A stretch of 55,171 nt of DNA, from NCBI GenBank assembly GCA_020853775.1, contig JADYYH010000112.1:1-55171 (forward strand), given 5' to 3'. Origin of the DNA: Nitrospira sp. Its GTDB lineage: Bacteria > Nitrospirota > Nitrospiria > Nitrospirales > Nitrospiraceae. The number at the start of each line of letters is the position of its first letter. Within the stretch, counting starts at the first letter, position 1. A program made the translations under genes and the position numbers. The notes beneath the pieces were generated by a model. That model searched no databases, was not told where the DNA came from, and saw only the letters and a program-made list of their open reading frames with translations. Shown piece after piece: positions 1 to 55,171 of this stretch.

Positions 1-26
1 ACTAGGCCGACCCTCGCGGCCCGGCC

Positions 27-1268
27 TTACAATTGACAGACCCCCGATTGCACGGTGGCCACGGAGTCACCGGCCACCGTGGCCAGAATCTTGTAGTGCC
101 CTAATCCGAGTTCCTTGCCGTAGGCTTCTCCGACCAGCACATCCTGCACATGCTGGTGGTCGGAGGCCCGGAAGTAGGATCGCCCCTCTTTCAAACCATC
201 AACCTCATGTCCTTCCAATGCCTTGATGAGCGCGGGCGCCTCGGGTGTGCCTGCCCGCTGAATCGTTTCAAGGATCTGCGTCATGGCAGCGTACCCCAGA
301 TAACAGCGCGACGTGGGGGCATGACTGTATTTCTCCACGACACCTTGGATAAATCGTCTGGATCCATCGGTATTCACTTTGGGGTCCCAGATAAGCCCCC
401 AGATACCGGCGTTGTTCGCATAGCCCAGAGGACGACCAATTTGTTCGCCGGCGATCATCCCGCCGACACCGATTTTGTCTTTGGCTAACTCCAACGTGGT
501 GTAGGCTTTGAGCGCGTGGACCAGATCCCATCCGTAGAGATTCAACAGCACCAGCGTCGGTCGTTTGTCCTTGGCCGCAGCGAGTGCCGACGTGAACTCT
601 GTCGAACCGAACGGCATCAGTGTTTCGCCCACAAATTCCACCCCATGGGTGAGAGCGGTCGACACCATCGCCTGGGCCATCGCTTTTCCGCCCAACGAGC
701 TGGTCGTGATCATGAACCACCGGGTGCCGTAGGCTTTCACCAGCTGCGGAACAACGGCCTGCGCCAACATGGACGCATGGGGCATGAAAACGAAGGTGTG
801 GGAGTTACAAGCGGCCCCGGACAATTCAGGCAAATGTGACCCCGTGACCATGAACAGCTTGTTCTCTTTCTTCGCGAACTCCGACACAACGAGCGCGCAC
901 TCAGCATTGAATGTTCCCATCAAGACATCGACACGATCGTCTTGCACAAATTTCGTAGCGGCCTTGAGGGCTGCATCTGGGTTGGACGCATCATCCGCCT
1001 CCAGGATCGTCACCGGCCTCCCCAATACCCCGCCACGCTTGTTGAAGAGATCTACCGCGACGTTCGCCCCATGCACATCGTGGATAGAAGATGTCTTATA
1101 GGGGCTCGATAACGGGTCCAGAATACCGACTTTGATCGGCTCTGCCGCCAAGGCGGCTGAGCGCACAAAAGGCACATCGAGCAGGTGCCCGGCGAGATCG
1201 CCCAAGAGCAGCGCGCCACCACTCATAGCGGAGACGTGCAGAAAGCGTCGTCGCGAGATAGCACTCAT
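27..1268 (-). CDS. ABC transporter periplasmic solute-binding protein (Peripla_BP_6 / LivK type)
   Basis: A 413-residue protein of the branched-chain amino acid/amide/urea-type solute-binding family. The N-terminus has a twin-arginine signal (SRRRFLH at residues 5-11) followed by a hydrophobic stretch and an Ala-rich cleavage region near residue 41, so it is probably exported folded by Tat. The mature part opens with IKVGILDPLSSP and continues with the family pattern of NKRGGVLGRPV and a two-lobe fold. The ligand cannot be read from sequence; amides, urea or short amino acids are all possible. No permease or ATPase genes lie on the right; any partners would be to the left, outside the window. 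An AG-rich ribosome site (AGGGTAGGA) precedes the ATG. Confidence 0.85.
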   Translation of the reverse strand: MSAISRRRFLHVSAMSGGALLLGDLAGHLLDVPFVRSAALAAEPIKVGILDPLSSPYKTSSIHDVHGANVAVDLFNKRGGVLGRPVTILEADDASNPDAALKAATKFVQDDRVDVLMGTFNAECALVVSEFAKKENKLFMVTGSHLPELSGAACNSHTFVFMPHASMLAQAVVPQLVKAYGTRWFMITTSSLGGKAMAQAMVSTALTHGVEFVGETLMPFGSTEFTSALAAAKDKRPTLVLLNLYGWDLVHALKAYTTLELAKDKIGVGGMIAGEQIGRPLGYANNAGIWGLIWDPKVNTDGSRRFIQGVVEKYSHAPTSRCYLGYAAMTQILETIQRAGTPEAPALIKALEGHEVDGLKEGRSYFRASDHQHVQDVLVGEAYGKELGLGHYKILATVAGDSVATVQSGVCQL

Positions 1269-1395
1269 GGTCCTACCCTCTTCGCTGTTCCGGCATGTTG
1301 AATGTGCCCTACGTACACAAACGCCTCGGCACCGTTTCGACTCTCATAGCAGAGTCGCCGCTGTTTTCACAGCTCGAAGTGGCCAATGATGTGCT

Positions 1396-1416
1396 GCCGG
1401 TGTGGCCCACACTGGC
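1396..1416. promoter_or_regulatory. Near-perfect palindrome upstream of the solute-binding protein gene
   Basis: Two 10-base arms around a single central C (1406), all pairs Watson-Crick except one G-T at 1399/1413. A one-base centre does not make a good RNA hairpin, so a binding site for a dimeric regulator is the likelier reading. It lies about 130 bases upstream of the gene starting at 1268, in a 264-base gap that otherwise holds nothing I recognise. No run of T follows, so it is not a terminator. The regulator is unknown. Confidence 0.35.
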
Positions 1417-1532
1417 CGCAACAGATCTCACCATCGTGAGCAGCATGGTGGCGCGGGCTAGTGAGCCATCGTAGATGGCTATGCATGTAGAGAGAACGGA
1501 GACGTTGGGGCACTAAACCATCTGTCTACCTG

Positions 1533-2618
1533 CTAACTGTACTGATCTTCGGTATACACCTGCTTGATTGACCAAAAGACCGCCTCCTTTAATTTCTTGA
1601 TCTGGGGATCCGGAGGATCCTTTCGGATTTTTTGCAGCTTCCGGTCGAGTGCGAATAACGGTTCAACCGACCGCCGATCCGGCACCCGCCCCAATGCCCA
1701 GGCAATCTCCGTTTGCACCACAATGTCGATGCCGGGGGCATCAAGCATCTCCAGCAACGGGGGGACCACTCTGGAGTCGCTATGAGTATTGCCCAGATCG
1801 CCCAGCCCTTTCGCCGCAGCCGCCTGCAGCTCGGGCTGCTTGGAATGTTTCAAAATGTCGATCAGAACAGGGATGCCCTCCTTCCCCATGTTCCCCAATG
1901 CGACCGCGGCTTGCTTCGCGAGGTCTCTGTCCTTCAAGGCCTCGGTGAGGTGGGGCAACGCTTCATCCGCGACCATCTCTCCTAAGAGGGAAATTATCGT
2001 TAATTTCCTGATTTGGCTGGTTTGCGGCGTATCCAGCAATTTGAGCAGGCGATCAGGCTGGCCCCACTCCGCAGTCAAGAGAAGGGGGAACTCATATTTT
2101 TCCAGCGCATCCTGCAGCGCATTCATCGCATACGACCCCGGATCTGGTGCCTGAGCCGACTGAGCGGATTCGACAGCATCTTGGAATTCCGTCCGAACCT
2201 CCTTCTGCCATTTGATCTTCATGCCACCCAAGGCGTAGGTAATCTGACATGCCGGCCCTTTCCACAAGCGGGACGGCGCATCGGGCAAATCATTGTCTCC
2301 GCCCGCGGACGCCGTGCCCTCCCACGTCTTCCGTTGCTCGCACTTGACCCGGACGACGACATCGTGGGGCTTGCTTGGGTCCGAGACCGTTTCGTAACCG
2401 AGTTCTCCCATGCGCTTCATCACCACGCCCAGAATTCCCCCGGCATTGGTAGCCCCTTTGTCTGTGAGGGCCAATGCCTCAATCGAGACTGTTTGAATCG
2501 CCCCTAATTCTTTCTTTTGTGCGTCGGTAAAATAGTCTCGATAAGCCCCGACCGAAAGAGGGAAGCCGCTCAACAGAATGAGACACCCAACTGCAGTGAT
2601 CACAGACTGGCGGTTCAT
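1533..2618 (-). CDS. Secreted HEAT-repeat protein
   Basis: About 361 residues. I place the start at the ATG at 2618 (MNRQSVITAVG), which follows a GGGGGG ribosome site; an upstream in-frame ATG at 2672 would add 18 residues without a signal-peptide look. Residues 1-24 form a signal peptide. An N-terminal domain of about 180 residues has no family I recognise. The C-terminal half holds PBS-lyase-type HEAT repeats (for example LPHLTEALKDRDLAKQAAVA and IPVLIDILKH), which usually serve as protein-binding scaffolds. It is probably periplasmic. Its partner is unknown. Confidence 0.75.
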   Translation of the reverse strand: MNRQSVITAVGCLILLSGFPLSVGAYRDYFTDAQKKELGAIQTVSIEALALTDKGATNAGGILGVVMKRMGELGYETVSDPSKPHDVVVRVKCEQRKTWEGTASAGGDNDLPDAPSRLWKGPACQITYALGGMKIKWQKEVRTEFQDAVESAQSAQAPDPGSYAMNALQDALEKYEFPLLLTAEWGQPDRLLKLLDTPQTSQIRKLTIISLLGEMVADEALPHLTEALKDRDLAKQAAVALGNMGKEGIPVLIDILKHSKQPELQAAAAKGLGDLGNTHSDSRVVPPLLEMLDAPGIDIVVQTEIAWALGRVPDRRSVEPLFALDRKLQKIRKDPPDPQIKKLKEAVFWSIKQVYTEDQYS

Positions 2619-2839
2619 ACGGTATCCCCCCTTTCTTTCGGAGAACATTCGAATGGTGGCATGGTGAGTCATGCCTGCGTGCTCATTATACCGTTCCTTA
2701 TGCAGGGCAGTGCTAGCGAAGACCTCTCAGCACGGTAAGATGCAACGCCGTGATAGAGACCTCGCCACTTACAACCTACTTTCCGGACTAGCGCCGCTCA
2801 GGATGACATCTCAACGCCCGGTCCCCACCTGCGTATGGG
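2619..2839. other. Intergenic region between the HEAT gene and the tRNA-Leu promoter
   Basis: Together with the next 111 bases this is a 332-base gap between divergent genes. The right part holds a promoter (2840-2869) and a 12-base palindrome (2892-2903). In the left part, which should contain the promoter of the minus-strand HEAT gene, I see no convincing gene or site. Confidence 0.5.
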
Positions 2840-2869
2840 TTGACAGGCAGACACGATCGACGGTACAAA
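2840..2869 (+). promoter_or_regulatory. Sigma-70-type promoter of tRNA-Leu(UAG), perhaps also of tig-clpP-clpX
   Basis: TTGACA at 2840-2845 is a perfect -35 box, followed after 18 bases by TACAAA at 2864-2869 as the -10 box (4 of 6 matches). Transcription would start near 2877, about 75 bases before the tRNA. A 12-base palindrome, TGCACATGTGCA (2892-2903), lies just downstream of the predicted start and could be an operator. Confidence 0.5.
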
Positions 2870-2950
2870 ATGTCATTATTCATCGTGCTTTTGCACATGT
2901 GCATCCATTCCTTACGCACCATCGGTGAGCAGCCTAGTACTCAGCGTCGC

Positions 2951-3033
2951 GCGAGAGTGGCGGAACTGGCAGACGCGCGAGACTTAGGATCTCGTGGGTA
3001 ACCGTGGGGGTTCAAGTCCCCCCTCTCGCACCA
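2951..3033 (+). tRNA. tRNA-Leu (anticodon UAG)
   Basis: The acceptor stem GCGAGAG (2951-2957) pairs with CTCTCGC (3023-3029), followed by discriminator A and an encoded CCA (3031-3033). The anticodon stem CGAGA/TCTCG encloses the loop CTTAGGA, giving anticodon UAG, which reads CUA. A long variable arm (around TGGGTAACCGTG) and the T arm GGGGGTTCAAGTCCCCC complete a class II tRNA. It sits only about 60 bases before tig on the same strand and could share its transcript. Confidence 0.95.
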
Positions 3034-3094
3034 CCCTCTATGGCCTGGCGTGACGCACCAAACATTATCGGACTTGGAGGACGTGAATAGACTT

Positions 3095-4420
3095 ATGAAG
3101 ATGGAAATGACCGAACTCGGCCCCATGAAGCGAGCGCTCAAGATCGAAGTTCCTGCTGACGAAGTGAATCTGCGTTTTGTTCAGGCTTACTCTGAATTGA
3201 ATCGGCAAGTTCGCATTCCCGGCTTCCGCCCCGGAAAAGCTCCCCTCCAATTGCTCGAGAAGCGCTATGCGAAAACGATTGAAGAAGATGTCATCCGGAG
3301 CTTAGTGCCGGATTATTATGATCGAGCCATCCGCCAGGCGGGAATCGTTCCAGTTGTTGTGGAAATCCCACCGTTGGAACGGGTCAAAGTTAAGAAAGAC
3401 TCCCCGTTTAGCTTTACGGCCACCGTTGAAATCAAACCGACGATTGAGCTTCGGGATTACAAAGCTCCGAATCCCATCTCTCTGAAACAGGATCAGCGAA
3501 CCGTCACCGATGAACAGATACAAAAGGCTCTCGAAGTCCTTCGCGAGCAGATGGCTCAGCTCCATCCGGCTCCAGCCGGCACGACATTGGCCGACGGAGA
3601 CTATGCTGTTATAGACATTGACGGCACAGTGGATGGGACCGCTCTTGATGGGACAACCAAGACGGGACACCTTCACAAAATGGGCTCTCACGCCTCCGTC
3701 CTGGGAATCGACGTTGAACCGTACCTTGTCGGGAAAAAGGAAGGTGACGTCATCACCATTCCTCAGGCCTATCCGGCGACACATCCCGATGCACGAGTGG
3801 CTGGGAAAAGCGTCAACTTTCGCTGCACCGTCAAGTCGATCAAGCGCAAACAACTTCCGGCGCTCGACGACGAATTTGCAAAAGATTGCGGCCCCTATCA
3901 ATCTTTGCAGGAAATTCGAGAGAAGCTCCACGCTGAAATGGACCGGGCTTTGAAAAAGGATATCGAGGATTCCTACAAGGATACGATCTTAAAGCGACTG
4001 GCCGAAACTCACCACTTTGATCTCCCCGGAACACTCGTAGAACGAGAACTCTCCGCCATGGTTCGCCAGCAATTGCAGTCCCGTCAACGAAAGGCCGGTG
4101 ATGGAACGGAGGCTTCCCCCGCGCTCTCGCAAGCCGACGAAGCCAAACAGCTACAAGAAGAATATCGCCCGGAGGCTGAACGTCGCGTGAAGGTTGGGCT
4201 CATCTTGGAAGCGCTGGCAACGAAAGAAAACATCACGGTGACTAATGAGGATCTCAGCAACGAAATCACGCGGCTCGCTGCTGAAGTGAAACTCTCCGTC
4301 GAGGAAGTCACCCGCATGATTCAAGCGGGTGGTCAAGACACGCTGAATGATCTTCGCTCAAGAATCTTGGCTGACAAGGCGTTGGATTTTGTATACAAGC
4401 ACGCGATGATTCAGGGCTGA
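3095..4420 (+). CDS. tig: Trigger factor, ribosome-associated chaperone and peptidyl-prolyl isomerase
   Basis: About 441 residues, close to the family's usual 430-450. It binds ribosomal protein L23 at the exit tunnel and shields nascent chains. The N-terminal ribosome-binding domain shows the signature GFRPGKAP, a PPIase (FKBP-like) middle domain follows at roughly 150-240 (DGDYAVIDIDGTVDG), then the helical C-terminal arms. I chose the ATG at 3095 (MKMEMTELGPMKR) because it matches the normal family start; a GGAGG lies 14 bases upstream, and in-frame GTGs at 3050 and 3083 are alternatives. The order tig-clpP-clpX is the classical bacterial one. Confidence 0.95.
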   Translation: MKMEMTELGPMKRALKIEVPADEVNLRFVQAYSELNRQVRIPGFRPGKAPLQLLEKRYAKTIEEDVIRSLVPDYYDRAIRQAGIVPVVVEIPPLERVKVKKDSPFSFTATVEIKPTIELRDYKAPNPISLKQDQRTVTDEQIQKALEVLREQMAQLHPAPAGTTLADGDYAVIDIDGTVDGTALDGTTKTGHLHKMGSHASVLGIDVEPYLVGKKEGDVITIPQAYPATHPDARVAGKSVNFRCTVKSIKRKQLPALDDEFAKDCGPYQSLQEIREKLHAEMDRALKKDIEDSYKDTILKRLAETHHFDLPGTLVERELSAMVRQQLQSRQRKAGDGTEASPALSQADEAKQLQEEYRPEAERRVKVGLILEALATKENITVTNEDLSNEITRLAAEVKLSVEEVTRMIQAGGQDTLNDLRSRILADKALDFVYKHAMIQG

Positions 4421-4546
4421 CATCTCCGAATACCTGGAGTCGCGGGCACTAAAGGTCGGGCGGTCATCACCAAATCCCGGCGGGATGAGTATGGTAAACT
4501 GAAGAGTTTCCACCTGGTAGTCCTCTAGCGGAAAGGATTCGGCCGA

Positions 4547-5182
4547 ATGCTAGTTCCGATTGTTGTCGAGCAAACAAACCGCGGCGAGCGTGCCTACGAC
4601 ATTTATTCACGCCTCCTCAAGGACCGCATCATCTTCCTCGGCGCTCCGATTGACGACGTCTTTGCTAACCTGATTATTGCCCAGCTGCTGTTCCTGGAAG
4701 CAGAGGACCCGGAGAAGGATATTAATCTGTACATCAATTCCCCTGGGGGAAGTGTTACGGCGGGACTTGGCATCTACGACACCATGCAATACGTCAAACC
4801 CTCCATTAATACGATCTGCTTGGGGCAGGCAGCCAGCATGGGGGCCTTTTTGTTAACCGCCGGGACAAAAGGCAAGCGTTATGCGCTCCCCAACGCCCGT
4901 GTCATGATTCACCAACCGATGGGCGGATTTCAGGGCCAGGCGACGGAGATCGACATTCATGCCCGGGAGATTCTGAAGATTCGCGAACGCCTGAATGAAA
5001 TCATGGCTAAACATACCGGACAACCGCTGGATAAAATTTCCCAGGACACCGAGCGGGACTACTTTATGTCCAGTGAGGAAGCCAAACGCTACGGACTGAT
5101 CGACGAAGTCATCACACGCCCCCTGAAGAGCCTTAAACCCGTGGGATCAACGGACTCAGGGAAAGATGGCGGCAAGAGCTAG
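4547..5182 (+). CDS. clpP: ATP-dependent Clp protease proteolytic subunit
   Basis: A 211-residue serine peptidase that forms the double-heptamer degradation chamber and works with ClpX or ClpA/ClpC. The catalytic triad is complete: Ser97 in GQAASMGAF, His122 in MIHQPMGG and Asp171 in DTERDYFMS, at the same numbering as the E. coli enzyme. No propeptide of note. AAAGGA a few bases upstream is the likely ribosome site. clpX follows 26 bases later, so the two are almost certainly co-transcribed. Confidence 0.97.
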
Positions 5183-5208
5183 TTGACCTTTGGTGTACAG
5201 GAGGCGGC

Positions 5209-6465
5209 ATGGCTAAACAGGAAAAGATTGATCGGCACCTGCGTTGCTCGTTCTGCGGGAAAAGTCGGGACGAAGTACGCAAACTCATCGCCGGTCCCAC
5301 CGTCTACATTTGTGACGAATGTGTGAACCTTTGCAATGACATCATTGCCGAGGACTGGGAAGAAGCGAAGGAAGAAATCTCCTCCAAGCTGAAAAAGCCG
5401 GCCGAGATCAAACACCATCTCGATCAGTACGTAGTCGGCCAGGACCGCGCAAAACGCATCCTCTCAGTCGCCGTACACAACCACTATAAACGGATATCAG
5501 CCAAGGATAAGGACGTTGACGACGTCGAACTCCAGAAAGGGAACATTCTGGTCGTCGGCCCGACCGGCACAGGGAAAACCCTCCTGGCCCAGACTTTGGC
5601 CAAGTTTCTTGACGTCCCGTTTACGCTCGCCGATGCGACGACACTCACGGAAGCGGGCTATGTTGGAGAAGACGTTGAAAACATCATTCTCAAATTGCTC
5701 CAGGCTGCCGACTACGATGTCGAACGCGCAGAGCGCGGAATTGTGTATATCGACGAAATCGACAAGATCAGCAGGAAAAGCGACAGTCCGTCGATTACCA
5801 GAGACGTTTCTGGCGAGGGTGTTCAGCAGGCACTGTTGAAGCTGATCGAAGGAACGGTCGCAAACGTCCCCCCTCAGGGAGGACGCAAACATCCGCATCA
5901 AGAATTCATTCAGGTCAATACTTCTAATATCCTTTTCATCTGCGGCGGTGCATTTGTGGGCCTGGAACATATTATCGAGCAGCGCCTGAACCGGAAATCG
6001 ATGGGGTTCGGAGCCGAGGTCCGGGGCCGTAATGATATTCGATTGGGCGAGTTATTGCCGCATGTCCAACCGGAAGATTTGCTGAAATACGGATTGATCC
6101 CCGAATTTATCGGCCGGTTGCCGGTCGTCGCTACGCTCGACGAACTCGATGAGCAAGCGCTCATTCGCATCCTCACAGAGCCCAGAAATGCGCTTACTAA
6201 GCAATATGAAAAACTGCTGTCCTTTGAAAAAGTGAAGCTCCGGTTCACTGAAGGCGCCTTGAGTGCTGTGGCCCGGAAGGCCTTTACTCAGAAGACCGGT
6301 GCCCGCGGATTACGTGCGATTCTCGAAGAGGCCATGCTGGATGTCATGTACGATGCCCCTTCGCAGAAACAGATCAAAGAAGTTGTGATCACTGAAGACG
6401 CCATTAGTGGAAAACATGCGCCGATTCGAATCTTTGAGCAGGACAAAGACGTCAAAAGCGCCTAA
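5209..6465 (+). CDS. clpX: ATP-dependent Clp protease ATP-binding subunit ClpX
   Basis: A 418-residue AAA+ unfoldase that feeds substrates to ClpP. The N-terminal zinc-binding domain has Cys13, Cys16, Cys35 and Cys38 (CSFC and CDEC). Walker A is GPTGTGKT at 117-124, Walker B is in VYIDEIDKI, and the pore loop and sensor regions look normal. The consensus AGGAGG ribosome site stands 5 bases before the ATG. The gene is followed by a strong terminator, so it probably ends the operon. Confidence 0.97.
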
Positions 6466-6508
6466 CTGTTTAGAAGCATTCACGTATTAAGGTATTCCCG
6501 GAGACGGG

Positions 6509-6536
6509 AGAGGGGGCCTGAGCCCCCTCTTTTTTT
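6509..6536 (+). terminator. Rho-independent terminator after clpX
   Basis: A perfect 9-base stem AGAGGGGGC (6509-6517) and GCCCCCTCT (6522-6530) with a CTGA tetraloop, running straight into six more T (6531-6536). It lies 44 bases after the clpX stop. Confidence 0.92.
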
Positions 6537-6678
6537 GCCCTTTGCAGCGCAGCAGTACACGCCCCCACTCTCCACGACGCTAAAAATCGCAGGTTTCTAT
6601 CGACAAGTTCGATCCATAGGCTATACTTGCACAAGATGCCTTTCCTCCAAGGTCCCAGGTTTTCTAAAGGGCGTACAC

Positions 6679-7203
6679 GTGAAATTTCCAGTTGTATCAA
6701 GCTCAAGACACAAGGGTAAGACGCTTGAAATTGATTCCTCCAAGGAATCGGTCACGTTGCTCGGTCTCAACGGCGAACCAATGGGAAGTCTCGGGTGGGA
6801 TTTTCTCGTCGATCAGATTTTGACCTATCGAAAGCCTCAGCAGTCCCGTGAGGCCCGTTCCGAACCACGGATTTCCCTTTCTATCCGCGTCAAATATCAC
6901 ACTCCCGATGGAATGCAGTTCGAGAGTCGAGCCGGAGGAATCGGCGGCGGCGGCCTTTTTATTGAGAGCGTTGCCCCATTAGCCGTCGGAACCAAACTGG
7001 CAATGGAATTCACGCTCCCGGAAGATCCCAGTGAGTGGATGTCGGCAAAGGGAGTGATTGCCTGGGTCTGCCCTAAAGCAGACCAGTATACATTTAGCCC
7101 CGGAATGGGAGTGCGTTTCACGGATATCGCAGCGGAGACCCGCAATCGCGTCTTGAATCTGGTCCATTCGGTAAAAGGCATGCCGCCGAGCGAATCTCAC
7201 TAA
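6679..7203 (+). CDS. PilZ-like domain protein, first of a tandem pair
   Basis: About 174 residues. I start it at the GTG at 6679 (VKFPVVSSS) because AAAGGG lies 6 bases upstream and the downstream paralogue begins with the same MKFPV pattern. Residues 1-55 form a small domain shared by both copies. From about residue 60 a PilZ domain of the TIGR02266 type follows, with an RxxxR motif (RSEPR) as in cyclic-di-GMP binders. The second ligand motif, normally D/NxSxxG, is replaced by GGIGGGG, so nucleotide binding is uncertain. No signal peptide; cytoplasmic. Identity with the next gene is clear along its whole length. Confidence 0.75.
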   Translation: MKFPVVSSSRHKGKTLEIDSSKESVTLLGLNGEPMGSLGWDFLVDQILTYRKPQQSREARSEPRISLSIRVKYHTPDGMQFESRAGGIGGGGLFIESVAPLAVGTKLAMEFTLPEDPSEWMSAKGVIAWVCPKADQYTFSPGMGVRFTDIAAETRNRVLNLVHSVKGMPPSESH

Positions 7204-7269
7204 ACACCCTCGACGCACAATTCCAGATCGTAGCAGATCGATGCACTGCAGACCCACCGAGACCTCACG

Positions 7270-7788
7270 ATGAAATTTCCCGTCACTGCCACCCGCGAAC
7301 ACCACGGCAAAACGCTGGGGATTGATTGCGAACAGGAAACGGTGTCTTTGTTCGATCACAACGGGCAACAGCTGAGTACTCTGAGCTGGGGAACCCTCAT
7401 CGAGCAGATGCTCTCCGGTGATGAGGATACCCGCTTTGCTCATAGTCGATCGCACCCACGAGCTCCCCTTGCGATCAAGGTACATTGCACCACCGGGGAC
7501 GGGAAGCATTTTGACAGCCTGACTGGCGGGATCGGCGGAGGGGGATTGTTTATCGAGAGTAGTACGCCCTTAGCGCCCGGCACGGAACTGACCGTGGAAT
7601 TTGCCTTACCAGACCGGCCAACCCAGAAATTTGCCACGCGCGCGAAAGTCGCCTGGACTCGGTCAAAGCCTGAGCGTTATCTGCTCTTTCCAGGAATGGG
7701 CATCCAATTTACTGACATTGATTCCGAGGCTCAAACCCGACTCACTGACCTCGTCGATTCCCTGAACCGGTGCCGGGCTGTGTCCTAA
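7270..7788 (+). CDS. PilZ-like domain protein, second of a tandem pair
   Basis: 172 residues, paralogous to the gene ending at 7203. Shared features are the start MKFPV, the N-terminal GKTLGID segment, RxxxR (RSHPR), the motif GGIGGGGLFIES, and a C-terminal PGMGIQFTDI stretch. Like its neighbour it lacks the serine of the canonical D/NxSxxG cyclic-di-GMP motif. It probably arose by tandem duplication and may act as a c-di-GMP-responsive adaptor or a derived non-binding form. Its 3' end overlaps the convergent HEAT lipoprotein gene by 47 bases. Confidence 0.75.
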   Translation: MKFPVTATREHHGKTLGIDCEQETVSLFDHNGQQLSTLSWGTLIEQMLSGDEDTRFAHSRSHPRAPLAIKVHCTTGDGKHFDSLTGGIGGGGLFIESSTPLAPGTELTVEFALPDRPTQKFATRAKVAWTRSKPERYLLFPGMGIQFTDIDSEAQTRLTDLVDSLNRCRAVS

Positions 7789-8551
7789 TCTGCCGAACAG
7801 CCCAGTGTGCCCATTCACGAACCCTCGGATTCGAATCTCTCTCGGCAACCGCGGACAACACATCCAACGCACCGACATCTCCCACTTTTCCAAGTCGAAA
7901 CGCAGCCTCAGCCCGCACGCCCGCATCGGCATCGTGCTGTAAAAGCCGCAAAAGACTTGGTAGAGATCTCGCGTCTCCCGTCTCACTGAGAACCGCTGCG
8001 ACCCCTTGACGCACCTGCGCGTTCGGATCTTTTAGAGCCGACTCGAGATCCGTAGAGAAGGACACAGCCTCTAAACTGAGGAGGGCTCGACTGGCAGCGA
8101 CCCGAGTCGAAACATCCGCATCGTGAAGTGCCTGAAGAATCTGCTCCTCCTGAGCTGCCGAAAGATCAATTTCACCAAGCGCCAACGCGGAAGCCACGCG
8201 AACAGGCTCGGACGGATCCGCTAACTTCCTCACAAGCGCCGCCCCGCTCTTTCCGTCACTCACTCGACCCAAGGCGAGCGCGGCAGCCGCGCGAACACGG
8301 GGATCTTGATCCGCCAATGCAGCGAGAAGCCCTGAGCTTGCAGATTGGTGGCCGATCTTTCCCAGCGCTTCGGTTGCAGTGCGACGCACCTCCGGATCAG
8401 GATCAGCGAGCAATTCGCTTAGTCTGATTGAAACGGATTCCGGAGCCGCTGGTGGGACCTCCACATAACAACCGGTCAAGGAAAGGGAGAGTACGAGTGG
8501 CAGTAAGCATGCACGGTATGGCACGCGAGGCGGAAAGCAGACGGGACTCAT
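7742..8551 (-). CDS. HEAT-repeat lipoprotein
   Basis: About 269 residues from the ATG at 8551 (MSPVCFPPR), which starts a lipoprotein signal peptide ending in the lipobox LTGC; the upstream in-frame extension to 8671 has no signal-peptide character. After the acylated Cys the protein is built of about six HEAT/PBS-lyase repeats of about 31 residues (LLADPDPEVRRTATEALGKI, LADQDPRVRAAAALALGRV and so on). It is likely membrane-anchored on the periplasmic side and a protein-binding scaffold. The partner is unknown. Confidence 0.8.
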   Translation of the reverse strand: MSPVCFPPRVPYRACLLPLVLSLSLTGCYVEVPPAAPESVSIRLSELLADPDPEVRRTATEALGKIGHQSASSGLLAALADQDPRVRAAAALALGRVSDGKSGAALVRKLADPSEPVRVASALALGEIDLSAAQEEQILQALHDADVSTRVAASRALLSLEAVSFSTDLESALKDPNAQVRQGVAAVLSETGDARSLPSLLRLLQHDADAGVRAEAAFRLGKVGDVGALDVLSAVAERDSNPRVREWAHWAVRQIRTQPGTGSGNRRGQ

Positions 8552-8707
8552 GTGGATTTCAGAATGGCGGGTGCATGCTGCATAGACAGGATTACAGGTG
8601 GAATCAGCAGACACCCTCAGCGACAATGCATGGACATCGGCCCGGCATGGTGAGACGGATTTCCTCCACATCGACTCGCCGATCGCGTCACAAAAAGCTT
8701 CGATCAG

Positions 8708-9562
8708 TTAGAGCGGCTTGGCAGGCGCATCTTCGTCCACCACCGGCGCTTGCTTCGCTGCTTCGATCGACTGTTCCAGTTCCTTTTGCGCGGAATCCAT
8801 TTCTGCTCGAATCGTCCGCATTTGGGGATCAACCGAACTCCGCACATCCGCAACGGCCTGTCGGAAAGTCCGCACCGCATCTCCCAGTCCCTCGCCCAAA
8901 CCCTGCATGTCTTGGGGAGAAAAAGGCGCCGGCTGAGGCTGCCCAGCCTTTGCGCGCATGGCAGCCTGCGCGGCCTGTACCCGGGCCACCGCATCTTTAT
9001 TTACAATAGCAGAAGGACGCTTGGCCACCGGCTTGCTTTGGGCCGAAGCAGGCAAGGGGGGATACTGCCCCCGCATCACCGGTGCCGGAGCCGCCATACG
9101 GTCTTCCATCGTCGGAGGTTGATGACCTTGTGCCACCGCGGACCCGGGAGCAGCCTGAGCCGGCGTCACCGTGGCTACCCGCGGCTTAGACGGCTGGGCA
9201 GTTTGTGGCCCCTGAGGCGCAGCTGCAGTCATTAAGGCAGCGGTCGTGCCAGGGGTTAACTCAGGCCCAGGCGTATAGGGAGCAGTGGCCTTCAGAGTAG
9301 TACCGACCTGAGGAACCGGCGCCGGTTGAACTGCCTGGGCCGCTTCTGCGACTGCTGGTATCTGAGCCTGGGGGGAGACCGTCGAAGGTTCACCCTGTTC
9401 AGGAGTCACATCCTGCGCAGGAATGTCATTTACTTCTTTCTTAAACCCTCTGAGGGCCTTGCCCACGCCTTCCCCGATTTGCGGAAGCTTCCCGGCGCCA
9501 AAAATAATCAAGACGATAACCAGGATAATAATCAGTTCGGAGAATCCCATCGTGCCAAACAT
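8708..9562 (-). CDS. tatA: TatA/TatB-family translocase protein with a long Pro/Ala-rich tail
   Basis: About 284 residues from ATG 9562 (MFGTMGFSEL), with AGGAAGG upstream. It is the membrane pore-forming component of the twin-arginine system by homology: one transmembrane helix at 9-21, the FG hinge at 21-22 and KLP, then the amphipathic helix GEGVGKALRGFKKEV at 30-44. A normal TatA is about 60-100 residues. Here a low-complexity Ala/Pro/Gln linker of about 160 residues follows, and then a second helix, GEGLGDAVRTFRQAVADV at about 223-240, that resembles the first and also TatB helices, ending in a coiled stretch. No tatC is present in the window. Confidence 0.82.
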   Translation of the reverse strand: MFGTMGFSELIIILVIVLIIFGAGKLPQIGEGVGKALRGFKKEVNDIPAQDVTPEQGEPSTVSPQAQIPAVAEAAQAVQPAPVPQVGTTLKATAPYTPGPELTPGTTAALMTAAAPQGPQTAQPSKPRVATVTPAQAAPGSAVAQGHQPPTMEDRMAAPAPVMRGQYPPLPASAQSKPVAKRPSAIVNKDAVARVQAAQAAMRAKAGQPQPAPFSPQDMQGLGEGLGDAVRTFRQAVADVRSSVDPQMRTIRAEMDSAQKELEQSIEAAKQAPVVDEDAPAKPL

Positions 9563-9697
9563 GTTCGGTGTCCTTCCTCGGCAAGTAGGGGCCAACTAGG
9601 CACGAGACCTCTTCGGCCATTCGATCTCTCACGATAGCTGCCCGATGCAAAGAGTGTCAAGAAAGGCGGCGGTCCGTCTTGAGGATCACACTCGACG

Positions 9698-10915
9698 TCA
9701 CGGCGCGGAAAGGGGAATCGCGACGAGTTCGGTTTGCACCGGTTGACCGTACACCACCGCGTCGTTGGCTGAGAGATAGACATCCAGCTCGCTCCGAATA
9801 CCGAAGTCGCCGGGAAGATAGATTCCCGGTTCGATAGAAAAACAGGTGCCGGGCAATAATCGGCGGGCATCCTGGGTTTCCAGATTGTCGATGTTTGCGC
9901 CATTGCCATGGACTTCTTCGCCGATTGAATGCCCGGTCCGGTGAACAAAATACTCCCCGTATCCAGCCTGCACGATGACCTGCCGACAGACATCGTCGAC
10001 CTCCCAACCGTACGGGAATGCGCCCGCTCGTACGCGCGCTTGCACAAACGCTACGGCCGCATCCCGTGCTCGCCGGACGATCTGAAAGATATCTTGCTGC
10101 CTCGCAGGCACAACTTGCCCGACAAAGCCTGTCCAGGTGATATCGGCATACACCGCTCGGGCCTCCGGTTGTTTGGCCCATAAGTCGATCAGAACCAGAT
10201 CTCCCTGACGGATAGGAGCAGAGCCCTCGGCAGACGGTCCATAGTGAGGATCGGCACTATGGGCGTTGACTGCGGCAATGGGGGCACTCGAAGTCACCAG
10301 ACCACGAGCGTCCATTCGAGACAGGATATATTGTTGCAGGTCGTATTCAGTAAGCGCGCAACCTGCGGCGAGAGCCGTCCCGATACATCCGAAGGCCTCA
10401 TCCACGATCGCACGCAGTCCGGTAGCGGCCACCTGATGCGAGGCCAACTGCGCGCCATCCCACACCGCTTCGAATTGTTGGACTAAATCGGCGGATGTGA
10501 CAACTTCCAAACCCAAGCTACGCAGGAGATCCAACGTCCCCGCATCCACACGCGAGAGATAGGGAATTGCATTCATCGGCGAATATTGCATGGCGATTCG
10601 TGTGGCCGAGTGAAGCATCGTCTTCAGCGCCGACTGCTGTTCTCGCCAGGAGACGTAAAACCGCACTTCCCCAGGCAAGTCCTCCAGGACATGCGGCTCG
10701 ATGCGATGCTGCAATTTCACCGGGGTCCCCACCGCCGGAACCCAGTAGTACCAGCGGCGCGTGACATGCATCGACGGGTCTAATAACAACACGCGATAGG
10801 CAATGGGATCGAGATGGCGAAAATCATAAAAGAGCCATCCGTCAATTCCTGGTTGGTCTCGAATAGCGTGTTGAATCCGGCTGACCTGGGCCATGAAGCG
10901 AGAGGCGGTTTCCAT
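9698..10915 (-). CDS. M24-family metallopeptidase, Xaa-Pro aminopeptidase-like
   Basis: 405 residues. An N-terminal creatinase-type domain of about 150 residues precedes a pita-bread catalytic domain. The five metal ligands can be placed: Asp in LIDLWAK, Asp in YADITWT, His in RTGHSIG, Glu in FSIEPGIYL and Glu in GIRSELDVY. It should release an N-terminal residue preceding proline, or cleave X-Pro dipeptides, in the cytoplasm; there is no signal peptide. Family assignment is firm, exact substrate is not. It lies 135 bases upstream of the tatA-like gene on the same strand. Confidence 0.88.
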   Translation of the reverse strand: METASRFMAQVSRIQHAIRDQPGIDGWLFYDFRHLDPIAYRVLLLDPSMHVTRRWYYWVPAVGTPVKLQHRIEPHVLEDLPGEVRFYVSWREQQSALKTMLHSATRIAMQYSPMNAIPYLSRVDAGTLDLLRSLGLEVVTSADLVQQFEAVWDGAQLASHQVAATGLRAIVDEAFGCIGTALAAGCALTEYDLQQYILSRMDARGLVTSSAPIAAVNAHSADPHYGPSAEGSAPIRQGDLVLIDLWAKQPEARAVYADITWTGFVGQVVPARQQDIFQIVRRARDAAVAFVQARVRAGAFPYGWEVDDVCRQVIVQAGYGEYFVHRTGHSIGEEVHGNGANIDNLETQDARRLLPGTCFSIEPGIYLPGDFGIRSELDVYLSANDAVVYGQPVQTELVAIPLSAP

Positions 10916-11006
10916 GGTCGCATCATAACGTCATTTCCAAATCGAAACCACTCGACAATCAGGCGATGCTCTTCGCTCTCCGGGATGATACAATCCCTCC
11001 CCATCC

Positions 11007-11465
11007 ATGAGTATTTCGCCCGCAGCAGAGCCGAGCCAGTACCGCATCACATTCTTCTTCGGCCCCGAACCGGTGGAGCATCGGCCCGATGAACTGCGCT
11101 GTGTGTTCAATGTGAAGAAACGCAGTTGGAAAGGCGGCGTACAGGTCGGGATCGACATCGCTCAGGAGTACGTCGAGGAAGCTCGCCGGGCGCTCGGCTT
11201 TTCATCCTGGATTGAACATCACCTACGCACGAGCAGCCCGGAAGAGCAGGAGGACGCGATGAGGCGAGCGGATGAACTCTTCGTTCAATCTGTCTGTACC
11301 TGCGCGCTGACCCTGGCTCTCCACGCCGGCATTGAACAACACAACCAGGTGATCGCCGCCGCCGGCTTCGCTGATGGACTCCGGCAGATCATCACCGAGC
11401 AGCCCGGACAGGTGACGGATCTCATTCGCTCCGAATTAGACCTGGGGCAGAGTGCTGACTCGTAA
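11007..11465 (+). CDS. Conserved-looking hypothetical protein
   Basis: 152 residues that I do not recognise. It starts MSISPAAEPSQYRITFFFGP, contains a central basic stretch (VKKRSWKGG) and a mostly helical C-terminal half with ALTLALHAG and several Cys (CTCA). No signal peptide or membrane segment. It is divergent from the M24 peptidase, with only 91 bases between the two starts, so they share a promoter region. Coding potential is supported by the absence of a better frame and a codon use like that of its neighbours. Confidence 0.6.
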   Translation: MSISPAAEPSQYRITFFFGPEPVEHRPDELRCVFNVKKRSWKGGVQVGIDIAQEYVEEARRALGFSSWIEHHLRTSSPEEQEDAMRRADELFVQSVCTCALTLALHAGIEQHNQVIAAAGFADGLRQIITEQPGQVTDLIRSELDLGQSADS

Positions 11466-11620
11466 AGAGCGAGCAACAGCTGCAACAAAGGCGGAAGGGG
11501 TTTGAAAATGGGGATGAATTTGTTATAACGACAACGGAGTACTCGCAATTGTAAAAGTTCATCGGCACTCATCTTCGAATTTCACACCGTCAGCATTTCA
11601 GCACGAAGGAGGCACTTAAC

Positions 11621-12097
11621 GTGAACGTCTCTGTCAATCTGTCCTCGAAAAGACGCCGCAGCCTCTGGTCGAACGCCATCGTCCTGAGCCTGGTCATGAT
11701 CTGTTCTATGGCTATCCTCGTCGCGCCGGTGTCAGCACAAGACTCGGGGAGTTCCTCGAATGTGCCCGTTTCGTCGAGCGACGCCAGCGCCTCGGGTGTG
11801 GGCATGCAGGTCGGCTCGTTCCTAGCGTCTCTGATTTACTCCCCGCTCAAATTGGCATTCGCCATCGGTGGAGGGGTTGTTGGCGGATTAGCCTATGGCT
11901 TCTCAGGCGGGAGCGAACAAACTGCAAAAAATATTTGGGTTCCCAGCATGTACGGCACCTACATCATCACGCCGGACCATCTGAAGGGAGATAAACCGAT
12001 CCGCTTCCTCGGTGTCTCCTCAAGTGAACCCGCGCGGGAGGCCGGGGATTATGCCCCGCAAGAGCCCCTGCCGCTGCCCTTGGAACCGATCCGATAG
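11621..12097 (+). CDS. Small exported or membrane protein, first gene of a permease operon
   Basis: 158 residues from a GTG start preceded by a strong GAAGGAGG site. Residues 1-40 are a long signal peptide or N-terminal membrane helix ending at VSAQD. A Ser-rich spacer is followed by a glycine-rich hydrophobic segment (AFAIGGGVVGGLAYGFSGG) that could insert in the membrane, then a short conserved-looking tail (IWVPSMYGTYIITPDHL). No family recognised. It ends one base before the start of the C26 peptidase gene, so the two are translationally linked. Confidence 0.7.
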   Translation: MNVSVNLSSKRRRSLWSNAIVLSLVMICSMAILVAPVSAQDSGSSSNVPVSSSDASASGVGMQVGSFLASLIYSPLKLAFAIGGGVVGGLAYGFSGGSEQTAKNIWVPSMYGTYIITPDHLKGDKPIRFLGVSSSEPAREAGDYAPQEPLPLPLEPIR

Positions 12098-12098
12098 C

Positions 12099-12875
12099 AT
12101 GAAACCCGTCATCGGAGTCACGCCCGACTTCAATGCCGGTGATCGTCAGGAATGGGGCGGCAAAGAGCCCACGTATTTTCTCCGGGCTCGCTACGTTCGC
12201 GCGATCGAAGAGCTCGGCGGGGTGCCGCTCATTCTTCCCCTGGTGGCTGATCGCGCGGCCCGTCGCCGCCTCCTCCGCACCATCGACGGGCTGCTGCTGA
12301 CAGGCAGCGGTCCAGATTTAGACCCCGCCCTGTATGGAGAACGGAAGCACTACACCTTTCCCATCGTCGCCCAGCGGCGCGCAAGCTTCGAATTGGATCT
12401 CGTCCATCTCGCAACCCGCACCCGTCTCCCGACTTTGGCCATCTGCGGCGGGATGCAAACGATGAATGTCGCCTTCGGTGGCACGCTCTATCAGGACCTT
12501 CCTGCCCAGGTGGCCGATGTGCTGCAACACCGACAGACGACACCGGCGATCCGTCTCTCGCACAGCGTCTCCATCACCCCCGGCACGCTCCTCAATCGCA
12601 TCGTGAAACGACCGCGCATGCAGGTGAACAGCTCCCATCACCAATCGGTGAAAGGCCTGGGCCGCGCATTGATCGCCAGCGCGACCGCGCCCGATGGCAT
12701 CGTCGAGGCGATCGAACATCCCGGCCACCCGTTTTTTCTCGGCCTGCAATGGCACCCCGAATTTTTGTTCGAGCGCCACCAGCTGCATCGACGGCTCTTT
12801 GAGGCATTCTTACGGGCGGCCTCCCATCGCCCGGCGCGTCACCCATTGCCTCCGCAACGCAGAACCACCACATGA
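12099..12875 (+). CDS. Class I glutamine amidotransferase-like hydrolase, peptidase C26 (gamma-glutamyl-GABA hydrolase family)
   Basis: About 258 residues from ATG 12099 (MKPVIGVTPD). The nucleophile is Cys116 in AICGGMQ, with His219 and Glu221 in QWHPEF completing the triad. Enzymes of this family, such as PuuD, cleave gamma-glutamyl bonds, for instance gamma-glutamyl-GABA in putrescine breakdown. No other polyamine-pathway genes are near, so the substrate is open. The gene lies between an exported protein and an amino-acid permease with gaps of 1 and 3 bases, which suggests uptake and hydrolysis of a gamma-glutamyl compound. Confidence 0.85.
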   Translation: MKPVIGVTPDFNAGDRQEWGGKEPTYFLRARYVRAIEELGGVPLILPLVADRAARRRLLRTIDGLLLTGSGPDLDPALYGERKHYTFPIVAQRRASFELDLVHLATRTRLPTLAICGGMQTMNVAFGGTLYQDLPAQVADVLQHRQTTPAIRLSHSVSITPGTLLNRIVKRPRMQVNSSHHQSVKGLGRALIASATAPDGIVEAIEHPGHPFFLGLQWHPEFLFERHQLHRRLFEAFLRAASHRPARHPLPPQRRTTT

Positions 12876-12878
12876 CAG

Positions 12879-14384
12879 GTGACTCATTCGCTCATGCCAG
12901 CGGACTCGGGCCTGACGTCACCGGAGAGAGGACACGGCGTGGGCAATCCGCTGTTTCGCACCAAATCGATCGAACGAATCCTCGCTGATTCCGACGCCCC
13001 TGAACATCGCCTGAAACGGAGCCTCACCGCCTGGGACCTGACCGGACTCGGCATCGGCGCGATCATCGGCACCGGCATCTTCGTGCTGATCGGCACCGCG
13101 ATCGTCGGCGATGCACATCGACCAGGAGCGGGACCGGGAATCGTCCTGTCGTTCATTCTGTCCGGCATCACCTGCGCGCTGGCCGCGCTCTGTTATGCGG
13201 AATTTGCGGCGATGATCCCGGTAGCTGGCAGCGCGTACACCTATTCCTATGCGACCCTCGGCGAATTCCTGGCCTGGCTCACGGGATGGAATCTGATTCT
13301 GGAATACGGCGTGGCCTGTGTCGCCGTCGCGATCGGATGGTCCGGGTACTTCAACAATATTCTGAAACTCTGCGGCGTCGAACTTCCCTATTGGGCCACA
13401 CATCCGCCAGGCGCGGACGGAGGGATCGCGAATATCCCCGCCGCGGTCATCGTCCTACTAGTCACCGGCATTTTGATCGTCGGAGTGAAGGAAAGCGCCA
13501 GAGCCACCTGCGGCATCGTCCTCATCAAGCTGGCCGTAATCGTCTTTTTCATCGCCGTGGGCACTTCTTCCGTCGACACGACGAACTGGACGCCGTTCAT
13601 GCCGTTTGGATTTGCCGGCGTGGGGGCAGCGGCGGCCATCGTATTCTTTGCCTATATCGGGTTCGACGCCGTCTCGACCACCGCGGAAGAGGCCAAGAAT
13701 CCTCAACGCGATCTCCCCATCGGGATCTTCGCGTCACTGGGTATTTGCACCCTGCTGTATATTGCCGTGGCGGCGGTTTTGACAGGCCTGGTGCCGTTTT
13801 CACGAATCGACATCCATGCACCGGTGGCCGAAGGATTGCGCGTCGCCGGCTTTAAATGGGGGGCCGCCATCGTGGCGGTCGGAGCTGTGGCCGGGATCAC
13901 GAGCGTACTCGTGGTGATGATGCTGGGTCAGATTCGCGTGTTTTTCGCCATGTCCCGGGATGGCCTCCTCGGTCCCTGGCTGTCAGGCGTGCATCCGAAA
14001 TTTCGCACACCCCACCATGCCACCTACCTCACCGGCATCGCCGTGGCCATCATGGCCGCCTTGATTCCCATCGGCGAAGCGGCCGACATGACCAACATCG
14101 GGACACTCTTTGCCTTCGTCCTCGTCTGTGTCGGAATCATGGTGCTGCGTTATACCAACCCGAACCACCCTCGGCCATTTCGCATGCCCTTTATGCCGGT
14201 CATCCCTATGTTAGGCGTCCTGGCCTGCTTGGGCTTGATGTATTTCCTCCCCTGGATGACCTGGATCCGGTTTTTTGTCTGGACGGTCATCGGCGTCGTT
14301 GTCTACGCCACGTACGGCATACGCCGAAGCAAGCTCGCAACCAGTCCGGCCCTTGAGCACACCGGTGGCCCTGGGCACGCGTGA
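12879..14384 (+). CDS. APC-superfamily amino acid permease (cationic amino acid transporter type)
   Basis: Up to 501 residues with about 12 to 14 hydrophobic segments. The first helix carries the family signature GIGAIIGTGIFVLIG, and FVFFAYIGFDAVSTTAEE-like sequence marks TM6 and the following loop (AYIGFDAVSTTAEEAKNP). It is an inner-membrane symporter for amino acids or polyamines. The start is the GTG at 12879, 3 bases after the peptidase stop; an ATG at 12894 is possible, and neither has a clear ribosome site, which fits translational coupling. It resembles YfnA/CAT proteins most. The substrate is not known. Confidence 0.88.
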   Translation: MTHSLMPADSGLTSPERGHGVGNPLFRTKSIERILADSDAPEHRLKRSLTAWDLTGLGIGAIIGTGIFVLIGTAIVGDAHRPGAGPGIVLSFILSGITCALAALCYAEFAAMIPVAGSAYTYSYATLGEFLAWLTGWNLILEYGVACVAVAIGWSGYFNNILKLCGVELPYWATHPPGADGGIANIPAAVIVLLVTGILIVGVKESARATCGIVLIKLAVIVFFIAVGTSSVDTTNWTPFMPFGFAGVGAAAAIVFFAYIGFDAVSTTAEEAKNPQRDLPIGIFASLGICTLLYIAVAAVLTGLVPFSRIDIHAPVAEGLRVAGFKWGAAIVAVGAVAGITSVLVVMMLGQIRVFFAMSRDGLLGPWLSGVHPKFRTPHHATYLTGIAVAIMAALIPIGEAADMTNIGTLFAFVLVCVGIMVLRYTNPNHPRPFRMPFMPVIPMLGVLACLGLMYFLPWMTWIRFFVWTVIGVVVYATYGIRRSKLATSPALEHTGGPGHA

Positions 14385-14416
14385 CCCCGTTGGTTGAACA
14401 ATAACCGATAGAAGAA

Positions 14417-14860
14417 TTAGGACGAGGCTTCAGTTGGAGCGACAGGAGCGACTTTAGGTGCGGCTGCGACAGGCGCCGAAGCGGGGGTAGCTGGTTTTGC
14501 AGCAGGAGCGGGAGCGGCAGCCGACGTAGCTGGTGCCGGAGCCGCCGCAGGAGCGGCAGCAGGTTTCGGAGGAGCCGCAGGCTTTGGAGGGGCAGGCCTT
14601 TCAGGCTTAATCCCACCTTCCCAGGACGGACCTGAGTACATATCAGCAGCCAACCCCTTGCCCTTCCATTTTTCTTCGAAGTCCGCAGCAGCCTTGTTGG
14701 GAGTTTCCCCGGCTCCTACCACGTCATTCCATGGATAGGCGCGGGGCCCGATCTGGCAGCCCGCCTCCGTACGCCTCAAATACAAAGCAATAGGGTTGCC
14801 TCGGTAGGGTCCGAGGTAGATATGCACCGATCCCACATATTCAAGCAATGTGGCCACCAT
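14417..14860 (-). CDS. Hypothetical protein with Ala/Pro-rich C-terminal tail
   Basis: About 147 residues (MVATLLEYVGSVHIYLG). The first 90 residues look folded and contain a single Cys (EAGCQIGPRAYPWND); the last 55 are low-complexity Ala/Pro repeats. The start is unsure: a GGAGG lies one base before ATG 14860, better spaced for the GTG at 14857, and a TTG at 14908 would give 163 residues. No family recognised. It converges with the permease gene (32 bases between the ends). Confidence 0.6.
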   Translation of the reverse strand: MVATLLEYVGSVHIYLGPYRGNPIALYLRRTEAGCQIGPRAYPWNDVVGAGETPNKAAADFEEKWKGKGLAADMYSGPSWEGGIKPERPAPPKPAAPPKPAAAPAAAPAPATSAAAPAPAAKPATPASAPVAAAPKVAPVAPTEASS

Positions 14861-14947
14861 GCCTCCAAGAAGACGTGCATGATGCCATAAGAGGTAGGAA
14901 GAGGGCAAGAAGGACCTATCACCCCCTGCTATTTAGGCCAAAAGGGA

Positions 14948-15472
14948 TTAGGTTGTAGCGGGGCGTTCTCTCGTAGGACGCATGCGAAGCAGGTACACCC
15001 CCAGGATGAGGACGATGATAACGATCACGTTGAGGCCGACATCCATCACATACTGCTGAAAGAGTTCCTGCCGTGCCTCTCGTGTCACCACCTCAAGCTG
15101 ATGAGATAATTCCGCGCTGGCCGTCAACACCCGTCGCGTGCAGGCGATGATGCCGACCGCCAGATAGGGCTCCAATTCCAGCACCTCGGTTTGAAGAAAC
15201 CGCACCACCGTTCGGAACAGTTCCAGCAAGATGATGACGAGCAGCAGATCATTCAACAGTTTGAGTCCGGCAGGTAATAGCGGGACATCGTTGGAGCGCA
15301 AGAAAAAGGCGTACCAGGCATGCACAAAGATCAGCATGCCTAAGGCCAACAAGCTGAATCCAGCCGCGACATAGCCCAAGCGATCTAGATGGTCCATGAA
15401 TCCCAGCAACCACTGCATGGTTGCCCGGCGGGACTTCTCTAGAGGCCCGGGAGGGGGCACCGGTGGCGTCAT
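14948..15472 (-). CDS. PsiE-like inner-membrane protein
   Basis: 174 residues with four predicted membrane helices (about 30-52, 66-88, 98-115 and 143-162). The arrangement and the central LNDLLLVIILLELFRTV segment match the phosphate-starvation-inducible PsiE family, whose molecular role is unknown. Its start codon overlaps the stop of the upstream gene by 4 bases (ATGA type), so both are translated from one message. Confidence 0.7.
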   Translation of the reverse strand: MTPPVPPPGPLEKSRRATMQWLLGFMDHLDRLGYVAAGFSLLALGMLIFVHAWYAFFLRSNDVPLLPAGLKLLNDLLLVIILLELFRTVVRFLQTEVLELEPYLAVGIIACTRRVLTASAELSHQLEVVTREARQELFQQYVMDVGLNVIVIIVLILGVYLLRMRPTRERPATT

Positions 15473-15855
15473 GCCGTTCCTGCCTGACCGGTCGGCATGG
15501 GGAAATCTTCACGCGGTTGGCCGAATCTTAATCCGTGCACCGCGCCGGCCGTAATGAGATGGCCGCAACAGTCGATCCCTTGAAGACCGGCGCCGCCATC
15601 CATCACCATGAGACGAAGGCCGCAGGAATCGGGAAACTGCCGCCGCTCTTCCAACATGGCGCCCGGAAGCAACGGCCCTCGTTTCCGACCCCTCGACGAC
15701 AGGATCTCCGGCACGAGATCTTCCTCGGTGAGTTCATGCCCACAACAGAAGATCTTCTGGAAACCCTCACCGCCGCCGGTGCATTTGACCACTAATCCGC
15801 AGGAGTCCGGAAATCGTTTCCGCTCGTCGAGAATGTCACCTTTCTTGATGGCCAT
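15469..15855 (-). CDS. Small protein with two tandem Cys-rich repeats (FPDSCGL...CCGHxLT)
   Basis: 128 residues made of two copies of a 37-residue unit: residues 6-42 and 65-101. Each has an acidic/basic lead (DERKRFPDSCGL or EERRQFPDSCGL), a Gly-rich middle and the end CCGH-x-L-T. Cys19, Cys37, Cys38 and His40 in the first unit align with Cys78, Cys96, Cys97 and His99 in the second. The CC-G-x-x-L pattern recalls the small iron site of desulfoferrodoxin, but only one upstream Cys is present, so this is not that domain. A metal- or thiol-related role is an inference. It is followed by the PsiE-like gene with a 4-base overlap. Confidence 0.72.
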   Translation of the reverse strand: MAIKKGDILDERKRFPDSCGLVVKCTGGGEGFQKIFCCGHELTEEDLVPEILSSRGRKRGPLLPGAMLEERRQFPDSCGLRLMVMDGGAGLQGIDCCGHLITAGAVHGLRFGQPREDFPMPTGQAGTA

Positions 15856-16036
15856 GGCGCCTCGTTATGATGAGTAGATGGGACAGCTGACTCAGCACTA
15901 GTGAATCAGAACCAGGGAGGAAAATCCAGCGCCGACGCCCCAGAACCTCACAAGCCTTACGCCCTAGCAAGACGAGGAACTCTCGCCCCGAGGCTCTCCA
16001 TCAACCAGGACCCCGCACGCAGTGAACAGGTCCGCC

Positions 16037-17188
16037 TTAGACATGCGTGACGGGTGAATCCAATGCCGCTGACGACTCAGCACTCTCCGATACCTTCGAT
16101 GAAGGGAGACGGGCATAGGCCTTGTGCCAGGAATCCAGCAACACCTTGTGCGAACGACACCCGACCACCAGGCGTGCGTCAGAAATCGTCACCGGCTTGT
16201 AGGGGATCAGGTATCGAGCCTTGAGCCGCGCCACTCGCGTCAACGACTGCTCCAGCCTTTCCGGGGTAATCCGGCCGTCTCGAACCGCGCGCTCCATCGC
16301 CTCCATGGCCGTCATGACCCGGTCCTGATCTTTGCAGATCAGCAGCACGTCGCAGCCGGCTACGAACGAGCGAACGGCCGCTTCACCGATCCCGTCATGA
16401 TCGATGATCGCATGCATTTCCAGGTCGTCAGTGAAGACCACCCCGTCGTACCGAAACTCTTCGCGCAGTAACCGCTGGATCACGGCGGAAGACAACGTCG
16501 CCGGCGCATCCGGATCCAACGCCCGATACAGGACATGGGCCGTCATGAGACTGGCCACTCCCTGCCGGATGGCCTGCTGAAACGGAGGAAACTCCGTCTC
16601 GCGCAACCGTTGAATTCCCGCGTCCACGACGGGAAGCTCCTTATGCGAATCCGTCGCCGTATCACCATGGCCGGGAAAATGTTTCCCGCAGGCGACGACC
16701 AGATTGTCCTGCAAGCCGCCGATCGTGGCCAGCCCCATGTCGGCCACGAGATCGGGCTCGGCACCGAACGCCCGATCGCCGATCACGGGATTGTCGGGGT
16801 TGCTGTTCACGTCCAGCACCGGCGCCATATTCATATTGATCCCAACAGCTCGCAATTCTTTGGCGATGGTGGCCGCCGCAGAATAGGCCAATTCACTGGA
16901 ATGACACTGTCCGAGCTGACCGCAGGGAGGGAAGATCGTAAATTCAGCAGGCAGCCGGGACACCCGCCCTCCCTCCTGATCAATTGCAATCAAGAGCGGC
17001 GAAGCCGGGGACAGCTTCTGGAGCCCATTCGTGAGGTCGACGATCTGCTGGACCGATTCGAGGTTGCGTCGAAAGAAAATCACGCCGCCCGGCTTGTAGG
17101 CGGTGAGAAACGAGGCCAGGTCGTTGCTCACTGCCGTCCCGGTAAATCCCATCATGAAGAGCTGACCGATTTGCTCGCGTAATGTCAT
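16037..17188 (-). CDS. nagZ: Beta-N-acetylhexosaminidase, peptidoglycan recycling
   Basis: 383 residues, a glycoside hydrolase family 3 enzyme that removes N-acetylglucosamine from anhydromuropeptides in the cytoplasm. The family signatures are present: IDQEGGRVSRL, the general acid/base loop KHFPGHGDT, and the nucleophile Asp in FTDDLEMHAI. Length is slightly above the E. coli enzyme (341) because of an extra C-terminal segment of about 45 residues. pepA lies 74 bases downstream of it in transcription order upstream (start 18783 to end 17263), same strand, so co-transcription is possible. Confidence 0.93.
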   Translation of the reverse strand: MTLREQIGQLFMMGFTGTAVSNDLASFLTAYKPGGVIFFRRNLESVQQIVDLTNGLQKLSPASPLLIAIDQEGGRVSRLPAEFTIFPPCGQLGQCHSSELAYSAAATIAKELRAVGINMNMAPVLDVNSNPDNPVIGDRAFGAEPDLVADMGLATIGGLQDNLVVACGKHFPGHGDTATDSHKELPVVDAGIQRLRETEFPPFQQAIRQGVASLMTAHVLYRALDPDAPATLSSAVIQRLLREEFRYDGVVFTDDLEMHAIIDHDGIGEAAVRSFVAGCDVLLICKDQDRVMTAMEAMERAVRDGRITPERLEQSLTRVARLKARYLIPYKPVTISDARLVVGCRSHKVLLDSWHKAYARLPSSKVSESAESSAALDSPVTHV

Positions 17189-17262
17189 AACCCCCTACAA
17201 TGACGCTCTGAGTGAGAAGCAGATGGAGACTCCACTGACACCGCCCCACGCACCGGTTCTCG

Positions 17263-18783
17263 TTAGGGCAACGTGCGATCAAGCAGGAATTGGATGAGCA
17301 GCCGCGTGCCGATCCCGGTGGGCCCCTTCGGAAGGTAGGCTCGCTCACGCTCGCTCCAGTCCGTGCTGGCGATGTCCAGATGGATCCACGGGCAGTCCCC
17401 GACAAACTTGCTCAGGAACAGCGCCGCGGTGATCATGCCTCCGCCCCGGCCACCGATATTCCGCATATCGGCCACATCGCTGCGTAACTGTTCGAAGTAT
17501 TCTTCCCAGAGCGGCATTTCCCACACGCGCTCACCGGCCCGCATGCCCGCATTCCGGACATGCTCTTTCAACTGATCGTTGTTGCCGAACATGCCGATCG
17601 CAAATTGGCCGAGCGCGACGACACAGGCTCCGGTCAACGTCGCGATGTCGATCAAGACCGCCGGTTTGTAGCGCGTGGCATAGGCCAAGGCATCCGAGAG
17701 GATCAATCGGCCCTCAGCATCGGTGTTTTGGACTTCGACGGTTTTTCCGGAGAGTGTCTTTACGATATCGCCTGGCCGCATCGCGCGACCACCCGGCATA
17801 TTTTCCGCGACCGGCAGGATACTCACCAGATGCACCGGCAACTTCAGTCGTGCTGCAGCCCGCATCGTCGCCAGCACCTCGGCGCCGCCCGTCATGTCGG
17901 CCTTCATGTGCTCCATATTTTCGGCCGGCTTCAGCGAAATACCGCCGGTGTCGAAGGTGATCGTCTTGCCGACCATGACCACGGGAGGATCGCCCTTCTT
18001 CGCCTTCGCGCCCTTGTATTCCAGAATGATGAACTTCGGCGGTTCGTGGCTGCCTTTCGCCACGCCGAGCAAGGCCCCCATGCCGAGTTGCTCCATATCC
18101 TTCTGCTCAAGCACCTTCAGCTTGACGCCCGGCTCGTTCGCCACGGCCTTGGCTTCTCGCACGATACGGCTCGGCGTCATGACATTGGCCGGATGGTTAC
18201 ACAGATCGCGGACCAGGACCGTGGCCTCCGCCGTCGCCACGCCGCGCCGGATACCCTCGGTGACCTGCGTCAGCAGCGATGCTTGCGCGACGTGGATCGT
18301 CAGCCGCTCGACGTCCACCGGCTTGCTTCCGTTCGCACTCCGGTAGGCTGTAAATTGGTAATTGCCAAGGATGGCACCTTCGGCCATGGCCTGCGCAGCG
18401 TCCTGAACTGGAAGCTCATCCAGCACCGCACCCGGCAGCACCACGCCGAATGAGGACACCTTGGCCTGGCGGACGCGTTTGACTGCAGCGCCTAACGCCT
18501 GGCGGAACGCGTCCAGACGTAAATCCTTTTCCTTCCCCAAGCCGGCTAACAGCAGCCGCTTTGCCTTGGCTTTGCCCTGCGTGTGTACTAACAATCCTTC
18601 GCCGAGTTTGCCTTCAAATTCCCCGCGCTGAATCAAGGCCGCGAGCTGTCCACCGAGCTGCGTGTTGATGGCGGCCGCTTCCGGGGACAGCTCTGATGCA
18701 CCCTCGCAACAGAGCAATACCAGCACCTCGGCGACTTCCTGTTCCGCCCGCCCAACCTGTGCTTGCACCTGAATCTTCTTCAT
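17263..18783 (-). CDS. pepA: Leucyl aminopeptidase (M17)
   Basis: About 506 residues from ATG 18783 (MKKIQVQAQVG), which has a GGAGG-like site upstream; the in-frame extension to 18879 is not needed. The C-terminal catalytic domain has the M17 signature NTDAEGRLILSDAL and the metal-binding KTITFDTGG region. It is a hexameric two-metal exopeptidase that removes N-terminal leucine and other residues; in some bacteria it also binds DNA at recombination sites. Length and motifs are normal. Confidence 0.95.
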   Translation of the reverse strand: MKKIQVQAQVGRAEQEVAEVLVLLCCEGASELSPEAAAINTQLGGQLAALIQRGEFEGKLGEGLLVHTQGKAKAKRLLLAGLGKEKDLRLDAFRQALGAAVKRVRQAKVSSFGVVLPGAVLDELPVQDAAQAMAEGAILGNYQFTAYRSANGSKPVDVERLTIHVAQASLLTQVTEGIRRGVATAEATVLVRDLCNHPANVMTPSRIVREAKAVANEPGVKLKVLEQKDMEQLGMGALLGVAKGSHEPPKFIILEYKGAKAKKGDPPVVMVGKTITFDTGGISLKPAENMEHMKADMTGGAEVLATMRAAARLKLPVHLVSILPVAENMPGGRAMRPGDIVKTLSGKTVEVQNTDAEGRLILSDALAYATRYKPAVLIDIATLTGACVVALGQFAIGMFGNNDQLKEHVRNAGMRAGERVWEMPLWEEYFEQLRSDVADMRNIGGRGGGMITAALFLSKFVGDCPWIHLDIASTDWSERERAYLPKGPTGIGTRLLIQFLLDRTLP

Positions 18784-18851
18784 CAATCCTCCCTCGTTCT
18801 TACCGTTCGCTGTTCCCGCATGGGCCGACGTACACAGCCAACCGGCCGTGG

Positions 18852-19550
18852 TTACACCCCGCGCATATCGGGCGCCCAAATCTGCTTATGCATTTGCAAC
18901 TGAAACCTGACCGGCAATCGATCGGTCAGCACCCATTCCGCCAATTGTCGCGCATCAACTTCGCCAAACACGGGACTCATCAGCACCGTACAGCGCGCCG
19001 CCAGATTCCGGCTGCGCACGACCTCGCGCGCCCATTCATAATCGGCCCGGTCCTTGATGACAAACTTGACTTCATCGCGCGGTGTCAGCCGATCGACATT
19101 CGGCCAATACATGCGCTCGGCCATGCCACTTCCAGGACATTTCACATCCAGCACGATGTGCACTCGTCCATCCACGCCGGACGTATCGACGGCCCCGCTG
19201 GTTTCCAGAAGTACCTCGAACCCCTCGTCGCAAAGCCTGGTCAACAAGGGCAGCGATGCCGCCTGGCTGAGCGGCTCGCCGCCCGTCACTTCCACCAAGG
19301 TGCACCCGAAGGCCCGCACCTGCGCGATGATGTCATCCTGCGCCAGATCCAGGCCGCCGTAAAACGCATAGGCGGTATCGCACCAGGTGCAGCGCAAAGG
19401 GCATCCCGTCAAACGAACGAAGACGCAGGGACGACCGGCGTGCGTCGACTCACCCTGAATGCTGTGAAAAATTTCGGTGACCTTCAGCATCGTGGGTAGA
19501 TGTGGCCAGTCAGCCTGTGATAACGAGTCGGCGGAGATCTTCATGTCCAT
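18852..19550 (-). CDS. queE: 7-carboxy-7-deazaguanine synthase, radical SAM
   Basis: 232 residues. The cluster-binding motif is CX3CX2C (CPLRCTWC), the slightly atypical-looking but normal motif of this family, followed by TGGEPL in the SAM-binding region. It converts carboxytetrahydropterin to the 7-deazaguanine base used for queuosine. No other queuosine genes are in the window. The stop of the upstream HAD gene overlaps its start by 10 bases; an ATG two codons in (19544) is an alternative start. Confidence 0.92.
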   Translation of the reverse strand: MDMKISADSLSQADWPHLPTMLKVTEIFHSIQGESTHAGRPCVFVRLTGCPLRCTWCDTAYAFYGGLDLAQDDIIAQVRAFGCTLVEVTGGEPLSQAASLPLLTRLCDEGFEVLLETSGAVDTSGVDGRVHIVLDVKCPGSGMAERMYWPNVDRLTPRDEVKFVIKDRADYEWAREVVRSRNLAARCTVLMSPVFGEVDARQLAEWVLTDRLPVRFQLQMHKQIWAPDMRGV

Positions 19551-20236
19551 GTGGTTATCGGCCAGCCGTTTCGCTGGGCGATACGGTCCATCCCTCGAAT
19601 AGGATTCACGACCAACGGATGGCCCACCATCTCCAGTAATTCAACATCGCCGGGACTATCGCCATAGGCAAACGACTGCGCCAGATCGATGCCTGAGTCC
19701 CGCGTCAGCCGCACAATCAACTCCCGCTTGCCGGGGCCATACGGGAGGGGCGCACAGACCTGCCCCGTAAACTGCCGCTCCTGCTGTTCGAGCCTGGCGG
19801 CGAGCAGGGTCGGGACCTCCAGCAATGCAGCCAGCGGAGCAATCAGGAAATCGAGGGACCCCGTGACCAGAACGATATGATGCCCGGCTCGGCGGTGCTC
19901 ATCCATGCGGGAGAGACCTTGGGCGGACAAACGGGGGCACAATTCGGTACGGCAAAATTCTTCAGCCAACGCTTCGACCTCAGCCGCACCCTTTCCTGCC
20001 AAATAGAGCTTCCGTTCCCGCAACGGGTGGAGCGACACCGGAGGCGCACATCGCAGCACCCACTGAATGCTGTCCCGCACCTCACGCCATCCCACGAGTC
20101 CCCGTTTCCAGAGAAAGCGAAAAAATCGCACTTCGCTGGCTTGTCCCGGGAGCAACGTATTGTCGACGTCAAAGAGCGCGGCGATGTCCGTCTGCCGTCC
20201 TGTATAGGAAATATGTGGGGCTGAGAGAGGCGTCAT
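19541..20236 (-). CDS. HAD-superfamily phosphatase, subfamily IB (SerB-like)
   Basis: About 231 residues from ATG 20236 (MTPLSAPHIS). The four HAD motifs are readable: DVDNTLL with the nucleophile Asp, the VTGS motif II, Lys in GPGKRELI, and YGDSPGD for magnesium binding. This subfamily includes phosphoserine phosphatase and TIGR01490 proteins; substrate cannot be told. The ORF extends upstream to 20347 but the extra part is Cys-rich and has no ribosome site. Translationally coupled to queE. Confidence 0.82.
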   Translation of the reverse strand: MTPLSAPHISYTGRQTDIAALFDVDNTLLPGQASEVRFFRFLWKRGLVGWREVRDSIQWVLRCAPPVSLHPLRERKLYLAGKGAAEVEALAEEFCRTELCPRLSAQGLSRMDEHRRAGHHIVLVTGSLDFLIAPLAALLEVPTLLAARLEQQERQFTGQVCAPLPYGPGKRELIVRLTRDSGIDLAQSFAYGDSPGDVELLEMVGHPLVVNPIRGMDRIAQRNGWPITTWT

Positions 20237-20326
20237 CTCGAACGTTGGTCCGCTGATCGCTGAAATGGGAAGGGGATGCCGCGTGTCCACGCAGCACGCG
20301 TCAGATTCTACCGGACAACTAGTTGA

Positions 20327-20356
20327 TTGACAAGCATTTTGGACCACTTCTATAAT
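20327..20356 (+). promoter_or_regulatory. Perfect consensus sigma-70 promoter for tRNA-Leu(GAG)
   Basis: TTGACA at 20327-20332 and TATAAT at 20351-20356, both 6 of 6, separated by 18 bases. Transcription should begin near 20363, leaving a leader of about 100 bases before the tRNA. The leader holds an 8-base-pair hairpin, GAACGGGT (20391-20398) with ACCCGTTC (20408-20415), perhaps a processing signal. It is divergent to the HAD gene that starts at 20236. Confidence 0.8.
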
Positions 20357-20462
20357 GCGCTTCCTCTGGGGTCTGGGGACTACGTAACGAGAACGGGTAC
20401 TTCATCGACCCGTTCGGGACGTCAGCACCCTGCCTCATGTGTCGACGGAGAGCGATCCGGTT

Positions 20463-20546
20463 GCCGAAGTGGTGGAATGGCAGACACGCACGTTTGAGGG
20501 GCGTGTGGCGCAAGCCGTGCGGGTTCAAGTCCCGCCTTCGGCACCA
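20463..20546 (+). tRNA. tRNA-Leu (anticodon GAG)
   Basis: Acceptor GCCGAAG (20463-20469) pairs with CTTCGGC (20536-20542), then A and an encoded CCA (20544-20546). The anticodon stem CACGT/GCGTG, with a G-T pair next to the loop, encloses TTGAGGG, giving anticodon GAG, which reads CUC. A long variable arm and a T arm (CGGGTTCAAGTCCCG) mark a class II tRNA. Confidence 0.95.
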
Positions 20547-20937
20547 AACTCAGCAGTGGCCGACAGACATTCCACTCACTGCAGTGGGATGAGAGTCGGA
20601 AACTTTCAGCGAGTCTCCCTTCTTTCCGCATCCTCATCATCCAAGCACATTCCATGCTCCTGCTGACACCCATGGGCTAGTGGCGGTCCCATGCTGCCCC
20701 GCCGATAAATGGCCCTACCACACTAGGGCCCAATTACGTGGCGAAATTTCAATCATCTCTCACCGCATGGTCGAGCTTGGTGATATGATGCGGATCCTGC
20801 AGGCGATGAAGCGCACTGAGGTACGTATTCGTGCCCCCATAATTTTAGGGACCCACCAGCACCAGCCGGATGGACTCCATGGTGGGGTACCGGGCTGACC
20901 GCATCAGTCCACCTCAGTGCAGATGAAGGAGTACCGT
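20547..20937. other. Intergenic region between tRNA-Leu and the histidine-kinase-like gene, with three inverted repeats
   Basis: 391 bases with no convincing gene. It holds three inverted repeats: CCACT/AGTGG (20572-20587), a perfect 7-base stem GGCCCTA/TAGGGCC with a 6-base loop (20711-20730), and ACCCACCA (20851-20858) facing TGGTGGGGT (20880-20888) with one bulge. None is followed by a T run, so none is a textbook terminator. The last lies about 50 bases before the downstream start codon and could affect translation or bind a regulator. Confidence 0.4.
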
Positions 20938-22548
20938 GTGAGCGCGCAAGACTTGGCAGCGGCCTTTCCCTCCTCGGAGGATTTCCGGTCGATTGAGGCC
21001 GTGGTCCGTACCCTGTCCGGGCAGGCATCGATCGGCATTTTCCTCTCGAACCCGGAAGGGCAGACCCTGTATCTCAATGAACGCCTGCGCCGCATGGCTG
21101 GATTTTCCACAACATCGGCATCAGGAGAATGTTGGCTCACGGCTCTTGCCCCTGAAGATCACGACGTCATTGTCACCGAATGGTCGGCAGCCACCGGGCA
21201 GGCTCGGAGTTTTTCACGAGAATTTCGCTTTCACAGACCCGATGGATCCCTCCGCTGGGTGATGGCGGAAGCGTTTCCTTTACGCGACGGGGGTGCTCCG
21301 CCCAGCGGATACGTGGGCGTGATCCGCGATATCACCCCGCGACATCTGGCCCTCGAAGCCTTACATGCCTGTGAAGACCGCTACCGGAGCTTGGCCGCAC
21401 TTGCGCCTCAGGCAATCGTGGTCTACGCGGACGACACCGTTCTGTTCATGAATGACGCGGGATTGAGCCTCTTTAGTCTGCCGACAGCGCCCTCGGTTGA
21501 AGAACGTTCCCTCTTGGAATGCTTCCCAAAAGGATTCCTGCAGGACCTTCCCGTGGCAAACCTCACTCATGGAACGGCCTCCGCCACCCCCGTGGAGCGA
21601 CAATACGTTCGCGCCGATGGAACGCGTCTAGATATGGAATTGGTAGCAAGCCCGGTGACCTTTGATGGCCACTCGGCCATTCAGGTCCTGGCCACAGATA
21701 TCACGGCACAAAAAGATGCCGCGGCGCAGTTGCGCCGGGCGCACAAATTGGCTGCAGTGGCGACCCTTGCCGGCGGCATCGCACATGAGTTCAATAACTG
21801 CCTGACCGCCATCATGGGATTCTCCGATCTGGCCTTACCGTTACTTGTGCCGGACAGTCGCGTGTATGGTCACGTCCAGCAAGTGGTCCTCGCATCGAAA
21901 CGAGCCAGAGATCTGGTGACCCAGATGCTCATGTTCGGCCGCCAGGCAGAGGGCATCAAACAACCGGTCTCTCTCGATATCCTCCTGAAAGAAACCTTGC
22001 GAATCATGAAAGGGACACTGCCCGATAACATTAGCCTTCGCGAGTGGATTCCCGGGGCCACCCATCCGGTTTATGCCGACCCGACCCAGATTCACCAAAT
22101 TTGCATGCAGCTGCTGGCCCGTTCCGAGTTAGCCATGAAACCGGACGGTGGCATCCTGGAAGTGCGCCTCGACTATGTCCACCTGACCCCTTCGACGAAC
22201 GAACACGATCTCCCACTTCGCCCTGGCCACTATGTCTGCCTGACGGTTTCCGATACAGGCGAGGAAGTGAATGCCCAAGACCACCGTCATAAAGTGGGGC
22301 CGTTGTTCGCCAATCTTCCGGATGGAACCCAAGCCGGGACGGAACTCGCAGGGATTCAACGCATGGTGAACGAACATGATGGAACGCTCCGTTCCACCAG
22401 CACGGTCGGCCAGGGAACGACCATTGAAGTGTACCTACCTGCGATACTTCCCCCGGGATCCATAGGCGCGGCCGCCTCGCCCCGAGCAAGTGCAGCAGAC
22501 ATCACAGGACAGAAGGAATTTCTTGCTGAGCGCGACAAAGAGCGATAG
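20938..22548 (+). CDS. PAS-containing histidine kinase-like protein with degenerate ATP-binding domain
   Basis: About 536 residues from the GTG at 20938, chosen because AAGGAG ends 6 bases upstream. Two PAS domains (about 25-140, ending GVIRDITPRH, and about 150-260) precede a HisKA dimerisation domain with an intact H-box, GGIAHEFNNCLTAIMG (His about 283). The HATPase part is recognisable by its frame (PDGGILEV near 402-409, LTVSDTG, VGQGTTIEVYLP) but the N-box asparagines are gone (QLLARSELAM), the G1 box reads DTGEEV instead of DTGxGM, and GTGLGL is GTELAG. It probably cannot autophosphorylate. A receiver gene follows after 107 bases. Confidence 0.82.
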   Translation: MSAQDLAAAFPSSEDFRSIEAVVRTLSGQASIGIFLSNPEGQTLYLNERLRRMAGFSTTSASGECWLTALAPEDHDVIVTEWSAATGQARSFSREFRFHRPDGSLRWVMAEAFPLRDGGAPPSGYVGVIRDITPRHLALEALHACEDRYRSLAALAPQAIVVYADDTVLFMNDAGLSLFSLPTAPSVEERSLLECFPKGFLQDLPVANLTHGTASATPVERQYVRADGTRLDMELVASPVTFDGHSAIQVLATDITAQKDAAAQLRRAHKLAAVATLAGGIAHEFNNCLTAIMGFSDLALPLLVPDSRVYGHVQQVVLASKRARDLVTQMLMFGRQAEGIKQPVSLDILLKETLRIMKGTLPDNISLREWIPGATHPVYADPTQIHQICMQLLARSELAMKPDGGILEVRLDYVHLTPSTNEHDLPLRPGHYVCLTVSDTGEEVNAQDHRHKVGPLFANLPDGTQAGTELAGIQRMVNEHDGTLRSTSTVGQGTTIEVYLPAILPPGSIGAAASPRASAADITGQKEFLAERDKER

Positions 22549-22655
22549 ATTCGCAATGAGTGCCGGGCACCCCAGAGGGATCAGCACCAGCCCTCTCTGC
22601 AGGACCGCACAACTTGCCTCAGAGAGCCATTACTAGAACTCCTGCGAGGAACGTT

Positions 22656-23027
22656 ATGCCATCGGTTTTGATTGTGGACGACGAAGAAGCTATTCGCCGG
22701 CTTATCCGCAGCACGCTCGAGCAGGCAGGCTATCGTGTCCAAGAAGCGGCCGACGGCAAGGAAGGTTTGTCGCACTATCGTCAATCACCCGCAGATCTGG
22801 TGATTATGGATATTCTCATGCCTGACCAGGACGGCTTGGAGAGCATTTTGACCTTGCGGCGTGAATTCCCCAACGCCAAAATCATGGCCATCACCGGTGG
22901 CAGCGACATGATCGGCATCCTCAATTTCCTGGATGTCGCCCGCATGCTCGGCGCCCGCCGCACACTCCAAAAACCCTTCGAGATGCAACAGCTGCTGGAC
23001 GCCGTTCAGTCTGAGATTGCCGGCTGA
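22656..23027 (+). CDS. Single-domain response regulator (CheY-like receiver)
   Basis: About 123 residues from ATG 22656 (MPSVLIVDDEE), preceded by GCGAGGA. The acidic pocket is Asp8/Asp9, the phosphoacceptor Asp52 in VIMDILMP, the conserved Thr80 in AITGG, and Lys106 in LQKPF: a complete receiver with no output domain. It follows the degenerate kinase gene on the same strand. Since that kinase looks inactive, the receiver may be phosphorylated by another kinase or be held by the pseudokinase. Confidence 0.88.
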   Translation: MPSVLIVDDEEAIRRLIRSTLEQAGYRVQEAADGKEGLSHYRQSPADLVIMDILMPDQDGLESILTLRREFPNAKIMAITGGSDMIGILNFLDVARMLGARRTLQKPFEMQQLLDAVQSEIAG

Positions 23028-23138
23028 CGAAACACGTCCGCTCGCTTACCGCCGCGCATCGGTCCATTGACTTCCAGCCCATCGATCCGCACACTACGCC
23101 CGCTTCGTTTCCCTTTTCGCGAGAACGAGATCGTACGC

Positions 23139-23573
23139 ATGACCTGGTGGACTCCTCAACTGCACGCGGTACTCGGCGGCCTGGTCGTCGCCGGCGGCAT
23201 CTTTGTCATGTGGGATCAAGCAGGGGTCGTCTGGACACTGCTCGTCGCCGCTGTGGCAACCGCGGTTCTTCTCTGGCAGGCACGCAGCATCGGGGCCGTC
23301 TGGGCCTGGACGACATTGGGCCTTGGCATTGAAAGCATGACCTGGCCGATTGTGACCATGGTGCGGATCCGGATGGAAGGCATTCAGCCAACCGAAGAAC
23401 AGATGGGAACGATTCTGAACGCTGTGCTCTTCGGCCTGTTCACCTCGGTGTTCTGGGTGACGTTTGCCCTGGGCCTCTTCAAACGGCTGCGGGAACAGAA
23501 CGCGCCACCGGTTCCGGTTCAAGAGGGCACACCGGCCACACCGAGCGGCAAGAAAAAGCGCGCCCGAAACTGA
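23139..23573 (+). CDS. Small hypothetical inner-membrane protein
   Basis: About 144 residues from ATG 23139 (MTWWTPQLHAV). Four hydrophobic segments can be seen (about 9-27, 29-45, 48-66 and 90-112), ending in a basic tail, SGKKKRARN. No family recognised. The in-frame TTG at 23067 would add 24 basic residues. It converges with priA, leaving only 6 bases between the stops. Confidence 0.6.
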   Translation: MTWWTPQLHAVLGGLVVAGGIFVMWDQAGVVWTLLVAAVATAVLLWQARSIGAVWAWTTLGLGIESMTWPIVTMVRIRMEGIQPTEEQMGTILNAVLFGLFTSVFWVTFALGLFKRLREQNAPPVPVQEGTPATPSGKKKRARN

Positions 23574-23579
23574 CTCGGT

Positions 23580-25922
23580 TCACGCCATCGAGACCGGATC
23601 GACGTCAATATCATACCGGAGACCACCCCGACGGGATTCCCGCTCCAGATCCTCGCGCGTCCGCATGGCGATCTCCTTCCCGGCCTCCAGAGAGCTGGAC
23701 TTAATCAGAATCTGCCAGCAGTATCGACCTCGCCTGAGAACATGCGAGGCCGGAGATGGCCCCAAGACCGCCACCGTCCGTTCTCTGCCTGCAGCGTGGG
23801 CTCTCAATAACGCCGCCCAACGCTCGGCAGCGTGACACACTACCGCCTCCTTCGTCCCGGACACATCCAATCTGACCAGGCAAGTCCAGGGCGGATACTG
23901 GAGCATCTGCCGGAAGGCCTGCTCCTGCTGCACAAACACCTCTTCGTCACCGGAGGCCAGGGCCATGATCGCATGATGGTCCGCGAGGCGCGTCTGTATA
24001 AGAAGCTGGCCACCAACAGAGGCAGGACGGGCCAGAGCGGCAGCGTCCAGAAGGGCATGATACATCCGTTCCGCGGAACGGAAATCGGGAACGTGGAGAC
24101 CGGCATCTGCATCGGGCAGCGCGACGAACAACGCCCGCCCGTGAAGACCCAGACGAAATATCATCTGTGTCCCGATCAGAATATCAATATCCCCAGCGGT
24201 CAGCAGCCGGTGCAAAGCCCGCGCATCGGCAGGACGACGAATCGTTTCGCCATCCACTCGTCCCACCCGCGCCTGGGGAAACTGGCGTCGGACGGCCTCC
24301 TCGACACGTTCCGTTCCCGACCCCACCGGTTCCAACTTCAGCGATTGGCAGCGGGGACAATGTTCGGGCACCGGTTTGGTTCGGCCGCAGTAGTGGCACC
24401 GGATATGGTTGCTTCGCCGAAAGAAGGTCAACGCGACACTACAGGCATCGCACTGCGGCATGGCCCCGCAGTCCCCGCAATGGAGGACACTCGCAAAGCC
24501 TTTGCGATTCAGGTACAGAATCGACAAGGCGTTCTGCCGCAACGCGCCACGCAGTCCTTCGATCAGGAGAGGCGACAATACCGTGCCTCCTCCGGCGTCT
24601 CTGGGAGAGTTCTTCATATCGATCACGTTCACTATCGGCAGTTGCTCTGGGGCACGATACACACATGCCGTCAGGCGTCCTTCCTGAACCGCCGACAGAC
24701 TTTCGAGAGACGGATGATTCGAGGCGAGCACCAACACTGCACCTTCGCGGGAAGCACGATAGTGCGCAACCTCTCGGGCATGATAGCGAGGCACCTGCTC
24801 TTCTTTGAGGGACGCATCATCCTCCCCTTCCACCCACACAAGACCTAGCTGCGCCAGGGGAGCGAAGACCGCCATGCGGGTGCCGATCAGAATTTTGACG
24901 GAGCCCTCTTGCGCCGCCTGCCACACCGCTGCCCGCGCTTTCATCGATAAACCGCTGTGCAGAAGCATCGGCCGTTCGCCTCTTGCGGCCAGAAATCCAG
25001 CCAATCGACCCGCTTGCTCGACATCGCCCGCGAGAATCAACACCTGCTTCCCAAGGCGAATGATGGCCTGGGCCGCCTGGATCAGACACCACTGTCTGGT
25101 GCGGTGGGCTCCCTGCAAGAGCACGGGAGAAAGGGTCCTCTTCGCACGTGCCTGTTCCAGAACGGCCGGCCACAGCATGGCCTCGGGGGGATTAGGTTCA
25201 ACACTATCAGCAGTCTCTCCCGGCTCCATAGGAAGACCGACTGCTGACGTGTCGCCATGCAGCGTTGCGGGACGGTGGGTTCTGGAAGCGACCGGTTCAT
25301 CACAGCGGCCCACCAGCCCCTGCTGAACCAGTGTGTGCAAGGCGAGTGTTAAACGGGCATTGTCCCCCTTCAGAAACGTCGTCGCCATGATCCCTTTGGG
25401 ACGCCGGCGCAAGCGGGCGAGTAACTCTGTTTCGGTCTCTCCCAACGGCTCCACGGAGGAATGCATTGCCAGGCCCTGCGCTGTCAGCACATATCGAGGC
25501 TGAGGCGGCCGCGCTCGAGCGACAGGAGGCAGAACAAGCTTGATACATTGCCCCCATGGTGCGGCATACCGCTCCGCCACCCAGTGACTGAGTGCGATTT
25601 GCTCGCTGGTCAGCAGGTGGTCCGATGACGCCGCGCTCAGCGAACGAATGGTCTTGAGGCCCTTTTGGGGTGCGCCAGGTGGGAGCCGGGGATACACCGC
25701 AATCACGAGGCCGTGAAGATCTTGGGAGCCAAACGGCACAACCACTGAACGTCCGACGACGACCCGGTCCTTGAGTTCTGGCGGGATGATATAGGTGAAC
25801 GGTCGGTGAAGCCGACGTGGCAATACCACGTCAACATAGGCAGGAACAGGCGCAGGAACCATCGGGCTGGTTCGCTGCGAGCGAGGGTCGAGCATGCGGC
25901 ATTCTAACAACACCGGCTCCAT
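23580..25922 (-). CDS. priA: PriA-family primosomal protein N' without recognisable helicase motifs
   Basis: Up to 780 residues; the start is unsure (ATGs at 25922, 25895 and 25862; the family region begins at YVDVVLPRRLHRPFTYI). The 3'-DNA-binding N-terminal domain, the eight zinc-binding Cys (482, 485, 491, 494, 509, 512, 522, 525) and the C-terminal domain ending in DIDVDPVSMA are well kept. The ATPase motifs are not: Walker A is GAHRTRQW (271-278), DEEH is EGED (365-368), the GSATP motif is ASNHPS, and motif VI (QVAGRAGR in E. coli) is DAAALARP. It should still recognise forks and restart replication as a scaffold but not hydrolyse ATP. Confidence 0.88.
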   Translation of the reverse strand: MEPVLLECRMLDPRSQRTSPMVPAPVPAYVDVVLPRRLHRPFTYIIPPELKDRVVVGRSVVVPFGSQDLHGLVIAVYPRLPPGAPQKGLKTIRSLSAASSDHLLTSEQIALSHWVAERYAAPWGQCIKLVLPPVARARPPQPRYVLTAQGLAMHSSVEPLGETETELLARLRRRPKGIMATTFLKGDNARLTLALHTLVQQGLVGRCDEPVASRTHRPATLHGDTSAVGLPMEPGETADSVEPNPPEAMLWPAVLEQARAKRTLSPVLLQGAHRTRQWCLIQAAQAIIRLGKQVLILAGDVEQAGRLAGFLAARGERPMLLHSGLSMKARAAVWQAAQEGSVKILIGTRMAVFAPLAQLGLVWVEGEDDASLKEEQVPRYHAREVAHYRASREGAVLVLASNHPSLESLSAVQEGRLTACVYRAPEQLPIVNVIDMKNSPRDAGGGTVLSPLLIEGLRGALRQNALSILYLNRKGFASVLHCGDCGAMPQCDACSVALTFFRRSNHIRCHYCGRTKPVPEHCPRCQSLKLEPVGSGTERVEEAVRRQFPQARVGRVDGETIRRPADARALHRLLTAGDIDILIGTQMIFRLGLHGRALFVALPDADAGLHVPDFRSAERMYHALLDAAALARPASVGGQLLIQTRLADHHAIMALASGDEEVFVQQEQAFRQMLQYPPWTCLVRLDVSGTKEAVVCHAAERWAALLRAHAAGRERTVAVLGPSPASHVLRRGRYCWQILIKSSSLEAGKEIAMRTREDLERESRRGGLRYDIDVDPVSMA

Positions 25923-26049
25923 GCAACAATGACAAGCGCGTGCGTGCGCGAGAAATGAACAGGACAGGGAGTTCAGGTAAGAGAGCGGCTACAGGGAGGG
26001 CACTGGACGCGACGTCCGGCTTCTTGCAACAAACCAGCCCTCGCGTCGA

Positions 26050-27609
26050 CTACGAGCCAGGGGCAGGCGCTGGGGGGATCCCATCAGCGGGAGAAGCGGG
26101 CGCCCCGGCATCAGGAGCGCTCGGGCCACGATCGGGCGTCACATCCGACGGAGTCGGTCTAGACGGCACCTCCGACGCCGGCACGCTCGCCTGATTCACC
26201 GGCACTGAACTCATTTGGTTGTACGTAAACTGTGTCGCCCCCGATGACTTGTCATCAACCGAGGCTTTCACCGGTTGCGCTGCAATTGGCTCTTCGAGTG
26301 ACTCTAATACGACTTCAATGCGGCGGTTTTTCTTGCGTCCCTCTTCAGTCCCGTTGCTCGCCACAGGACGGCTGGCTCCATACCCCACGGCAGACAGCTT
26401 CGCGGAATCCATTCCACCTTTCTCGACCAGATAGCGTACGATCTCTGCCGCACGGGCCTTGGATAATTCCCAATTAGTTGGAAATACGTCCTTCAAGGAC
26501 GGGCCGATTTCCATGTTATCGGAATGACCTTCGACGCGGACCTGCTGGCCGCCGGCGGTCGTTGTGAGGTACGCTGTCAGTTCCTCAAGGATGGGTACCC
26601 CCGCGGGTTTCACTTTGATTTCCCCGGACTCGTATTCCAACTGGTCCGCCAGGTCGTCAAGATTGAGCCTCTGACTTCTTCGAGCGCGTTCGATCTTTCC
26701 CTTTCCGGTCGAACGGGCTTCACTCGCATCAGAGACAGACGCATCTGCCTTCGAAACCATCACGGGCTGCACGGCAGCCGCCTGATGATCAAGCTCTCCG
26801 CCGTCAGATTGCATGGCTTCGAGGGGCACGCCATGCTTGGAACGAAGACGATCTCCCACGAGGGCTCGGGCCGAAGCCTTGGACAATACCGCAGTGGCCG
26901 TGTGAGGTTCTGTCGCGAGCACCCTCACTTCGCCGATCTTTCGCTCGGGCAGGCCGCCTCCCGTACGGAACACTTCCATATAGTCACCGGACCGGAGGCC
27001 ATCGTCCTGCCCTTTATCGAGGTATACCACATTGCCCTGCGACACGAGCGACATGTGTTTATCAGCCTGTAGCTCGACGATCATACCTTCCACATCTGGC
27101 CCTGAAGACACAGGCTCGCTGATTTCCTCTGCAGAAGGAGGTGTAAAACGCATGACGGGATCGCCGGGGGACAGGGGGGCGTACGATCGTACCACCTGCA
27201 CACCCACCAGCACCGGATCCAACTGAACGACTTTCACAACACCGACCCGGTTGATGACATACCCGAGATACTGCTTGGTGATGGGATGGAACACCTTCCG
27301 AGACCACCGATAGACGGTGTACAAATCACCGATCGCGGCTTCGCCCGGATTTTTCAGTTTCAGATACAGCGTATCCGTGCCGGACCATCCCAGCATCATC
27401 CGGTTGCCGGACAATTGGTTATCGCCGGTAATGACATTGATGACACCCTCAATCGGCATCTCCTGTCGAATTGACCCGGCGGCATAGATCAATGCTGCGT
27501 CACCCAGTCGCACGCTTTGCGCATTCTGAGCGTAAACAGGAATGGCTGTTACAGCCATGAGACTGCACGAGAGGATGGTCAGACTGGCGCGCATAAATAA
27601 TATCCTCAT
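26050..27609 (-). CDS. OmpA-family peptidoglycan-associated protein
   Basis: About 519 residues from ATG 27609 (MRILFMRASLTIL); an in-frame ATG at 27594, preceded by GAGGAT, is an alternative. A signal peptide ends near PVYAQ. The N-terminal 270 residues hold repeated beta-rich segments (GDLYTVYRWSR, GDYMEVFRTGG) like those of LysM-adjacent outer-membrane assembly proteins, but I do not name the domain. The OmpA domain at about 330-440 has the peptidoglycan-binding pattern VRVEGHSDN, NWELSKARAAEIVRYL and NRRIEVVL. A Pro/Ser/Ala-rich tail of about 60 residues closes it. It should anchor the outer membrane to the cell wall. Confidence 0.85.
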   Translation of the reverse strand: MRILFMRASLTILSCSLMAVTAIPVYAQNAQSVRLGDAALIYAAGSIRQEMPIEGVINVITGDNQLSGNRMMLGWSGTDTLYLKLKNPGEAAIGDLYTVYRWSRKVFHPITKQYLGYVINRVGVVKVVQLDPVLVGVQVVRSYAPLSPGDPVMRFTPPSAEEISEPVSSGPDVEGMIVELQADKHMSLVSQGNVVYLDKGQDDGLRSGDYMEVFRTGGGLPERKIGEVRVLATEPHTATAVLSKASARALVGDRLRSKHGVPLEAMQSDGGELDHQAAAVQPVMVSKADASVSDASEARSTGKGKIERARRSQRLNLDDLADQLEYESGEIKVKPAGVPILEELTAYLTTTAGGQQVRVEGHSDNMEIGPSLKDVFPTNWELSKARAAEIVRYLVEKGGMDSAKLSAVGYGASRPVASNGTEEGRKKNRRIEVVLESLEEPIAAQPVKASVDDKSSGATQFTYNQMSSVPVNQASVPASEVPSRPTPSDVTPDRGPSAPDAGAPASPADGIPPAPAPGS

Positions 27610-28159
27610 ATTGATCACACCTAGGAGGGTTGTCTGTAGCAACCTTAGCAAACAGCAGAGGCTTGTCAAGAAACCGGCCGGACAGCAATGGTTTGAATCA
27701 GGTGACCGTGGATGGTATCGTGAGGTTGAGGCCGAATACTCTCGCGGAACCACCATTGAGCGGGGGACGAATGGGAACGGAGAAACGACGCATCAACACG
27801 CAGATGCCTCGACGAACGAAGGTTCACCCATCCACGCCCTTGGCATCGGAATGGGATGTCGGTGGCGGATCTCCCCCCTCTGGCCTGAGAACTCCGGCCA
27901 GCCACATGAGGTCGGCCTCCTCGCATGATCATTCGACCAACGATGTTTCGCCAGCATCGCGCCCAGAGCCCCCAAACAATCCCCGCGAATCGTGACAATC
28001 GGCGCTCGCTCCTAACTGCTGGACAGTATTCACATTCTAGGACTATCGGGACTAAAGCCCTAGGTCCTTTGTGCGCTTGCTATTAAAAATGGGCAAGGGC
28101 TAAGATTCCGACCTCCTAAATAGCCTTATAAGCCCTCAAACCTGTTGAGGTTCGAGCCA
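27610..28159. promoter_or_regulatory. Regulatory region upstream of the nuo operon, with a structured inverted repeat
   Basis: A 550-base gap between the divergent OmpA-family gene and nuoA, without a credible gene. A nested inverted repeat spans 28039-28068: outer arms AGGAC/GTCCT, inner arms GGGACT/AGCCCT with one mismatch around AA. Just beyond it, TTGCTA (28077-28082) and TAAGAT (28101-28106), 18 bases apart, are a weak -35/-10 pair (4 of 6 each) about 55 bases before nuoA. The ribosome site TTGAGG lies 9 bases before the nuoA ATG. Confidence 0.35.
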
Positions 28160-28543
28160 ATGGCCGGTTCCGAGCTCCTCTTAGAGTATCTCAGTCGATA
28201 TTTTCCGATACTCGTCTTTGTATTCATCGCACTGGCGTTCGGCGCCGGCACGCTGCTCATCAGCTACTTTGTTCAACCCAAGTACCCTGAACCAGAGAAA
28301 CTTTCGACGTATGAGTGCGGCTCTGAACCTTTTTCTGACGCCAGAATGCCGTTTCCTGTGCGTTACTATATTTTCGCGATGCTGTTCGTGATCTTCGATG
28401 TGGAAGTCATCTTTCTTTATCCCTGGGCCATTGTCTTTAATAAGATCGGCCTCATCGGCCTGGTCGAGATGTTGATCTTCATCGGTCTTTTCCTCGTCGC
28501 CTATGTTTACGCCTGGCGAAAAGGAGCATTGGAATGGGATTAA
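28160..28543 (+). CDS. nuoA: NADH-quinone oxidoreductase subunit A
   Basis: 127 residues from ATG 28160; GAGG lies 9 bases upstream. Three membrane helices, with the family motif [20 protein letters not shown] in the first loop (the Cys in YECG is the conserved one) and [12 protein letters not shown] in the second helix. It is a small membrane subunit at the junction of the proton-pumping arm and the quinone site. First gene of the operon; its end overlaps nuoB by 10 bases. Confidence 0.95.
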
Positions 28544-29061
28544 TTCAGCTGGGCGGCCACGATAAAGACGGCTCACCCGACGTCATTACTCTCACGGTTG
28601 AAAAAGCTGTGAATTGGGCCAGAAAAGGATCCTTATGGCCAATGACCTTCGGCCTGGCCTGCTGCGCCATTGAAATGATCGCGGCCGTCTCATCCCGCTA
28701 CGATATGGATCGTTACGGAGCCGGCGTGTTTCGGGCCTCCCCCCGCCAATCCGACCTCATGATCGTCGCAGGAACCGTTTGTCGGCGCATGGCCCCGGTG
28801 ATTCGTAAAATTTACGATCAGATGCCCGAACCGAAGTACGTAATTGCCATGGGCTCCTGCGCCACCTCGGGAAACATTTACGACAGTTACAGTGTGGTTC
28901 AGGGAGTCGATCGATTCGTGCCGGTCGACATTTATGTGCCGGGATGTCCTCCCACTCCAGAAGCCCTCTTCGACGGCATTCTGAAATTGCAGGAGCGCAT
29001 CATGCAAAAGCGCGTGTTCCTTTCCCAGCCCAAGGAAGTGAAGGACGCCCTGAAGGTCTGA
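28534..29061 (+). CDS. nuoB: NADH-quinone oxidoreductase subunit B
   Basis: 175 residues. The four ligands of cluster N2, the electron donor to quinone, are all present: Cys43 and Cys44 (the adjacent pair in LACCAIEM), Cys109 (GSCATSG) and Cys138 (VPGCPP). It sits in the hydrophilic connecting module next to NuoD. It overlaps nuoA by 10 bases and nuoC follows after 18. Confidence 0.97.
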
Positions 29062-29079
29062 CGGACGGAAATCGACGGC

Positions 29080-29577
29080 ATGAGTCAGCTAGCAAAACGT
29101 ATCGAGGACACCTTTCCCGGCACCTGCACGAAAGTGGTGGAGTGGCGCGGGGACGTGGCCGTCACAGTCAAGCGTGAGAACTTGCACGATGTAGCCCGGT
29201 TTCTGCGGGACGACCCCGCCTTGCGCTTCGACTACATCGTCCATGTCAGTTCGGTGGACTGGCCTGACGACGAGGAGCGTTTTGAAGTGGTGTACGAGGT
29301 CTATTCGATTCGGACCCGACAGCGTATCCGCCTGAAATCACGGGTCCCGGAATCGGACTGTATCGTAGACTCCTTGACCGACGTCTGGAAAGGCGCTGAT
29401 TTCATGGAGCGCGAAGTGTACGACATGATGGGGATCCGGTTTCGCAACCATCCTGATCTTCGTCGCATCTTGATGCCGGACGAATACGAGGAAGGATATC
29501 CGTTGCGCAAAGATTTTCCACTTCGTGGCAAAGGTTGGCGCGACACATTCGAATTTTTGGATGAACCGACCCGATAG
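29080..29577 (+). CDS. nuoC: NADH-quinone oxidoreductase subunit C
   Basis: 165 residues, a separate NuoC rather than the NuoCD fusion of E. coli. The 30-kDa subunit signature ERxVYDMMGIxFxxHPDLRR is readable (EREVYDMMGIRF, HPDLRRIL), followed by DYPLRKDFPLRG-like sequence (GYPLRKDFPLRG). It is a structural part of the quinone module. nuoD starts 28 bases later. Confidence 0.96.
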   Translation: MSQLAKRIEDTFPGTCTKVVEWRGDVAVTVKRENLHDVARFLRDDPALRFDYIVHVSSVDWPDDEERFEVVYEVYSIRTRQRIRLKSRVPESDCIVDSLTDVWKGADFMEREVYDMMGIRFRNHPDLRRILMPDEYEEGYPLRKDFPLRGKGWRDTFEFLDEPTR

Positions 29578-29605
29578 GAAACAGGTTTTCTCTCACTGAA
29601 CGATC

Positions 29606-30853
29606 ATGTCACAGTTCGAAGATCAAAGAACGACAGTCTATAAGGTCGATCCCGAGCATCCTGAGAGCGAGACGCTTCCCACGCTCCGGACCGAAGAACT
29701 CCTGCTCAATATGGGCCCTCAACACCCCAGCACTCATGGTGTGCTGAAGGTGATTCTGGAGTTGGAAGGCGAGCGATTGGTCAAGTCGACTCCGGTTATG
29801 GGCTTTCTTCACCGCGGCGTGGAAAAGCTGGCTGAAGAAGGGACGTACCATCAGTTCATCCCGCATACGGATCGGCTCGACTACGTCTGCGCGATGTATA
29901 ACAACTTTGCCTACTGCCGGGCGGTTGAGAAATTGATGAACATCACCGTACCGGATCGCGCTGAATACTTGCGTACGATTGTCGCGGAGATTCAACGTAT
30001 CATCGGCCACCAATTCTGGCTGGGTACGCAAGCGCTTGATATCGGTGCGATGACCGTGTTCTTTTATTGCTTCCGGGATCGGGAAATTCTACTGGACTGG
30101 TTTGATGAACTCTGCGGCGCCCGTCTGACAACCAGCTGGTATCGCATCGGAGGTGTGGAACGCGACTTTACGCCGTCGTTGTTTGCCAAACTGAAGCAAT
30201 TCCTCGATTACTTCCCACCGAAGATCGACGAATACGTCATTTTCCTTGAGAAGAATCGTATCTGGCTAGCACGCACGAAGGGCGTGGCCGTTATTTCAGC
30301 AGAAGATGCGTTGAGCTTTGGCTTGAGCGGACCAACGTTGCGAGGGTCCGGCGTTGATTTCGATCTTCGCAAATACGAACCCTATTCCGCATATCCCAAG
30401 TGCGAATTCAGCGTCCCTGTCGGCAAGAACGGCGACACCTACGATCGGTACTGGATTCGCGTGCAGGAGCTCTACGAGAGCGTCAAGATCATCCGCCAGT
30501 GCCTGGAGCAGATCCAGGACGGGCCGATTATGGCAGACGTACCCAGCGTGACTCTCCCGCCAAAAGAACGCGTGTTCACGAACTTGGAATCTATGATTCA
30601 GCAGTTCAAACTGTTCTCGCAGGGATTCAATGCACCTCCCGGAGAAATCTACTGCGGGACTGAAGCGCATAAAGGCGAGTTAGGTTTCTATATCGTCAGT
30701 ACGGGCGGCGGGAAGCCGTACCGGCTGAAAATCCGCGCTCCCTCGTTTATTCACATGGGAGCATTCGATCATATGTCGAAAGGCTATATGATCTCCGACG
30801 CCGTGACGATTTTCGGAACGTACGACATCGTCATGGGAGAGTGTGACAGATAA
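29606..30853 (+). CDS. nuoD: NADH-quinone oxidoreductase subunit D
   Basis: 415 residues, the 49-kDa subunit that forms the quinone-binding cavity with NuoB. The family patterns are clear: MGPQHPSTHGVL with the quinone-headgroup His, GFLHRGVEKL, and the C-terminal DIVMGECDR (usually DIVFGEVDR). It is related to the large subunit of NiFe hydrogenases but lacks the metal-binding cysteines. The gene is followed by an 80-base gap where E, F and later H would be expected in some other layouts. Confidence 0.97.
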   Translation: MSQFEDQRTTVYKVDPEHPESETLPTLRTEELLLNMGPQHPSTHGVLKVILELEGERLVKSTPVMGFLHRGVEKLAEEGTYHQFIPHTDRLDYVCAMYNNFAYCRAVEKLMNITVPDRAEYLRTIVAEIQRIIGHQFWLGTQALDIGAMTVFFYCFRDREILLDWFDELCGARLTTSWYRIGGVERDFTPSLFAKLKQFLDYFPPKIDEYVIFLEKNRIWLARTKGVAVISAEDALSFGLSGPTLRGSGVDFDLRKYEPYSAYPKCEFSVPVGKNGDTYDRYWIRVQELYESVKIIRQCLEQIQDGPIMADVPSVTLPPKERVFTNLESMIQQFKLFSQGFNAPPGEIYCGTEAHKGELGFYIVSTGGGKPYRLKIRAPSFIHMGAFDHMSKGYMISDAVTIFGTYDIVMGECDR

Positions 30854-30862
30854 GCATATTGA

Positions 30863-30901
30863 GAGTGGCGAGTGCGGAATTCTGAATTTCTCACTTCACT
30901 C
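30863..30901. repeat. Imperfect inverted repeat between nuoD and nuoG
   Basis: In the 80-base gap, GAGTG (30863-30867) faces CACTC (30897-30901), with a second, offset pair (GAGTG 30870-30874, CACT 30892-30895) and a repeated GAATT in the centre. It looks like a small palindromic unit of the REP type rather than a terminator, since no T run follows. It marks the only large gap of the operon. Confidence 0.35.
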
Positions 30902-30933
30902 CAAACACTTATAACTGAGTACTAGGCCAAAGT

Positions 30934-33633
30934 ATGGGTTTGAAACCAGCGACCAATCCCGACGTTGAAGCCGCGACCATTGAACTGTCTATTGACGGAC
31001 GAACGGTCTCGGCCAAGGATGGCGTCTCCCTTTACGATGTGATCGCCAGCACCGGCAAAATTATCCCTGCCATGTGCTACCACTACACCTTCGATCCGTT
31101 CGGGTCGTGCGGAATGTGCCTCGTGATGCAGGAAGGGAAGAAGGCTCCGGTCCGATCCTGCACTGCCAAGGCCGCTGCCGGCATGGTAATCAGGACCGAC
31201 GGTGACGACCTTTTCGCCGCCCGAAAGAAGGCAGTCGAAAAACATCTTTCCGTCCATCCCCTGGACTGTCCGGTCTGTGACGCGGACGGGCACTGCGAAC
31301 TTCAGGACATGGCATTTCAACATGGCGTCACCAATCTGGCCAACGCCAAACAAAAGTTCATTCCGGAAGACACTCGTAGCCTGGTGCTGGACTTCAACAT
31401 GAACCGCTGCATCGCCTGCGCGGAATGCATCAACGTCTGCAAAGACGTGCTGATGATCGATGCACTGCAATTCATGAAGAAGGGCGGCTTCAACCAGGTT
31501 GTGGCCAAGGGAGACCAGCCGCTCGCGTGCGAATTCTGCGGGGATTGCTTGGCCGTGTGTCCAGTCGGTGCCATCACGAACAAATATTCGAAATATCTCT
31601 ACAAGCCGTGGCAAATGAAGAAGACCACGACCACGTGCAACTATTGTGGCGACGGTTGCCAAATGCACCTCGAAACGAAAGACACGGAAGTCGTTCGCGT
31701 CACGTCGCCGCTTTCCTGGAAAAACAAATGGGGCGACCGGTCAGAAACCGCCAAGGGACATGGCGGACTGTGTGTTCGGGGACGATTCGGATTTCAATAC
31801 ATCGATAGTCAGCAACGACTCAGGCAACCACTGGTTCGCACCGGTGACACGCTGAAGGAAACGCCCTGGCTCGATGCCATGCAGGCCGTCATCGATCAGT
31901 TGTCAGAGATCCACCGCAAACACGGCCCGGAATCGATTGCCGGACTCATCACAGCCCGCTGCACCAACGAAGAACTCTACTTATTTCAGAAGCTCATGCG
32001 TGGCGGTTTCAGGACCAATCAACTCGACAGTAGCGCCCGGTACGGCCACCTGAATTACGTGCACGCCGTCCGACATGCCGTCGGCATCGGCCGACCGCTC
32101 AACGATTGGGAAGATCTGACCAAGGCCAAGGCTGTCCTCGTCATTGGTTCCAATATTACGGAAACCAATCCACTGACCGCCGTCCGCATTAAAGAAGCCA
32201 TCCGTGTCTATCACGCGCAAGTGATCGTCGTCGATTCATCGAATACGAATATCGCCCAACTGGCCTCCCATCCACTCCTGGTGAAGCCGGATACGGAATC
32301 ATTGCTGATCGATGGTCTGGTTAAAGCCGTCATCGAACAGGATCTGGTTGATGAATCCAGTACGAACCAACACCCCCAGGCATTTGCAGCTTTGAAACAA
32401 GCTGTAGATCAAGTGTCCCTGGACGATGTATCGCGGGCGACCGGGGTATCGGTCGAACAGATCCGCGAGGTGGCTGCCATTTTTGCGGAAGCGCCGCGAG
32501 CCGTGGCATTGTGCGCAGAGGGCATCGTCCGCCGTCCCAACGGATACGAGAATGTCCTCAAGCTCATTGACCTCGCATGGGTCACCGGAAAATTGGGGCA
32601 ACCAGGATCCGGTGTCACGACCGTCACCGAGGAGGTGAATGAACAGGGCGCCATCGACATGGGTGTGGCTCCTGAGTTCCTTCCAGGGCAGGCTCGCTTC
32701 GACGATCCTGGCGCACGTGAACGGTTCGGGAAGGCGTGGGAAGTGACTCTTCCGGCGATCGGCACTGGCGCCAATCTTTCTGAGATTTTCGCCCGCATTC
32801 ACAAGGGCCAAATCAAAGCGCTGTATGTCATCGGGGAAAACCCACTGGCGACACTGCCGGCCTCCATGGATGTGAAAGGGGCCCTCGGCAAGCTGCAACT
32901 GCTGATCGTTCAGGACCCGTTTCTGACCGAAACGGGCCGTATGGCACATGTGGTACTCCCAGCGGCCACCTATGCGGAAAAAGATGGGACGTTTACCAAT
33001 CTTGAAGGAAAAGTACTGCGTGTCCGCCAGGCGGTTGATCAAGTCGGCGAAAGCCTGCCGGACTGGCATATTATGACGGCCTTAGCCAACGGCCTCGGTT
33101 ACGAATGGCCCTATCAGTCACCGCAGGATGTGCAGAACGAGATTATGAAGCTGCTCCCAGGTTACTACAACCTCGGTCAGCCGCGCCGCATTTCTCCCTC
33201 AGCTGACACCTATCTCTCCAACGGCTATTCTGCCGATGTCGCCACTCGATACCGGCGAAAGTCGGCCGTAGACGACCACTCACGGCCATTTACCCTGGTG
33301 ATGGGCCAAGTTCTCTACCATTCCGGGAAAATGTCCACGCAGGCGTCAGGGCTCATCAACATCGAGCCCAACAACGGGCGCGTACGAATGAATCCGGCCG
33401 ATGTGGAAAAACTTGGCCTGAGCGAACAATCCACTGTCCGCTTGACCTCGCAGCAAGCATCTGTGCAGGCGGGAGTGAAAGCAGACCCGGATATCCAAGC
33501 TGGATCATGCTTTTTCCCCGAGCATTTTAATGAGCCTCCAATAAAAGATTTGATGACGCCCGAAGTCGATGCCGTGACAGGTGTGCCGTATTTCAAATCG
33601 ACGCGTGTAAAGATTGAAAAGGTTGGTGCGTAA
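30934..33633 (+). CDS. nuoG: NADH-quinone oxidoreductase subunit G, formate-dehydrogenase-like form
   Basis: 899 residues. The order of cluster motifs is: [2Fe-2S] Cys48, 59, 62, 76; the His-Cys3 cluster His108, Cys112, 115, 121; then two full CxxCxxCxxxC sets, Cys159-169 and Cys199-209; then CxxCxxxC at 235-242 with a later Cys in GLCVRG, and a molybdopterin-oxidoreductase-type body. E. coli and Thermus NuoG have only part of the second set, so this one has room for one extra [4Fe-4S] cluster, as in formate dehydrogenase alpha subunits. The FdhA catalytic Cys/Sec position is Gly here (DSSARYGH), so it should not be a formate dehydrogenase. nuoE and nuoF, its usual NADH module partners, are not beside it. 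Confidence 0.92.
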   Translation: MGLKPATNPDVEAATIELSIDGRTVSAKDGVSLYDVIASTGKIIPAMCYHYTFDPFGSCGMCLVMQEGKKAPVRSCTAKAAAGMVIRTDGDDLFAARKKAVEKHLSVHPLDCPVCDADGHCELQDMAFQHGVTNLANAKQKFIPEDTRSLVLDFNMNRCIACAECINVCKDVLMIDALQFMKKGGFNQVVAKGDQPLACEFCGDCLAVCPVGAITNKYSKYLYKPWQMKKTTTTCNYCGDGCQMHLETKDTEVVRVTSPLSWKNKWGDRSETAKGHGGLCVRGRFGFQYIDSQQRLRQPLVRTGDTLKETPWLDAMQAVIDQLSEIHRKHGPESIAGLITARCTNEELYLFQKLMRGGFRTNQLDSSARYGHLNYVHAVRHAVGIGRPLNDWEDLTKAKAVLVIGSNITETNPLTAVRIKEAIRVYHAQVIVVDSSNTNIAQLASHPLLVKPDTESLLIDGLVKAVIEQDLVDESSTNQHPQAFAALKQAVDQVSLDDVSRATGVSVEQIREVAAIFAEAPRAVALCAEGIVRRPNGYENVLKLIDLAWVTGKLGQPGSGVTTVTEEVNEQGAIDMGVAPEFLPGQARFDDPGARERFGKAWEVTLPAIGTGANLSEIFARIHKGQIKALYVIGENPLATLPASMDVKGALGKLQLLIVQDPFLTETGRMAHVVLPAATYAEKDGTFTNLEGKVLRVRQAVDQVGESLPDWHIMTALANGLGYEWPYQSPQDVQNEIMKLLPGYYNLGQPRRISPSADTYLSNGYSADVATRYRRKSAVDDHSRPFTLVMGQVLYHSGKMSTQASGLINIEPNNGRVRMNPADVEKLGLSEQSTVRLTSQQASVQAGVKADPDIQAGSCFFPEHFNEPPIKDLMTPEVDAVTGVPYFKSTRVKIEKVGA

Positions 33634-33677
33634 GAGTAAGCTCGTCCGTCTTTTTGATGTCGTTATAGGTGGTGCGA

Positions 33678-34265
33678 ATGAGTGTCGGAGCGTTGACCAA
33701 GAAAGTTCTGCAGGCGGCGTTGTTCTATGAAATCTGGGACGCCATGAAGGTCACCTTCAAGCACATGTTCCATAAACCCATTACGTTTCAGTATCCCCGC
33801 GAGCAGCGCACCATTCCGGACGGTCATCGGGGTGCCCTTGGCCTGCTTCGCTACAGCGATGGTCGTGATCGCTGCGTCGGCTGCGACCTCTGTGAAGCGG
33901 CCTGCCCCTCTCGCTGCATCAAGGTGATCAGCCAGGAAGATCCCGAACGACCGCTGCAGCGTTTTGCCAGCGAGTTTTACATCGACATCACCAAGTGTGT
34001 CTTTTGTGGATATTGCGTGGAAGCCTGCCCGGTCAACGCGCTGGCGATGACGAAAATGTATGAATACTCCACCCACGACAAGCGAACCCTCCTCTTCGAC
34101 AAAAAACGGCTCTACGAGGTCGGCGAACGCCACCTTGAGGATGCGAAAAAATATTTGTACGCCCATAATCAAGAAAAGAATTCGGACGAAAGCCGGGAGT
34201 ATCGTTATTACTTTCCGCAGTCCGTCCTGAAGCCCACACAATCACAACCCAAACATTTGAGCTGA
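33678..34265 (+). CDS. nuoI: NADH-quinone oxidoreductase subunit I, 2[4Fe-4S] ferredoxin-like
   Basis: About 195 residues from ATG 33678 (MSVGALTKK), with AGGTGG 5 bases upstream; the in-frame GTG at 33669 is less likely. Two cluster motifs, CVGCDLCEAACP and CVFCGYCVEACP, carry clusters N6a and N6b between NuoG and NuoB. The N-terminal segment (FKHMFHKPITFQYP) is the membrane-contacting helix of the family. It lies 44 bases after nuoG; there is no space for nuoH, which normally stands between them. Confidence 0.96.
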   Translation: MSVGALTKKVLQAALFYEIWDAMKVTFKHMFHKPITFQYPREQRTIPDGHRGALGLLRYSDGRDRCVGCDLCEAACPSRCIKVISQEDPERPLQRFASEFYIDITKCVFCGYCVEACPVNALAMTKMYEYSTHDKRTLLFDKKRLYEVGERHLEDAKKYLYAHNQEKNSDESREYRYYFPQSVLKPTQSQPKHLS

Positions 34266-34276
34266 ATCGTACCGTT

Positions 34277-34801
34277 ATGGCTTTCGTGTTTTTCGCGTAT
34301 TTCGCAGTGGTCAGTATTGTCGCCGGCATTCTCACCGTAGCGTTGAAGAATCCTGTGCAATGCGGTTTGGCACTTCTCGCCCTGCTGCTCCACGTCTCAG
34401 GCCTATTTGTCATGTTGAACGCCGAATTCCTCTGGGCCGTTCAGGTCATCGTCTACGCTGGCGCCATTCTGGTTCTCTATCTGTTTGTGCTCATGCTGTT
34501 GAACCTCAAAACCGACGACCGCTATTTCCATGCCAGAACGCCGTATCTCCTTGCGCCGGCTGTCATCGGGTTGATCTACCTGCTATTCCTGTTGGTACGT
34601 TCGCCGTTCAGTGGTTCCCGAGGTGATGCCTCTACGGCCGCGATCCTTCTGAACGGAGACGCGCATGCGGTGGGCATCAAGATGTTTAGCGAGTATTTGC
34701 TCCAATTTGAAATTATCGGTGTGTTCCTGACAGGAGCAATCGTCGGCGCAATCGTTTTGGCCAAAGCGCCCAGATCCATCGAGACGAGGCGGGACGCATG
34801 A
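34277..34801 (+). CDS. nuoJ: NADH-quinone oxidoreductase subunit J
   Basis: 174 residues with five membrane helices. The family segment VQVIVYAGAILVLYLFVLML (TM3, which forms a pi-bulge coupling element) is intact. It ends in a 4-base ATGA overlap with nuoK, typical of translational coupling. Confidence 0.95.
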   Translation: MAFVFFAYFAVVSIVAGILTVALKNPVQCGLALLALLLHVSGLFVMLNAEFLWAVQVIVYAGAILVLYLFVLMLLNLKTDDRYFHARTPYLLAPAVIGLIYLLFLLVRSPFSGSRGDASTAAILLNGDAHAVGIKMFSEYLLQFEIIGVFLTGAIVGAIVLAKAPRSIETRRDA

Positions 34802-35100
34802 TCCCTTTATCCGCCTACGTTGCAGTCAGCGCCATCCTCTTTACCACCGGTCTACTCGGCGTCCTCATCCGACGCAATTTTATTATCGTGCTGATGTCCG
34901 TCGAAATTATGCTCAACGCGGCCACCATCAATCTGGTCGCCTTTTCTCATTATCTCGAGTCCATGCAGGGGCAGATCGTGGCGTTGTTTATCATCGCCAT
35001 CGCAGCGGGAGAAGCGGCCATCGGGCTGGCCATCATTATTGTCGTGTTCCGCGGGAAGATCTCGACCAACGTGGACGAAATGAACCTATTGAAGTGGTAA
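34798..35100 (+). CDS. nuoK: NADH-quinone oxidoreductase subunit K
   Basis: 100 residues, three membrane helices. The two membrane-embedded glutamates of the proton path are present, in MSVEIMLNA and AAGEAAIGLA. It overlaps nuoJ by 4 bases, and nuoL begins one base after its stop. Confidence 0.96.
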   Translation: MIPLSAYVAVSAILFTTGLLGVLIRRNFIIVLMSVEIMLNAATINLVAFSHYLESMQGQIVALFIIAIAAGEAAIGLAIIIVVFRGKISTNVDEMNLLKW

Positions 35101-35101
35101 C

Positions 35102-37105
35102 GTGTCCGACTCCATTGACCTGATCGTAAAATTGATTCCTCTGTTTCCGCTGATGGCCGTCATTGTGAACGGGCTCTTCGGGCACCGTTATTCACATGAT
35201 CTGGCTCACCGCTTTGCATGGGGCTCGGTCCTCATGTCGTTTCTCTGCGTGCTCGCGGTCTTCACGGAAACGCTGCGCACCGGAACGGCTCGTGAAGTCA
35301 TCGCCTATAAATGGATTTTCGGCGGCGACCTCACGATCAATCTCGCCTATCTGATCGACCCTCTGACCTGCATCATGCTGCTGGTGATCACGGGGGTCGG
35401 ATTTCTCATCCACGTGTACTCCGTGGGATACATGCACGGCGAAGCCGGCTTCACCCGCTTTTTCGTGTACATGAACCTCTTCATGGTGTCGATGCTCCTC
35501 CTCGTCATGGGCAACAACTATGTTGTCCTCTTCATCGGGTGGGAAGGGGTCGGACTCTGCTCGTACCTTTTGATCGGCTACTACTACGACAAGGTATCGG
35601 CAGCCAAAGCGGCAACGAAGGCGTTCGTCGTCAATCGCATCGGCGATGCCGGCTTTCTGCTGGCAATTTTTCTCGTCTTCGTGAACTTCCGGACACTCGA
35701 CTACACGCAGGTGATGCAAAATGCGGCGCAACTGTCGCCCGAAATGGCCACAGCCATCGCTCTGTGCCTGCTCGTGGGAGCGGTCGGAAAATCCGCCCAG
35801 CTTCCGCTCTACACCTGGCTACCTGATGCGATGGAGGGCCCGACCCCGGTCAGCGCGCTCATCCACGCGGCCACGATGGTCACGGCCGGCGTCTACATGA
35901 TTGTTCGCAATCATGCCATTTTCGACCTGGCGCCTATGGCCATGACGACCGTCGCCTGGATCGGCGGATTGACGGCCCTCTTCGCCGCCACCATCGGCTT
36001 GGTGCAAACGGACATCAAGCGGGTCCTGGCCTATTCCACTGTGAGCCAACTCGGATATATGTTCCTTGGGTGTGGTCTCGGCGCCTATACAGCGGCCGTC
36101 TTTCATCTTATGACCCACGCCTTTTTCAAAGCCCTCCTGTTTTTATCAGCGGGCTCGGTCATCCATGCCCTCTCTGGGGAGCAGGATATCCGCAAGATGG
36201 GCGCGTTGAAGTCGAAAATTCCCTGGACCCATACGCTGTTCCTAATCGGCACGATCGCGATCGCGGGAATTCCGCCTCTGGCGGGGTTCTGGAGCAAAGA
36301 CGAAATCATGGGCCATGCCTTCGTCCATCATCACTACCTGCTGTATGGCATGGCAGCGGTCGGCGCCTTCCTGACATCCTTCTATATGTTCCGCCTGACG
36401 TACCTGACGTTCTATGGAACATCGCGGCTCGATCATCACACAGCTGAACATGTACACGAATCGCCAATGGTCATGATCGGGCCACTCGTCGTGCTGGCCA
36501 CGCTCTCCGTCATCGGCGGGTTTCCTGGCGTCCCGCCGGAAAACGGCTGGTTCCACCATTTCCTCCATTCCGTTGCCGGAGTGGCGGGGGAAGAACATGC
36601 GACGCCCCCAGCACTGATGTTTGGCCTCATGGGCACCGCGACGGTTATCGCACTTCTTGGCTGGGGCCTTGCACACTATTTCTATAGCGGTCCATCAACC
36701 GCCGCGACGGCCCTTGCCGACCGCATGCCCGGCGCGTACACCACGCTGCTGAACAAATACTATGTCGATGAGCTCTACGATACTCTGTTCGTGGAGCCTA
36801 CCAAACAGTTGGGACGTCTCTGCGATTGGTTCGATCACACTATTATTGACGGACTCGTCCGGGGCATCGACCGAGGCACAGACCTCAGCTCTGCGGCCAT
36901 CACCTGGACGGAAAAACACGTGGTGTATGCGGGACTCAATATTATCGGCTATGGGAATCATCTGCTGGCACGCTCCTGGCGCCGCCTGCAAACCGGCATG
37001 GTCCATCAGTATGCGGCCATCATCGTGGCGGGACTGTTCATTCTCGTCCATCTCATCTTGTTGATCTGGACCGGGGGCGGTTCAACCGGGTATTCAGCGC
37101 GCTGA
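35102..37105 (+). CDS. nuoL: NADH-quinone oxidoreductase subunit L with elongated lateral helix
   Basis: 667 residues from a GTG start; E. coli NuoL has 613. It is an antiporter-like proton-pumping subunit. Key residues are kept: Glu in FIGWEGVGLCSYLLIG (TM5) and Lys in AVGKSAQLPLYTWLP (TM7). The stretch between ELYDTLFVEP and the last membrane helix (RLQTGMVHQYA) is about 25 residues longer than in E. coli or Rhodobacter NuoL as I remember them. That is the part forming the long lateral helix along the membrane arm, and a longer one is needed to pass an extra antiporter subunit. Confidence 0.95.
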   Translation: MSDSIDLIVKLIPLFPLMAVIVNGLFGHRYSHDLAHRFAWGSVLMSFLCVLAVFTETLRTGTAREVIAYKWIFGGDLTINLAYLIDPLTCIMLLVITGVGFLIHVYSVGYMHGEAGFTRFFVYMNLFMVSMLLLVMGNNYVVLFIGWEGVGLCSYLLIGYYYDKVSAAKAATKAFVVNRIGDAGFLLAIFLVFVNFRTLDYTQVMQNAAQLSPEMATAIALCLLVGAVGKSAQLPLYTWLPDAMEGPTPVSALIHAATMVTAGVYMIVRNHAIFDLAPMAMTTVAWIGGLTALFAATIGLVQTDIKRVLAYSTVSQLGYMFLGCGLGAYTAAVFHLMTHAFFKALLFLSAGSVIHALSGEQDIRKMGALKSKIPWTHTLFLIGTIAIAGIPPLAGFWSKDEIMGHAFVHHHYLLYGMAAVGAFLTSFYMFRLTYLTFYGTSRLDHHTAEHVHESPMVMIGPLVVLATLSVIGGFPGVPPENGWFHHFLHSVAGVAGEEHATPPALMFGLMGTATVIALLGWGLAHYFYSGPSTAATALADRMPGAYTTLLNKYYVDELYDTLFVEPTKQLGRLCDWFDHTIIDGLVRGIDRGTDLSSAAITWTEKHVVYAGLNIIGYGNHLLARSWRRLQTGMVHQYAAIIVAGLFILVHLILLIWTGGGSTGYSAR

Positions 37106-37129
37106 CGCGGCAGATTTTTTGGATTTACA

Positions 37130-38689
37130 ATGCTTGAAGAGTTCAGTTTCGGCTTCCCCATCCTCTCGTACCTGATCTTCCTCCCCCTAGTCGGGGCGGC
37201 GGTGCTCTGGCTGATCGACGACGAGGATCTTCTCAAATCCACGACATTGGGCATCACCCTTGTCGAACTGGCGCTCGCCTGCCTCGTCCTGGTGCGCTTT
37301 GTTCCTGATTCCGCGGCCATGCAGTTCGCCGAACACGCCCGCTGGATGCCCGCGCTTGGCATCGGCTATCACCTTGCCGTCGACGGGATCAGCGTGCTCT
37401 TCGTGGGGTTGACGGCCTTCCTCACCGTCTTAGTGGTCGTCTACTCGTGGGACACGATTCGTAACCAGGTACGCCTCTATTTCATGGCTCTCCTGGCCCT
37501 CGAAACCACCACGATCGGAATATTCGTCTCTATCGACCTCATTCTTTTCTTCGTGTTCTGGGAGCTCATGCTCATTCCCAGCTACTTCCTCATCAAGCTG
37601 TGGGGTGGAGGAGCCGATCGCCATTACGCCGCCCTGAAATATGTTCTTTATACACTCCTGGGCAGCGTATTCATGTTGGTGGGCATCGCCCTGCTGGATA
37701 TCAACTATCACCAGTGGGCCGTGACCCATCATCTGGACCACGTGTATTCATTCGACCTGTTGGAGTTGCTCTCCGTCCCGATTCCACTCTCCCAGCAGAT
37801 TTTGATCTTTTGGCTCATGTTCATGGGATTTGCGTTTAAGGCGCCGGTATTCCCATTCCACACATGGCTGCCTGATGCCCTCGTCGAAGGACCGATCGGA
37901 ATGGCCGTCATGTTGGCCGGCATGAAATTGGGCACCTATGGATTCCTCCGATTCACTTTCCCGTTGGTGCCCGATGCATCAAAGAGCGAGGGAGTCGTCG
38001 CCATCGTCATGGTATTGGCACTGTCAGCCATTCTCTATGGCGCGGTCGTGGCGCTCGTACAATCGGATTTCAAACGACTACTCGCATTTAGCAGCATCAG
38101 CCACCTCGGGTTTGTAGTGGTGGGATTGTTTGCCTTGAACTTTCAAGGGCTGCAGGGCAGCCTGCTAACGATGATTAATCTCGGTTTCAGTACGGCCGGT
38201 CTCTTCTTCATGGCCGGGTTCCTGACAACCAGGCAACAGAGCTCGCACCTATCCTCCTTCGGAGGATTTGCCAAGCAGGCTCCGCTCCTGGCCACGTTCC
38301 TCCTATTGATCGGCATGGCCTCGATCGGACTGCCGGGAACCAACGGCTTCGTCGGTGAATTCTTGATTCTTTTGGGCGCCTTCAAAGCCAAATGGTGGTT
38401 CGGGGCTGTTGCGGTACTCGGCGTGATCTTCGGAGCCGCGTATTTTCTGTGGTATTACGAACGGGCTATGCTGGGGCCTCTTAGTAAAAACGTATCGGCG
38501 GCCGTCAAGGATCTCCACATGCGGGAGATCACCATTGCGCTCTCGCTGTCCATTATGATTTTGTGGATCGGCCTCTATCCCTCGCCATTCCTGAGAATGA
38601 TGAATGGCTCAATTCAAGCCCTGGTCGACCGGCTTGATCGCGCGAAAGTGGCCTCCGTAGACACCGTTACCCACGTGCCGGCGAAGTAG
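37130..38689 (+). CDS. nuoM: NADH-quinone oxidoreductase subunit M, first copy
   Basis: 519 residues, about 14 membrane helices, antiporter-like pump. The charged residues of the proton path are present: Glu145 (VFWELMLIP, TM5), Lys237 (AFKAPVFPFHTW, TM7), Lys266 (AGMKLGTYGFLRF, TM8) and Glu410 (GFVGEFLIL, TM12). The TM7-8 loop reads PDALVEGPIG instead of the usual PDAHVEAPT. nuoL ends 24 bases upstream; the second nuoM begins 4 bases after the stop. Confidence 0.95.
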   Translation: MLEEFSFGFPILSYLIFLPLVGAAVLWLIDDEDLLKSTTLGITLVELALACLVLVRFVPDSAAMQFAEHARWMPALGIGYHLAVDGISVLFVGLTAFLTVLVVVYSWDTIRNQVRLYFMALLALETTTIGIFVSIDLILFFVFWELMLIPSYFLIKLWGGGADRHYAALKYVLYTLLGSVFMLVGIALLDINYHQWAVTHHLDHVYSFDLLELLSVPIPLSQQILIFWLMFMGFAFKAPVFPFHTWLPDALVEGPIGMAVMLAGMKLGTYGFLRFTFPLVPDASKSEGVVAIVMVLALSAILYGAVVALVQSDFKRLLAFSSISHLGFVVVGLFALNFQGLQGSLLTMINLGFSTAGLFFMAGFLTTRQQSSHLSSFGGFAKQAPLLATFLLLIGMASIGLPGTNGFVGEFLILLGAFKAKWWFGAVAVLGVIFGAAYFLWYYERAMLGPLSKNVSAAVKDLHMREITIALSLSIMILWIGLYPSPFLRMMNGSIQALVDRLDRAKVASVDTVTHVPAK

Positions 38690-38693
38690 GATC

Positions 38694-40349
38694 ATGGCTG
38701 AATACACGCTGCTCATCATTTTATTCGCTCCCTTCCTCGGGGCCCTGGCCTTAATTTTTGTCTCTAATCGCCAAGTCTCGCTGGTGCGAGGAATTGCAGC
38801 CGGATCCGCCTTTGTCTCATTGGCCGCCTCCGTCTATCTTTTTTATGCCTACGATTCAGTGAAAGGCGGCTATCAATTCATCCAGCGCATTGAGTGGTCT
38901 CGCCAGCTGGGCATTTCACTCCATCTCGGCGTAGATGGCATCGGCACGCCGCTGGTGCTTGCCTCAGGCATTCTGTTGTTCGCCGGCATCTTCGTCTCCT
39001 GGCACATCAAAGACCGGGTGAAAGAGTTCTATATCTGGATCCTAATTCTCGCCGCAGCGACAATCGGTGTCTTCATGTCGCTCGACCTCTTCTTCCTGTA
39101 CTTCTTTTATGAAATGTCCGTTATCCCGATGTATCTGCTATTGGGCATGTGGGGTAGCCACACCAAGAAATACCTCGAAATGACGGATCCCGAAGGTCTG
39201 AAACAACGCGACTCCGTCGGCTTCATTTTCAACTTTGGTGCGAACAGCAAAGAATACGCGGCGATGAAACTCGTCCTGTTTCTTTCCGCCTTTGCCGTGG
39301 CCGCCTTGATGGGGATTCTGCTCATCTATAAGTTCTCCGGACTGAACACGTTCGACATCCTCATTCTGCGCGAAAAAGCCCATTTCTCCGGGCCGTTGGC
39401 CACACTCATCTGGCTGCTGATTTTCTTCGGCTTTGCCTCAATCGCCCCGATTTGGCCCCTGCATTCTTGGTCTCCGGTTGGTCACGCCGCCGCACCGGCC
39501 GCCACCAGTATGTTGCATGCGGGCGTGCTGATGAAACTCGGCCACTTTTCCATTATCCGGGTCGCGTTCGAGATCCTGCCCGAGACGACCAGGGAATTGA
39601 TGCCCATCGCCGCGGTGCTGTGCATCTTCAGCATCATTTACGGCGGCCTGGTGGCCTACTATGCGAAGGACACGAAATACGTCATCGGCTACTCAAGCTC
39701 AAGCCATATGGGCTATGTCTTCCTGGGCATGGCGGCCTTGGACTACATCAGCCTCAGCGGAGCCGTGATCTACATGTTCGCCCATGCCATGGCCACCGGC
39801 ATGCTGTTCGCCATGGCCGGCTGGGTCTACGATCAAACCCACACTCGAGATATCCCGTCCCTGGGAGGTCTCTCCAACCGGATGCCGTTTATCTCTGCCG
39901 CCTTTGTCATCGGCTGCATGGCTTCGATCGGAATGCCGGGGACCGTTAACTTCATCGCTGAAGTCATGATCATCGTCGGCAGCTGGAACAAATATCCGTT
40001 CCAGGTTGTCGTGGCAGTGCTCGGCATCGTGTTGACCATGGCCTATCTCTTCAAGATGATGCGCGGGCTCTTCTACGGTTCGATGGCCGAAAAGTATAGC
40101 CACTCTCACGATGCCGTGGCCGTGGTCGACCGTATGCCCCTGCTTATTATGATTACGGTCAGCATCAGCTTCGGCATATTTCCGGGACATCTCTACTCCG
40201 TGGTTAGGTCAGGGGTCGACCCGCTGATCGCCCGCATCACCAAAGTGGTGCCGGTCGCAGAGCTTCCCATGAACATTCCACAAGCCAGCACGCCCACGAT
40301 GCCCCAGCCTGCTCCCGGTGAGGCGATTGCGAAGGTGACCTCGCGATGA
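38694..40349 (+). CDS. nuoM: NADH-quinone oxidoreductase subunit M, divergent second copy (NuoM2)
   Basis: 551 residues, a second NuoM-type antiporter subunit, only distantly similar to its neighbour, so not a recent duplicate. Glu140 (FFYEMSVIPMYLLLG), Lys281 (HAGVLMKLGHFSI) and Glu423 (NFIAEVMII) align with the pump residues of NuoM. The TM7 lysine does not: FGFASIAPIWPLHSW has Ile250 where NuoM has FAFKAPVFPFHTW. An insertion of about 25 residues (roughly 155-185) lies between the TM5 and TM6 regions. Two NuoM in one complex is the 2M type described for Nitrospira. Confidence 0.93.
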   Translation: MAEYTLLIILFAPFLGALALIFVSNRQVSLVRGIAAGSAFVSLAASVYLFYAYDSVKGGYQFIQRIEWSRQLGISLHLGVDGIGTPLVLASGILLFAGIFVSWHIKDRVKEFYIWILILAAATIGVFMSLDLFFLYFFYEMSVIPMYLLLGMWGSHTKKYLEMTDPEGLKQRDSVGFIFNFGANSKEYAAMKLVLFLSAFAVAALMGILLIYKFSGLNTFDILILREKAHFSGPLATLIWLLIFFGFASIAPIWPLHSWSPVGHAAAPAATSMLHAGVLMKLGHFSIIRVAFEILPETTRELMPIAAVLCIFSIIYGGLVAYYAKDTKYVIGYSSSSHMGYVFLGMAALDYISLSGAVIYMFAHAMATGMLFAMAGWVYDQTHTRDIPSLGGLSNRMPFISAAFVIGCMASIGMPGTVNFIAEVMIIVGSWNKYPFQVVVAVLGIVLTMAYLFKMMRGLFYGSMAEKYSHSHDAVAVVDRMPLLIMITVSISFGIFPGHLYSVVRSGVDPLIARITKVVPVAELPMNIPQASTPTMPQPAPGEAIAKVTSR

Positions 40350-41842
40350 CTTTCTCCCTGACGCTTTCAGCTAGCGATCTTCTCCTCCTGCTTCCCGAGC
40401 TGTTTCTCACGCTCTGGCTGTGCGTCGTCTTGGCTGTGGATTTTTCGTTCAAGCGCATCGTACAGGAACAGTTGGCCTACCTGACCATTTTCGGCGTGAT
40501 CATCACTCTGGCCTGTCTCGCATGGTTCGACATGACCGGCATCACCGGCACCCTGTTCGGGAAGATGTTCGTCGTGGATCGGATGGCGATCTTTTTCAAA
40601 GTCATGATCCTCCTGGCCACCATCCTGGTCATTCTCCTCTCGATCGACTATGTGCATCGATTCTCCCTCTTTCGAGGCGAATATTATTTCCTCGTGGCGA
40701 TGTCGGCGCTAGGCATGATGTTCATGGCATCCGCCAACGACCTCTTATCGCTCTTCGTCACACTGGAATTCGCGACCTTTGGCTTTTACGTGCTGGTCTC
40801 CTACCTCCGGGACGACATGGCCTCAAACGAGGCAGGTCTCAAGTTCTTTATCCTGGGGGTCTTTGCCGCAGGCTTGTTAGCGTATGGGATCAGCCTCGTC
40901 TATGGCGAAACAGGCAAACTCGTCTTTTCCGACATGACCGGCGCGGCCCCGACGACGGGATTGGTCATCGGCTTTCTGCTGATCTTCGCGGCGTTAGGAT
41001 TCAAGATTGGCGCCGTCCCGTTTCACTCCTGGATTCCGGATACGTATCACGGCGCACCGACACCTGTGACCGCCTTCCTTTCCATCGCCCCGAAAGTCGC
41101 AGCTTTCGCCATCCTGCTCCGGTTGTTCCTTGTGGCACTGGCGACCTTCAAGCCTGCCTGGGCCTTGCTCATTGTCGCCGCCTCGATCCTGTCGATGACC
41201 TATGGCAACATCGTGGCGATCGCACAGCGAAACATTAAGCGTTTGCTGGCCTATTCAGGTATCGCCCAGGTCGGAAATGTGCTGATCGGCCTGGCCGCAG
41301 GCACCAAGATGGGCACCGACTCGATTCTGTTCTATCTCTTGACCTACCTCTTCGCCAATCTTGGGGCCTTCGCGGTCATCATGGCGATCAGCAATTCGGT
41401 GGGGAGTGATGAGATCGACGATTATCGCGGACTCAACCGGCGCTCGCCCTTTCTGGCATTTGCCATGTTAATTTTCCTCCTCTCACTGGCAGGCGTTCCT
41501 CCCCTCGCCGGCTTTATCGGAAAGCTGTATATTTTTGTCGCGGCGATCAAAGAAGGTCTCTACATTCTGATTACCGTCGGCCTCGTCAATATCGTCGTCT
41601 CGATGTACTACTATCTCATCGTCGTGAAAAAGATGTATATCAACGAACCGCTCGACTCCTCTCCCATCAAGACCACGGGGCCTCTGCGAGCGGTGATCTA
41701 TGTCGGGTTGGCTGGAACGCTCGTGATCGGCATCTATCCGCAACCGTTCCTCGATTGGGCTGTGGCAGCCACGCTCATGTTTTCCAATCTCATTGGACCT
41801 GCCGCTTCCCTGACTCCACCGGTCACACCGTTCGGAGGCTGA
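40346..41842 (+). CDS. nuoN: NADH-quinone oxidoreductase subunit N
   Basis: 498 residues, the third type of antiporter-like subunit, nearest to the NuoA/J/K module. The TM7 region GFKIGAVPFHSWIPDTYHGAP has the conserved Lys and the family's PDxYxGAP; TM5 has LFVTLEFATFGFY. Its start overlaps the end of nuoM2 by 4 bases. Last gene of the operon; I see no clear terminator after it. Confidence 0.95.
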   Translation: MTFSLTLSASDLLLLLPELFLTLWLCVVLAVDFSFKRIVQEQLAYLTIFGVIITLACLAWFDMTGITGTLFGKMFVVDRMAIFFKVMILLATILVILLSIDYVHRFSLFRGEYYFLVAMSALGMMFMASANDLLSLFVTLEFATFGFYVLVSYLRDDMASNEAGLKFFILGVFAAGLLAYGISLVYGETGKLVFSDMTGAAPTTGLVIGFLLIFAALGFKIGAVPFHSWIPDTYHGAPTPVTAFLSIAPKVAAFAILLRLFLVALATFKPAWALLIVAASILSMTYGNIVAIAQRNIKRLLAYSGIAQVGNVLIGLAAGTKMGTDSILFYLLTYLFANLGAFAVIMAISNSVGSDEIDDYRGLNRRSPFLAFAMLIFLLSLAGVPPLAGFIGKLYIFVAAIKEGLYILITVGLVNIVVSMYYYLIVVKKMYINEPLDSSPIKTTGPLRAVIYVGLAGTLVIGIYPQPFLDWAVAATLMFSNLIGPAASLTPPVTPFGG

Positions 41843-41895
41843 GGACTCGGTCAGCGTCGCGGTTCTCGGCTTCCATCAATTTTCTTCGCGTATCA

Positions 41896-41912
41896 GTACC
41901 TTCTGGTACAAT
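41896..41912 (+). promoter_or_regulatory. Inverted repeat with a possible -10 box before the sensor kinase operon
   Basis: GTACC (41896-41900) and GGTAC (41905-41909) form a perfect 14-base inverted repeat around TTCT; TACAAT (41907-41912), a 5 of 6 match to a -10 box, overlaps its right arm. No good -35 box stands upstream, which would suit an activator-dependent promoter. About 90 bases before the kinase start. Confidence 0.3.
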
Positions 41913-42000
41913 GGGCTGTGCAGTCTCCCGACTGCGTCAAACTCTTTGACGCGCATTTCCCGGGCTCCAGTCATCAGATCTCGGAGCTTTCACTGTAGGC

Positions 42001-43494
42001 ATGGACGAACCGAACCGCCACCAACCCGTCGACCTCGGGCTCGACTCCCCATTTCCTGCCGCGCCGCAGGCCGAACAGAGTCTGAGCCGAGCTTCGTTCT
42101 TCACGCCGCTGGTTCAAATATTTCAAGAGCGATCAATCGAACAACGCGTCCTGGCTGGATTCGGGCTCGTCTTTGCCGGCATCCTGGTTATTTCCGCCAT
42201 CTCCTATCGCAACATGACCGTCCTCATTCGCAATGGTGACTCGGATAAACGGAGCCACGAGTTCATCCAGCTTCTCGGTGCGACCGGAGAAGCCATCGAC
42301 GACGCGGAAAATGGCCACCGGCGATTTCTCGTCACGGGAGACGAGAGCTATCTGGCCGCCTATCACACCTTACATGAACGCGCACCAGAATATATTCGCT
42401 ATCTGCGGGAGCTGACCGATCCTGGGAGCACCCAACGCACGCATGTGAGCGATCTGGAACAGTTGATCAACCAGCAATTGCAGGAGGAACGCGCCGCCAT
42501 CGAACTACGCGCCAAGACTGGTTTTGACTCAGTGCGGGGAATGGCCCTCACGGGCGTCGCCAAAACCGCCCTCGAATCAGCCAGGCGCCTGCAGGGCCAG
42601 ATGGATCAGGAGGAGACGAAAGCACTCGCCCAACGAGTCATTGAATCGACCACGACCACCCGCTCCAGCATCATTCTGTTGACCATCGGGGCGCTCCTGC
42701 TATTCGTGCTCCTCGCGGCCGTGTACTACTTGATCCGGCATGATATTACTGAGCGACGCCGGATTGCCGACGAGCTCCACCGCCGAGGAGAACTTCTGGA
42801 AGCGGCCAATAAAGAGCTGGAGGCGTTCAGCTATTCCGTGTCGCACGACTTGCGCGCGCCGCTCCGGCACATTGACGGCTATGCCTCGCTCCTCGCAAAA
42901 GCCGGAGCGATCTCTCTTGATGACAAGGCGAAACGCTACTTGCAGACGATCTCTGAATCCGCCACCAGAATGGGACAACTCATCGACGATCTGTTGGTGT
43001 TTTCGCGCATGGGGCGACAGGAAATGTTGCGCGGCACGGTCAATCTGAACCAATTAATCGCCGCCTTGCGGCACGATCTTCGACATGACTTGCAAGATCG
43101 CGCCATCTCATGGACAATCGCTGAACTCCCTGATGTGACCGGAGACGCGGCCATGTTGCGGCAGGTCTTTATGAATCTCATTGCGAACGCCATTAAATTT
43201 ACCGGGACCAGGCAACAGGCCAAGATCGAAATTGGAAGTCTGGACAACGGGCCGGATGAAGCGGTGTTATTTGTACGCGATAATGGGGTAGGATTCGATA
43301 TGCGTTACGCCAACAAGCTCTTTGGGGTGTTTCAACGGCTCCATCGAGCAGATGAGTTCGAAGGGACAGGCATTGGATTGGCCAATGTCAGACGCATTAT
43401 TCATCGACATGGGGGGAAAACCTGGGCGGAAGGTGCGCTCGGCGAAGGCGCCACCTTTTACGTCAGCCTCCCGAGAGTGAGGCCCTCGGCATGA
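42001..43494 (+). CDS. Membrane sensor histidine kinase with CHASE3-type sensor domain
   Basis: 497 residues. A membrane helix at about 50-68, a periplasmic helical domain of the CHASE3 type (DDAENGHRRFLVTGDESYL), a second helix at about 223-244, then a cytoplasmic HisKA (SYSVSHDLRAPLRHIDGY, with the phospho-His) and a complete HATPase: N-box QVFMNLIANAIKFT, G1 VRDNGVGFD, and GTGIGLANVRRII. The catalytic part resembles the phytochrome-type kinases that pair with Rcp1-like receivers. The stop overlaps the next receiver gene by 4 bases. Confidence 0.92.
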   Translation: MDEPNRHQPVDLGLDSPFPAAPQAEQSLSRASFFTPLVQIFQERSIEQRVLAGFGLVFAGILVISAISYRNMTVLIRNGDSDKRSHEFIQLLGATGEAIDDAENGHRRFLVTGDESYLAAYHTLHERAPEYIRYLRELTDPGSTQRTHVSDLEQLINQQLQEERAAIELRAKTGFDSVRGMALTGVAKTALESARRLQGQMDQEETKALAQRVIESTTTTRSSIILLTIGALLLFVLLAAVYYLIRHDITERRRIADELHRRGELLEAANKELEAFSYSVSHDLRAPLRHIDGYASLLAKAGAISLDDKAKRYLQTISESATRMGQLIDDLLVFSRMGRQEMLRGTVNLNQLIAALRHDLRHDLQDRAISWTIAELPDVTGDAAMLRQVFMNLIANAIKFTGTRQQAKIEIGSLDNGPDEAVLFVRDNGVGFDMRYANKLFGVFQRLHRADEFEGTGIGLANVRRIIHRHGGKTWAEGALGEGATFYVSLPRVRPSA

Positions 43495-43958
43495 CCGCTG
43501 CTAAACCCATATTGCTCGCTGAAGACAATCCGCGCGATGCCGAACTGGCGCTCGCGGCCATGGAAGAGCATCATTTGGCCGACAAGGTCATCCTTTGCCA
43601 TGATGGCGCGGAAGTGTTGGACTATCTCTATTGTCGAGGCCACTTCAAAACGCGTCTCCAAGGGAATCCTGCCGTGGTCCTTCTCGATTTAAAAATGCCT
43701 AAGGTGGACGGACTTGAGGTCTTGCGCACGATCAAGAACGACGCGGCACTCAGACCGATTCCCGTCGTGATGCTCACATCCTCCCGCGAGGAACGGGACC
43801 TCGCAGAAAGTTATGCCCTTGGCGCCAATGCCTATGTCGTCAAGCCGGTGGAGTTTCATCAATTCCTGAAAGCAGTCAAAGAGCTCGGCGTGTTCTGGGG
43901 CATGATCAACGAACCGCCGCCCGAAGGAGCCAGCCGGGCAGCGGGCCGGTCCACCTAA
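43491..43958 (+). CDS. Single-domain response regulator, Rcp1-like
   Basis: 155 residues. Receiver domain with Glu11/Asp12 in LLAEDNPRD, phosphoacceptor Asp66 in VLLDLKMPKVDG, Thr96 in MLTSSREERD and Lys118 in YVVKPVEF. The ERDLAESYxLGANAYVVKP pattern is typical of Rcp1-type receivers that carry phosphate from phytochrome-like kinases. Translationally coupled (4-base overlap) to the kinase upstream, its likely donor. Confidence 0.93.
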   Translation: MTAAKPILLAEDNPRDAELALAAMEEHHLADKVILCHDGAEVLDYLYCRGHFKTRLQGNPAVVLLDLKMPKVDGLEVLRTIKNDAALRPIPVVMLTSSREERDLAESYALGANAYVVKPVEFHQFLKAVKELGVFWGMINEPPPEGASRAAGRST

Positions 43959-43968
43959 CTCCATCTCG

Positions 43969-45618
43969 ATGCAGATGATGACTCAGCCCCTGCGATTCAT
44001 CCATCTTGAGAGCAACCCGGCGGACGCGGAATTGATCGATTCCACGCTCCGGGAGGCTGGCATTCTGTGCCAACCCAAGCGCGTCCAAACGCGTGAGGAG
44101 TTTCTCGCAGCCCTGCGCCAGGAAGGCTTCAGCCTCATTCTCGCCGACACCACTGTACCAGGTTTTGACGGAGCCGCCGCGCTCGGCCTCGCCCGGACCC
44201 TGCATCCGGATGTGCCGTTTCTCTTCGTCTCTGCGACGCAGGGGGAAGAGTTCGCCATCGACATGATGCAACGCGGGGCGACCGACTATATTTTCAAGCA
44301 ACGCCTGGGCAGGTTGGTGCCGTCCATCAAACGGACCCTACGCGAGCTTGACGAGCGCCTTGAACGCAGACGGGCCGAAGACGCGCTGCGCATGAGCGAA
44401 AAACAGTTCCGCCAGGCGCAGAAAATGGAAGCCGTCGGCCGCCTTGCAGGGGGACTGGCTCACGACTTCAACAATCTTCTGACGGTTATTATGGGACACA
44501 GCCAGGTGCTCCTCGGAGAACTGCCCGCCGGCAACCCGATTCGCGCGAAGGTTGAAGAGATGCAAAAGGCCGGAGAGCGGGCCGCGAGTTTAATTCGCCA
44601 ACTCATGGCCTTCAGCCGCAAGCAGCCGGTAGAGCCGCAGGTGCTGCCGTTGAATTCCATCCTGGGCAATGTGGAGGGCATGTTCCGGCGCCTCATCGGC
44701 GAAGATATCCAACTGGTCATCCGCCCAGATCCCCATCACGGTCATGTCAAAGCCGATCCTGGCCAACTGGAACAAGTGCTCATGAACTTGGTCGTCAACG
44801 CCCGGGATTCGATGCCCAACGGGGGCTTGCTGGCCATTGAAACGTCGCAGACGGAACTCGCGCGTACCCCCATGCATCATCTCCACCCCTTGCCGCTGGG
44901 GCACTACGTCAAACTGACGGTCACCGATACCGGCTGCGGCATGGACGCCGAGGTCCTCGCGCATTTATTTGAGCCGTTTTTTACGACGAAAGAGGAACAC
45001 AAGGGTACGGGCCTCGGGCTATCGACCGTATTCGGGATCGTCACCACATGCGGAGGTGGCATCGATGTCTGGAGCCAGGTCGGACACGGCACCACCTTCG
45101 ACCTGTACTTCCCGCGCGCAAACCCGCAGACGTCTGCCACCCGTGCCGAAAAACCGCACGGTCGGCCGCGCGAAGGATCGGAGACGATTCTCCTGGTCGA
45201 AGACGACGGCGGTGTGCGCGACTTGATTCGGCATGAATTGACGAAAACAGGATATCAAGTCATCGAAGCGAAGAATGGCGTGGAAGCCTGTTTGACCGCC
45301 ACGCAACAAAGCTATCACGTCGATCTTCTGCTCACCGACGTGGTTATGCCCGGCATGAACGGCCGGGAACTGGCGCAACATCTCTCCGTCATCAAGCCGA
45401 ACTTACGGGTTCTGTTCATGTCGGGGTACCTGGACGATATTTGCGTCAATAGCGGCATGGATCCCCATCGAACCACGTTTTTACAGAAACCCTTCACCCC
45501 GGATCTTCTGCTGCGCACCGTACGCGCCTTACTCGACTCCTCCGCGTCGCCAACGGGACAGCCCCCCCAACCGCATGCTCCGTCGGAGCACAGTTCGCGC
45601 AGCGCGCGCGCCTCCTGA
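43969..45618 (+). CDS. Hybrid histidine kinase, REC-HisKA-HATPase-REC
   Basis: 549 residues, no membrane segment. An N-terminal receiver (about 8-125; Asp in LILADTTVPGFDG, Lys in DYIFKQRL) is followed by HisKA with GGLAHDFNNLLTVIMG, a complete HATPase domain (N-box QVLMNLVVNARDSM, G1 TDTGCGMD, GTGLGLSTVFGI), and a C-terminal receiver (about 405-520; LLLTDVVMPGMNG, LQKPFTP). The first ATG is used; others stand at 43975 and 43978. It starts 10 bases after the previous receiver gene, making a three-gene phosphorelay. Confidence 0.92.
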   Translation: MQMMTQPLRFIHLESNPADAELIDSTLREAGILCQPKRVQTREEFLAALRQEGFSLILADTTVPGFDGAAALGLARTLHPDVPFLFVSATQGEEFAIDMMQRGATDYIFKQRLGRLVPSIKRTLRELDERLERRRAEDALRMSEKQFRQAQKMEAVGRLAGGLAHDFNNLLTVIMGHSQVLLGELPAGNPIRAKVEEMQKAGERAASLIRQLMAFSRKQPVEPQVLPLNSILGNVEGMFRRLIGEDIQLVIRPDPHHGHVKADPGQLEQVLMNLVVNARDSMPNGGLLAIETSQTELARTPMHHLHPLPLGHYVKLTVTDTGCGMDAEVLAHLFEPFFTTKEEHKGTGLGLSTVFGIVTTCGGGIDVWSQVGHGTTFDLYFPRANPQTSATRAEKPHGRPREGSETILLVEDDGGVRDLIRHELTKTGYQVIEAKNGVEACLTATQQSYHVDLLLTDVVMPGMNGRELAQHLSVIKPNLRVLFMSGYLDDICVNSGMDPHRTTFLQKPFTPDLLLRTVRALLDSSASPTGQPPQPHAPSEHSSRSARAS

Positions 45619-45735
45619 TGAGGTAATGCCACCAGCCGACTGATTTGACCCCTGTAGCCATCCTTTTTATACTGAGGCCACACAAGGCGCTCCATGCCGC
45701 CTCCCTCACGACACCATGAAAGCCCTCGGGTCTCG

Positions 45736-46662
45736 ATGATCGACCACCACCGATACACACCACGAGCCCTTCATCGATTGATCCTGATAGGCGCCTGCGT
45801 GCTCTCACTCAATCATGAGGGAGCGTTTCAAGCGGCCACGGCATTAGCGCAACCGGTCCCCTGGGAACGATTAACCGCTGGCATGCACGTGGCGCTGTGG
45901 AATCCCCTGGAGGGTTGCCCCCAGGTTCCCTCGCTGCTCATGCTGCAGATTGATCCGGAGCGGTATCGATTTTCCGTTCATCAATTTCGCGATGAAGGGC
46001 TGCGGGCACCGATCTCGATTCACGACTGGCAGCTGCGGACCGATGCGTACGTGCTGTTTAATGCGGGGCTGTTCCGGGAGGACTATTCGTACCTGGGCGT
46101 GCTCTTGAAGGACGGGCGTTCGCTCGGCAGCAAGAAACACCGTTCCTGGCAAGGGCTGTTCGCCGCCGAACCCACCGACGGAACACTGAGGAAGGCACGC
46201 GTGCTGGACCTCGCGTTCGACGGCTTCACCGAAGATCCCCCGCTGTATCGAGAAGCCGCACAGTCGTTAATGTTATTCGACCGCACCGGAAAACTCCGGG
46301 TCCGGGATAGCGGAAAACGTGCGTTTCAAACCGTGGTGGCGGAGGACGGGCAGGGGACCATTCTTCTGATCAAGACGGTGGATATCGTGTCGCTCCACCA
46401 CCTTGCCGACTGTTTACATCGGCAATTCCCGACGCTTCAGCAGGCCATGGCCATGGATGGAGGCGCCTCGTCCGATGTCATCGCGAGCCCGGACCTGCTG
46501 CACGCGGCCCAGGAAACCACGTCGCAAGCCGGGTGGCGATCACTTCTCGCGGGCACGACGGGCGTACACATTCCGCTGCCGACGGTGATCGGAATCAGTC
46601 CACGCACCCCCCCGCGCAGCGCACCGGCTCCAGGCCCGTCACCGTCCACGCACGCACGTTGA
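45736..46662 (+). CDS. Exported phosphodiester glycosidase-family protein (NAGPA domain)
   Basis: About 308 residues from ATG 45736 (MIDHHRYTPR), with an N-terminal signal peptide (LILIGACVLSL) ending near ATALA. The body shows the pattern of the NAGPA/DUF2233 family: VLFNAGLF in the first half and AMAMDGGASSDV near 250. Characterised relatives act on GlcNAc-1-phosphodiester or related cell-envelope links; this substrate is unknown. Low-complexity Pro/Ser tail. It converges with the rhodanese gene, with 1 base between them. Confidence 0.8.
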   Translation: MIDHHRYTPRALHRLILIGACVLSLNHEGAFQAATALAQPVPWERLTAGMHVALWNPLEGCPQVPSLLMLQIDPERYRFSVHQFRDEGLRAPISIHDWQLRTDAYVLFNAGLFREDYSYLGVLLKDGRSLGSKKHRSWQGLFAAEPTDGTLRKARVLDLAFDGFTEDPPLYREAAQSLMLFDRTGKLRVRDSGKRAFQTVVAEDGQGTILLIKTVDIVSLHHLADCLHRQFPTLQQAMAMDGGASSDVIASPDLLHAAQETTSQAGWRSLLAGTTGVHIPLPTVIGISPRTPPRSAPAPGPSPSTHAR

Positions 46663-46663
46663 C

Positions 46664-47092
46664 CTATCGACCAGGAGAGACGGGAAAGCCGGCCTCGGTC
46701 CAGGCATTCATGCTCCCCACCACATTGTAGACATGGGTGTAGCCGAGATCGGCCAGTGTCTCCGCGGCAATGTTGCTGCGATGACCGGATTGGCAGTAGA
46801 CGACGATATGATCTTCCAACTTCGCCCCCAGCTCCCGATGGCGAGTTTTCATTTCGCGAAAATCAATGTTCAGATCGGTGCCCGGAATCATGCCGGACGC
46901 ATGTTCCTCCGGGGAACGCACATCGACCAAAAGAAATCCCTTGGCGCTCGTCGAAGACGCCTTCATGAGACCGGCACGCAATTGCTGCACGCTCAGCACG
47001 TACGAGTGATGGGCGACAGCCGAGGGAGGATTGTCGAGCAGAAGACCACACAGACAGAGCCCACATATGATAGACGTACAAAGATATCGCAT
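46664..47092 (-). CDS. Periplasmic rhodanese-domain protein
   Basis: About 142 residues from ATG 47092 (MRYLCTSII), preceded by GGAGAG. A signal peptide ends near SAVA-HHS. One rhodanese domain follows: VDVRSPEEHASGMIPG, and the active-site loop VYCQSGHRS with the catalytic Cys. It may transfer sulfane sulfur or bind thiols in the periplasm, like PspE. The spurious-looking 14-residue extension to 47134 overlaps the divergent promoter. Confidence 0.85.
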   Translation of the reverse strand: MRYLCTSIICGLCLCGLLLDNPPSAVAHHSYVLSVQQLRAGLMKASSTSAKGFLLVDVRSPEEHASGMIPGTDLNIDFREMKTRHRELGAKLEDHIVVYCQSGHRSNIAAETLADLGYTHVYNVVGSMNAWTEAGFPVSPGR

Positions 47093-47155
47093 AGCTATCT
47101 CTCCTTTGGGCGAACCGGAAGAGGTCTGTGACATATGCTATATGATAAAAGCCCT

Positions 47156-47467
47156 ATGAAAAGGTGGTCAAGCTGGACAATCCTTGCCGTCCCGCTGTTT
47201 CTGGCAGGCTGCGGCGAAGGTGCCATGCTGGTGAAGGACAGCACCGACGGTGGTGTGGTGGTGTACCCTTATCGAGCTGAACAAGGGAACCTGCTGTCGT
47301 CGTTCCGAAAGGAAGCCGTCCGCCTGATGGAGCAGAGATGCCAGCATGGCTATACGATCGTCCGGGAAGGGGAAACGAAGGGTCGGCTTCGTCAGGCCAG
47401 TCCTGTCGCAGGATCAAGCGACGTGGTCGAGGAACGGCGGTGGGGCATTCAATTCCAGTGCAAATAG
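47156..47467 (+). CDS. Small lipoprotein, unknown role
   Basis: About 103 residues from ATG 47156 (MKRWSSWTIL); lipobox LAGC with the acylated Cys near residue 19. The mature part begins GEGAMLVKDSTDGGVVVYPY and contains RLMEQRCQHGYTIVREG. I recognise no named family; similar small lipoproteins occur in many envelope proteomes. Its stop abuts the stop of the convergent pyrE gene directly (47467/47468). Confidence 0.75.
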   Translation: MKRWSSWTILAVPLFLAGCGEGAMLVKDSTDGGVVVYPYRAEQGNLLSSFRKEAVRLMEQRCQHGYTIVREGETKGRLRQASPVAGSSDVVEERRWGIQFQCK

Positions 47468-48043
47468 TCAGAGCGGAATCGGACCGCCCTTCATCAAATC
47501 ATCAATTGTCAAGAGACTCATGACCCGCACGCCCATCTGTTCGATGCGGGCACGCCCGTCCTGCTCTTTTCGATCGACGATCACCAGCGCGTCTGTGACG
47601 TTCAACCCGGCTTCACGAGCCGCAGTAATCGCTTTCACCACAGAGCCGCCGGACGTCAGCACGTCATCCACGATTAACGCGCGATCTCCCGCTTGCACAA
47701 CTCCTTCGACTAATCGACCGAGCCCATGGTCCTTCGGTTGCTTGCGCACAAAAAATGTGCGCCACTCACGGCGAGGAGAAGCCGAATAGGCAGAATCCGA
47801 GATGGACGTGGCGATCGAGATCGCCCCGATCTCAAGCCCGCCAAGACAATCAATCTGGAGATCCTTGATCACCTCCAAGGCTTTCTTGGCCATCAAGTGG
47901 CGGGCATGGGGAAACGCCATTAACGTCCGGCAATCAACATAAAACGGACTGAGCAACCCCGAAGCCAGCTTAAAGCCGCCTTTGGGATCCCATTTGAACG
48001 ACTGCGTCTTGTGAAACGCGGCGATAAGTTCGTCTTGCAGCAT
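47468..48043 (-). CDS. pyrE: Orotate phosphoribosyltransferase
   Basis: About 191 residues from ATG 48043 (MLQDELIAAF). It joins orotate to PRPP to give OMP in pyrimidine synthesis. The PRPP-binding loop ALIVDDVLTSGGS and the flexible catalytic loop RKQPKDHGLG are intact, as is the N-terminal SGLLSPFYVDCR segment. No other pyr genes in the window. Confidence 0.95.
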   Translation of the reverse strand: MLQDELIAAFHKTQSFKWDPKGGFKLASGLLSPFYVDCRTLMAFPHARHLMAKKALEVIKDLQIDCLGGLEIGAISIATSISDSAYSASPRREWRTFFVRKQPKDHGLGRLVEGVVQAGDRALIVDDVLTSGGSVVKAITAAREAGLNVTDALVIVDRKEQDGRARIEQMGVRVMSLLTIDDLMKGGPIPL

Positions 48044-48232
48044 GATAGGTCTCGTGCTCCCTTGAAGGCCGGTTGAGTAAGCCACCACGGCTCTGCAGGT
48101 TCGTCACCACGACGGCTGATTCTACACCGGTCTGAACACAGATGGCATCAACGATTCACCCCGACTACCTATCGCCCACACGCCTCTCCATGCGCCGCGT
48201 TCACAGGACCATCCAACCGGCTCGATCCCTCT

Positions 48233-48742
48233 TCAAGAGAACCGCCGGACCTGTTCAGCCAACGTCCCGGCGACCATGCCAAGATCAAACGGCCAGGCAT
48301 AGCGAAGCTCGACGCCTGGATACTGAGGACGCAGATGTTCGAGAATTTCCGGAATCTCCACTTCCGAGTGCGAGCCGCCTGGCGTAAACATCGTGGTGGC
48401 CACGGTAATGTGGGTCGCCCCCTGCTTGGCGAGTTGCTCGACCGATTCTTCCAAGGTCGGCGCACAAAACTCGTTGTAGGCGACCGCAAACAACACGTCT
48501 CCCAGGCTTGCACGTAAGTGAGCGGCCACCGCCTCAAGCCCTGCCTGATAGGGATCGGTCTCCGCATTCCTCGGCCATTGGCGGATCTTGGCGTCTAACT
48601 CCATCTCCTCAGCCGACGCCGGTTGCTTCGCCGCGCGCCGCTGCGCCTCAAGCCGCTTGAGTTTCGTCACCATGTCTTGAGGGCAGCCTCTGGGAATCCC
48701 GCCATGTCCCACCAAAATGACACCTTTCCGCACTGTTGCCAT
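48233..48742 (-). CDS. CbiX/SirB-like sirohydrochlorin chelatase-family protein
   Basis: About 169 residues from ATG 48742 (MATVRKGVIL). A single CbiX-type domain: VGHGG with the metal-contacting His near the N-terminus, and TMFTPGGSHSEVEIP, with a second conserved His, in the second half. Such proteins insert cobalt, nickel or iron into sirohydrochlorin; the long charged insertion after PRGCPQD makes it longer than minimal CbiX (about 120-130). It is the last gene of the minus-strand run. Confidence 0.8.
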   Translation of the reverse strand: MATVRKGVILVGHGGIPRGCPQDMVTKLKRLEAQRRAAKQPASAEEMELDAKIRQWPRNAETDPYQAGLEAVAAHLRASLGDVLFAVAYNEFCAPTLEESVEQLAKQGATHITVATTMFTPGGSHSEVEIPEILEHLRPQYPGVELRYAWPFDLGMVAGTLAEQVRRFS

Positions 48743-48781
48743 CGCTTCATTCCTCCATTCAATGTCACATTGCACTACCAC

Positions 48782-49150
48782 TTACTTCGACGCACCGACC
48801 GCTAAGAATTCCTGTAAATTGGTCTTGCCATACCGACTCTCCGGCCACACCGTGCGAATAAACGTCGCCACGAGCGCCATCGGTTTTTTCACCGCGGGTG
48901 TCTTTTCCGGATCCGTCGCAGGCAGAAGCCGAACAGTCATGGTGGCCTCGTGTTGCTTCAACTGAACACAAAAGCTCCGTGCCACCCCCTGTTCGATCAC
49001 CACCGCATCGAGCAGCGCCTCCCTGCCGCTCTTGGCCAGGTAGAACTCCTGGACCTTGAGAATTTCCTGTTCAGCCCGCTGCAGGATCGGGACAAATTTT
49101 TGATGGAGCGCCTGAAGATCACCGGCGCCTTCCACCACGACATGCGGCAT
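48782..49150 (-). CDS. Conserved-looking hypothetical protein
   Basis: 122 residues (MPHVVVEGAGDLQAL). Predicted alpha/beta, with ALLDAVVIEQG, a single Cys (SFCVQL) and a C-terminal amphipathic part. No signal peptide. No family recognised. It lies between the DUF523-DUF1722 gene (10 bases) and the chelatase-like gene (39 bases), same strand, so it belongs to the operon. Confidence 0.65.
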   Translation of the reverse strand: MPHVVVEGAGDLQALHQKFVPILQRAEQEILKVQEFYLAKSGREALLDAVVIEQGVARSFCVQLKQHEATMTVRLLPATDPEKTPAVKKPMALVATFIRTVWPESRYGKTNLQEFLAVGASK

Positions 49151-49160
49151 GACGTCCTTT

Positions 49161-50114
49161 CTAGACGTGATTCCTGAGCATCAGCTCCTTCGGATGTGGA
49201 TTGAGATACACCTGCTCGCGAATATACTCGACATCGAAGATCTGCACATAGTGCTTGATCAAGGTGAGCGGGACGATCAACGGCGTGAGTCCCTGATGGT
49301 AATCCTCGATCACGCCCAGCAGTTCCGTTTTTTCCTGCGCATCGAGCCGTTCTTTGAAATGCCCGAGGATGTGGTGCAGCACATTCACATGCTTCCGCAC
49401 CGTCGCCCGCACGGCCAACGCCTGCATGAAGAGTCCACCATACTGAAGCACCAGATTTTTGGGGCGATACTCGTTCACCCGTGCGACTAAACGACCCAGC
49501 TGGCGATAGTGCGGCGCGCTATGCGCCAGGAGCAGGTACTTATGGATGGTATGAAACCGCACCACCGCCTGCCTCGTCGCGCCGCTGTTCATGAGGTCCT
49601 GCCAACGCCGGTAGCAGAACACCCGCTCGATAAAATTCTCCCGCAACAACGGATCGCAGAGCCGCCCTTCCTCTTCGACAGGGATCAGCGGAAAGCGCGC
49701 GAGAAACGCCCGCGCGAACAGCCCCACGCCCTTACGCCCAGGCATCCCGTGCTCGTTGTAGGTGCGAACGCGTTCCACTCCACAACTGGGTGAATCTTTT
49801 TTGAACACAAATCCGGATAAGTCCGCTCCGGCCAGGTCATCGAGGCGCCTGGCCGCCATGGCCTCCAAAGCGTGTGTATGATCCTGCCCGCTCTTAAGCG
49901 TGACCAACCGCGGCTGTTGCGGATTGCCAACCAGCCGCATGGCTTCTCGCGGCGTCCCGAGTCCGGCCTCGACCTCCGGACACACCGGCACCCACTCCAC
50001 ATAACGCCCCAATACGTCAGTCAAGAACGCATCCCGCTTGTGGCCGCCATCGAAACGGACATCTTCGCCAAGCAAGCAGCGGCTGATGCCGAGGCGGAGC
50101 GTGGCGGTCGTCAC
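49161..50114 (-). CDS. DUF523-DUF1722 protein (YbgA-like)
   Basis: About 317 residues from the GTG at 50114, which overlaps the photolyase stop by 4 bases (GTGA); a longer ORF to 50207 runs inside the photolyase gene and is not credible. The N-terminal DUF523 domain has ISRCLLGEDVRFDGGHKRD and the CPEVEAGLGTPRE and KKDSPSCG motifs with conserved Cys; the C-terminal DUF1722 domain has FHTIHKYLLLAHS and the VNVLHHILGHFK segment. The role is unknown, but the pair is often found beside photolyase genes, as ybgA-phrB in E. coli. Confidence 0.9.
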   Translation of the reverse strand: MTTATLRLGISRCLLGEDVRFDGGHKRDAFLTDVLGRYVEWVPVCPEVEAGLGTPREAMRLVGNPQQPRLVTLKSGQDHTHALEAMAARRLDDLAGADLSGFVFKKDSPSCGVERVRTYNEHGMPGRKGVGLFARAFLARFPLIPVEEEGRLCDPLLRENFIERVFCYRRWQDLMNSGATRQAVVRFHTIHKYLLLAHSAPHYRQLGRLVARVNEYRPKNLVLQYGGLFMQALAVRATVRKHVNVLHHILGHFKERLDAQEKTELLGVIEDYHQGLTPLIVPLTLIKHYVQIFDVEYIREQVYLNPHPKELMLRNHV

Positions 50115-51550
50115 GTCGAGACCTTCTGTCTGCCGAGATCCAGATATTCCTGCCGGGCTTGGCGGTGGTTCACGATGGGCTCCGGGTAGTCCAATCCAAT
50201 GCGGCATCCGGCACGAATTTGTTCTTCCTGCGGCATGAGCTGCGGTTCATGAATCCATTGTGCCGGCACGGAAGCCAATTCCGGCACGTAGCATCGCAGA
50301 TACTGCCCATCAGGATCGAATTTTTCACTTTGCAGCGTCGGGTTGAAGATGCGATATCCCTGCATCGTATCCGTTCCTGTGGACGCGCACCACTGCCAGT
50401 TGCCATTGTTGGCCGCCACATCGCCATCCACGAGATGCTGCATGAAATACCGCTCGCCGCTCTGCCAATCGATCCGGAGATCTTTTACCAGGAATGAAGC
50501 CACCACCATGCGGACACGATTATGCATCCAGCCTGTTTGATTCAATTGGCGCATGCCGGCATCCACAATCGGATACCCGGTACGGCCTTCACACCAGGCG
50601 GCAAATAGCTGGTCCCGCTCCTGGCCTGCAGGACGAGGAGCGGGAAGGCCTGGCTTGACCTTGAATGGGCCTTCCGCCACATGGGGAAAGGCCATCAACA
50701 CTTGTTGAAAAAATTCACGCCAGACCAGTTCATCCATCCAGGTGAACACATCGGGGCGAGACACCTGCCCGCCTTTGGAGAGGGTGTGTAACGCGGCATG
50801 CACCATCGTCCGCGCGGAGATCGTCCCGAAACGCAAATGAGGAGAAAGTTTCGACGTCCCGTCCCGCGCTGGAAGATTTCGGCCGCTGACATAGCTATGG
50901 ACCGGCCCTTTCAGGAACCACTGCAGTCTGGCGCGTGCCGCCTGTTCGCCTGGTTCGATCCACATCGGTACCGATTCGTACCCCAACTCCTGCGCCGTGG
51001 GCCAAGCCGCCACCTTCACCGCGGGAGGCGCCGGGGGAAACGATGGCACCGGAAGCGGCGCCGGCGCGGCAGACCGCCATTGAGTCCACCAGCGGTCACG
51101 ATACGCGCTATACCGTTGAAAGGGGTCACCGGTTAACCCTCGCACTTCTTCGGCTTCGAACACCACGTGGTCCTTGAAGGTTCGCACCAAACGACCCTGC
51201 TGAGCCAGTCGCTGCTGCACCGTACGGTCACGCGCAACCGCTGAGGGTTCATAGTCCCGATTCCAATAGACAGCATCCACGGTACATTCCTGCGCCGTGC
51301 GTAGCACCGTCTCGATCGACTCACCCATTCGCCAGACCAGCGTCACCCCTTGCGCTGCCAATGACCGACGCAATTCGTCCAAGCACCCCAACATGAACGC
51401 CACGCACGCAGACCCGAACACGTGGCTGCGCAACAACGGTTCATCGAACACGAAGAGCGGGACGATCTCTTTACATTCCTTGCAGGCCGCCGACAAGGCC
51501 GGGTTGTCATGAAGCCGCAGGTCACGACGCAACCACACCAACCCCCTCAT
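50111..51550 (-). CDS. phrB: Deoxyribodipyrimidine photolyase
   Basis: 479 residues. It repairs cyclobutane pyrimidine dimers with light, using FAD. The N-terminal antenna domain (LVWLRRDLRLHDNPAL) and the C-terminal FAD domain (SKLSPHLRFGTIS, GYPIVDAGMRQL, TGWMHNRVRM, DGDVAANNGNWQW) show the class I CPD pattern, including the WMHNR and NGNWQW motifs. The start overlaps the upstream membrane-protein gene by 4 bases and the stop overlaps the DUF523 gene by 4, so it is mid-operon. Confidence 0.96.
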   Translation of the reverse strand: MRGLVWLRRDLRLHDNPALSAACKECKEIVPLFVFDEPLLRSHVFGSACVAFMLGCLDELRRSLAAQGVTLVWRMGESIETVLRTAQECTVDAVYWNRDYEPSAVARDRTVQQRLAQQGRLVRTFKDHVVFEAEEVRGLTGDPFQRYSAYRDRWWTQWRSAAPAPLPVPSFPPAPPAVKVAAWPTAQELGYESVPMWIEPGEQAARARLQWFLKGPVHSYVSGRNLPARDGTSKLSPHLRFGTISARTMVHAALHTLSKGGQVSRPDVFTWMDELVWREFFQQVLMAFPHVAEGPFKVKPGLPAPRPAGQERDQLFAAWCEGRTGYPIVDAGMRQLNQTGWMHNRVRMVVASFLVKDLRIDWQSGERYFMQHLVDGDVAANNGNWQWCASTGTDTMQGYRIFNPTLQSEKFDPDGQYLRCYVPELASVPAQWIHEPQLMPQEEQIRAGCRIGLDYPEPIVNHRQARQEYLDLGRQKVST

Positions 51551-51978
51551 AGATGAACCTCACGAGACGGAGAGGCCAGTTGCGTCTCAGGCGGGAGCGG
51601 ATCGGCGAACAACATTCGACGCCAGGCCACGTAGCAGAGGAACATGGCCGTCGTGACCATGAATCCGGTACGCAATTGGTGGAACCCGAATTGCCACTGA
51701 TTCATCAGTTCACTGATAAGCCCGAACCCCCCATAAGCCATGGCCAATCCCCACGCCCAAGGACGCAAGAATATGAACCCATAGCCGATCAAAAAGTGCG
51801 CGGCGGGGGAATGCAATTTCACCACATAGGCCATCGGGCCGGCGATCGTCACGCCGAATAACTTAAGGGCATACTGGGGGAACCATTCAATGATCAGCAG
51901 ATCGAGTAACCCCACCAGCACAAACAGCGCCCCGAACAATTTAATATCGATGCCGCGTCGATTCGTCTGCTGCATCAT
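51547..51978 (-). CDS. Four-helix inner-membrane protein
   Basis: About 143 residues from ATG 51978 (MMQQTNRRGID), preceded by GAGAGGAA; the in-frame ORF runs to 52080 inside the upstream gene. Four hydrophobic segments (about 13-31, 38-58, 63-85, 92-112). Resembles nothing I can name. The stop overlaps the photolyase start by 4 bases. Confidence 0.7.
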   Translation of the reverse strand: MMQQTNRRGIDIKLFGALFVLVGLLDLLIIEWFPQYALKLFGVTIAGPMAYVVKLHSPAAHFLIGYGFIFLRPWAWGLAMAYGGFGLISELMNQWQFGFHQLRTGFMVTTAMFLCYVAWRRMLFADPLPPETQLASPSREVHL

Positions 51979-52027
51979 GGTTCCTCTCTCCTTCCCTGGA
52001 CATGTCATACCTTCAGCGTCCATCGCG

Positions 52028-52552
52028 TCATTGCACCCAGGCATCGGGGAAGGCCTGCCACCAGGTGGTGGGATGCGCAAGCCGCCACTGGGTCTGTTCT
52101 TGCCAGAGCCGGTCGGAGGCCGCCTTGTTCAACCGCACCGCCATCGCGGCGCTGACATCCGACTGCTGGCGAACGCTGGTTTGGATCATTTCTTTTGCCA
52201 TGCGCGCGAGACCGCCCGGCGGATCGACGAGATCCTCGGTATGCCGGTACGCCAGGTTCAAGTACAGGTGCTCTACCGCCATCCAGCTTTCGTCCTTCGA
52301 CAGTTGTTCGAGGTACGCATCAATGGCCTGATAGACATAGGTCAACCGAACGTACGCCTCGACCGACGGATGCTCCTGAATCGCCTGCTCACACGTTTCC
52401 AACGCGCGGCGATAGTCGCCGGCCAGCAGGTAGAGCCCCGTCTTTTCAACGCCTGCGATCGACGATCCCTGTGTGGGATGCGCCTGCACCTCAGTGAGGG
52501 ACGTTCCGGAGATAATGAGCAACCATCCAAGCAAGGCAATAGTACGTGTCAC
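52028..52552 (-). CDS. Exported TPR-like protein
   Basis: 174 residues from a GTG at 52552 with AGGTG 4 bases upstream. Signal peptide (IALLGWLLIISGTSL) ending near VQA-HPT. The next part (YLLAGDYRRALETCEQAIQEHPS) has the pattern of a tetratricopeptide repeat, with a further helical region (VRLTYVYQAIDAYLEQL). The rest is Trp-rich (WRLAHPTTWWQAFPDAW). Probably a periplasmic protein-interaction factor. Begins 7 bases after the PDZ gene. Confidence 0.7.
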   Translation of the reverse strand: MTRTIALLGWLLIISGTSLTEVQAHPTQGSSIAGVEKTGLYLLAGDYRRALETCEQAIQEHPSVEAYVRLTYVYQAIDAYLEQLSKDESWMAVEHLYLNLAYRHTEDLVDPPGGLARMAKEMIQTSVRQQSDVSAAMAVRLNKAASDRLWQEQTQWRLAHPTTWWQAFPDAWVQ

Positions 52553-52559
52553 ACATCAC

Positions 52560-53042
52560 CTATTTGGCAGGGCCGCCATGTGACCCCATCTGACCTTTGT
52601 ATAACGTCTGACCAGCCACCCGCGTCACCGCCACGTCCCTCACGGCACTCTCTGCTTTGATGCCCAACTTCACCACCGTTCCCGGTTCACCTCTGACCAT
52701 CAACGCGACCTGCTCATACGTTTTGCCGGTCACCACCGAGCCATCAACCGTGGTGATTTCATCCCCGGACTTGAGCCCGGCCTTCTCCGCGGGTCCATCC
52801 GGTAATACTTGGGCGATATACAGCACTGCCGTATCGCCCACCCGCTCTGCTCCGACATGTAGGGAGACCCCGATGACCCCATCCGGTATCGTCACCTCCA
52901 GGGCGTACGATCCTCCCGGAGCTCCGGACTTCTCATGGCCCTCCGCGGCCCAAGCCCTGTCGGATCCATCAGGCCACTGACTCAGACAGAGGGTCAAGCA
53001 ACCAAGGACGATCCAGGTCCTCATAGACATGTGTTTGTGCAT
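52560..53042 (-). CDS. Exported PDZ-domain protein
   Basis: 160 residues from ATG 53042; AGGGAG lies 7 bases upstream. Signal peptide ending near AWA-AEGH. One PDZ domain at about 50-140: the IGVSLHVG-type carboxylate-binding loop, VLPDGPAEKAGLKSGDEI and VDGSVVTGKT are characteristic. It lacks a protease domain, so it is a stand-alone adaptor for C-terminal peptides, or a partner of another periplasmic enzyme. Confidence 0.82.
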   Translation of the reverse strand: MHKHMSMRTWIVLGCLTLCLSQWPDGSDRAWAAEGHEKSGAPGGSYALEVTIPDGVIGVSLHVGAERVGDTAVLYIAQVLPDGPAEKAGLKSGDEITTVDGSVVTGKTYEQVALMVRGEPGTVVKLGIKAESAVRDVAVTRVAGQTLYKGQMGSHGGPAK

Positions 53043-53070
53043 CTCGCCACTCCCTTCTTCACGATGACCG

Positions 53071-53547
53071 TTAAGAGGCTAACCCCACCAAGCACAACCC
53101 TCCCACGAGCACGAGCGAATTCAAATAGAGCGACCGCTGATGCAGCCTCTCCCAAGACGCTTTCAAAACCGGATCGACAGCACCACGGCTTTCCTGCTCC
53201 TTGAGCTGATCTCTCATCGCATTACTCTGCGGAGTCAGTGGCGACCGGCAATAGGATTCCGCCAGGAAGATGATCAGCCAGATGACACCCGCCGCCGACA
53301 GGGCAGGACTGGTTTCACGAATGACCAACAGAGCCGTCACCGAAACAAGACCGGCGACAGCGGCGCCCATCCCGAGAAAATAGTAGGCAGGAAACAGTTG
53401 TCGCACGACTTTCCCGAACTGCTCCGGGGCCAATTGCTTCGCGAGAATGGGAGCCACGACAAAGGACAACAGCACCACTTTGCCGATGAGTATCGCCGCA
53501 GCCAGGCCATGCAGATACTGCATGATCGATTCAAAGAGATGGCTCAT
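53071..53547 (-). CDS. DUF4149-family inner-membrane protein
   Basis: 158 residues, four membrane helices (about 10-32, 52-72, 80-97, 134-155). The pattern YLHGLAAAILIGKVVLLSFVV at the start and the Cys- and Arg-containing loop AESYCRSPL fit DUF4149, a family of unknown role. The start overlaps the epimerase stop by 4 bases. Confidence 0.75.
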   Translation of the reverse strand: MSHLFESIMQYLHGLAAAILIGKVVLLSFVVAPILAKQLAPEQFGKVVRQLFPAYYFLGMGAAVAGLVSVTALLVIRETSPALSAAGVIWLIIFLAESYCRSPLTPQSNAMRDQLKEQESRGAVDPVLKASWERLHQRSLYLNSLVLVGGLCLVGLAS

Positions 53548-54461
53548 GTCCGCTTGTCCTTCGTCAAGATCGCCCGCAAGGCCGGCTCAAGGGTCGGGTA
53601 ACGAAACGTGTAGCCTCCGTCCTGGGCCTTGACCGGCCCGACACGTTGCCCGGTCGTCATTAATGTCCCTAGCTCCCCCAATGCGAGACGTAGAGCCAAA
53701 CCCGGAACCGGGAGCCACGACGGCCGGTGCAGGACCTTCCCTAGGATGTCGCAAAACGCGTTCATCGTCATCGGCGCCGGTGCAACGGCGTTCACAGGCC
53801 CGGAAAGATTCGGCGTGTGAATGGCCCATTGAATCAAGCCGATGTGATCCGCACGATGAATCCAGGACACCCACTGCGTGCCGGGCAACACCGGTCCCCC
53901 CGCAAACATCCGAAACGGCAGCATCATTTTGGGCAATGCCCCGCCATACCGTTCCAAGACCATCCCGGTCCGTAGGAGCACCACCCGGGTGCCATACTGA
54001 CCGGCCCGCAGGGCTTCCGCTTCCCACGCCGCGGATAGCTGAGCGAGAAATCCCTCACCAAGCGGGGATCGCTCATCTAAGGTCCGGTCATCCTGAGGTC
54101 CGTAGTAGCCGATGCCCGAGGCGCTGATCAGCACAGGGAGCGGCCGCGGCCTGGTGGCTATCGCATCCACCAGCAGTCTAGTCGCAAGAATACGGCTCTC
54201 GACGAGAATCCGCTTGCGCGCAGTGGTCCATCGCCCCTCCGCAATAGGCTCACCCGCTAAGTTCACCACGGCATCTGCAGCAGCGACCGCTTCCTGCCAG
54301 GGTCCGACTGACCGCGCATCCCACTCCATATAGCGCACCTGGAAATGAGTAGCAGAATGGAGCCGTCGGCTCAGCACCACAACGTCGTGACCGGCGCACG
54401 CCAGTTCTTCCACTAGCGCATGCCCGATAAAGCCTGTGCCCCCGGTCACGACAATATTCAT
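53544..54461 (-). CDS. SDR-family nucleoside-diphosphate-sugar epimerase, TIGR01777 (YfcH-like)
   Basis: About 305 residues from ATG 54461 (MNIVVTGGTGFIG), the Rossmann NAD(P)-binding motif GGTGFIG at once after the start. Other family marks are VNLAGEPIAEGRW, the SASGIGYYG segment with the active-site Tyr, and a C-terminal domain with GPVNAVAPAP. The substrate is unknown for the whole family. Next to DUF4149 and photolyase genes, an association seen in other bacteria. Confidence 0.88.
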   Translation of the reverse strand: MNIVVTGGTGFIGHALVEELACAGHDVVVLSRRLHSATHFQVRYMEWDARSVGPWQEAVAAADAVVNLAGEPIAEGRWTTARKRILVESRILATRLLVDAIATRPRPLPVLISASGIGYYGPQDDRTLDERSPLGEGFLAQLSAAWEAEALRAGQYGTRVVLLRTGMVLERYGGALPKMMLPFRMFAGGPVLPGTQWVSWIHRADHIGLIQWAIHTPNLSGPVNAVAPAPMTMNAFCDILGKVLHRPSWLPVPGLALRLALGELGTLMTTGQRVGPVKAQDGGYTFRYPTLEPALRAILTKDKRT

Positions 54462-54489
54462 AGGATCATCCTCCACTGCTGACAGTCGT

Positions 54490-54846
54490 CTATTCAGGGA
54501 CCTGGTCGGCTTCCGTCGCCGGATCTTCCCCTTCGTCTTTCACGGCCTCGCGAGGCGACGACTTCTTCGGAGCACTTCCATTCGAGATGGCCGTCACGCG
54601 CTGACTGAACTTCCGCTCCTTCGTACCATACAGCAAATTGGGAGGCGGACTGTGCCGATTTTTGAGGATCACCGGATCGAGCACTTCACCGCACATCGCG
54701 CAGTGCCACGCCGTAATATCGATTTGGCCAGTATCATCAAGGAGATCAATATAATGTTGCGTCAATAATAACCCCCCGCACCGCGGACAGGCGTGGTTGC
54801 CCGGCGGTGGAGAGGTGAATGATTCTGGTGTCCCATGTGTTTCCAT
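54490..54846 (-). CDS. Small zinc-ribbon protein
   Basis: About 118 residues from ATG 54846 (METHGTPESF). Two Cys pairs, CPRCGG and CAMCGE, 28 residues apart, form a likely zinc ribbon. The second half is charged and probably disordered (KDEGEDPATEADQVPE). No family recognised. First or second gene of the long minus-strand run; ends 28 bases before the epimerase start. Confidence 0.7.
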   Translation of the reverse strand: METHGTPESFTSPPPGNHACPRCGGLLLTQHYIDLLDDTGQIDITAWHCAMCGEVLDPVILKNRHSPPPNLLYGTKERKFSQRVTAISNGSAPKKSSPREAVKDEGEDPATEADQVPE

Positions 54847-54939
54847 TGGAACCCCCGGCTGCGAAAAAAAATGAGGGACCCTACACCTCATGTAGTCGAC
54901 TCCGCTCCACTGCGACACGATTCGTCACTCCCACCGGCA

Positions 54940-55071
54940 TTACCGGACACGAGACCGTTCCCGCCTCCCCCGCCGCACTATTGCATAAGAGGGCCGCCGC
55001 TGCCGCGTGAACACAACCACCCCGACAGTCGCCGCGGCGATCGCAATCCCATAAATAAACAGCTGAGCCAT
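54940..55071 (-). CDS. Small single-pass membrane protein (43 residues)
   Basis: Translated by hand: MAQLFIYGIAIAAATVGVVV at 1-20, then a very basic tail with nine Arg (ending RERSRVR) and a stop at 54940. The start has an ideal ribosome site, GGAGG with 5 bases to the ATG. One membrane helix, positive-inside orientation. Small proteins of this kind are often missed by annotation. A longer overlapping ORF in another frame (to 55075) has no ribosome site and is not supported. Confidence 0.5.
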   Translation of the reverse strand: MAQLFIYGIAIAAATVGVVVFTRQRRPSYAIVRRGRRERSRVR

Positions 55072-55171
55072 ACACGCCTCCCTGCTACCGCGCCCCACCT
55101 AGATGCCAGCTCTCTCTGCCTTGCTGATGGTTCGCTGAGGGGACGGATGCCTCCAAAGGAAGCACCCATCC

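Follow-up and report, generated by a model that had tools for sequence, protein, structure and literature searches.

The only PriA of a Nitrospira lacks the catalytic helicase motifs and is probably an ATPase-free scaffold for replication restart

In the window (the whole 55,171-nt stretch of Nitrospira sp. DNA that was analysed), the priA gene occupies an open frame of 802 codons in total, 780 of them counted from the ATG at 25922, and the frame holds no internal stop. Two further in-frame ATGs are present (25895 and 25862). No obvious ribosome-binding site is found at any of the three, and residues 1-22, the start region, are disordered in the AlphaFold model. The product is assigned to PriA, the protein that in other bacteria allows stalled replication to resume, by NCBIfam TIGR00595 (392 bits against a cut-off of 230), and the Pfam models PriA_3primeBD, Zn_ribbon_PriA and PriA_C each score above their cut-offs; the Pfam search reports no helicase domain in the protein. 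Table 1 gives the coordinates of the domains and of the former helicase motifs. Directly upstream of priA lies a gene for an OmpA-family protein (26050-27756, reverse strand), and NADH dehydrogenase (complex I) subunit genes (28145-33633, forward strand) and a two-component pair are also located nearby. Among the neighbours scanned in the window there is no other replication gene and no helicase gene.

Table 1. Features of the Nitrospira priA gene (positions within the window)
Feature	Positions	Strand	Residues	Sequence	Basis or state
priA, helicase-dead PriA	23580..25922	-	780 aa from ATG 25922
3'-end DNA-binding domain (3'BD)	25527..25832	-	31-132		Pfam PF17764, E=2e-20
Winged-helix region (predicted)	25299..25499	-	~142-208		position and secondary structure of the model
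Former motif I (Walker A)	25083..25121	-	268-280	LLQGAHRTRQWCL	alignment
Former motif II (DEEH)	24816..24848	-	359-369	LGLVWVEGEDD	alignment
Post-motif-II loop	24765..24815	-		ASLKEEQVPRYHAREVA	presumed position of the E. coli aromatic-rich loop; RYHAR kept
Former motif III (GSATPS)	24702..24728	-	399-407	LASNHPSLE	alignment
Cysteine-rich region, eight zinc-binding Cys	24348..24479	-	482-525		alignment and Pfam
Former motif V	24138..24173	-	584-595		GTQM kept, KGHDF lost
Former motif VI	23991..24053	-	624-644	LLDAAALARPASVGGQLLIQT	QVAGRAGR lost
PriA C-terminal domain	23595..23891	-	678-776		Pfam PF18074, E=2e-15

Alignments of the protein with intact PriAs, including that of E. coli, define what has become of the motifs. 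In motif I, GVTGSGKTE is replaced by GAHRTRQW, which is one residue shorter and has R276 in the place of E. coli K230. Motif II has changed from VIDEEHD to WVEGEDD, motif III from LGSATPS to LASNHPS, motif V from GTQMxxKGHDF to GTQMIFRLGLH and motif VI from QVAGRAGR to DAAALARP. Thus, where an active SF2 DNA helicase carries a Walker A GxGKT, a DExH box, the SAT of motif III and the QxxGRxGR of motif VI, the Nitrospira protein has GAHRTRQW, VEGEDD, SNH and DAAALARP. The original prediction, that all helicase motifs are replaced, holds for motifs I, II, III and VI and for the KGHDF half of motif V, but is slightly too strong, since the GTQM of motif V, motif IV (NRKGFA), motif Ic (GTR) and the RYHAR sequence are retained. 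Its companion statement, that the eight cysteines and the ends of the protein are well kept, is borne out: C482, C485, C491, C494, C509, C512, C522 and C525 all align with the zinc cysteines of E. coli PriA (C436-C479), and both the 3'BD and the C-terminal domain exceed their Pfam cut-offs.

Could an active PriA nevertheless be hidden elsewhere, either in the protein or in the genome? Neither GxxxxGK[ST] nor GK[ST] occurs anywhere in the sequence of the protein, so the Walker A has not moved to another position. Nor does the genome, rated 100% complete, contain a second PriA or a second PriA N-terminal domain, intact or otherwise; the other TIGR00595 matches are short helicase-core stretches within other large ORFs, two of which are RecG-model ORFs (one over the RecG cut-off, the other Mfd-like). 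The catalytic motifs are therefore lost from the sole copy, as in a PriA pseudohelicase (pseudo-PriA), a kind first shown for Deinococcus. In the search of relatives, PriA is present in 57 of the 61 genomes, with one copy per closed relative save for a single weak, sub-threshold domain match in G214. This second match is to the PriA 3'-binding domain and falls within an ORF of 361 aa (G214:C1:1042434-1042661) in a genome assembled as one contig. No PriA was found in G107 (same family, 2.0 Mb, 99% complete), G040 or G053, not even when the profile used was that of helicase-dead PriA; priA may have been lost altogether (in a reduced genome) or may fall in a gap of the assembly.

The AlphaFold2 model of the protein (pLDDT 90.2, pTM 0.88) has the PriA fold. 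Five PriA structures rank at the top of its structural matches (Z 26-34), the best being fork-bound E. coli PriA (8fak_H; Z 34, rmsd 2.5 Å over 632 residues), and the next fold is that of Mfd (Z 22). The model fits fork-bound PriA better than the ADP-bound form (Z 34.0 against 27.6), as if pseudo-PriA were locked in the fork-bound state. However, the model of an intact gammaproteobacterial PriA, made as a control, prefers the same form (Z 39.8 against 36.7); the modelled conformation is therefore uninformative on motif loss and the idea was dropped. When the helicase core is compared with RIG-I and DEAD-box structures, the control reaches Z ~26-28 and the pseudo-PriA only ~16, a difference that may arise from a changed arrangement of the lobes or from mere divergence. 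In the alignment, no residue of the Nitrospira protein matches W186, which belongs to the winged-helix linker motif of E. coli PriA, and of four PriB-contact residues compared, two are not the same as in E. coli, so that the partner contacts are not those of the E. coli enzyme.

The protein evolves under constraint. Over the whole protein, pairs of pseudo-PriAs give dN/dS values of 0.13-0.33, with the minimum in lobe 2 and the zinc region in most Nitrospira pairs and values of about 0.11-0.45 in lobe 1, against 0.07-0.12 overall and 0.02-0.06 in lobe 1 for intact PriA (two pairs with measurable dS). The lobe 1 core of pseudo-PriA is thus partly relaxed, though not free of constraint. Mean pairwise identity within the order is 0.43 for the whole protein, 0.26 for former motif I and 0.40 for former motif VI, and lies above the average in GTR (0.64), the RYHAR loop (0.63), NRKGF (0.70) and the zinc region (0.51); in the intact relatives of the class, motifs I and VI reach 0.90 and 0.79. 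Such a pattern is that of a protein whose motor has been lost and whose DNA-binding scaffold has been retained. The earlier proposal of a protein under selection without ATPase function agrees with dN/dS well below 1, with the retained zinc cysteines and with conservation throughout the order, the lack of ATPase being itself a prediction from the motifs.

The Walker A is absent from every PriA of the order that is readable at the motif, closed genomes included. The replacement is also found in single-contig genomes (G001, G004, G007, G009 and G024), and the PriA of the Nitrospira moscoviensis chromosome is likewise without a Walker A. In a search of a named collection, the motif is missing from all eight Nitrospirota matches and present in all 72 from other phyla. 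Across the phylum, 164 PriAs cover motif I, with GK[ST] in 57, absent in 106 and one copy frameshifted, numbers that come from a non-exhaustive sample with some loci picked for their low score and are not frequencies. Pseudo-PriAs occur in four families of the order, in three more families of the class (f6, f8 and f10) and in ten families of another class, with intact PriAs between and beside them. Wherever the sequence of a pseudo-PriA spans the zinc region, the full set of eight cysteines is present. The alignment over Nitrospirota proposed in the original prediction thus supports the independent or wider case that it had envisaged. In one family of the order (f4; L011, L012, L014 and L016), the DEEHD box is kept while the Walker A and motif VI are lost. 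This looks like an intermediate state, so the motifs were not all lost in a single step. In one draft genome (G105), an apparent frameshift at motif I of an intact gene (L079) mimics the loss of the Walker A, which calls for caution when motifs are surveyed in draft assemblies.

How many times was the motor lost? On an RpoB tree of 40 genomes, it takes four changes to explain the state of PriA, of which well-supported branches make at least three unavoidable, and a single origin of all pseudo-PriAs is rejected (p-AU 0.0015), with a borderline result for a single origin within the class (p-AU 0.04). The PriA tree, built with the motif columns removed, places the two large pseudo-PriA groups apart, with f26 and f36, intact relatives of the outer group, next to it, but gives no grounds for rejecting a single origin (p-AU 0.48). 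Given this disagreement, transfer of an already dead priA stands as the alternative, and repeated independent losses are favoured over it. It is conceivable, at slightly less than even odds, that the motor was lost at least three times independently in one phylum with the fork-binding scaffold kept each time, so that in DciA-type bacteria the PriA helicase would be generally expendable and restart would be an ATP-free step of recognition and recruitment.

The explanation that best accounts for these observations, with a probability of roughly 0.78, is that the sole PriA is a pseudohelicase acting as an ATPase-free scaffold for fork recognition and DnaB reloading, as in Deinococcus radiodurans PriA. 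Replication restart in these bacteria probably works without a PriA motor. From the loss of its motifs, the protein is predicted to be without ATPase activity, with none of the usual ATP binding or hydrolysis, and to unwind no DNA; it would instead act as a structure-specific platform. The 3'BD, the winged helix, the former helicase lobes, the zinc region and the C-terminal domain would together clamp an abandoned fork or D-loop, with a pore of zinc region, lobe 2 and C-terminal domain holding the lagging-strand ssDNA, and the bound complex would recruit the replicative helicase DnaB, probably with the loader DciA. Where the lagging strand is double-stranded as far as the junction, the fork would either need another helicase (RecG or UvrD-type) or not be served. 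We infer both fork binding and the recruitment of DnaB/DciA; by analogy, the simplest reading would be that Nitrospira PriA performs the recognition and recruitment half of the reaction with DciA-DnaB as its client. The relaxed lobe 1 and the partner contacts that differ from those of E. coli count against a scaffold, as do the fairly complete genomes G107 and G040, in which no PriA was found and the protein may be dispensable, unless the gene is hidden by assembly gaps.

Alternatively, the motor may have been split off, with a separate helicase (UvrD/Rep type, RecG or another SF2 enzyme) serving as an obligate partner that unwinds DNA together with pseudo-PriA. Candidates for such a partner are at hand, as UvrD-type helicases occur in 41 of 41 genomes, all those with intact PriA included, and RecG in about 20 of the 22 pseudo-PriA genomes. 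However, neither is enriched where the motor is lost, two genomes in each category lack RecG (G145 and G164 with intact PriA, G214 and G251 with pseudo-PriA; Mfd-like match only, by manual reading) and no helicase gene adjoins priA among the neighbours scanned in the window, so that a split motor appears unlikely. The loader DciA is found in 40 of the 41 genomes, this Nitrospira among them, and its near ubiquity leaves no contrast from which a tie between motor loss and DciA could be read. None of the three (DciA, UvrD-type helicases, RecG) tracks the loss of the PriA motor. If RecG only polices PriA, its loss would be expected where the PriA helicase is dead (PMC10870727); this is not seen. 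Its retention in most pseudo-PriA lineages argues instead for a role of RecG beyond restraining the PriA helicase. Among the 41 genomes of the phylum sample, none of which has a PriC above cut-off, there is likewise no sign that UvrD-type helicases or PriC were gained to compensate.

It is considerably less probable that the former ATP cleft has been repurposed, with a new conserved role in binding a ligand or a protein and a function beyond restart. Such a role would fit two candidate conserved stretches of the genus Nitrospira, WVEGEDDxSLKEEQxPRYHARE and TRxWCL (the latter in place of GKTEVY), and pairs within the genus are 93% identical in former motif II and 89% in the following loop, against 71% over the protein. 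However, former motif I is not conserved outside the genus (identity of 0.36 in the family and 0.26 in the order), and the motif II stretch adjoins the loop that couples DNA binding to the ATPase in E. coli, so that no new role is needed to account for its conservation. A decaying relic, in which priA has lost its function and the gene is on its way out, is very improbable: the long branches of the PriA tree, the few genomes without PriA and the relaxed lobe 1 could be read as decay, but dN/dS is far below 1, the frames are full-length in nearly all relatives, the zinc cysteines are all kept over the order and beyond, and most genomes (57 of 61) have retained the gene. Finally, a sequencing error, a pseudogene or a contaminating contig can be dismissed, for although this genome is a 121-contig draft with a contamination estimate of 4.6% and the frameshifted draft copy L079 does imitate the loss, the same replacement is present in closed genomes and independent assemblies, with conserved new residues.

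Most bacteria have conserved the helicase activity of PriA, yet E. coli can do without it under laboratory conditions, which raises the question of why it is kept. The weaker part of the original prediction is that the Nitrospira protein changes how replication restart is thought to work: the loss is real, but forks are already known to be restarted by ATPase mutants of E. coli PriA (cited in PMC4504706 and PMC10175261), and loss of the motor therefore fits the existing mechanism. In E. coli, PriA-PriB restart in vivo needs no PriA ATPase, and fork binding reshapes PriA into a pore around the lagging-strand ssDNA (PMC10175261). Intact and dead PriAs side by side in one phylum, probably through independent losses, amount to a natural experiment, which separates the parts needed for restart (the fork-binding domains, the zinc region, GTR, the RYHAR loop and NRKGF) from those that serve the motor only. 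Moreover, Nitrospira are major nitrite oxidisers, comammox bacteria included, whose DNA repair has barely been studied.

An ATPase-free PriA is already known from actinobacteria, alongside Deinococcus-Thermus; what is new here is the extent of the phenomenon, the more complete loss of motifs and the evidence of repeated loss within a phylum. No report of an ATPase-free PriA in Nitrospirota was found in the literature searched, a body that excludes most subscription journals. The actinobacterial proteins (NCBIfam PRK14873 models) are annotated as having no detectable helicase motifs and form a separate subfamily, as the Nitrospira protein scores 43-164 bits against PRK14873 and 453 against the ordinary PriA model PRK05580, a comparison of model scores rather than of individual motifs. 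With the PriAs of E. coli and Klebsiella pneumoniae (8fak, 4nl4 and 6dgd), it shares all domains, the fold and the eight zinc cysteines. Those proteins, however, are active 3'-5' helicases with intact motifs and have PriB, PriC, DnaT and DnaC as partners, whereas in the Nitrospira phylum sample PriC is not detected and the loader is DciA. The closest parallel is with D. radiodurans PriA, which shows neither ATPase nor unwinding activity but binds DnaB, and ssDNA and forks almost like E. coli PriA (PMC4504706). For the Deinococcus protein it is motifs I and II that are stressed (GKT to GRT; PMC4504706), whereas the Nitrospira protein, from a different phylum, has a shorter Walker A and a replaced motif VI, with motifs I, II, III, V and VI all gone in their canonical form. 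The two are nonetheless alike in combining degenerate Walker A and Walker B motifs with DNA-binding domains that have been kept.
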